Shown in pieces: positions 1-34,403 of a DNA stretch of 34,403 bases; positions within the stretch are counted from its first letter, which is position 1; every line of letters starts with the position of its first letter. The notes beneath the pieces are model-generated. The model did no database searches. It was given only the letters and a program-made list of their open reading frames with translations, and was not told where the DNA came from. A program made the translations under genes and the position numbers. This DNA comes from Actinomycetes bacterium (lineage in GTDB: Bacteria > Actinomycetota > Actinomycetes > Streptosporangiales > Streptosporangiaceae). The DNA is taken from NCBI GenBank assembly GCA_021792405.1, contig JAJYUU010000047.1, forward strand, positions 1-34,403, in the 5' to 3' direction.

Positions 1-233
1 TCGAGAACCGCATCGGCGCGCTGCGCGTCCAGCTCGCCGCTCAGCGCCATGCGGCACAGACCGCCGAGCCGTACGTGAACGAGGCCGAGCGGCTGGTGAT
101 TCAGCACCTGATCACGCGGACCGAAGCTGAGCTCAGCTGGCATGCCGAACTGGCCGCCCGGCTCCCGAAGGTCGTCGCCGACTTCGCTGACGGCATCGGC
201 GGACCACAGCACCTGACGGACCACAGCACCTGA
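1..233 (+). CDS. PadR-family transcriptional regulator, C-terminal part
   Basis: The window opens inside this gene; the readable frame begins at base 3 and stops with TGA at 231-233. The visible 76 residues are helical and charged. A segment reading RLVIQHLITRTEAELSWHAE matches the C-terminal dimerisation helices of PadR regulators, in which a helix with TEAELAW-like residues is common. PadR repressors usually control an adjacent drug exporter, and an exporter start follows at 262, which supports the assignment. The DNA-binding winged helix lies outside the window. A 17-bp tandem duplication gives the present early stop (see 201-234). The family call rests on a short fragment, so it is moderate. 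Confidence 0.6.
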   Translation, partial: ENRIGALRVQLAAQRHAAQTAEPYVNEAERLVIQHLITRTEAELSWHAELAARLPKVVADFADGIGGPQHLTDHST

Positions 234-234
234 C
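201..234 (+). repeat. 17-bp tandem duplication at end of the PadR gene
   Basis: The unit at 201-217 is repeated exactly at 218-234. Seventeen is not a multiple of three, so the second copy shifts the frame and produces the stop at 231-233. If one copy is removed on paper, the frame runs on to TGA at 263-265, which overlaps the ATG at 262 as ATGA. That is the usual coupled arrangement for a regulator and its exporter. Confidence 0.9.
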
Positions 235-261
235 GGACCCCGGCCCGAAGGGAACTTCGCG

Positions 262-405
262 ATGACCACCCCGGCCCCCGCCTCGCCAGGGCAGCCCGCG
301 CCTGCCGCCGACCACCGCCAGCTTGCGCAGGCCGCACCCGGCCACGGCTGGCGCGCAGTGTCGATCGTGCTCGCCGGCGCTTTCATGGCCCTGCTCGATA
401 GCACT
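262..405 (+). pseudogene. DHA2-type MFS drug exporter, N-terminal remnant
   Basis: ATG at 262 opens a protein with a Pro/Ala-rich leader, then WRAVSIVLAGAFMALLDST. This is the start of transmembrane helix 1 of 14-helix (DHA2/EmrB-QacA) exporters, whose next residues are normally IVNVALP. Homology stops after codon 48 at about 405; the frame continues into unrelated sequence and ends at 445-447. The matching C-terminus lies at 4249-4587. About 320-350 residues of a normal ~500-residue exporter are missing, so a replacement or an insertion followed by deletion has destroyed the gene. It was probably repressed by the PadR protein just upstream. Confidence 0.75.
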
Positions 406-531
406 AAATCAGGTTTACAGACCAGCCAACCGCTTAGGTCGCCATGACGTAGCTCCGGAGGCCTAGCCCGCAAGCCGTGTCGACACTCGGAAATCAGCTA
501 TACGAGCGCTGAGAAGCGGTTAGATGCGTAC

Positions 532-1131
532 GTGGTAATAGCTTCCGGCCAGTGGTACACATCAAGCACATTCTGGGGCCCCGCCTCCGGGGTGGTCGCG
601 GTCATCGTGGTGGGTGTCATTTCAGTCTGGGTTGCGTTGCGCATAGCCAACCCGAAGAAGGCCATTGAGTACAAAATGTCGGGGACGCCACTCCTGGCCA
701 CTCAGTCACTGGGTTCCGTCGAGCCGGGGTCGGTAACCGTGGCGTACCAAGGGATGCCGGTAACGAACCCGTGGGTTGTGACACTGGACGTCTGGAGCGT
801 CGGCCGACGAGACATCCGCAGCACAGACTTCGATGATGGCCGGTCCCTGAGGTTCGACCTCGGGGTCGAAATTAAGGCCACACTCGACACGACTACACGG
901 TTCGGCGCCCTCACGGCCGGTCACCCTGGCTGGATAGAGCTGTCGCCGTGCCTCATACGTCGCGGGCACGTGCTCACCGTCGTTGCGCTTACAGATGGAC
1001 CTGCCACAATTACGTACCGAAATCCCCTCGTAGACATCGACGTTAAAGAGGCGCGTGAGTCACCCCGCGCCCTCGATCTTCTGCTGGCGGCGCTGAGCGT
1101 GCTGCCGCCCCCAATTTTTCCGTTTCGCTAG
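532..1131 (+). CDS. single-pass membrane protein of unknown function
   Basis: 199 residues from GTG at 532. The first ~14 residues are followed by a clear transmembrane helix (about 16-36, ending in VWVALRIANPKK) and then a soluble domain rich in alternating hydrophobic residues, suggesting a beta-sandwich. It includes NPWVVTLDVWSVGRRDI and later stretches LSPCLIRRGHVLTVVALTDG and ATITYRNPLVDIDV. The positive residues after the helix suggest the large domain is cytoplasmic. I cannot name the family. Similar small one-helix proteins with a beta-rich domain occur in actinobacterial accessory regions, but no function is known to me. No good Shine-Dalgarno sequence precedes the GTG, so the start is uncertain. 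Confidence 0.6.
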   Translation: MVIASGQWYTSSTFWGPASGVVAVIVVGVISVWVALRIANPKKAIEYKMSGTPLLATQSLGSVEPGSVTVAYQGMPVTNPWVVTLDVWSVGRRDIRSTDFDDGRSLRFDLGVEIKATLDTTTRFGALTAGHPGWIELSPCLIRRGHVLTVVALTDGPATITYRNPLVDIDVKEARESPRALDLLLAALSVLPPPIFPFR

Positions 1132-1356
1132 CCTGCGACGGGGGGGCATGGCATAGACACCAGCTAGACAGGCGTGGCGGTGCGGGTCGGTCGATACCAG
1201 ATGGAGCGACATCCTGGCTCACACCTAAGCCAGAGATGCCCGCTTCCAGGCGGGCCTTAATGGCCCGATTCGGGTAGCACGAGACAGGTTGCCGAACACA
1301 AGGCTGCGGCAGCGCGCCTCCGTCTCGATGGCTGGGGTAACCCTTAACGTCAGAAG

Positions 1357-1644
1357 GTGGCCAAGATACGCAATGCGCTTGACAAGCACCTGGGCATCCC
1401 AGAGCAGGATTACACGCCGACGTTCGCCCGCTACCAAGCACTGATCGAACACGTCGGCCACTCCCTAGCCGAACAGAATTACGCCGCAGCTCAGGTGTAC
1501 GCCCTGCTCATCATTGCCGAACAGCTAGACAAAAGGATCGACGTCAACCTCACCGACGGGGAAGACCTCGCCATCGGCATCGCCGCCCACATGCGCCCCT
1601 ACTTGGACGGGATCGAGAAAGCAATTGACCGGTTGGAGCGTTAA
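1357..1644 (+). CDS. small helical protein of unknown function
   Basis: 95 residues from GTG at 1357. A stop lies only 12 nt upstream in frame, so this is the only practical start; the AGAAGG just before it overlaps the start and is badly placed as a ribosome site. The protein is predicted to be all-helical, with no membrane segment and no metal motif. The C-terminal part is acidic (NLTDGEDLAIGI, then DGIEKAIDRLER). It follows the membrane protein by 225 bp; a hairpin with arms 1238-1243 and 1250-1255 in that gap may end the upstream transcript. It converges with the operon at 1669-3068. Function unknown; it could be an immunity- or adaptor-type protein, but that is a guess. Confidence 0.5.
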   Translation: MAKIRNALDKHLGIPEQDYTPTFARYQALIEHVGHSLAEQNYAAAQVYALLIIAEQLDKRIDVNLTDGEDLAIGIAAHMRPYLDGIEKAIDRLER

Positions 1645-1668
1645 GTTGCCGGATCGGCCCCCCGCGAA

Positions 1669-2421
1669 CTACTTGAGTAGCCGACCCTCTACGTCCTCAC
1701 GACCGCGCGGGCTTAGCGTGACCATGCCAGTCGTCCTGTTCCACTCCACCGCCCTGGCCTTGTGCAGCCGGTCGAGAATCCGCCGATAGTTGGCCAGCCG
1801 ATCTTGCTCTAGATATTCAGCCAGGTCCTTGTCGCTGATGGCGCCGGGCTCGGAGTATAGGAGTATCAGCGTCTGGTCCGTGAGCGAGAGCGAGGTGGCC
1901 AGGACCCGCTTCACACCGTCGACTTCCCAGATGACCGGCAGCATCCGGTCCACCAGTGCGTCGACCACGTCCGTAGCGGTCTTGACGTCGGTGTTGTGGA
2001 ACAGCCTGACCAACTCGGCGACGATCCACTTCGACATCGCGAGCACTAGCTCGGCGTCCATGTGGTTCGCGCTGACGTCCCCGCCGACATGCCCGACTCC
2101 GCGCCGGTTCCTGACGTCGTACAGCGCAACTAGAATCCTCGGGATCGTCAGCCTGGCCGACTCCGGCCCGGTCCTCGCCTCGAGCGTCTCGCACGACCGC
2201 TTGAAGTTGCTTGGTTTAGATGCCGTTGCTGGGTACGGACTGCCGGAGGTGTGTGCGTCCAGGACCGTGTACACGATCTCGCAGAGCCGACCGCCGTCAA
2301 GCTCGGCAGCTTCCCAGCTGTACTCGCGGTAGTTGCGAGTGATCTTGGCGAACTCAGCCAGCAACTCGGACCGCAGGCCCTGAGGCAGAAGTCCCAGGGC
2401 CTGCTGCGCATTCAGCGTCAC
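1669..2421 (-). CDS. HEPN-like protein with C-terminal winged helix (Abi-type candidate)
   Basis: 250 residues, second gene of a two-gene operon. Its GTG start (2421-2419) overlaps the TGA of the upstream gene as GTGA, so the two are translationally coupled. The N-terminal two thirds are helical and contain YDVRNRRGVGHVGGDV (about 101-116). R104-N105 and H111 fit the R-N-x4-6-H motif of HEPN ribonucleases, and the following VGGDV resembles the motif of Abi_C-like abortive-infection proteins. Residues about 182-245 (TDQTLILLYSE, then DLAEYLEQDRLANYRRILDRL) look like a winged helix-turn-helix. A ribonuclease toxin or sensor in phage defence is plausible, but activity is inferred from motif and setting only. 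A non-catalytic role cannot be excluded. Confidence 0.6.
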   Translation of the reverse strand: MTLNAQQALGLLPQGLRSELLAEFAKITRNYREYSWEAAELDGGRLCEIVYTVLDAHTSGSPYPATASKPSNFKRSCETLEARTGPESARLTIPRILVALYDVRNRRGVGHVGGDVSANHMDAELVLAMSKWIVAELVRLFHNTDVKTATDVVDALVDRMLPVIWEVDGVKRVLATSLSLTDQTLILLYSEPGAISDKDLAEYLEQDRLANYRRILDRLHKARAVEWNRTTGMVTLSPRGREDVEGRLLK

Positions 2422-3068
2422 GCCGTGCTTGCCTTCTTGGAGAGCATTTCGTACTTGACCTCGTGCTCGCCGTTGTGCGTCGTGTGGATGGCCTTCATGT
2501 CATGCGTGTCAAGCCACCCCGTCGCGCTCGCCGTCTTGGCGATTGAGTTCTCTGGGTCTCGCGACGGCTTCCAGCCGAGAGCATCGTAAGCCGCTACTAC
2601 GTGGCCCACGCCGATGGCCGTGTAGCCGAGGATGTGCTGCAGGTAGAACACGAACGCCGTGTTCTTGGCGTAGAGGTTCGCCAGTTTCCTCTCCGCCACG
2701 AACTCGCCGAGCGCCTGCTTGCCGGTCGGCCGAAAGTTGACGTCAACGCGCTGCCAGGACCTCTTGCCGACCGCCTTCCTTGCCCGGCGCGTGCGAGGAG
2801 CGACGGCCTGTGCCTGGTCTCCTGGGGGCTCCTGAGCGGCTGGGGTGTCGTCGTCACCAGTCTCGTCCGCCGGTGCCTGCACGACCCGGAGGTCGGCCGG
2901 CGCACTCGGCTTGGGCTTCCTTTCCGTGCCGCGAGCAGACATGAGATCGTGGTACGCGGTGCGCCCGGTCTCGGGATCGTTGAACTTGTTGACTGCCTCG
3001 GCGATCGCCGACATAACGCCGAGCAGCCGATCGAACTCGGTCTCTCCTGGGGGCAGAGAGTTCTCCAT
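2418..3068 (-). CDS. partner protein of the HEPN-like gene, unknown family
   Basis: 216 residues from ATG at 3068, preceded on the minus strand by GAGGAG five to six bases upstream, a strong ribosome site. Residues 1-45 are helical, about 46-105 are Pro/Ala/Asp-rich and probably disordered, ending in a basic patch (TRRARKAVGKR). About 115-205 form a compact helical domain with FVFYLQHILGYTAIGVGHV and ASATGWLDTHDMKAIHTT. I recognise this C-terminal pattern as one that recurs in unrelated bacteria (FVYYL, then ALGW, then TAS-x-KGWLDTSDM), but I know no name or function for it. The GTGA overlap with the HEPN-like gene indicates joint production in fixed ratio. It may be an antitoxin, sensor or scaffold. 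Confidence 0.6.
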   Translation of the reverse strand: MENSLPPGETEFDRLLGVMSAIAEAVNKFNDPETGRTAYHDLMSARGTERKPKPSAPADLRVVQAPADETGDDDTPAAQEPPGDQAQAVAPRTRRARKAVGKRSWQRVDVNFRPTGKQALGEFVAERKLANLYAKNTAFVFYLQHILGYTAIGVGHVVAAYDALGWKPSRDPENSIAKTASATGWLDTHDMKAIHTTHNGEHEVKYEMLSKKASTA

Positions 3069-3442
3069 AGGTCACTCCTCGGTGACTGGTTGTCCCGCTA
3101 CTGGCCCAGGCCAAGCAGAAGTCCCAGATCGTCCGAAATGGACCCTTGCGACCAAGATCGCCTTCGAGGTATGGTCAGCTAAGTCACAGCCAATGACACG
3201 CCGAGACCTCGGATCCGGGCTTCCGCTTGGACCGAGGTCTTCTGCGGCTTACCAATCATGGTAACGCCTAAGTTACGCGGGTGTGATTACGACCACGTTT
3301 GGCTTCTGTTCGTAGAGACCTATGCGCTCGACGGCGGAACCGCTCGGCCATCGGGCAGTCAGATCTTCGGGTCGACTGGCACGACGACGGCTACCTGGCT
3401 GTTCGTCGTTTTCACAGGTCAGAGGCGGTATCGAGGTCCTGC
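3069..3442. promoter_or_regulatory. intergenic region with nested inverted repeats upstream of the HEPN operon
   Basis: No gene is credible here. It holds a 9-bp perfect inverted repeat (3204-3212 with 3232-3240, 19-nt loop) and, 9 bp further, two overlapping palindromes: TTACC/GGTAA (3249-3253, 3260-3264) and GTAAC/GTTAC (3261-3265, 3272-3276). They lie 136-208 bp upstream of the start at 3068 and could be operator sites or a terminator for the minus-strand gene at 3443-3790. I could not assign a promoter with confidence. Confidence 0.35.
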
Positions 3443-3790
3443 CTAGCGGGCGGGACGGTTGAGCAGGTCGTACCGGGCATAACCTCCGTTCAAGGTTCCC
3501 CAGATGAACGCTTGCGTTCGCCTGCGCGCGCGGAACTCAGGGTCGTTGGCCCAGCGCTCGCGGTCGTACTCGCGCTTACGCGCGCGAAACTCAGGGTCTT
3601 TGCGGCGCTCGCGCTTGTACTCGCGGCCGCGCTCACGCTTGCGCTCTAGAGCCTCGGCCGACAAGTGCTGCCCCGCGTGCCCTTCGGATCGACCGCACTT
3701 TCCGGCCCGCATGGGCTTACCGCATATCACCGCGAGCGCTCCAATCGCCGTTTGAATTTTCAAAACCCGGCCGCGTCCGCTCCGGATCAC
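3443..3790 (-). CDS. small basic protein with Cys/His N-terminus and DPEFRAR repeats
   Basis: Up to 115 residues; the start is uncertain (a later ATG would begin at MRAGKCGRSEGHAGQH). The N-terminal part has CGKPMRAGKCGRSEGHAGQH, with two Cys and two His spaced as in a possible zinc-binding knuckle. The middle is extremely basic and carries two copies of a motif reading DPEFRARKREYDRERW and DPEFRARRR, which at DNA level is a ~50-bp direct repeat. The ending is FIWGTLNGGYARYDLLNRPAR. Similar Arg-rich proteins with N-terminal Cys pairs occur in actinophages near HNH nucleases, but no HNH motif is visible. Probably nucleic-acid binding, by charge alone. Confidence 0.45.
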   Translation of the reverse strand: MIRSGRGRVLKIQTAIGALAVICGKPMRAGKCGRSEGHAGQHLSAEALERKRERGREYKRERRKDPEFRARKREYDRERWANDPEFRARRRTQAFIWGTLNGGYARYDLLNRPAR

Positions 3791-3984
3791 CGCTCAGTGG
3801 CTGGCAGGCATGCGTAAGCCGTAACGTGAGCACGCGTTCACCTATAAGCGGGCGCTCCCCAGCTTTCAGGTTCCGGGCAGTTGATCGCTTGAGTGGCGTG
3901 CCGGTGTGAACCGGACGCGGCCGGCCGTGTGCCCGGGGTAGCGTTTCCCGGCGCAAGGGCGATGCTGGCGACCGGGGGAAAGGA

Positions 3985-4248
3985 ATGCGGCCTGGGCCTG
4001 ATGGGTCGGTCTGGGATGACATTCTCGACACCGGGCATGCGGTGGTAGTCCGCACCTATATCGAGCAGTGGCCGCGCAGGGATCGCCCGCCGGAGAAGGT
4101 GCTGATCGTCGTGGTTGAGCCCGACGGGCAGGCCCGGCATCGCTGCCCGCAGTGCGGGCTGCGCGGGAAGGTCACCGAGACCGGTGTGCGCCGGCGGTAC
4201 GCCAGGACACCCTGGATGTGCACGGAAAGCGGTGCTTCTGAACCCGCG
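3985..4248 (+). pseudogene. ISL3-like transposase, N-terminal fragment
   Basis: From ATG 3985 the frame reads MRPGPDGSVWDDILDTG and then RHRCPQCGLRGKVTETGVRR. An N-terminal VWDD-type stretch followed by a CPxCG zinc knuckle and an Arg-rich segment is typical of ISL3-family transposases. A full protein would have 400 or more residues with a DDE core; here homology ends after about 80 residues. The frame then runs without a stop into the exporter C-terminus, so a chimeric open frame of 200 codons covers 3985-4587. A real fusion product is unlikely to be functional. The other IS end is absent. Confidence 0.55.
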
Positions 4249-4587
4249 GTGAACGGCTTCGAGCTCGTCGGCCCGCTGCTGATGGCCGGTCTCGGCTCGG
4301 GCATGACGATCGCGCCCAATCAGGACTTCGTGCTGGCCACGGTGCCGCGGCGGGAAGCGGGCACGGCGGCCGGAGTCCTCGGCACCTCGCAGCGCCTCGG
4401 TACCGCGATCGGCATCGCGGTCGTCGGCACGGTGCTGTTCGGCAGCCTGAAGTTCACCCAGGGCCCGCACGCGGTCGCGAGCGCGTTCACCCACAGCGCT
4501 CAGCTCGCGCTGCTCGCCAATCTCGCGTTCGTGATCGTCGCCCTGGCGCTTGTCGTCGCGTTGCCGCGCACGATACCAGGCCGTTGA
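4249..4587 (+). pseudogene. DHA2-type MFS drug exporter, C-terminal remnant
   Basis: Residues from NGFELVGPLLMAGLGSGMTI through VPRREAGTAAGVLGTSQRLG and AIGIAVVGTVLFGSL to the TGA at 4585-4587 match the last helices of DHA2 exporters. The glycine-rich LGSGM and the AGTAAGVL-x-TSQRLG stretch are the conserved part of the late helices. It is the other half of the gene that starts at 262. The frame is open and codon use is the strong GC3 pattern of the host, so the break looks recent. There is no start codon or ribosome site of its own. Confidence 0.75.
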
Positions 4588-4591
4588 CCGG

Positions 4592-4644
4592 CGGGAACGG
4601 GCGCATCCGGCCGGCTCAGACCGGCCGGACCAGCCGCGTTCCCG
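4592..4644. terminator. large two-tier hairpin between convergent genes
   Basis: Outer arms CGGGAACG (4592-4599) and CGTTCCCG (4637-4644) enclose perfect inner arms of 9 bp (4606-4614 and 4621-4629) around a 6-nt loop. It sits between the exporter remnant on the plus strand and the Rieske gene on the minus strand, where a bidirectional terminator is expected. There is no T tract, as is usual in high-GC actinobacteria. Confidence 0.6.
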
Positions 4645-4667
4645 GCATTAGTTGACCGTCGAGGCCG

Positions 4668-5939
4668 TCAGCTTGGCACGGCTGCGCGCTTAACGGGCTG
4701 GCGCCAGGGCGGCTGCCCGGCGTAGCCGCGAGCGACCTGGGTGACGAACTGGTAGACCGCGTCCTCGTCCGGCGAGAGCGGGCCGGGCACGGCGTGCTCG
4801 GAACCCAGGCCGCGCTGGACGGACTCGCAGGCACCCCAGTCCTGCCGGTTGGTGAGATCCCAGAACTCGACTGCGTAGCCGGGATCGAAACCGGGCTTGC
4901 TCAGCGCTTCCGGCGCAAATGCCCAGGTGCACTCGATCAGCGTCCGGTCGGCGGCCAGCGGAGTGAGCCGGTGCGTCATGACGTAGTCGGGGTGCAGGCT
5001 GAGCAGCACGTTCGGGAAGATGTTCACGTAGATGACGGTGCGCAGGCCAGTCTCGTCCAGCCCGCGCAACGGCAGCCCGAGACTGGTGCCGTCCAGCGAC
5101 ATCGTGTCCATGCCCGCCCGCAGGTCCATCCATCCGCCGACCCACGGCCCGCTCGGCCGGTAGTTCGACCCGCTACTGGGCGGGGAGACCTTGCACAGCT
5201 CCGGATGGATCATCGGGCAGTGGTAGCACTCGTGGTAGTTCTCGGTGAGGATCTTCCAGTTCGCGGCCGCGTCGTAGGAGTGTCGGCCGGCTATCACGAG
5301 CCGTTCCGGTTCGTAGGGCGCGACCAGCTCATCCAGCTCGGCCAGCGCGAGATCCATGGGGTTCGCCTCGCCCGAGCCGTCCACGAAGATCAGCCCGTGC
5401 CACTGCGTGACGGGCAGTTCCACCAGGCCCCACTTCGACTCGTCGAAACCGGGCGCGCCCTTGAAGCCCTTCGCAGTCTTCAGTCCGCCGTCGAGCTCGA
5501 AGGCCCAGGAGTGATACGGGCAGACGATCGACGGACGCTGCGCTGACGCGCCGCACGGCAGCAACTCATGGCCCCGGTGGCGGCAGGTGTTGGCAAACGC
5601 GTGCAGGACGCCGCCATTGTCGCGGCTCAGCAGCACGCTGCCCTGGCCGACAGGTACCGCTTGCTGGTCACCGGGGTTAGCAAGCTCGGCCGCAAACCCG
5701 GCGCAGGTCCAGCCGCCGTCGAAGAAATGCTTCTGCTCCCAGGCGAATACCGCCGGATCGACGTAGGCGGCTCTTGACAGCATGCGGCTCTCGCCGAACG
5801 GGCGCAGCGACTCGGCCAGGCCACCGGGGTCGATCGGGGCAACCGGGGCAACCGGGGCAACCGGGACAACCGAGTCGTTAGGATCGGCCGGATCGACTGC
5901 AGCGGGCGGCCCCGGGGCGTCTTCAAGCTGACTGACCAT
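4668..5939 (-). CDS. Rieske non-heme iron oxygenase, choline/betaine monooxygenase-like
   Basis: 423 residues from ATG 5939. The [2Fe-2S] Rieske site is C119-x-H121 and C140-x2-H143 (CRH, then CPYH). The mononuclear iron site is ENYHECYHCPMIHPEL (233-248), with H240 and H245 as ligands and a downstream Asp in the NRQDWGACE region expected as third. The ECYHC-x3-H pattern is the one seen in GbcA/CntA/choline-monooxygenase-type alpha subunits, which oxidise quaternary or tertiary amines using a separate reductase; none is encoded nearby. The N-terminus holds a VAP repeat. An alternative in-frame ATG at 6125 overlaps the methyltransferase stop as TGATG and would add 62 residues. The substrate is not known. 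Confidence 0.85.
   Translation of the reverse strand: MVSQLEDAPGPPAAVDPADPNDSVVPVAPVAPVAPIDPGGLAESLRPFGESRMLSRAAYVDPAVFAWEQKHFFDGGWTCAGFAAELANPGDQQAVPVGQGSVLLSRDNGGVLHAFANTCRHRGHELLPCGASAQRPSIVCPYHSWAFELDGGLKTAKGFKGAPGFDESKWGLVELPVTQWHGLIFVDGSGEANPMDLALAELDELVAPYEPERLVIAGRHSYDAAANWKILTENYHECYHCPMIHPELCKVSPPSSGSNYRPSGPWVGGWMDLRAGMDTMSLDGTSLGLPLRGLDETGLRTVIYVNIFPNVLLSLHPDYVMTHRLTPLAADRTLIECTWAFAPEALSKPGFDPGYAVEFWDLTNRQDWGACESVQRGLGSEHAVPGPLSPDEDAVYQFVTQVARGYAGQPPWRQPVKRAAVPS
5835..5870 (-). repeat. 9-bp tandem repeat in the Rieske gene (Val-Ala-Pro)
   Basis: Three perfect copies of CGGGGCAAC (5835-5861) and one copy with a single change (5862-5870). On the coding strand they give Val-Ala-Pro three times and then Val-Val-Pro, a flexible linker before the conserved domain. 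Confidence 0.9.
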
Positions 5940-6023
5940 ACAGTCAATCTTAGGTCGACTACCGGAGACGTGTCTAGCCGTGACTAGCTCTACATCAGCG
6001 GAGACAACGCCTCCCTCGACGCC

Positions 6024-6059
6024 GTCCCGCTCGTCCCGCTCGTCCTGCTCGCCCTGCTC
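6024..6059 (-). repeat. degenerate 9-bp tandem repeat upstream of the Rieske gene
   Basis: Four 9-bp units of the form GTCCCGCTC (6024-6032, 6033-6041, then variants to 6059). In the minus-strand frame that continues into the Rieske gene they would encode acidic Asp-Glu-Arg/Gln triplets. The repeat lies in the 62-codon possible extension between 6125 and 5939. Confidence 0.8.
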
Positions 6060-6124
6060 GGCCATTGCCAGGGTCACCGCCCGGTGCTGCGGGTCGGCGA
6101 GACTTTCGATGTGCCAGGAGTGCA

Positions 6125-6913
6125 TCAGCCGGCGGATCGGCCGAATGCGCCGCGCCTTACTCCGAGGGCGCCGTCGGCAAGCGCTCCCGCGAAGTTGAGC
6201 ATGCGGGTGAACCCGTCCTCGATGAGCATCGCCAGGTTGGGTCCGGGACGCGGGTGGCCGGTGAAGGCGGTGTCGAACCATGAGATGGCCCAAGCCGTCT
6301 CGTCGACCCATTCGACGGGCTCGAAGCCCGCGCCGAGGATGGCGTCGCGCAGGGCGTCGGAGGTGGCCAGGTGGCTGTCGCTTCCGTCCATCGACCATGG
6401 CATCGGCCAGGACAGCTCCGTGCCGGAGGTGCGGCAGACCTCCCACACGGCGAAGCGGGCTCCAGGGGCGAGCCGCCGTGCGATCTCGGCGTACCACTCC
6501 CGCTTCGCCTCGATGTTCATCTGGACGTGCATGGTGAACCCGGCGTCGAACGACTGGTCAGGCATGAGGTCGGCGATATCGCCGTGGACGAACCGGACGC
6601 GGTCCGACAGCCCGCAACGATCGGTCAGCTCGGTGGCGGCCTGCACGTAGGCCTCGGTGATGTCCACACCCGTCACCTGGCAACCGGAGGCAGCGGCGAC
6701 CTGGCGGGCCGGACCTCCGAGACCTGACCCGACATCGAGGACGGTGTCCGACGGCGACAGGACCATGGTGTCGAGCAGGCGCTCGACGGCCTGTGAACCT
6801 CCGGCGTGGTAGTGGTCGAGGTACTGCAGCGCTTCGAGGGTGGATCTTTCGCTCGCGCCCTGCGGTACGAGGCGGTCGATGGTGGCGATCAGGTCCCGCT
6901 CGGCGTAGGTCAT
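6125..6913 (-). CDS. SAM-dependent methyltransferase (class I, type 11)
   Basis: 262 residues from ATG 6913, with AAGGAG four bases upstream. The SAM-binding motif I is VLDVGSGLGGPARQ (58-71), with the acidic residue D84 at the end of strand 2 (TGVDIT) and a motif-II region reading VRFVHGDIADL. The N-terminal LDHYHAGGSQA segment is typical of sarcosine/dimethylglycine-type N-methyltransferases and related small-molecule methyltransferases. It lies 71 bp after the exporter stop and its own TGA overlaps an ATG in the Rieske frame (TGATG), so exporter, methyltransferase and oxygenase probably form one operon. With a betaine-type oxygenase next door a methylated amine substrate is tempting, but that is inference. 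Confidence 0.8.
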   Translation of the reverse strand: MTYAERDLIATIDRLVPQGASERSTLEALQYLDHYHAGGSQAVERLLDTMVLSPSDTVLDVGSGLGGPARQVAAASGCQVTGVDITEAYVQAATELTDRCGLSDRVRFVHGDIADLMPDQSFDAGFTMHVQMNIEAKREWYAEIARRLAPGARFAVWEVCRTSGTELSWPMPWSMDGSDSHLATSDALRDAILGAGFEPVEWVDETAWAISWFDTAFTGHPRPGPNLAMLIEDGFTRMLNFAGALADGALGVRRGAFGRSAG

Positions 6914-6984
6914 GCCGCTCCTTGGTGATCAGGGGTCCGGATGGTCGCCAGACGTGGCGGTCGTTCGCGCTCCGTCGGGCGGGG

Positions 6985-8559
6985 TCAGGCGAGCCGGGCC
7001 AGCCCGGCGACGCCAAGCTCGCCAGTGCCGGTGGCCACATCGTCGAATACGGCTGTCGGCGGCTGCGCCGGCAGGAAGACCACGGCGAGCACCACGCCGA
7101 TGGCGGCCACGCCGCCGGCCACGTAGCAGCCAGCGTTGAGCCCGTTGATGAACGCGTTCGTGGCCGCCTGGTGCAGCGCCGCGCCCAGCGCCGGGTGCCC
7201 GAGCGAGCTGGCCCTGCCCGCGATCGCCAGGGCCGCCCCTACCGACTGGTGGGCGGTGGCCGCGTACCGGGCCGACAGCAACGGCGGCAGGTGACCGGCA
7301 AGGCGTGAGCCGTAGACCGATGCGTAGACGCTCCCGATGACAGCGACCCCGAGGGTGCCTCCGACCAGCCGGGTCGAGTCGTTGACAGCGGAGCCGACCC
7401 CGGACTTGCCGAGCGACACCGCGCCCATGATGGAGTCCGTGGCCGGGGACTGCGCGAGTCCCATCCCAAGTCCGAGCACGACCATCTGCGCGGCGATGAG
7501 ACCGTAGGAGGTGGTGGGCGTCAGGGTGAGCGCCGTCCAGATGTAGAAGGCGGTCATGGACGCAAGGCCCGTGGCAACGATCACCTTGGTCCCGACCTTG
7601 ACCGCCAGCGGCATGCCGGCCACGGAGCCAACCGCCACGGCCATGGCCACGGGGAGCATGTGGACCCCCGCGGAGAGCGGGCTCCAGCCGCGGATGATCT
7701 GCATGTACTGGATGATGAGGAAGATGAACCCGAACAGGGTGAACAACACGATGGTCACCGAACCGCTCGCCGCGCTGAACCGCAGGTTGGAGAAGATCCG
7801 CACATCGAGCATCGGGTGCTCGGTGCGGGACTCGGCCAGCACGAAGCAGCCGAGGAGCACCAGACCGCCCGCGAGCCCGGCGATGGTGCGTCCGGCTCCC
7901 CAGCCGTAGGTCGGGGCCTCGATGATCGTGTACACCAGGAGCGCCATGAACCCCGTGGACAACAACAAGCCCGGGACGTCGACCGCCCAGGATTCGGAAT
8001 CACGCGAGGTCGGCACGCTGAGGGCGACCAGGCCCATGCCGAGAGCAGCCACCGGTCCCATGGCGAAGAAGATGCTCCCCCACGAGTAGTGCTCGAGCAG
8101 GAGGCCACCGGCGATGGGACCGATAGCGATCGCCACGCCGGTCGCTGCTCCCCACAGACCGATGGCCAGCGCCCGCTCGTTCCGGCCGGTAAACACGTTG
8201 GAGAGCACCGACAGCGTGGCCGGGAACGTCATGGCCGCGCCCAGGCCCATCACAATCCGGGCAGCGGTAAGCGCCCCCGGACTGGTCGCCAGGCCGCCGA
8301 CGACGCTGGCAGTCCCGAAGACGGCGAGGCCGACCAGCAGCATCCCCTTGCGCCCGAACCGGTCGGACAAGCTCCCGGCGGTGAGCAGCATCGCGGCGAA
8401 GACCAGGTTGTATGCGTCGACAACCCATTGGAGCTGGCTGGTCGAGGCGTGGAGCTCCCGGACCAGCACCGGGAGCGCCACGTTGACCAAAGTCGTCTCG
8501 AGGCTGACCAGGAAGGCGGCGGCAAGCAGGGCGGCGAGGACCATGGGCTTTGATCGCAT
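6985..8559 (-). CDS. DHA2-type MFS multidrug exporter
   Basis: 524 residues from ATG 8559, full length for the 14-helix EmrB/QacA class. The signature after helix 1 is ETTLVNVALPVLVRELH, followed by QWVVDAYNLVFAAMLLTAG and the loop motif GSLSDRFGRKGMLL (motif A). Motif C-like GPIAGGLLLEHYSW lies in the fifth helix region. It exports small hydrophobic or cationic compounds in exchange for protons. It is divergent from the HxlR regulator at 8641 and is probably repressed by it. Its promoter is leaderless: TTGACA and TATTAC on the minus strand, 17 bp apart, the latter 7 nt before the ATG. It heads the likely operon with the methyltransferase and Rieske gene. Confidence 0.9.
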   Translation of the reverse strand: MRSKPMVLAALLAAAFLVSLETTLVNVALPVLVRELHASTSQLQWVVDAYNLVFAAMLLTAGSLSDRFGRKGMLLVGLAVFGTASVVGGLATSPGALTAARIVMGLGAAMTFPATLSVLSNVFTGRNERALAIGLWGAATGVAIAIGPIAGGLLLEHYSWGSIFFAMGPVAALGMGLVALSVPTSRDSESWAVDVPGLLLSTGFMALLVYTIIEAPTYGWGAGRTIAGLAGGLVLLGCFVLAESRTEHPMLDVRIFSNLRFSAASGSVTIVLFTLFGFIFLIIQYMQIIRGWSPLSAGVHMLPVAMAVAVGSVAGMPLAVKVGTKVIVATGLASMTAFYIWTALTLTPTTSYGLIAAQMVVLGLGMGLAQSPATDSIMGAVSLGKSGVGSAVNDSTRLVGGTLGVAVIGSVYASVYGSRLAGHLPPLLSARYAATAHQSVGAALAIAGRASSLGHPALGAALHQAATNAFINGLNAGCYVAGGVAAIGVVLAVVFLPAQPPTAVFDDVATGTGELGVAGLARLA

Positions 8560-8640
8560 GGTTGCAGTAATAATGTGTTAGCTTGAGAATGTCAAGTCCT
8601 AGCTGTTGATTATCAAGTTAGGCCGCGCTATCCTGGATAG
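8560..8640. promoter_or_regulatory. divergent leaderless promoters with two operator palindromes
   Basis: Minus strand: -35 TTGACA (8595-8590) and -10 TATTAC (8572-8567) with a 17-bp spacer and 7 nt to the exporter ATG. Plus strand: -35 TTGATT (8606-8611) and -10 TATCCT (8629-8634) with a 17-bp spacer and 6 nt to the regulator ATG. Both transcripts should start at or next to the start codon. Palindrome CTTGA-N5-TCAAG (8582-8596) covers the exporter -35. Palindrome TTGAT-T-ATCAA (8606-8616) covers the regulator -35. They share TTGA/TCAA half-sites, as expected for one dimeric regulator controlling both genes. Confidence 0.8.
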
Positions 8641-9276
8641 ATGAAGTCGTACGGACAGCTCTGCTCGGTGGCCAAGGCGCTCGACGTGCTCGGCGACCGC
8701 TGGACGCTCCTCATCCTCCGGGAGCTGCTCATCCAGGGACCGTGCCGTTACACCGACCTCGCCAACGGCTTGCCCGGCATCGCCTCCAACCTTCTGTCGG
8801 ACCGGCTCCGGAGCCTCGAGATGTCAGGGCTCGTCTGGCGCGAGGCGGCACCGCCGCCGGTGGCCACCACCCTGTTCCACCTGACCGAACGGGGGCGGGC
8901 CGCTGAAGCCGTCGTGGTGGCGCTCGCCCGCTGGGGCACGCCGCTCATCGCCGACGCACCACCCGACGACGCGATCCGGTCACATTGGGTGCCCTTCTCC
9001 GCTTCGGCGTTCCTGCGCGAGCACGACCCCGGCCGCCTCCCGGCGACCCTGCAGCTACACACGCCGCTGGGCTCGTCGGTCATCGAGATCACCGCAGACG
9101 GGGTCACGACCCGGGCGGGAACCGCCGACGAAGCCGACCTCACGCTCGAGGGGATGCCCCAGGTGATCCTTCGGTTCCTCAGCGGCGACCTCACCCTGGC
9201 CGAAGCCCGCGAGCAGGGCCTGGCGCTCCGCGGTGACCCCGCAGTCCTCGACGGCTTCCACCTCGGCGCCGCATGA
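8641..9276 (+). CDS. HxlR-family regulator with C-terminal SCP2-like domain
   Basis: 211 residues from ATG 8641. The N-terminal ~95 residues are the HxlR winged helix: GQLCSVAKALDVLGDRWTLL, RYTDLANGLPGIASNLLSDR and the wing LTERGRAAE. The single Cys before the first helix (C8) is a conserved feature often redox- or electrophile-sensitive in this family. Residues about 120-210 resemble the SCP2/sterol-carrier-like domain found fused to HxlR regulators in actinobacteria (VIEITADGVTTRAGTADEADLTLEG, shown here in part), which may bind a lipophilic ligand. It is divergent from the exporter, and the shared intergenic palindromes suggest autoregulation and repression of the exporter. The transcript is predicted leaderless. 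Confidence 0.88.
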   Translation: MKSYGQLCSVAKALDVLGDRWTLLILRELLIQGPCRYTDLANGLPGIASNLLSDRLRSLEMSGLVWREAAPPPVATTLFHLTERGRAAEAVVVALARWGTPLIADAPPDDAIRSHWVPFSASAFLREHDPGRLPATLQLHTPLGSSVIEITADGVTTRAGTADEADLTLEGMPQVILRFLSGDLTLAEAREQGLALRGDPAVLDGFHLGAA

Positions 9277-9405
9277 CCGGCGTCGATCCATCGTCGGTGG
9301 CCGTTACCACGCCCATCTCACCAGCCGTGACCGCCGGGTAGATCTGGGCGGATCGGTGATCCCTCATTGACGACGGCGACCCCGCGGAAAGTTGGTCAAA
9401 TCTGG

Positions 9406-9954
9406 TCAGGACATATCATTAGCGACCTGGATGGTTCGGACAAGCTGGTTCAGGTGGGCGAGGTCGTGTCCGGCGATCTTGGCGACCATCAAGTGAAACT
9501 GTTCGGTGCCTTGCTCTGCGTGGGTGCCCCGACGTTCCCAGCCGGCGGCTTCGATGCCGCGCAGCAGGGCGATGTTGGCGTCCCGCAGGCTTTGCAGGCC
9601 GGCCAGCAGCGTTGGTGCTGCGGGACGGGGCAGTTCGGACCAGAGCTTTTCGTTGTACCCGGGGTAGGACGGGTTGTCCTCGGTGAGCACGAGGCGGAAC
9701 CGGAAACCGTAGACGACGTCGACGTCGAAGAGATGTCCGACGATCTGCAGCGCGTTCCATTCGCCGTTCCCCAGCGGCGCATGCCACTGGTTGTCGGTGA
9801 GCGGCTCGCAAAGGTCGGCAACGGCGCCAGGGGTGGCGGCGTACACTTCGAGCGGGTCGCGGTCGCCGAGGGTGCGGGTCAGCGTCTCGACGTAAGCCGC
9901 GGGCTCGAGCGTGGCATCTGGGATCTCGATCGGGGCGATCAGATGGTCGGTCAT
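9406..9954 (-). CDS. DinB/YfiT-like metal-dependent protein
   Basis: 182 residues from ATG 9954, with AGGAGA seven bases upstream. It has the four-helix DinB-like fold pattern: NGEWNALQIVGHLFDVD with H74, and near the C-terminus AGHDLAHLNQL with H163 and H167, the three-His metal site of the superfamily. In actinobacteria such proteins include thiol (mycothiol) S-transferases and maleylpyruvate isomerases, while others are uncharacterised; the sequence alone does not choose. It lies 195 bp downstream of the rhodanese gene on the same strand and may share its transcript, which would fit a thiol/sulfur theme. Confidence 0.75.
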   Translation of the reverse strand: MTDHLIAPIEIPDATLEPAAYVETLTRTLGDRDPLEVYAATPGAVADLCEPLTDNQWHAPLGNGEWNALQIVGHLFDVDVVYGFRFRLVLTEDNPSYPGYNEKLWSELPRPAAPTLLAGLQSLRDANIALLRGIEAAGWERRGTHAEQGTEQFHLMVAKIAGHDLAHLNQLVRTIQVANDMS

Positions 9955-10149
9955 GCTGGGGTCTCCTAGCGATCATCGAGCGCGGCGGGCGCAGGGGCGG
10001 GGCACCGCCGCGGTGCGCATCGTTCGAAAGGGCTCGGGCGAGGAGCCGGTCATCGTGGCTCAGGGCCCGCTGGTCGGCACTGGTGACCAGATAGACCGGG
10101 CGATCGGCGATGTCTGGGACGCCGACGTCTGGTGACGGCGCGGTTCGAC

Positions 10150-10617
10150 TCACGCGATCAGCCCCCAGTCCGACGGTTTCTCCTCCCCCGGAACGATGGG
10201 GCGTTTGCCCTCGGTGGGGTGACCTTCGCGGATCCAGTACTCGATGCCGCCGATCATCTCCTTGACCTGTCGGCCCACCCCGGTGAGGGCCGCCGCACCC
10301 TTGGTCGCCGCGTTGCACGACGGCCCCCAGCAGTAGGTGACGAGCAGCCCGTCGGGTAGGTCAGCAGCAGTCTCGGCGGTGATCTCTGGCCACGGGAGGC
10401 TGATCGCGCCGGGAAGGTGGGCCTTGTTGTAGTTGTCCGTCGGCCTGCAGTCAATGAGCGTGAAGTTGGCCCCGCCGCCCTCGACGGCCCGCGCGATGTC
10501 GGCCGGGTCGGCCTCGCAGGCGAGCTTGGTGGCGAAGTAGGCGTGTCCCTCCTGCGGGCTGAGCGGTGGCACGGCCGTGACCTTGTTGGGCTGACGGGGG
10601 TCGAAGAGCGTCGTCAT
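10150..10617 (-). CDS. rhodanese-like sulfurtransferase
   Basis: 155 residues from ATG 10617. The rhodanese hallmarks are FTLIDCRPTDNYNKAHLPGA (52-71), with the Asp-x-Arg pair D56/R58, and the active-site loop TYCWGPSCNAATKGA, with catalytic C96. The cysteine carries a persulfide in sulfur transfer. A longer reading frame extends upstream, but ATG 10617 gives the expected single-domain length and is preceded by AAAGG. It is divergent from the GlxA-type regulator at 10867. This regulator-rhodanese pairing is frequent in actinobacteria and suggests that the regulator controls it. Confidence 0.85.
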   Translation of the reverse strand: MTTLFDPRQPNKVTAVPPLSPQEGHAYFATKLACEADPADIARAVEGGGANFTLIDCRPTDNYNKAHLPGAISLPWPEITAETAADLPDGLLVTYCWGPSCNAATKGAAALTGVGRQVKEMIGGIEYWIREGHPTEGKRPIVPGEEKPSDWGLIA

Positions 10618-10741
10618 GAAGGGTGCCTTTCTTGTCGGAGTTTCGGGTCGGATGGTGGCGCGTCGGACAGCAGGACACGGTCGGCGTGGGTATGTGTCGA
10701 ACAGTCGCGCTGGTGTGTGCGACAGCGACCCAGCTCCTCGA

Positions 10742-10759
10742 CCAGCCTGACGAGGCTGG
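10742..10759. promoter_or_regulatory. perfect inverted repeat between rhodanese and GlxA-type regulator
   Basis: Arms CCAGCCT (10742-10748) and AGGCTGG (10753-10759) flank a 4-nt centre, in the 249-bp gap between the two divergent genes. It lies about 125 bp upstream of the rhodanese start and 107 bp upstream of the regulator. It may be the regulator's operator. For the regulator gene a TAGATT box (10855-10860) sits 6 nt before the ATG, suggesting a leaderless start, but I see no good -35. Confidence 0.4.
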
Positions 10760-10866
10760 CAAAGCATCCGATGACAGCGGCTACGAACGATTCACGATGT
10801 CGAGGATCGCCTGCTGGCGCCTGAGGGACAAGTGGCGGGAACGACATGATGCGCTAGATTTGCGCC

Positions 10867-11937
10867 ATGCGCTCTGGCGTGCACCGCGTCGTAATGGCGG
10901 TCTCGGCCAACATGCCGATCTTCGAGGCCTCGGTGCCCTGCGAGGTGTTCGGGATCGACCGCTCCGACATCGCCTCGCCGTGGTACGACTTCTCGATCGT
11001 CGCGCTCGGCGAGGGGCGCGTTGCGTTGGCAGGCGGGTTCTACCTCGACGCGGAAAGCCGGGCGCACCGATCCAGGGCGCTGGCTGCGGCCGACACCTTG
11101 GTGGTACCAGGGTGCGCCAGCGTCCACGACGAGCAGCCCGCCGATCTGGTCGCCGCCGTGCGAGCGGCGCACGAGCGGGGCAGCCGTCTCTTGTCGATCT
11201 GCTCGGGCGCCTTCGTGCTCGCCGCCGCGGGGGTGCTCGACGGCCGGCGGGCGACTACGCACTGGATGCACGCCGCAGCGCTCGCACGCCGCTACCCGCG
11301 GGTAGCAGTCGACCCATCGGTGCTCTACATCGACGACGGCGAAGTCATCACCTCTGCCGGCACCGCCGCGGCGTTGGACGCATGCTTGCACGTGGTACGG
11401 ATTGACCATGGCGCCTCGGTGGCCGCCGAGCTCGCCCGGCGACTGGTCACTCCGCCACACCGCGACGGGGGTCAATGCCAGTACGCCCGCGCTCCGCTGT
11501 TGCCGGCCTCGCTAGCCGACGACTGGCTGAGCGAGCTGTTGGCCTGGATCGAAGCCGGGCTGCATCGGTCCCTCGTCACCGCCGACATGGCCCAGCACGC
11601 CGGGGTGAGCCCCCGCACCCTGGAACGGCGCTTCGCCGCGACCCTGGGCGTGTCGCCCCTTCAGTGGCTACTGCACCAGCGGGTGCGTCGCGCCCAGCAA
11701 CTGCTGGAGACCACCGACCGGCCGATCGACTGGATCGCAACCGCCTGCGGCTTCGGCACCCCCGCCAACATGCGCGTGCACTTCGCCCGGGGTGTCGGGG
11801 TACCGCCTTCCGCCTACCGGCGCACCTTCCACAGCCGATCTGACGCCGCCGGCTCCGGGCAAAGCGTGCGCCGGTTCCGATACTCGAACCCGACCCCTGA
11901 GAGCACGGCAATGAACCTGCTCCCGGTTCGCACGTGA
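10867..11937 (+). CDS. GlxA-family AraC-type regulator with DJ-1/PfpI domain
   Basis: 356 residues from ATG 10867. Residues about 5-200 form a DJ-1/PfpI (class I glutamine amidotransferase-like) domain with the nucleophile elbow LLSICSGAFVLAAAG, C112 at its tip, and the following TTHW. Residues about 230-325 are the double helix-turn-helix of AraC regulators: TADMAQHAGVSPRTLERRF and IDWIATACGFGTPANMRVHF. In GlxA relatives the DJ-1 part acts as a ligand sensor rather than a protease. The last ~30 residues are a poorly conserved tail. It is divergent from the rhodanese gene, its likely target. Confidence 0.9.
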   Translation: MRSGVHRVVMAVSANMPIFEASVPCEVFGIDRSDIASPWYDFSIVALGEGRVALAGGFYLDAESRAHRSRALAAADTLVVPGCASVHDEQPADLVAAVRAAHERGSRLLSICSGAFVLAAAGVLDGRRATTHWMHAAALARRYPRVAVDPSVLYIDDGEVITSAGTAAALDACLHVVRIDHGASVAAELARRLVTPPHRDGGQCQYARAPLLPASLADDWLSELLAWIEAGLHRSLVTADMAQHAGVSPRTLERRFAATLGVSPLQWLLHQRVRRAQQLLETTDRPIDWIATACGFGTPANMRVHFARGVGVPPSAYRRTFHSRSDAAGSGQSVRRFRYSNPTPESTAMNLLPVRT

Positions 11938-11999
11938 CGCCCGAGAAAACGCTACTCGCATCGAACGTCGAGTCACGCCCCGAAGGTGGGAGTAACCGC

Positions 12000-12431
12000 T
12001 CAGGCTGCGGAATCAGGGCTGTGCGGTGCGGTCATCAGCTCGAAGAGGCCTTCACCGCTCGTGGCAGGGCGGAGCGGGAGTGGCCGGACCCGGTCGGGTG
12101 TCACAGCTGCGATCCCGCCCGCGAGGAGCAGTTCGGTGAGCTGGCCGGGCAAGGCGGCTAGTAGCAGCGCGGCGAGTGCGGCCGATGTGAAAGTGTCGAC
12201 TTCGCGGACCAGGATGACCGAGGGGCGAGTGTCTCCGGAGGCGAACAGGAGCTGCACGAAGTCGTGATCGCAGGAGACGATTGTCGGGTCCGCGTTGCGA
12301 GCCCGGTCCAAGATCACCTGGTCGTCAGTGCTGGTGAGGCCGATCTCGGTTACGTGCACCGCGTCGTGCCCGGCTGCCTTCAGGTGCGGGCAGAGCCGGT
12401 AGGAGATGTTCTCATCCGGCAGGAATCTCAT
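12000..12431 (-). CDS. DUF5615 PIN-like toxin
   Basis: 143 residues from ATG 12431. The start MRFLPDENIS gives D6, then GHDAVHVTEIGLTSTDDQVI supplies D36/D37, and IVSCDHDFVQLL supplies D55 and D57. This set of acidic residues matches the PIN-like nuclease core of DUF5615 (Mut7-C-related) toxins, which are presumed ribonucleases. The usual length is 100-120 residues; the extra C-terminus is Pro/Arg-rich and of unclear role. The ATG overlaps the antitoxin stop as ATGA, the standard antitoxin-first layout. No gene is squeezed between it and the GlxA regulator, which it faces convergently with a 62-bp gap. Confidence 0.8.
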   Translation of the reverse strand: MRFLPDENISYRLCPHLKAAGHDAVHVTEIGLTSTDDQVILDRARNADPTIVSCDHDFVQLLFASGDTRPSVILVREVDTFTSAALAALLLAALPGQLTELLLAGGIAAVTPDRVRPLPLRPATSGEGLFELMTAPHSPDSAA

Positions 12432-12661
12432 GCCGGGCGGGACACCGGCAGGTGGTACTCCCGCACTGAGAATGCCGCGTAGGCTGCTGCCTGCTGGATG
12501 TCACCGGCCTCGATGAACGGGAAATCGGCCTGGATCTCCTCCAGCGTCCAGCCCGCCCCCACCAGGTTCAGCAGGTGCTCCAGGGTGAAGCGGTGTCCGC
12601 GGATGCACGGCTGACCGCCCATCTTGCCTGGCCCGGTTGTGATGCGGTCCAAGCGCTCCAT
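12428..12661 (-). CDS. DUF433 antitoxin
   Basis: 77 residues from ATG 12661. The pattern LDRITTGPGKMGGQPCIRGH, then HLLNLVGAGWTLEEIQADFP and DIQQAAAYAAF, is diagnostic for DUF433. Its winged helix-turn-helix is found in VapB-like antitoxins paired with DUF5615 toxins. It should bind its own promoter and neutralise the toxin encoded by the overlapping downstream gene (12428-12431, ATGA). The promoter should be in 12662-12750, but I see no clear boxes there. The 245 bp from its start to the ssrA 3' end show nothing else. Confidence 0.85.
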   Translation of the reverse strand: MERLDRITTGPGKMGGQPCIRGHRFTLEHLLNLVGAGWTLEEIQADFPFIEAGDIQQAAAYAAFSVREYHLPVSRPA

Positions 12662-12906
12662 GCCGTCCGATGTACAGCCGGATCGCCGGAATGCCGTGAG
12701 GTCGGCAGCGGGACGCCGCGTCAGGTTTCCGTGGTGCGCCAGGCACCTGGCTCCGGCGTTCTGCCGCTACCTGAACTGGTACCCGGATGTGTCATGAATC
12801 CGTTCGGGGACGTGAAGTGTCATCCCTGCCTGCCCGGCCTGGGTGACAAACGATCTTGAAGTGGCCACCCAGCGACCTGGGCGGGCCGCTGACCTGCGGC
12901 TCTGGG

Positions 12907-13283
12907 TGGAGGTGGCGGGAATCGAACCCGCGTCCTTCAGTACATCACTAGGGCTTCTCCGGGTGCAGCCTGCTGTGTGTTTCTCAGCCCCGGCAGTCAC
13001 GCAGGCAAGCTGCCGACGGGCTCAGTCGCTGTTGGCTGTCCCGCCTGGTCCCGCGACCGGACCGGGCGGTAGATCCTCCTTGCTGATGCCAGGCACCGGG
13101 CCGGAGGAACTCCCGGGCTGACAGCCTCATGCTGCTCTAGCGGTTATTAGGCCGCGAGAGCGAGGCTAGTGCGCGTTGAGTTGGCACTTATTCGTTTGCG
13201 GACACAGTGTTAACGAGGTTATGTCCGCCGTCCTCGACCCGCTTCCCCTAGATCAACTACCGAAGTCGAAGCCAGTCACCCCC
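12907..13283 (-). ncRNA. ssrA: transfer-messenger RNA (tmRNA)
   Basis: The 5' end GGGGGTG (13283-13277) pairs with CACCTCC (12914-12908) with one G-U pair to form the acceptor stem. The discriminator is at 12907 and no CCA is encoded. The 3' part has a normal T-arm (CGGGTTCGATTCCCG), and the 5' part reads GACTGGCTTCGACTTCGG. The tag frame runs from 13185 to 13150 and encodes ANSTRTSLALAA followed by two stops (TAATAA, 13149-13144). The AATAAGT just before the GCC resume codon also fits actinobacterial tmRNAs. It rescues stalled ribosomes with SmpB, which is encoded at 15863-16327 on the same strand. Confidence 0.95.
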
Positions 13284-13302
13284 TGTTGAGTTGCACTGAC
13301 CT

Positions 13303-13332
13303 ATGTTATGCGACCGTAACGACCGCGTCCAA
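13303..13332 (-). promoter_or_regulatory. probable ssrA promoter
   Basis: On the minus strand TTGGAC (13332-13327) and TAACAT (13308-13303) are separated by 18 bp, with 19 nt from the -10 to the mature tmRNA 5' end. That leaves a short leader for RNase P to remove. Confidence 0.5.
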
Positions 13333-13380
13333 CGACTTGATCCGGTGGTTCTGTCGGATAGCAGGCGGTATGAGAAAAGA

Positions 13381-13423
13381 ATGCCCGACGGGCTGACCGC
13401 AGAGCGCAGCACCCATCGGGCAT
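13381..13423 (-). terminator. intrinsic terminator on the minus strand
   Basis: Twelve-bp arms (13381-13392 and 13412-13423) pair fully on the minus-strand RNA with one G-U pair around a 19-nt loop. They are followed by TCTTTTCTC, a T-rich tail rare in this genome. It would end transcription coming from the PBP-like gene (stop at 13816) just before the ssrA promoter. Confidence 0.65.
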
Positions 13424-13815
13424 CCATCGGAAGGTGATGAGATGCCCCCGCGGATGCTGGCGGTGGCCGAAATATGCATCCACGGGGGCCTGACCGGCAG
13501 GGTCGGGGCCGGTCCCAATGGCCGGGCCTCCCCCGAGATGAGGCCCGGTTCTCCCATCACGACGACTGGGCCGCAACCCCCCAAGCGGCACCCCAGTCAC
13601 TAGGAAAGACGCCGCAAGGCTATGCAGTGGTTGCTCGGAGTTACCAAAAGAGTATTAATGAACTGGTCAGGATCTCCCAGGGAGGTTCCGCCGCATAGAG
13701 CCGACGTGATGCAGGTCCGGACGTTCCGCCGAATGCGCCAGCCTGGCCGCGAGAGCGGACGTTCCGACCGGCCAACTGTTCCGGCACCGGCCCGGACCGG
13801 CAGGCGGCGGCTTCG
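13424..13815. other. gene-free stretch with two further strong hairpins
   Basis: No convincing gene on either strand. It contains a 13-bp stem with one mismatch (13445-13457 with 13476-13488, 18-nt loop) and a perfect 9-bp stem (13522-13530 with 13540-13548, 9-nt loop). On the plus strand TTGCTC (13632-13637) and TATTAA lie 16 bp apart near 13650, a possible promoter in an A/T-richer patch, but no gene follows. The hairpins may belong to a small RNA or the 3' end of the PBP-like transcript. Confidence 0.4.
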
Positions 13816-15858
13816 TCAACCGCCAGGCTGGATGTCCTGAAGGAAGCGGCCAGCCAGCGCCGCAGCTGAGCTATCTGCTGACCTGCTCAACTCGACTACG
13901 GCGAAGGCCAGCCCGTGCCGGTAGCCGACGAACCAGTTGAGCTGCAGCCGCCCGGAACCATACGGAGCGGTGCCGGCCTGAGCGTAGACGTTTCCGCCGA
14001 TATCAGCGACCGCGTTCGAGCCGGTACTGGCGGCATCCTTCATCAGCGACCGCAGTTCGCCTAGTACCTGCGGGCTTGCCGAGATCCGCGCGATCGAACT
14101 CGGATCGCTCAGGCCGGCCACCAGCGACGGCGCGTGCCAGCGGCCGGATTCGACCACCGCGGCCGCCAGCGCCATGCCGAGCGGGCTCACCCGCACACCG
14201 CCGTCGCCGATCACGTCCTCGGCCAGCACGCCTGAGTTCACCGGGTGACCGAGCTGCCCGGCAAAGAACCTGCTGCCGGGCAGCTGCCAGCCGCCGATCC
14301 CGAATTCCTGGCTCGTCCGGATCAGCTCGCTGGCAGTGAGCGACTGGGCTAGGCCGCCAGCGAACGCGGTCGAACATGCATGCGCGAAGTCGCTGCGGAA
14401 CGAAGGGTTGCTACCCAGAGCGACTGGAGGATTATTACGGAAAGTCCAGCCATCAACTGAATTGCGCCAAGGGCAGAACACGGGATCATTGAGTGACAAC
14501 CGCTCTGCCGACAAGATCGCAGCAGTCGAGACGATGGTGAAGGCCTGTCCTGGCTGGTACCCGCCCGTCAGCGGGCTGAGGCCCGGCATGCCGGCGGCGG
14601 TCTGGCTGCCCACTGCGAGGATCTTGCCGGTTCCGGCCTGGACGGCGACGATCGCCGCGGAGCCGGGCTGGCCGGCCAGCGCCTGGTCGGCGGCGACCTG
14701 CACCCCTGCGTCCAGAGTGGTGTGCACGGGCTTGCCGGGTGATCCCGGCCAGGTCTTCAGCGCCGCCACGGGAAGCCCCGATCGCTGGAGAATTACCTGC
14801 GTTTCCGGCGTGCCAGTGAGCTGCTGCTGGAATGTCTGCTGGAGTCCGGACAGGCCGACTGTCGTACCGGGCCGGTACTGTTCGCCATTGACACGCAGTA
14901 CGCTGGCCGTCTCTGTGCCGACCGTGCCCACCACGTCAGGCGCGATGCTGTCGAACAGCCGCTCCCGGCGCCGCCGGATCAGCAGGCCCGGGATCGCATT
15001 CAGCTTGGTCTGCAGCCTGGCGTACTCAGCCGGAGACAGCGTCAGCAACGGCAGGAACGCGGCCGACAGGCCCTGGTCCATCTGGCCCTCGATCTGGTCT
15101 TCGGGAATCTTCGTGACGTCAGCAAGGTCCACGGCGGTCCGCTGAGCATTCGTCAGGTGATCGGGAATGACGCCGACCTGGTAGACCGTGGACCACACAG
15201 CCAGCGGCTGACCCGCGGAGTCGAGCAACTGAGAGCGCGGCGCCCAGTTGCTGACCACGGCAAGCTGCTCGCCGTTAGTCATGCCTGGCACGATCACCGC
15301 AGGGCTCCATCGGATCCGCCAGCCATGGCTGCCGTCGGCCAGGCCGAAGCTGTTGTCATAAGACCACGTAAGGCCGCTCCCGCTGAGGTCAATGGAGACG
15401 CCGAAGGTCGCCCGCGCAGTCGCGCCGTGCTGGCTGACGCCCTGCATGATCAGCTCAACGTCAGCAGCGTCGAGCCGCTGGTAGGCGGCTGCGAGCTGGG
15501 CGGCAACTGCCTTCGGGTCACCATTCGTCAGTTCCGCTGCCTTCAGGTATTGCCGGGACTCCCAGGCGAGCAGGAACTGCGTGACAATCGGCTCGGCGGA
15601 CGGCACGCCAGGGCGGGCTAGCCCGACACCCACAACGGCAGCCACTACCGCAGCCGCGGTCACGCGGATGAGCGTCGCTTTCCGGCGCCTGATCAGCCCG
15701 CCCGCTCCGGACTGGCTGTCCGAGTCTCCGGACACCGGCTTGCTGCCGGAATCCCTCGGCTTGCCAGGCCGGGAACTGCGGTTTTGCGCGGTGCGCGGCG
15801 CACGATGCGCTCCGCCGCGCGCACTGCGGCTGCGGGGCGGTGCGGCATCCGGTGTCAC
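13816..15858 (-). CDS. MecA-like penicillin-binding protein lacking catalytic motifs
   Basis: 680 residues from GTG 15858, which follows the smpB stop by 4 nt and has GGAG eight bases upstream; an ATG at 15924 would overlap smpB by 62 bp. After a Ser/Arg-rich cytoplasmic tail comes one membrane anchor (VTAAAVVAAVVGVGLA). An NTF2-like MecA_N-type domain (FLLAWESRQYLKAAEL), a dimerisation domain and a transpeptidase-like domain follow. The three active-site motifs of transpeptidases are replaced: S-x-x-K is QAFT (PGQAFT, 14536-14553), SxN is STA (HACSTAF) and KTG is QAG (13972-13980). The fold seems intact and the frame is open, so a non-enzymatic scaffold or regulator of wall synthesis is more likely than decay. 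Confidence 0.85.
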   Translation of the reverse strand: MTPDAAPPRSRSARGGAHRAPRTAQNRSSRPGKPRDSGSKPVSGDSDSQSGAGGLIRRRKATLIRVTAAAVVAAVVGVGLARPGVPSAEPIVTQFLLAWESRQYLKAAELTNGDPKAVAAQLAAAYQRLDAADVELIMQGVSQHGATARATFGVSIDLSGSGLTWSYDNSFGLADGSHGWRIRWSPAVIVPGMTNGEQLAVVSNWAPRSQLLDSAGQPLAVWSTVYQVGVIPDHLTNAQRTAVDLADVTKIPEDQIEGQMDQGLSAAFLPLLTLSPAEYARLQTKLNAIPGLLIRRRRERLFDSIAPDVVGTVGTETASVLRVNGEQYRPGTTVGLSGLQQTFQQQLTGTPETQVILQRSGLPVAALKTWPGSPGKPVHTTLDAGVQVAADQALAGQPGSAAIVAVQAGTGKILAVGSQTAAGMPGLSPLTGGYQPGQAFTIVSTAAILSAERLSLNDPVFCPWRNSVDGWTFRNNPPVALGSNPSFRSDFAHACSTAFAGGLAQSLTASELIRTSQEFGIGGWQLPGSRFFAGQLGHPVNSGVLAEDVIGDGGVRVSPLGMALAAAVVESGRWHAPSLVAGLSDPSSIARISASPQVLGELRSLMKDAASTGSNAVADIGGNVYAQAGTAPYGSGRLQLNWFVGYRHGLAFAVVELSRSADSSAAALAGRFLQDIQPGG

Positions 15859-15862
15859 GCTA

Positions 15863-16327
15863 CTATCTCCGCCGTCGCAGCTCACGCTCGACTTCCCTGG
15901 CTGCGTCCCGCTTGGCGAGCTCATGTCGCTTGTCGTATGTTCGCTTGCCGCGCGCCAGCCCTAGCTCGATCTTGGCTTTCCCGTCTTTGAAGTACAAGGA
16001 CAGGGGCACGAGTGTCAGCCCTCGTTCCCTGATCGAGCTAGCTAGCCTGTCGATCTCCTTGCGGTGCAAGAGCAGCTTACGGCTGCGCCGCGGCTCGTGA
16101 TTCGTCCAGGTCCCCTGGGTGTACTCAGGTATGTGGACGCCATGCAGCCAGGCTTCACTGTCCGTTATCAGACCATAGCCGTCGGTAAGGGTTGCGCGGC
16201 CCGCCCGCAACGACTTCACCTCCGTACCGGTCAGAACCAGCCCGGCCTCCACCACATCCTCGATGGTGTACTCATGGCGGGCCCGCCGGTTACTGGCAAT
16301 GAGCTTCTTGCCTTGCTCCGCAGCCAC
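15863..16327 (-). CDS. smpB: tmRNA-binding protein SmpB
   Basis: 154 residues from GTG 16327, with GAGGAG five bases upstream. The conserved signatures are [40 protein letters not shown], the [20 protein letters not shown] region, [20 protein letters not shown] and a basic C-terminal tail [20 protein letters not shown]. SmpB binds the tRNA-like part of tmRNA and its tail enters the empty mRNA channel of stalled ribosomes. Downstream on the same strand lie the PBP-like gene and then ssrA; upstream, by 34 bp, is ftsX. Confidence 0.97.
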
Positions 16328-16361
16328 GAGTCTCCTCTACCCATCTCTCAGCTACCCGCTG

Positions 16362-17282
16362 TCAGACCCGCAGGTAGCGCCTGAGCGTGAGGAACGACGT
16401 GCTGCCGCAGATGAGCAGGCCGGTGATCATCGCCACGATGATCACCTCGACCAGGTCGGCGGTACTGAGCTGCACCCCAAGCGGGAAGATGCTCTGCAGG
16501 CTACTGAGCAGGAGTGCCTTGGCCCCGATCAGCAGGCCGGTCGCTACCAGCCAGCCGATCAGTCCGGCGATCATGCCCTCGGCCAGAAACGGCAACTGGA
16601 CATAGAAGTTCGAGGCGCCCACGAGCCGCATGATCGACGTCTCCCGGCGGCGGTTGAATGCCGACAGCCGGATCGTGTTGGCCACCAGCAAGATGGCCGC
16701 GACTAGCAGAAAGATCGCTATCACGACAACCGCGTTCCGCGCGCCGTCAAGCAACTTGTAGAGCTGATCCAGCAGCGTGGTGTCGTCAACAACATCCGCC
16801 ACCCCTGGAGCACCGTTCATAACCGAAGTGACCGCGGCGGCATCTGCCTCGGTGTTCTTCAGCCTGATCTCGAACGAACTCGGGATCTGGCTGGCCGAGT
16901 ACTTGACGAGGTACTTGACGAGGGTCTGGTTGTCGGCGAACTCCTGCCGGAACTGGGCCACGGCCTGAGACTGCGACACGTACTGGATGCTGAGGATGTC
17001 GTGTGTCTGCAGCAGCTCGTTCTTGATCGCCGTACGTTCGGCCGGAGTGACCGCGCCGTTCTTGGCGCAGGTGCCGCCGAGCGCGGAACTGGTGCACAGG
17101 TAAACCGAGAGCTGAACCCTGCTCTGCCACCACGACCTGGTGTTGTCGACCTGCTTCACGAACAGCAAGCCGGTGCCCAGCAAGGAGAGGCTGATCGCCA
17201 CGACCACGATCAGGGCAACCGTCATCGTCAGATTCCGGCGAAGGCCAATCCACACCTCGTGGAAGACAAACTGGGCACGCAC
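16362..17282 (-). CDS. ftsX: cell division protein FtsX
   Basis: 306 residues from GTG 17282, with AGAGGA upstream. The layout is FtsX-like: cytoplasmic N-terminus, first helix (about 20-42, VALIVVVAISLSLLGTGLLF), a large extracytoplasmic domain with one Cys pair (CTSSALGGTCAKNG), then three helices near the C-terminus. The cytoplasmic link contains FNRRRETSIMRLVGASNFYV, the segment that contacts FtsE. With FtsE it forms the ATP-driven complex that activates cell-wall hydrolases at division. It follows ftsE by 34 bp in the same operon. Confidence 0.95.
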   Translation of the reverse strand: MRAQFVFHEVWIGLRRNLTMTVALIVVVAISLSLLGTGLLFVKQVDNTRSWWQSRVQLSVYLCTSSALGGTCAKNGAVTPAERTAIKNELLQTHDILSIQYVSQSQAVAQFRQEFADNQTLVKYLVKYSASQIPSSFEIRLKNTEADAAAVTSVMNGAPGVADVVDDTTLLDQLYKLLDGARNAVVVIAIFLLVAAILLVANTIRLSAFNRRRETSIMRLVGASNFYVQLPFLAEGMIAGLIGWLVATGLLIGAKALLLSSLQSIFPLGVQLSTADLVEVIIVAMITGLLICGSTSFLTLRRYLRV

Positions 17283-17316
17283 GTCGCTTAGTCCTCTTTG
17301 TAACTGTGCCGGGCGG

Positions 17317-18006
17317 TCAGTAGGCCTGCCCGTAGACCCCGCGCGACTGGTCGCGCACGACCTTGCCGTACTCGAGCTCGATCACCCGCTTGCGCATGGA
17401 ATCGACGATCGCGGCGTCGTGCGTGGCCATCACCACGGTGGTCCCGGTCCGGTTGATCCGGTCCAGCACCTTCATGATTCCGATGGATGTTGCCGGGTCG
17501 ATATTCCCGGTTGGCTCATCGGCCAGCAAGATCATCGGCCGGTTGACGAACGCACGGGCCATGGCGACGCGCTGCTGCTCACCGCCGGACAGCTCGTCCG
17601 GCATCCGGTCTCGCTTGCCTTCCAGCCCCACCAGGTCGATGACCTCCGGCACCACCTTCCTGATGAACCGGCGCGGCTTGCCAATGACCTCCAGCGCGAA
17701 GGCGATGTTCTGATACACGTTCTTGTTGGGCAGCAACCTGAAATCCTGGAACACGCAGCCGATGCGTCGCCGCAGGTGCGGCACTTTCCAGTTGGTCAGC
17801 CGGGCAAGGTCCTTGCCCGCGACGTGGATCCGGCCCGACGTCGGCCGCTCTTCCTTCAGGACCAGTCGCAGGAACGTCGACTTGCCTGAGCCCGACGGAC
17901 CGACCAGGAAGACGAACTCGCCCTTCTCCACATCCAGGCTCACGCTCTCCAGAGCCGGCCGGCCTTGATTCGCGTACGTCTTGGTGACGTTGTCGAAGTG
18001 GATCAC
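17317..18006 (-). CDS. ftsE: cell division ATP-binding protein FtsE
   Basis: 229 residues from GTG 18006. ABC ATPase motifs are complete: Walker [10 protein letters not shown], the Q-loop in [11 protein letters not shown], signature [14 protein letters not shown], Walker [13 protein letters not shown] and the H-loop ATHDAAIVD. The first residues [11 protein letters not shown] and the [17 protein letters not shown] stretch are typical of FtsE rather than other ABC proteins. It powers FtsX signalling to periplasmic or wall hydrolases. It heads ftsE-ftsX-smpB; prfB lies further upstream on the same strand, separated by a small plus-strand gene. Confidence 0.96.
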
Positions 18007-18161
18007 TGGCCCATCGCACGAGTAGACGAGATACTGGTAGTGGCAATCCGGGCAGATAACCCGGCCCGGTTTGGCCTCGGGCCAGTCTAGGGGGGAAACT
18101 GGGTTGGAAGGTCCAACATCGTCGAAGTGACCGGGCGACCGGTTTGCCCGGTAGGAGCCGG

Positions 18162-18347
18162 ATGAGCTGCGAGCACCTGATCTGCGCCCAGTGTGCTGGG
18201 CCGGTAGCCGAGGGTCGCTGCCCGACCTGCCGTGAAGCCCGCGCGCACGTCCACCACCACAGCCATGGCCCGAGCATGCAGCTGATCGCGGCTGTCTTGC
18301 TCGTGCTTGCCCTGCTTACGGTGGCTACCATGCATCTGTCGCACTAG
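18162..18347 (+). CDS. small zinc-ribbon single-pass membrane protein
   Basis: 61 residues from ATG 18162, with AGGAG four bases upstream. The N-terminus has two CxxC knuckles (CEHLICAQC and CPTC, 4 relevant Cys) that could hold one zinc, then a His-rich segment HVHHHSHG, then a C-terminal helix ([17 protein letters not shown]) ending at the stop. It sits on the plus strand between the minus-strand prfB and ftsE genes. I do not recognise a named family. The good ribosome site and the clean motif layout make it a real gene. A metal- or redox-responsive tail-anchored protein is possible. Confidence 0.7.
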
Positions 18348-18403
18348 GCACCACGGGGCCCCTGGCCGGGCCACCAGGCAGCCGCGTCGCTGGAGTCTGC
18401 GCG

Positions 18404-19507
18404 CTACAGTCCCTGGGTGCGCAGCCAGCGGATCTCGGCTTCGATGAAGTCGTCGATCTCGCCGTCCATCACGGCGGTCGTGTTGCCGGTTTCGTAACCC
18501 GTCCGCACATCCTTGATGTTCTGGTACGGGTGCAGCACATAGTTCCGGATCTGGGTGCCCCAGCTACGGCCGCCGTCGCCCCGGAGCTCGTTCAGCTTGG
18601 CTGCCTGCTCCTCACGCTTGCGCTCCAGCAGCTTGGACTGCAGGACGGCCATCGCGGTGGCCTTGTTCTGGATCTGGCTGCGCTCGTTCTGGCAGGACAC
18701 CACGAGCCCGGTCGGCAGGTGGGTAATGCGGACCGCTGAGTCGGTGGTGTTCACGCCCTGGCCGCCGGGACCGCTCGACCGGAACACGTCGATGCGCATC
18801 TCGTCTTCCGGTATGTCGATGTGATCGACCTGCTGAACCACCGGGAGCACGTCCACCATGGCAAACGAGGTCTGGCGGCGGCCCTGGTTGTCGTACTTGG
18901 AGATGCGCACCATCCGGTGCGTCCCGTGCTCGCCACGCAGGGTGCCATAGGCATATGGCGCCTTGATCGCAAACGTGGTCGACTTGATCCCGGCCTCTTC
19001 CGCGTACGAGGTGTCGTAAACCTCAGTGGGATAGCCGTGGCGCTCGGCCCAGCGCAGGTAGATCCGCCGCAGTCCCTCAGTCCAGTCCGCCGCATCTGCC
19101 CCCCCGGCTCCGGCGTTGATACTGATCAGAGCCTCGCGGGCGTCGTACTCGCCATTCAGCAGCGTCCTGATCTCGAGCTGGTCCACCTCCTTGCGCAGCG
19201 CGGCGAGCTCCAACAGCGCCTCCTGCCTGGTGGGCTCGTCATTCTCGCTCTCGGCGAGCTCGAACATCACGGCGGTGTCATCCAGCCTGCGGTGCAGCGC
19301 CGCCAGCCGGGCTAGCTCGCCGTCGAGGTAGGAAAGCCGCCTGGTGACTTCCTGGGCCTTCTCCTGGTCCTCCCACAAGCTTGGGTCGGCCGAGCGGTCG
19401 CGAAGGCTGTCAGCCTCGCCGCGCATGGCAGCGGGATCGAGGACGGCCTCTACCCTGGCGAGCGTCGCCATCAGCTCCGAGATCTCGCTCGTGGGGTCGG
19501 TTGGCAT
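18404..19507 (-). CDS. prfB: peptide chain release factor 2, with SKY in place of SPF
   Basis: 367 residues from ATG 19507. The peptidyl-tRNA hydrolysis loop [20 protein letters not shown] and the downstream [19 protein letters not shown] are intact. RF2 rather than RF1 is indicated by length, by [14 protein letters not shown] and by [15 protein letters not shown]. The tripeptide that reads UGA/UAA, SPF in the RF2 proteins I know (including mycobacterial ones), is SKY here (18894-18902): Ser is kept while Pro and Phe are changed. No programmed +1 frameshift is present; the frame is continuous. Most genes in this window end in TGA, so RF2 must work efficiently. Confidence 0.96.
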
Positions 19508-19605
19508 GCATGCAGCCTACGCGAGCCGCGGAACCAGCCGCCTCCGGCCGTTGACTGACGCGCCAGCCAGACTCAGCCGCCAGTCAGCTTCGGCCCGCAG
19601 CCCGC

Positions 19606-22600
19606 TCAGGTCGGCAGCGTGCTCGTCGTGACCAGCGTGCGCACCGCACGGACGGCGACCGACAAGGTGGCAACGGTGAAGGCGTTGCTCTCCCAGATTT
19701 CGGTCAGCGTCTGGTTGGCCCTCCGGACCGCGGAGTCGTTGCGCTGCACCCAGGCGGCCAGCCGCTGCTCCGGGCTGCCCGGTCCGGTGACGCTCAGCAC
19801 GTCTCTGGCCAGCGCCGCGTGCGCGGTATACAGGTCGTCCCGCAGCGCTCCGCGGGCCATGGTGTTCCACCGGTCATCGCGCGGCAGGGCGGTGATCATG
19901 TCCCGCAGCCTGGCGATCTGAAGGCGGTCGGCCAGATCGAAGTAGACTTCGGCGGTCTCCTCGACGGACCGGCTGGTGCCCCGGGCGATGTCCACGATGT
20001 CGAAAGCCGAGTAAGCGGGCACCATCCCGGCGATCCGGTCGGCCAGGCTGTCTGGCACGCCACGGGCCGCGTAGATCTCCCGCCGCTCACCGAAGCCCGC
20101 CAGATCCCGCCCGGCTAGCAGCCTGGGCAGGCCGCCCGCGACGGTCAGTACCCCGGCCGCGAAGAAGTCGATCGTGGCCTGGATGTCGAACGGCGGCCGG
20201 CGGAAGTTCAGCAGCCACCGCGCGGCCCGCTCGGTCAGCTTCCGGCCCTCCAGCGCGGCCATGATCTGCACGCCGGTGTCGACCTTCCCGTCGAGCCCCT
20301 CCACCTGGGCCCAGAACCCCGACATGTCGAAGACCGCACGGGCGACCAGCCAGGCCGCGGTGATCTCGGGGACCGAGGCACCGGTCTCCTCGTTCAGCCG
20401 GAACACGAACGTGATGCCGGAACGATCCACCATGTCATTGACGACCGAGGTCGTGATGATCTCCCGGTGCAGCCGGTGCTCGCCCATCCCGCCGGAGAAC
20501 TTCTGCCGCAGCGGGGTGGGGAAGTAGTCGACGAGCACGCGCTGAAGGTAGGGATCATCGGGCAGCGAGGATGCGAGTAGCTGCTGAGTAGCGTCGATCT
20601 TGGTGTGCGCCAGCAGCACGCAGAATTCCGGAATTACCAGGCCGGTCCCGGCCGACCGGCGCTCCGCGATTTCCCGGTCGTTCGGCAGCCCGTCCAGCCG
20701 CCGCCGGATCTTGCCGTCCCGCTCCAGCTTGCGGATGTACCGGGCATGCACGTGCAGCATCTGCGCCGACTGCGCCCAGGCCGCTGCCAGGGTGCGATTC
20801 TGCTGGTAGTTGTGTTCCAGCACGTGCTGAGCGACCTCGTCGGTCATCTGCTGCAACAGTTCGTCCCGGCCCTGCCGGGTGAGGCCGCCAGCCAGTACTT
20901 CGCGATCGAGCAAGATCTTGATGTTGACTTCGTGGTCGGAGGTGTCGACGCCGGCCGAGTTGTCGATGAAGTCGGTGCATACCAGGCCGCCAGCCAGCGC
21001 GTACTCGATCCTTGCCTCCTGGGTCAGGCCAAGGTTGCCCCCCTCGCCGACCACCTTGGCCCGGAGCACGGCAGCGTCCACCCGGACCGCGTCGTTGGAC
21101 CGGTCGCCGACGTCAGCATGTGACTGGTTCGACGCTTTGACGTACGTGCCGATCCCGCCGTTCCACAGCAGGTCGACCGGCGCGCTCAGTATCGCCGAGA
21201 TCAGCGCATCCGGCGGCAGCGCAAGCTCATCGCCGCCAATCCCGAGCGCAGCGCGGACCTGCGGCGATAGCTGGATCGACTTCGCGGACCTGGGCCACAC
21301 GCCGCCGCCGGCGGAGATCAGTGCCGGGTCGTAGTCAGCCCATGACGACCTGGGCAGGGCGAACAGCCGCCGCCGCTCGGCGAAGCTCGCCTCCGGATCC
21401 GGGCTTGGGTCCAGGAACACATGCCGGTGGTCGAAAGCCGCGATCAGCTTGATGTGCCGGGACAGCAGCATCCCGTTCCCGAACACGTCGCCGGACATGT
21501 CGCCGATGCCCACCACAGTGAAGTCGTCGGTGTCCACGTCGAGGCCACGGGTGCGGAAGTGGAACTTCACCGACTCCCAGGCGCCGCGGGCGGTGATGCC
21601 AATCTTCTTGTGGTCGTAGCCCTCAGAGCCGCCGGAGGCGAATGCGTCGCCGAGCCAGAACCCGCGGCTCATCGCGATCTCGTTCGCGGTATCGGAGAAC
21701 GTGGCGGTGCCCTTGTCGGCAGCCACCACCAGGTAAGGATCGTCATCGTCGTGGCGCACCACCTGCGCGGGTGGCACGACCTTGCCTGCTTCCAGGTTGT
21801 CGGTGACGTCCAGCAGCCCGGCGATGAACATCCGGTAGCACGCCAGTACCTCTCGCTGGTAAGCCTCGCGATCGGCGGGATCAGGCAACTGCTTGCAGAC
21901 GAACCCGCCCTTGGCCCCTGACGGCACGATAACGGAGTTCTTGACCTCCTGTGCCTTGGCCAGGCCGAGGATCTCGGTACGGAAATCCTCCCGCCGGTCC
22001 GACCAGCGCAGCCCGCCGCGCGCGACACGGGCGAACCGCAGGTGCACCCCCTCGAACCGGGGCGAGTAGACGAATATCTCGAACTGCGGGCGTGGCGCCG
22101 GCAGGTCCGGCACCCGGCTCGCGTCCAGCTTGACGACCAGGTAGGGAACCTCAGACGAGGCGGTGCTGTAGTAATTCGTGCGCAGTGTCGCGGTGATCAG
22201 GCCGAGGTAGGAGCGCAATATCCGGTCCTCGTCGAGGCTCGCGACGCCGTCAAGAGCGCCAGCGATCTCCTCCGCGATGGCCTCGCTGCGCTCCGCCTCG
22301 CCCGGCTCCTTCGCCGGATCGAACCGTGACTCGAACAGCGTGATCAGCAGCCGGGCGATGTGCGAGTTGGCGCGCAGCACATCCTCGATGTAGTCCTGGC
22401 TGAAAGTAACGTTGGCCTGCCGCAGGTACTTGGCGTACGCGCGGAGCACCGCGACCTGGTGCCAGGTCAGCTGCGCGTCCAGCACCAGAGCGTTGAAGCC
22501 GTCGTCCTCGGTCCGGCCGTCCCACAGCGCGGCTAGCGCACCCTCGACCTGTTCCCTGACCCGCTGATAAGAGATCAGATCACCTTGTCCGGCGGCGGCG

Positions 22601-24555
22601 CTGCTGTCCAGCACGGGCCTGCGGCGCAGGCCGAAGTCGTAGATCCAGAACGGCAGAATCGCCGACGACGCCGCGGCCGGGAACTCGTACGGGTGCTCGT
22701 CGACGACGTCGACGCCCATGTGCTGCAAACGCGGAAGGACGTCGGTCAGCGTGATGGGGCCGCCAGTCCGGTAGATGGTCAGCCGCCACACTGGCTTGAC
22801 CGTGTCCGGCATCTCATCGTCGGACTCGATCGGCACGCCGCCGATATAGTTCTCCGATTCCCACAGCTCGAAATCGACGTCGCCGCCGGTCGCGCGCAGC
22901 TCGAGGATCCGCCGGAAGTCGGTGATGGCGGCCGAAGCCGGCACGTCTGTCTTGTAGGTCGCCGGGATCACGTCGCCGAGCTGGGTCAGCAGTTCCCTTC
23001 CCCGCCGCGGGCCGAGCGCGGCGGCTGCCTCGTCGGCAAGGTCGTCGTCCCAGGACCGGACGGCGGCGGCGACCGCGCGCTCCAGCGCGACCGGATCGGC
23101 GTCGGGCAGCTGGCGACCGCGCTCTGCCCGGACAACCAGGTGCAGCCTGGCCACTGGCGACTCGCCTACCTGGACGCTGTAATCGATCTGCGGGGCGCCG
23201 AAGGCTCGCTGCAGGATCTCCTGTGCCCGCAGCCGCACCGCGGTGGTGTACCGGTCTCGCGGCAGGTACACCAGGCACGAGACGTACCGGCCGAAGATGT
23301 CCTTGCGCAGGAACAGCCGGGTCTGCCGACGCTCACGGAGCACGTGCACGCCGGCCGTGACCGCGGCCAGGTCAGCCACCGGGGTCATGAACAGCTCTTC
23401 GCGCGGATAGAAGTCGAGCACCTCGGCGACGTCCTTGCCGTCGTGGCTGTCGGCGGCCATCCCGGACAGCTCCAGCACCTCGGCCAGCTTGCGACGCAGC
23501 ACCGGGATGCCCTTGATGCTCTCGGCGAACGCGGCGTGGGTGAACAGGCCGAGGAACCGGTACTCCCCCACCACCGCGCCGTCGGCCGACAGCTTCTTGA
23601 CCGCGACGTAGTCCAGGTAGCTTGGCCGGTGGACGGTAGACCGGGAGTTGGCTTTGGTGACGATCAGCCGCTGGGGTCCGAGGGCCCGCGCCTTGAGCTC
23701 ATCGGGCAGCAGCGCGAACGAGCCAGGTCCCACCCGGTCGTGCCGCAAGATACCGAGCCCGGTGCCCGGCACGGCGGACAGCGACATCCCGTCCGGGCCC
23801 GATGTCAGCTGGTACTCGCGGTAGCCGAGGAAGGTGAACCGCCCGTCGGCAAGCCAGTGCAGCAGCTCGGCGATCTCGGCGGGCGAATCAGCCCCGCCGG
23901 CTGGCGCCGCTTCCCTGGCCAGCACGTCGTCTGCCAGCGAGAGGGCCCGCGCGCGCATCCGGGGGTAGTCCTCGACCGCGACCCTCACATCGCCCAGCAC
24001 CCTGCGCAGATCCTCGGCCACGGCCTCGGCCTCGCCGCCTGCCAGCGCGGGAATCTCGATATGCGTCCAGGACTCCGCCAGCTCGTCGTGGCTTGGCTGG
24101 CCGGCATTCACCTGGCCGGCGCTAGCGGTCCCGGCGACCTCGTGCAGCGCGCCGGTGACGTCCCGGCGGACCCGCAGCTGCGGATGGATCACCAGCCGCG
24201 CCGACAGGTCGCGGTTTGCTAGCTCCATCGTGATGGAGTCCACCAGGAACGGCATGTCGTCAGTGACAATGTCGATGACATAGGAGCTGGGGTCAAGCGA
24301 GGCGCCGCCGCCGGGCCGAACCTCGACCAGCGCGCGGCCCTGCGGCCTGCTGACGGCGAGCTGTGCCTGGGCCAGGGCAACGGCCGCGATCCGGTCAGGA
24401 CCGGCCGCGCCCAGGTCCTCCACTCCCACGTGCCGGTAATAGGCGCGCAGGTAGCTGGCCATATCGCCGACTCCGGGCATGGGCTCGGCAGCGGCGGCCG
24501 CCTTCGCCAGCAGGGCGTCCTTGCTGTCGGTTGTCCCGACTCCATGGTCCGGCAT
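19606..24555 (-). CDS. NAD-specific glutamate dehydrogenase, large (180-kDa) class
   Basis: 1649 residues from ATG 24555, which has AAGGAG eight bases upstream; a GTG at 24564 overlaps that site and is unlikely. This class has a long N-terminal regulatory part with ACT-like modules, a central catalytic core and a C-terminal helical part. Core hallmarks are [37 protein letters not shown] (substrate and catalytic Lys region) and the NAD-domain stretch [15 protein letters not shown]. It oxidises glutamate to 2-oxoglutarate and ammonia. It follows the tryptophan dioxygenase gene on the same strand after 107 bp, and P5C dehydrogenase, which makes glutamate, is encoded nearby. Confidence 0.95.
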   Translation of the reverse strand: [1649 protein letters not shown]

Positions 24556-24588
24556 GAGTCCCACTCCTTAGCCGCGGCTGCGCTGCCG

Positions 24589-24666
24589 CTACTCTTCTGC
24601 CTTCACATCGTCCGTGATCACGGTGCTCGCTGTCACAGTGCTCGCTGTCACAGTGCTCGCTGTCAT
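24589..24666 (-). CDS. possible 25-residue coupled small ORF
   Basis: ATG 24666-24664 overlaps the kynA stop as ATGA and opens 25 codons ending in TAG at 24591-24589, just before the glutamate dehydrogenase ribosome site. The product is MTASTV with the TASTV unit three times, then an acidic tail DDVKAEE. Third positions are not GC-biased and the repeat is a DNA tandem repeat, so it may be noise, a leader peptide, or a spacer that couples the two genes. Confidence 0.2.
   Translation of the reverse strand: MTASTVTASTVTASTVITDDVKAEE
24619..24663. repeat. 15-bp tandem repeat, three copies
   Basis: Unit CACAGTGCTCGCTGT occurs at 24634-24648 and 24649-24663, with a one-base variant at 24619-24633, directly downstream of the kynA stop. 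Confidence 0.9.
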
Positions 24667-25568
24667 AGGGAATCCCGCAATTCCCAGAGCAGCGGGTAGT
24701 AGCGCAGCGGCACCCGCCGGTGCAGGTAGGGCGCGCCGGTCGAGCCGCCGGTCCCGGACTTCGTACCGATCTGCCGTTCGACCATTTGGACGTGCCTGGC
24801 GCGCCACAGGCCGGCCAGCTCGTCATAGGTCAGCAGGTCCTCGGCCAGTTCCCAGAGGTCGTCGTAGCGCGGCCGATCCCTGGCCACGCTTACTAGCGCG
24901 GCGAGGATGTGTTGGGCATCACCGACGGCGAGGCCCCTGGACGCCAGCAGGTCGACGTAGGCGTCCCAGAGTGAGGGCTCCGCCAGCCGCGCGGTCAGCC
25001 GCTCGCGCTCGTCCTCCGTCAGTGACCTGAACCGGGCCACGAACCCCGGGTCCTTGGCGCCGGAGAGGAACTCCAGCTCCCGGAACTGCACCGACTGGAA
25101 CCCGCTGGCCGGGGCTAGCGCCGCCCTGAAGTCCAGGAAGTCCTGCGGAGTCATCGTCTCCAGCACGTCGATCTGGCTGACCAGCAGTCGCTGGATCACG
25201 TGCACCCGGTGCAGCAGGTGGCGAGCCAGCCAGGTCGGCCTGGCCAGGCCAGCGCTCATCGCCGCCGGCTGCCCAGCCGGCCCGCGGTCCGCGGTGGCCG
25301 GATCGCCGTCCGCCAGCATCGCATCGCGGACGGCGGTGAGCTCGTGCAGCAGCTGCTTGAACCACAGCTCGTAGGCCTGGTGCACGACGATGAACAACAG
25401 CTCGTCATGGACCGGCGGGACGACCAAGGCGACCTGCTGAGCCAGCAACTGCGGCACCCGCAGGTAGCTCCCGTAAGTCAGTAGGCCGCCTTCCTCGCCG
25501 AAGCTGCGGCCCGCACCCGCTTGGGTCACTCTGCGCTCGTCTTGGCCATCGGGACCTGCCAGCGTCAT
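24663..25568 (-). CDS. kynA: tryptophan 2,3-dioxygenase
   Basis: 301 residues from ATG 25568, whose ATGA overlaps the stop of the acetoacetyl-CoA synthetase gene. The frame is open further upstream, but the family starts shortly before LLTYGSYLRVPQLLAQQ. Diagnostic segments are HDELLFIVVHQAYELWFKQL, FRELEFLSG, and RHVQMVERQIGTK followed by GTGGSTGAPYL. His in RARHVQMV is the expected heme ligand, and the Arg and Gly/Thr-rich loop bind tryptophan. It opens the indole ring to N-formylkynurenine. No kynurenine formamidase or kynureninase is nearby, so the rest of the pathway must lie elsewhere. Confidence 0.95.
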   Translation of the reverse strand: MTLAGPDGQDERRVTQAGAGRSFGEEGGLLTYGSYLRVPQLLAQQVALVVPPVHDELLFIVVHQAYELWFKQLLHELTAVRDAMLADGDPATADRGPAGQPAAMSAGLARPTWLARHLLHRVHVIQRLLVSQIDVLETMTPQDFLDFRAALAPASGFQSVQFRELEFLSGAKDPGFVARFRSLTEDERERLTARLAEPSLWDAYVDLLASRGLAVGDAQHILAALVSVARDRPRYDDLWELAEDLLTYDELAGLWRARHVQMVERQIGTKSGTGGSTGAPYLHRRVPLRYYPLLWELRDSL

Positions 25569-27607
25569 GCAGGGCTCCCCGGCGGGGCGAAGAAGCTGAG
25601 CACTTCCGGGTTGGCCAGCGCATCCGGGTCTGCCGCCTCGGCCACCTTCGTGCCGAGCAGAATCTTCCTGACCGGCACCTCGAGCTTCTTGCCGGACAGC
25701 GTCCGCGGTATGCCGGGGACCTCGATGATCTCGTCGGGAACGTGGCGCGGTGACAGCTCGGTGCGCAGCAGCCACCTGATCTTGGCTGTCAGCCCCTCGG
25801 TCACGGAGTAGCCATCGGCCGGGGCCACGTAGAGGATCAGCCGACCGTCGCGGCCTAGCTGACCGGTATCGATGACGAGACTGTCAGCGACTTCGGGCAG
25901 TCGCTCGACGACCCGGTAGAACTCACTGGTGCCCATTCGCACGCCGCCACGGTTCAAGGTGGCGTCAGACCGGCCGTAAATCACGCAGCCGCCGTCGGGC
26001 TGGATCATGATCCAGTCGCCGTGCCGCCAGACGCCCGGATAGTCAGCGAAGTAGCTGGCCCGGTAGCGCTGGCCGGCCGGGTCGTTCCAGAATCCGATCG
26101 GCATCGACGGCATCGGCGCAGTGAGGACGAGTTCCCCGACCTCGCCGATGACCGGCCGCCCGGCCGGGTCGAACGACTGCACCCGCGCGCCCAGGCACGG
26201 CCCGGAGATGATGCCAGCGCGCACCGGAAGGATCGGGGCCGGCCCGACAAAGCCCGTGCACAGGTCGGTACCGCCCGAGAAGGAGCCGAGGATCAGCCCG
26301 GACGAGCCCGTTCCCAGCTCGTCGTACACCCAGCGGAAACCTTCCGGTGGCAGCGGCGAGCCGGTCGAGCCGACCCCCTTCAGGGCCGACAGGTCATGTT
26401 CGGCGGCCGGGTGAATACCCGCCTTCATGCAGGCCAGCAGGTACGGCGCGCCGGTACCGGCGTAGGTCACGCCGGTCTGTGCCGCCAGGCGCCACAGCGC
26501 CCCGGTGTCCGGGTGCGCGGCGCTGCCGTCGTACAGGACAATGGTGGCGCCGACGAGCAGGCCGCCGATGAGGTAGTTCCACATCATCCAGCCGGTCGTG
26601 GTGTACCAGAAGAACACATCCGCACTGGTCAGGTCCTGGTGCAGGGCCAGTGCCTTGAGGTGCTCGAGCACGATCCCGCCGTGGCTGTGCACGATCGGCT
26701 TGGGCAAGCCAGTGGTGCCCGAGGAGTACAGCACCCACAGCGGGTGCGCGAACGGCACCTCGGCGAACTCCAGCCGCGTCCCGTCCGCGTCGGCAGGGCC
26801 GAAGGTCTCCCAGTTCAGTACGGGAACGCCCGCCTCCAGGCCAGCCGCGCCGCCATCGGCCAGATAGTCGACGACGATGAGGGCTTCCAGGCCAGGCAAT
26901 TCGGCCGCGATCGCGGTGAGCTCCGCTCGCCGGTCGTAGCGCTTGCCGCCGTAGGCGTACCCGGTCACGCCGACCAGGACCTTCGGAGCGACCTGGGCGA
27001 ATCGGTCGACCACACTATGCGCACCGAAATCTGGCGAGCACGATGTCCAGATCGCGCCGAGGCTGGCCGCGGCCAGCATCGCGGTCAGCGCCTCGGGAGA
27101 GTTCGGCAGGTAGGCAGCGACCCGGTCGCCAAGTCCGACGCCGAGCCGCTGCAAGCCGGCTCGCACCTGCGCCACCCGGGCGGCGAGTTCACCGTAACTG
27201 AGCTGACCGTCGCGGCCCGCTTCGCTGCGGTAGACAACGGCGGTGCGGCCCGGATCGACGCGGGCACGCCGCAGCGCGTTCCTGGCGTAGTTCAGCGTGC
27301 CGCCCGCGAACCACTGCGCGCCGGGCATCTGCCCGGTCAGCACCGGCCCGGCGCCCCGGCTGCCAAGCACCCCGAAGAAGTCCCAGATCGATGACCAGAA
27401 CGCGGCAGGCTCGCTGACCGACCACTGCCAGAGCTCACGGTAGCTGGGGATGCCGGAACTGGCGTCGTCCGGCACCGCCGGTCCGCCGTTGCGAGCGAGC
27501 CAGCGGATGTAACGGACTATCTCGGTTCGCGCTGCCGACTCGGGGGATGGCGTCCACAGCGTGTCGCCGTAGTCACGCCCGGCCGCCAGCGTCAGGTCGT
27601 CGGTCAC
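25565..27607 (-). CDS. acetoacetyl-CoA synthetase
   Basis: 680 residues from GTG 27607. It is an ANL-family adenylating enzyme with LYSSGTTGLPKPIVHSHGG (P-loop), GSFSGGTDLCTGF, GDWIMIQPDGG, GRSDATLNRGGVRMGTSEFY and the C-terminal catalytic-Lys motif IPRTLSGKKLEVPVRK. The long N-terminus with YRELWQWSV and FFGVLGS, and the WFAGGTLNYARNAL segment, distinguish acetoacetate-CoA ligases from acetyl-CoA synthetases. It activates acetoacetate for entry into central metabolism or polyester synthesis. A TATA-like patch (27657-27664) with TTGCAC upstream could be its promoter, though spacing is poor. It overlaps kynA by 4 nt, so the two are co-translated. Confidence 0.92.
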   Translation of the reverse strand: MTDDLTLAAGRDYGDTLWTPSPESAARTEIVRYIRWLARNGGPAVPDDASSGIPSYRELWQWSVSEPAAFWSSIWDFFGVLGSRGAGPVLTGQMPGAQWFAGGTLNYARNALRRARVDPGRTAVVYRSEAGRDGQLSYGELAARVAQVRAGLQRLGVGLGDRVAAYLPNSPEALTAMLAAASLGAIWTSCSPDFGAHSVVDRFAQVAPKVLVGVTGYAYGGKRYDRRAELTAIAAELPGLEALIVVDYLADGGAAGLEAGVPVLNWETFGPADADGTRLEFAEVPFAHPLWVLYSSGTTGLPKPIVHSHGGIVLEHLKALALHQDLTSADVFFWYTTTGWMMWNYLIGGLLVGATIVLYDGSAAHPDTGALWRLAAQTGVTYAGTGAPYLLACMKAGIHPAAEHDLSALKGVGSTGSPLPPEGFRWVYDELGTGSSGLILGSFSGGTDLCTGFVGPAPILPVRAGIISGPCLGARVQSFDPAGRPVIGEVGELVLTAPMPSMPIGFWNDPAGQRYRASYFADYPGVWRHGDWIMIQPDGGCVIYGRSDATLNRGGVRMGTSEFYRVVERLPEVADSLVIDTGQLGRDGRLILYVAPADGYSVTEGLTAKIRWLLRTELSPRHVPDEIIEVPGIPRTLSGKKLEVPVRKILLGTKVAEAADPDALANPEVLSFFAPPGSPA

Positions 27608-27831
27608 GCCCTACGCCCCCAACAAGTCTGCGAGTCCATCCTCGTTGACTGGACTGTTATATACCACAACGTCCTGATCGCGGTGCAAACCTCGCAAACC
27701 AAGATCCTTCCAGCCCCACGCTCACCAGCTACAGCATAGGCGGGCAGGAACTACGGCGTGCCGGGCAAGGGTCACACCAGCTAATACCGGGTGGGCCTAG
27801 GTTGATCGGCAGTGTGCGGGCCGACGCGTGG

Positions 27832-28632
27832 CTAGCGGCCGGCCGGCACGCTGGTCAGCCGGTCGATGGCCGCGATCACCTGCGCGGTGTCGGAGAGGTC
27901 GGGAAGTACCAGGTCGGCGCCGGCGTCGCGCAACTCAGCGACCGTCTCCCGGCCGGTGCCCACCGCGATGCTCGCGGCGTCACCGAGTCGCGCGGCCGCT
28001 ATGTCCCGGACGGTGTCCGCGACATAGACAGCCGTGTCGCCGGCGGCGAGCCCGGCAGGCGAAGCGCCGGCCCGCGTGCCGTACTTCCGCCGTGCCTGAC
28101 CGCGCACCAGCAACAGCAGCGAGCCCCTTGGGTAAGCGTCCGAGCCGTAGCCGCCGATCTCCAGGTCGAAAAGCCGGTCCAGTCCGAACGCGCGGAGCTT
28201 GGCCGCCGCGTTCGGCTTGATCGTGCCGGTCAGGACCGTCTGCACAACCCCCGGCAGGGCGGCGGCCGCTGTCACGGCGGCACGGGCCCCTGGCATCAGG
28301 CGGCCCTGCCTCGCCAGCTCGTCCTGGCGCAGCGCCAACGCCGTCTCCAGCTCCCAGAAGTACCTGGCCAGCAGCTCGGCATCGGCAGCCTCGTCCCGGC
28401 CGGTCGGCACATCGTTCAGGTACAGCGACTCGAAGAAGATCTCGCTATCGCTGCGACCCGCGAGCTGCGGCAACGCGGCGAGCTGATGTCCGGTTGCGCG
28501 GCGGAACGCGTCGGCGTAGGCATCTCGGGCGACCCGGCCGACGTCGAGCAGGGTCAGATCGATGTTCCAGAGCACCAGGCGGTCGATGGCGCACCTCCAG
28601 CGCGGGCAGGGCAGTGGCGCACAGGTTCGCAA
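27832..28632 (-). CDS. HAD-like protein with Asn at the nucleophile position
   Basis: Up to 266 residues from TTG 28632. The family normally begins near LVLWDIDHTL; here motif I reads LVLWNIDLTLL, so the nucleophilic Asp is Asn (AAC, 28566-28564) while the second Asp remains. Motif II (VLTGTIKPN), GGYGSDA and motif IV (ADTVRDI) are recognisable. The best ribosome site, GGAGG (28598-28594), lies 6 nt before an ATC codon (28587), not before a normal start; TTG 28632 lacks one. Loss of the nucleophile and of a good start could mean decay or a non-catalytic role, as phosphoryl transfer needs the Asp. Most of the remaining sequence looks constrained. Confidence 0.7.
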   Translation of the reverse strand: MRTCAPLPCPRWRCAIDRLVLWNIDLTLLDVGRVARDAYADAFRRATGHQLAALPQLAGRSDSEIFFESLYLNDVPTGRDEAADAELLARYFWELETALALRQDELARQGRLMPGARAAVTAAAALPGVVQTVLTGTIKPNAAAKLRAFGLDRLFDLEIGGYGSDAYPRGSLLLLVRGQARRKYGTRAGASPAGLAAGDTAVYVADTVRDIAAARLGDAASIAVGTGRETVAELRDAGADLVLPDLSDTAQVIAAIDRLTSVPAGR

Positions 28633-28795
28633 CCGCGGCTGTTATCCCATGCTCGCAGCCAGCCGCAAACCTGGCCAGCGTGCTGGCTGTGAGCGTACCC
28701 GTCAGATCAGGACAACTAGCCCAATTAGCGCCAAGATTCTACCCAGGTCGCCGATTCAGGGCCGATTCGCCGCCGAGGCGCGCACGGGCGGCAAG

Positions 28796-28843
28796 ATGGA
28801 TGTTGGTTTTCTGTTGCTATAGCAACAGAAAACCAACATCCAT
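28796..28843. repeat. perfect 48-bp palindrome
   Basis: Two 24-bp arms (28796-28819 and 28820-28843) are exact reverse complements with no loop. Base composition is A/T-rich, unlike the flanks. It lies between the P5C dehydrogenase stop (28912) and the HAD gene, both on the minus strand. The two strands read identically, each giving ATGGATGTTGG, so both could spell the same short peptide. It could be a cruciform-forming protein site, a remnant of a mobile element, or an assembly fold-back. Confidence 0.95.
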
Positions 28844-28875
28844 GAAGATCATCCGGCCCGGCGAGGCTGCTGAAA

Positions 28876-28904
28876 CCGCCCGCGCCGGGCTGGCGGGCGG
28901 GCGG
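28876..28904 (-). terminator. probable terminator after the P5C dehydrogenase gene
   Basis: Arms CCGCCCGC (28876-28883) and GCGGGCGG (28897-28904) form an 8-bp G/C stem followed on the minus strand by TTTC, 8 nt after the stop codon. Confidence 0.55.
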
Positions 28905-28911
28905 AGCCTGC

Positions 28912-30540
<1,629 letters not shown>

Positions 30541-30687
30541 CAAGGCGCTCCTTGCTTTCCCGACATCAGCGGCGGCATCACCCATGGTGCCATGACCCCG
30601 CGAGTACGCGAGCCAGCCGCCGCAACCGCAGGTATCCCAGCAGGCCACAGCGACTAGGACGGCAGACGGCGCAGCACGGCGCGCTGC

Positions 30688-31191
30688 TCACTCGCCATGG
30701 CCGACCAGGTCGCCGAGTTCCTGAGTCGCGTACCACTGGAGTTCGTGACCCTCGGCACCGTCGACCACGAACCTGGCGTCGTCGTCGCCCGCGTCGGCAG
30801 CTTCCAGCGCAGCCACTGCGGCAGCGATCTCGTCCGTGGCCGAGGTGTCATCCACGTGGCCGGACACGATGTACCTGAGCCGTACCGGGCCGTCCACCCA
30901 CACCAGCGCCGGCTCGTCGAAGTCCGCATTCACGGTCACGTGCTCACCGGTGACTTCTGCTGCCAGCACTACCCGGCGCCGCGGTGCCGCTGGATCCGCG
31001 GCAAGCATCCGCAGCGAGTCACGGGCCGCGTGCGTCATCGCGACGTACTCGAGTTCCTCGATGTCCCCACTCGAATACCACTCCCGGAGGGCAGGCGTGA
31101 CGGTGTAGCCGCGGACCGGTGCCGACTCGACCTGGCCGACCCGCAACAACCGGTTCACTGCCGGCAAGGTAGAAGGCAGATATACCCGCAA
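30688..31191 (-). CDS. DUF6912 family protein
   Basis: 167 residues from TTG 31191, chosen because the family begins MRVYLPSTL. Conserved segments are YTVTPALREWYSSGDIEELEY, THAARDSLRMLA and RRRVVLAAEVTG, with an acidic second half rich in Asp and Ala and a HELQWYATQELGDLV end. The family is restricted to actinobacteria, and its role is unknown. No membrane helices or metal motifs are seen. It stands alone on the minus strand between the vsr-like gene and P5C dehydrogenase. Confidence 0.8.
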   Translation of the reverse strand: MRVYLPSTLPAVNRLLRVGQVESAPVRGYTVTPALREWYSSGDIEELEYVAMTHAARDSLRMLAADPAAPRRRVVLAAEVTGEHVTVNADFDEPALVWVDGPVRLRYIVSGHVDDTSATDEIAAAVAALEAADAGDDDARFVVDGAEGHELQWYATQELGDLVGHGE

Positions 31192-31250
31192 ACTAGGCCC
31201 CGCAGCGGACAGGGAAGCGCAACCGGAAGTACCATGCGCAACCAGATAGC

Positions 31251-31805
31251 TCAGTGTGCCAGTCCGCTACCGGCCTGGTCAGCTAATTGCCCGGCTCCGC
31301 CGTCCGGACGTGCCGCCGGGGCTGTCACGGTCCCGGCTGGCACGGTCCCGGCTGGCACGGTCCCGGCTGGCACGGTCCCGGCTGGCACGATCCCGGCCAG
31401 TGCACCGGCGACGGCCGCGACCGCGGACTCCACCGGCTCGTGCTCCCAGACGCGCACCACCCGCCAGCCCGCCGCCGCAAGCGCAGCGTCGGCGGCCGCG
31501 TCCCGCTCGACATTGCGGGCGAGCTTGGGCGCCCAGTACCAGGTATTGCTGGCCGGCTGGCTGCCGTGCTCGGGACAGCAGTGCCAGAAGCATCCGTCGA
31601 CGAAAACCGCTACCCGGCGGGCGGTGAACGCGATGTCTGGCCGCACCCGTGCGCCGGGCAGATCCAGCCGGTAGTCCTTGCGGTAGCGATAGCCCCGGGC
31701 GTGCAGCGCCCGTCGCAGCGCCAGTTCGGGTTTGGTGTCCTTCCGCCGGTTGGCCCGCATGTTGGCCGAACGGCCAGGGCTCATCGGGTGCGGGTAGTCA
31801 GCCAC
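31251..31805 (-). CDS. vsr: very-short-patch (Vsr-type) mismatch endonuclease, repeat-tailed
   Basis: 184 residues from GTG 31805 (ATG at 31784 is an alternative). The Vsr fold is clear: MRANRRKDTKPELALRRALH, RPDIAF with catalytic D57, and FVDGCFWHCCPEHGS with the conserved His pair and Cys residues that hold the structural zinc. WAPKLARNVERD and GWRVVRVWEHE follow. The C-terminal ~50 residues are unusual, with TVPAG repeated (see 31326-31400) and a poorly conserved end. Vsr nicks T:G mismatches arising from 5-methylcytosine deamination, so a C5-methyltransferase is expected but none is present here. Confidence 0.9.
   Translation of the reverse strand: MADYPHPMSPGRSANMRANRRKDTKPELALRRALHARGYRYRKDYRLDLPGARVRPDIAFTARRVAVFVDGCFWHCCPEHGSQPASNTWYWAPKLARNVERDAAADAALAAAGWRVVRVWEHEPVESAVAAVAGALAGIVPAGTVPAGTVPAGTVPAGTVTAPAARPDGGAGQLADQAGSGLAH
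31326..31400 (-). repeat. 15-bp tandem repeat in the vsr tail
   Basis: Four exact copies of CACGGTCCCGGCTGG (31326-31385) and a fifth degenerate copy (31386-31400). On the coding strand they give Pro-Ala-Gly-Thr-Val repeatedly. The exactness at silent positions suggests recent expansion by slippage. Confidence 0.95.
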
Positions 31806-31915
31806 AGCTCAAACCCTAGCCGCGGGGCAACCACGATTCGGGCGGGAGCGCAGCGGCATCCGCGCGATGGGCCGGCCCGTCACGGCGGGCGGGACCAGCC
31901 AAGCTGACGGCCTGG

Positions 31916-32593
31916 TCAGTCCAGCCGGACGCCGAGCAACGCAGCCACCCGCCCGGCGGTGCCGTCGGCAGCGTCGTGCAGCACGGCGGTGAACCCCAGT
32001 TGCTCCGCCGCGGCGATGTTGGCCTGGATGTCATCGATGAAGATGCACTCCGTCGGGTCAAGCCCGAGCAGCCCGGCCGCGTGCAGGAAGATCCGCGGCT
32101 CCGGCTTGCGCATGCCGACTTCGGACGAGATCACCACAGCGTCGAACAACTCGCCGAACAACTCGGTCGGGTAGCTGCCCCCCCAGGAGTTCGACAGCAG
32201 CCCGGTCGGCACTCCGCCAGCGTGCAGCGTGCGGAACAGCCGCAGCATCGCGTCATCGAGCCGCGATCCGGCGAACATGCGCGCAAGCAGGCCGGGGCCG
32301 GACACCGGACCGCCGTCCTCCATGACCAGCTGGCCGGCAAGTGCCAGCTCGAACTCGCCGTTACTGCATTCGCCGCGCTCAAGGGCGTGGATCGGGTTGG
32401 TGCCAGTTTCGCCTTCGGTGTAGGCCTGCTTCACCCATTTGCGCATCACCGCCACGTAGCTCTCCCGGCTGATGCCCTCGGCTGCTAGCCAGGCATCGAC
32501 GCTGTGCGCAATGGGGTTGGTCATGACTCCGCCCCAGTCCGTGATCACCCCGCGGAGTTCAGCCACAGCCTGATCGTAAGCCAGCCCGGCCAC
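31916..32593 (-). CDS. HAD-IA family phosphatase-like hydrolase
   Basis: 225 residues from GTG 32593. Motif I is GVITDWGGVMT, with the nucleophilic Asp and a Gly at the second position as in YihX-type and epoxide-hydrolase-N-type HAD-IA proteins. Motif II is TGLLSNSWGG, the motif III Lys is in VGMRKPEPRIFLHA, and motif IV is CIFIDDIQANIAAAEQLG. It is therefore an intact member, in contrast to the HAD protein at 27832. A small phosphorylated metabolite is the probable substrate. It is divergent from the SDR gene at 32626, with a 32-bp gap. Confidence 0.88.
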   Translation of the reverse strand: MAGLAYDQAVAELRGVITDWGGVMTNPIAHSVDAWLAAEGISRESYVAVMRKWVKQAYTEGETGTNPIHALERGECSNGEFELALAGQLVMEDGGPVSGPGLLARMFAGSRLDDAMLRLFRTLHAGGVPTGLLSNSWGGSYPTELFGELFDAVVISSEVGMRKPEPRIFLHAAGLLGLDPTECIFIDDIQANIAAAEQLGFTAVLHDAADGTAGRVAALLGVRLD

Positions 32594-32625
32594 TGCACCG
32601 GCGCGCCTGCTGGCAGAATCTGGGC

Positions 32626-33396
32626 ATGCAGGCCGTAGCTGTAGTCACCGGAGCAAGCAGCGGGATCGGAGCGGCAACGGCCGTCAAGCTCGCCGAGGCG
32701 GGGTACCAGGTGGTGCTCACGGCCCGGCGCGCGGACCGGCTGGCCGAAGTCGCCGAGCGGATCACCGCGGCAGGCGGCGCCGCGCAGGCGCGGCAACTGG
32801 ACGTCACCGATCGCGCGGCCGTCAGTGCGCTGGCTGACTCGCTGGACCGGTGCGACGTGCTGGTCGCCAACGCTGGCGGGGCAATCGGCGCAGACACCAT
32901 CGCAGCCAGCTCGCCTGACGACTGGCAGGCCATGTACCAGGTGAACGTGCTCGGCACCCTGCACATCACCCAGGCGCTGCTGCCCAAGCTGATCGCCAGC
33001 GGGGCCGGCGCGATCGTGCTGATGGGCTCCACTGCGGGGCTGATCAGCTACGAAGGCGGCGGCGGGTACGTGGTCGCCAAGCACGGCACGCACGCCATCG
33101 CCGAGACTCTGCGGCTGGAGCTGTATGACCAGCCCGTCCGGGTGATCGAGATCGCGCCGGGCATGGTGAAAACTTCCGAGTTCGCGGTCAACCGGTACCG
33201 CGGCGACACCGCGAAGGCCGCCGCCGTGTACGCGGGGGTCGCCGAGCCGCTGACCGACGCGGACGTGGCCGACGCGGTCGTCTGGTCAGTGACCAGGCCG
33301 CCGCACTTCAACGTGGACTTGATGGTGATCAGGCCGCGAGCCCAGGCCGCGCAGCACAAGGTCCACCGTGAGCAGCCGCCCGCTGACCTTCGCTAG
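32626..33396 (+). CDS. classical SDR-family NAD(P)-dependent oxidoreductase
   Basis: 256 residues from ATG 32626. Cofactor motif TGASSGIG (8-15), NAGG (82-85), catalytic S135, and the Y148-x3-K152 pair (YVVAK) are complete, with the Arg pair after strand 2 (LTARRADRL) favouring NADP. The sequence order fits YdfG-like 3-hydroxy-acid dehydrogenases. The C-terminal ~20 residues are a charged tail. Substrate unknown. It is divergent from the HAD-IA gene and ends 69 bp before the pepN remnant. Confidence 0.88.
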   Translation: MQAVAVVTGASSGIGAATAVKLAEAGYQVVLTARRADRLAEVAERITAAGGAAQARQLDVTDRAAVSALADSLDRCDVLVANAGGAIGADTIAASSPDDWQAMYQVNVLGTLHITQALLPKLIASGAGAIVLMGSTAGLISYEGGGGYVVAKHGTHAIAETLRLELYDQPVRVIEIAPGMVKTSEFAVNRYRGDTAKAAAVYAGVAEPLTDADVADAVVWSVTRPPHFNVDLMVIRPRAQAAQHKVHREQPPADLR

Positions 33397-33465
33397 CCCA
33401 CGGGTGGCCCGGATGCCGGGCGCCGCGCTCACTCCGGTGCCTGGGTGGCGCACTAGGATGTCCGC

Positions 33466-34237
33466 GTGGCGATGGCGCTTACCCGCACAGAGTCGGCGCG
33501 GCGAACAGCTCTGCTGCAGGTCGAGTCCTACCAGATCGTCCTTGACCTCTCCACCTCCACCGGTACCGGCGCCGTGCGGTCGCGCACCGAAGTCCGGTTC
33601 AGCTGCCGTGAGCCGGGCGCGACGACGTTCGCCGACATTGACGCCCTGGCCGTGCACGAGGCAGTACTGAACGGAGCCCCCGCCGACCCTGCCGCGATAA
33701 CCGACGGACGCCTGCCGCTAACCGGCCTCGCAGCGGCCAACACGCTGACCGTCGATGCGACCGTGGCCATGACCACCAGTGGCAGCGGCCTCACGCAGTA
33801 CACCGATCCGGCCGATGGCAGCCGTTACGTCCTCGCCAACTGCTTCCCGACCGCGGCTCCGCGCGTGTTCTGCTGCGGAGCTGGCTGGCAGGCAGGTCAC
33901 TGCCGACCGGACTGGCGTGCGATCTCGAACTGCGCGCCCCGGTCCTGGCTACGCTGGCCGCCAGGGGCCTGGCGAGCGACGTTGACATTGCCGCCTACCT
34001 GGCCGATGACCCGGCCGCGGGCGACGTACGGCAGGCAACCTGGCGAGCCATGCGGCCGCAGGCCGACTGGCCAGGGCGCTCTACCCGGTGACGCTCGCTG
34101 ATCGTCAGACTCTTGCCGCCAGCCGCGCTGAGCTAGCCAGGACCGGCCCTGCCGACCCGGCCCACGCGATCGTGCTCGAACAGCAGGCGCTGCTGGGACG
34201 GATGATCACTGCCCGCGCCAGGTTCACGCCCGCTTAG
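33466..34237 (+). pseudogene. pepN: aminopeptidase N remnant, internally deleted
   Basis: The N-terminal ~130 residues from GTG 33466 (MAMALTRTESARRTALLQVE, then YQIVLDLSTSTG and CREPGATTFADIDALAVHEA) are those of M1 aminopeptidase N. A TAGGAT box 6 nt upstream gives a leaderless promoter. After FPTAAPRVF (around 33866) the reading moves to another frame with a C-terminal ERAP1-like piece (SWLAGRSLPTGLACDLELRA, then LASDVDIAAYLADDPAAGD), which stops at 34087-34089. A third frame holds the last piece, ALYPVTLADRQTLAASRAEL to TAG 34235-34237. The whole catalytic domain, with the HExxH zinc site, is missing. At least two large deletions or frame breaks are needed, so the gene is dead. Confidence 0.75.
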
Positions 34238-34403
34238 CACGCTTCCAGTGCGCTTCGATGTCGGCTATCACATGCTTTAGAGGGCTTAAGGCGGCACAGC
34301 CGCCATGATCGAGTCAATTAGTGGCCGCGTGGGTCATCGGGCGGGTTGTGTGCTCCTGGCGGAGTGCGTCAGGCGGCCAGGTGTGCCTGGCCGGCGAGGT
34401 CGT
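34238..34403. other. right edge, no firm gene
   Basis: Nothing secure. On the minus strand a frame entering from the edge ends DLAGQAHLAA with TGA at 34371-34369, possibly the C-terminus of a gene lying outside the window. A/T content rises near 34260-34320. Composition resembles an IS edge, but nothing more can be said. Confidence 0.25.

What the first reader, a model, noticed from the sequence alone, without database searches (positions are those of the whole stretch)
13816..15858. Pseudo-PBP: all three transpeptidase motifs replaced in an intact frame
SxxK is QAFT, SxN is STA and KTG is QAG, yet a 680-codon frame, membrane anchor and MecA_N-like domain are kept, with a good ribosome site inside the smpB end. 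It cannot acylate by the known mechanism, so a structural or regulatory role is implied, placed beside ftsEX, which controls wall hydrolysis.
Basis: partly seen in the sequence, partly recalled or inferred. Interest (0 to 1): 0.75.

Follow-up and report, generated by a model that had tools for sequence, protein, structure and literature searches.

The report
Dead penicillin-binding protein kept order-wide
This is a cell-wall protein built like the enzymes that penicillin blocks but without their catalytic residues, and a large group of actinobacteria has kept it intact, which suggests that it does a so far unknown non-enzymatic job in building or dividing the cell wall.

Summary
The gene (13816-15858, minus strand, 680 codons) is real and intact. 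It is no local oddity. Of these, 0 of 90 keep the SxxK or KTG lysine, and they form one side of one branch. Active versions sit at the same smpB locus in three other families, so the loss is ancient. Active, unlinked paralogues persist in many of the same genomes. The dead copy is under purifying selection (dN/dS 0.155-0.508 in 11 pairs). In 21 matched genomes its constraint has moved from the transpeptidase domain to MecA_N. Usual order: ftsE-ftsX-smpB-gene-ssrA. Best reading: a non-catalytic envelope scaffold or regulator working through its NTF2-like MecA_N domain and a retained transpeptidase shell. The pseudoenzyme status is close to shown by sequence; the function, and any FtsEX link, is inferred. 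My literature searches found no description.

The parts
13816..15858 (-). pseudo-transpeptidase gene, 680 codons, GTG start
   Evidence: orthologues
15867..15870 (-). GGAG ribosome-site-like tetramer, 8 nt before the GTG, overlapping the smpB end
   Evidence: read from sequence
15616..15675 (-). single N-terminal hydrophobic stretch (residues about 62-81), probable membrane anchor
   Evidence: read; no membrane predictor was run
15271..15600 (-). MecA_N (NTF2-like) domain, residues 87-196
   Evidence: E 5.1e-12; more conserved than in active paralogues
14791..15243 (-). PBP_dimer (pedestal) domain, residues 206-356
   Evidence: E 3.3e-18
13897..14655 (-). degenerate transpeptidase domain, residues 402-654
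   Evidence: E 4.7e-12
14536..14547 (-). SxxK position, residues 438-441, QAFT (STFK or SSFK in the active relatives)
   Evidence: weak PBP5 alignment
14371..14379 (-). SxN position, residues 494-496, ACS (SCN in active relatives)
13972..13980 (-). KTG position, residues 627-629, QAG
   Evidence: weak PBP5 alignments
14473..14475 (-). Cys462, one of two invariant cysteines (90 of 90 dead, 11 of 11 active), possible disulfide with Cys495
   Evidence: the disulfide is inference
14374..14376 (-). Cys495, middle residue of the SxN triad, the other invariant cysteine
15863..16327 (-). smpB
   Evidence: E 1.5e-60
16362..17282 (-). ftsX
17317..18006 (-). ftsE (ABC ATPase beside ftsX)
18404..19507 (-). 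prfB-like release factor (PCRF and RF-1 domains)
12905..13283 (-). ssrA (tmRNA), 3' neighbour

Best explanation
The gene encodes a pseudoenzyme: a class B PBP of PBP2a/PBP5-like architecture that lost its transpeptidase chemistry once, in an ancestor of the families f1 and f2 of its order, and has been kept since. Shown by sequence: the three-domain protein with a hydrophobic N-terminal stretch, the loss of the catalytic residues, the intact frames, the purifying selection, the fixed place 3' of smpB, and the shift of constraint from the transpeptidase domain to MecA_N. Inferred: the protein is made with FtsEX and SmpB, sits outside the membrane, and acts without catalysis. Its MecA_N domain and the junction with the pedestal would bind peptidoglycan or a partner, the emptied transpeptidase domain would serve as a docking surface, and together they would position or regulate wall-synthesis or wall-cleavage enzymes, most likely at division.
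For: Motif tally: Lys of SxxK 0 of 90, Lys of KTG 0 of 90, Ser of SxxK 7 of 90, Asn of SxN 4 of 90, against 11 of 11 for each in active relatives. The 90 rows are one side of one branch, SH-aLRT 100, with the three motif stretches left out of the tree (quick method). smpB is 5' on the same strand in 90 of 90, and tmRNA is 3' within 2.5 kb in 82 of 90. Active versions at the smpB locus: L102, L103, L104, L116, L134. dN/dS is 0.155-0.508 in 11 dead pairs. In 21 genomes holding both copies, mean identity is MecA_N 0.476 (dead) against 0.378 (active) and transpeptidase 0.428 against 0.513; TP minus MecA_N is larger for the active copy in 207 of 210 genome pairs; the 90-against-11 comparison points the same way. 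Of 15 columns whose constraint was lost, 7 are the motif residues; 6 of 8 columns of gained constraint lie at residues 95-201, the MecA_N domain and its junction with the pedestal. A MecA_N search of the window's genome found only this protein, so the dead copy is kept there without an active sister of this architecture being found. Precedents: catalytically inactive PBP 2B has a structural role in B. subtilis (PMC5656894, abstract); an NTF2 domain of another wall enzyme binds peptidoglycan (PMC8038945, abstract).
Against: No expression, localisation, binding or deletion data. No usable structure model: two-row AlphaFold gave mean pLDDT 29.3. Gene order is shared with the active version, so it does not point to the new role. 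PBP_dimer is less conserved in the dead copy than in the active one (0.384 against 0.470), which does not favour a pedestal-centred scaffold. Genome pairs are not independent. In one genome of the window's genus (G001) I found only the active paralogue: a gap in that draft assembly or a loss. Some members keep the SxxK serine (7 of 90) or S and N of SxN (2 of 90), so losses beyond the lysines were probably stepwise.
Confidence: 0.6

Rival explanations
1. Non-covalent ligand sensor: the emptied pocket still binds D-Ala-D-Ala stems or lipid II reversibly, and the protein reports wall state to FtsEX or another system.
For: The transpeptidase domain is retained, with 36 of 253 columns at 95% or more in 21 dead members, and an invariant Cys pair.
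Against: The replaced pocket positions carry different residues in different lineages (KTG Lys became Q in 46, V in 31, I in 11, A or L in 2 of 90), unlike a conserved binding site; Gln552, invariant in the active set, is kept in 40%.
Confidence: 0.2
2. Slowly decaying gene, retained by its place between smpB and ssrA and not by a function of its own.
For: Its place is constant; dN/dS of the transpeptidase part alone reaches 0.618 and 0.655 in 2 of 11 pairs.
Against: No frame is broken among the 90 (one runs off its contig); dN/dS is below 0.52 in 11 of 11 pairs; MecA_N is more conserved than in the active copy; new constrained columns were gained.
Confidence: 0.05
3. Still an enzyme, with another nucleophile or another reaction in the same fold.
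For: Small hydroxyl residues (T or S) replace the SxxK lysine in 74 of 90; the Cys of SxN is invariant.
Against: None of the replaced motif positions is invariant as a new nucleophile or base; G replaces the SxxK lysine in 15 of 90. The Cys is equally invariant in the 11 active relatives, which suggests a structural role.
Confidence: 0.07
4. Partner or allosteric subunit of the active, unlinked paralogue.
For: An active paralogue clade exists in f1/f2 (20 of 20 fetched loci plus L111, L114, L115 have intact motifs), so an enzyme/pseudoenzyme pair is possible.
Against: The window genome and the genome matching T. curvata (G140) each show one MecA_N match only, at the dead gene.
Confidence: 0.08

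Closest known systems
Low-affinity class B PBPs: E. faecium PBP5, S. aureus PBP2a (MecA)
   Same: Domain order MecA_N, PBP_dimer, transpeptidase (Pfam); best solved-structure matches by sequence (8f3x E 6.2e-21; PBP2a chains from E 3.1e-15)
   Different: All three catalytic motifs are gone. The significant stretch covers residues 85-420 only; the transpeptidase part aligns without significance. The window protein scores far below the cut-offs of all 11 NCBIfam families listed
Active smpB-linked and unlinked actinobacterial relatives (L102-L104, L116, L134; L034, L037, L117; L111, L114, L115, L178-L197)
   Same: Homologous along the chain; five of them at the same smpB locus
   Different: STFK or close variant, SCN and KTG (once KSG) intact in those fetched
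B. subtilis PBP 2B S309A (engineered inactive PBP) and PBP 3
   Same: Shows that a class B PBP can have a structural division role independent of catalysis (abstract of PMC5656894)
   Different: A laboratory mutant of an active enzyme; here the inactive state is natural and ancestral
C. jejuni Pgp2 NTF2 domain
   Same: NTF2-like domain attached to a wall enzyme; binds peptidoglycan (abstract of PMC8038945)
   Different: An LD-carboxypeptidase; only the fold class of the accessory domain is shared, by family name; no structural comparison was made

Membership tests
Class B PBP, PBP2a/PBP5-like architecture (by descent) | MecA_N + PBP_dimer + Transpeptidase domains in this order | tested here: met
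   all above Pfam cut-offs
Class B PBP, PBP2a/PBP5-like architecture (by descent) | N-terminal membrane anchor or lipid anchor | tested here: inconclusive
   hydrophobic stretch at residues 62-81 read; no predictor run
Functional PBP (acyl-serine DD-transpeptidase) | SxxK | tested here: not met
   QAFT; Lys 0 of 90 orthologues
Functional PBP (acyl-serine DD-transpeptidase) | SxN | tested here: not met
   ACS; Asn 4 of 90, Ser and Asn together 2 of 90
Functional PBP (acyl-serine DD-transpeptidase) | KTG | tested here: not met
   QAG; Lys 0 of 90
Functional PBP (acyl-serine DD-transpeptidase) | covalent binding of beta-lactams | not testable with these tools
   needs fluorescent penicillin labelling
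Pseudogene | broken frame in the window or in relatives | tested here: not met
   intact in window and in the orthologues (frames of 622 codons or more; L020 runs off its contig). Stops that one search lists for some rows lie upstream of these frames where I checked (L012, L023, L027)
Pseudogene | dN/dS near 1 | tested here: not met
   0.155 for window against L007; 0.155-0.508 in 11 pairs
FtsEX pathway component | physical or genetic interaction with FtsEX | not testable with these tools
   gene order only

The most novel reading that the evidence does not exclude
A naturally dead penicillin-binding protein, fixed in the ancestor of most of an actinobacterial order and re-tuned through its MecA_N domain, is a dedicated non-enzymatic regulator of wall assembly or of FtsEX-controlled wall cleavage: a conserved enzyme/pseudoenzyme pair among PBPs.
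Probability: 0.3. Interest if true: 0.82.

Novelty: new variant of a known kind. Interest (0 to 1): 0.68.

Why it matters
Non-catalytic roles of class B PBPs have, as far as I recall, been argued mainly from engineered mutants (one example seen here: PMC5656894, abstract). Here nature has run that experiment: a PBP kept across 50 sampled genera after losing its chemistry, with active sister copies for comparison. It makes the question 'what does a PBP do besides transpeptidation?' directly testable by one deletion and one binding assay. It also warns that a protein recognised by its transpeptidase domain need not be a beta-lactam target.

Tried and rejected
Recent decay: rejected, see motif tally, tree and dN/dS. 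Structure route: AlphaFold on the window protein plus L007 (2 rows) gave mean pLDDT 29.3, pTM 0.18; not used, no fold search run.

Own errors, superseded: one search read many frames on the wrong strand. One search gave spurious 'PBP' matches inside smpB because some query frames ran upstream into smpB; redone with trimmed queries (1 of 60 class-level smpB regions has the gene, L134; 8 of the 60 end less than 2 kb after smpB). The tree left out the wrong columns for KTG (QAGT occurs twice) and is superseded. One search took wrong frames for 10 of 20 paralogue loci and is superseded.

Rows dropped: L051 (gene cut after 164 codons by its contig end) and 11 duplicate loci before the tallies; L180 (second paralogue of one genome) and L111 (its genome shows no dead copy in my set). 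The pairs were hand-picked.

A limit: the Pfam Transpeptidase search of the window's own genome listed six other proteins but not the window gene itself, so it can miss degenerate domains; another dead copy elsewhere in the genome is not excluded.

Literature: searches (20 of 67 papers shown; 12 of 16 shown) gave, in the listings seen, no paper describing a natural, conserved inactive PBP or this locus; subscription journals and preprints are not held. Seen: outlines with abstracts of PMC3072092, PMC3035289, PMC3035300, PMC5656894, PMC8038945; passages of PMC6705760 and PMC8262863 (this gene is not named in the passages seen).

Full report
What is there. On the minus strand, 15858 to 13816, lies an intact 680-codon frame starting with GTG, 4 nt after the smpB stop, with GGAG 8 nt before the start. 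Pfam recognises MecA_N (87-196), PBP_dimer (206-356) and Transpeptidase (402-654), each above its cut-off. Upstream are smpB, ftsX, ftsE and prfB. Downstream, 532 nt away, is a tmRNA gene. So the gene sits between the two partners of trans-translation, smpB and ssrA, behind ftsEX.

The motifs. Aligned with relatives, SxxK is QAFT (438-441), SxN is ACS (494-496) and KTG is QAG (627-629). Pairwise alignments with solved E. faecium PBP5 put QAFT opposite STFK in one of the two shown and QAG opposite KTG in both, but these second stretches are not significant on their own (E 1.5 and 18); the significant stretch ends at residue 420, before the motifs.

Distribution. I anchored on SmpB in the order: 150 of 150 genomes have SmpB. 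I fetched 73 of these smpB regions, at least one for each genus of that sample besides the window's own; in 73 of 73 the PBP frame follows smpB on the same strand (L051 is cut after 164 codons and was not judged). Three of the 73 (family f3) are active. With the orthologues found by protein search, 90 distinct genomes in 50 genera carry the dead version: 88 labelled f1, one f2, and L007, whose contig length equals that of the G004 contig, an f1 genome of the window's genus. Of the 37 f1 genomes, a dead copy was located in 36; G001 gave only an active paralogue. The match to SmpB ends 123 to 816 nt (median 149, n 89) before the codon for Phe95 of the dead gene. Tally in the 90: SxxK Lys is T 37, S 37, G 15, Q 1; KTG Lys is Q 46, V 31, I 11, A 1, L 1; SxxK Ser is kept in 7; SxN Asn in 4. 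All 11 active relatives in that alignment keep every one of these residues. The two cysteines 462 and 495 are invariant in 90 of 90 and 11 of 11.

Which organisms. The contig lengths of G140 (5,639,016) and G107 (4,189,976) equal the genome lengths given in the abstracts for Thermomonospora curvata and Thermobispora bispora (PMC3072092, PMC3035289), and G080 (6.5 Mb, largest piece 5,767,958) fits Nocardiopsis dassonvillei (PMC3035300 abstract). So f1 would cover Streptosporangiales in the broad sense; that name is my inference. The dead motifs in those three (SxxK with the residue before it, SxN, KTG): GLTFG/SCA/VVA, GSVFS/GCV/VAG, GSTFG/SCN/QAA.

History. With the motif stretches left out, the 90 rows form one side of one branch, SH-aLRT 100; one change of state is enough (quick tree). 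Active versions at the smpB locus exist in f3 (L102-L104), f9 (L116) and f37 (L134, followed by ssrA too). In the class sample 1 of 60 other smpB regions has the gene (8 of the 60 end within 2 kb of smpB). Active unlinked paralogues occur in f1 and f2: all 20 loci fetched for this, plus L111, L114 and L115, have intact SxxK, SCN and K[TS]G. They form a clade of 23 (99/98) apart from the dead clade (15 rows sampled, 100/100); how dead clade, paralogues and f3 branch from each other is not resolved (84/59, drawn open). Simplest reading: duplication, the smpB-linked copy lost catalysis before f1 and f2 parted, the other kept it.

The window's genome. A Pfam Transpeptidase search listed six other proteins (it did not list the window gene, so it can miss degenerate domains). 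By my reading all six show an SxxK and KTGT and look like FtsI-, PbpA- and MrdA-like proteins and three bifunctional ones (names by resemblance, not tested). A MecA_N search found one protein, the dead one. In the order sample 150 of 150 genomes have MecA_N; in the genome matching T. curvata the one match is the smpB-linked dead gene.

Selection. dN/dS (Nei-Gojobori, last 560 aligned codons) is 0.155 for window against L007 and 0.155-0.508 over 11 hand-picked dead pairs; two active pairs gave 0.151 and 0.418. In the last 290 codons, about the transpeptidase part, 2 of 11 dead pairs reach 0.618 and 0.655. So purifying, somewhat relaxed in that domain.

Shift of constraint. In 21 genomes that hold both copies, mean pairwise identity was: MecA_N 0.476 dead, 0.378 active; PBP_dimer 0.384 and 0.470; transpeptidase 0.428 and 0.513. 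TP minus MecA_N was larger for the active copy in 207 of 210 genome pairs, which are not independent. Columns at 95% or more: MecA_N 20 dead against 11 active; PBP_dimer 16 against 12; transpeptidase 36 against 54. Fifteen columns lost constraint; seven are S and K of SxxK, S and N of SxN, and K, T, G of KTG. Eight gained it; six lie at residues 95-201. This is what one expects if the pocket fell out of use while the NTF2-like domain took over the function.

How it may work. Shown: a PBP shell with a hydrophobic N-terminal stretch, dead by sequence, retained and re-constrained. Inferred: co-production with FtsEX and SmpB, extracytoplasmic placement, and a binding role of MecA_N and its junction with the pedestal, to peptidoglycan or to another wall protein. 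Precedents are the structural role of inactive PBP 2B (PMC5656894 abstract) and peptidoglycan binding by the NTF2 domain of Pgp2 (PMC8038945 abstract). In Corynebacterineae FtsEX works with RipC and SteAB in cell separation (PMC6705760, passages); the passages do not concern this gene. The FtsEX link is therefore open: the position is also shared with the active versions.

Known or new. By descent it is a class B PBP of PBP5/PBP2a type; as an enzyme it fails all three defining motifs, so it should not be filed as a functional PBP. I found no paper on it in the listings, in an open-access library only. I rate it a new variant of a known kind, a conserved pseudoenzyme in a family known for enzymes.

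Noticed in passing
12905-13283 (-): tmRNA gene with a tag ending in two stops (ANSTRTSLALAA**) lies 3' of the gene; tmRNA follows the dead PBP gene in 82 of 90 orthologous loci, and 5 of the 8 misses have under 1.5 kb of sequence left.
   Followed up: yes
L199 (G000:C267:24000-33500): Two further SmpB-like frames, 54% identical to the window's SmpB, 5,356 bases apart, with an exact 300-base repeat: tandem copy, misassembly or foreign contig in this genome bin.
   Followed up: partly
12000-12431 (-): DUF5615 / PIN-like protein, a possible toxin-antitoxin part, just beyond ssrA.
   Followed up: no
4668-6497 (-): 609-codon frame in which only residues about 237-437 match large subunits of aromatic-ring or glycine-betaine oxygenases in NCBIfam; the first 230 residues are unexplained.
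   Followed up: no
24663-25775 (-): Tryptophan 2,3-dioxygenase-like frame scoring about half of the NCBIfam cut-off, with its best stretch from about residue 185; it overlaps the acetoacetate-CoA ligase frame 25565-27607.
   Followed up: no
L043, L044 (genus g52): A few dead copies keep motif residues (S and N of SxN in 2 of 90, SxxK Ser in 7 of 90), while both lysines are lost in all 90: a trace of the order of losses.
   Followed up: partly
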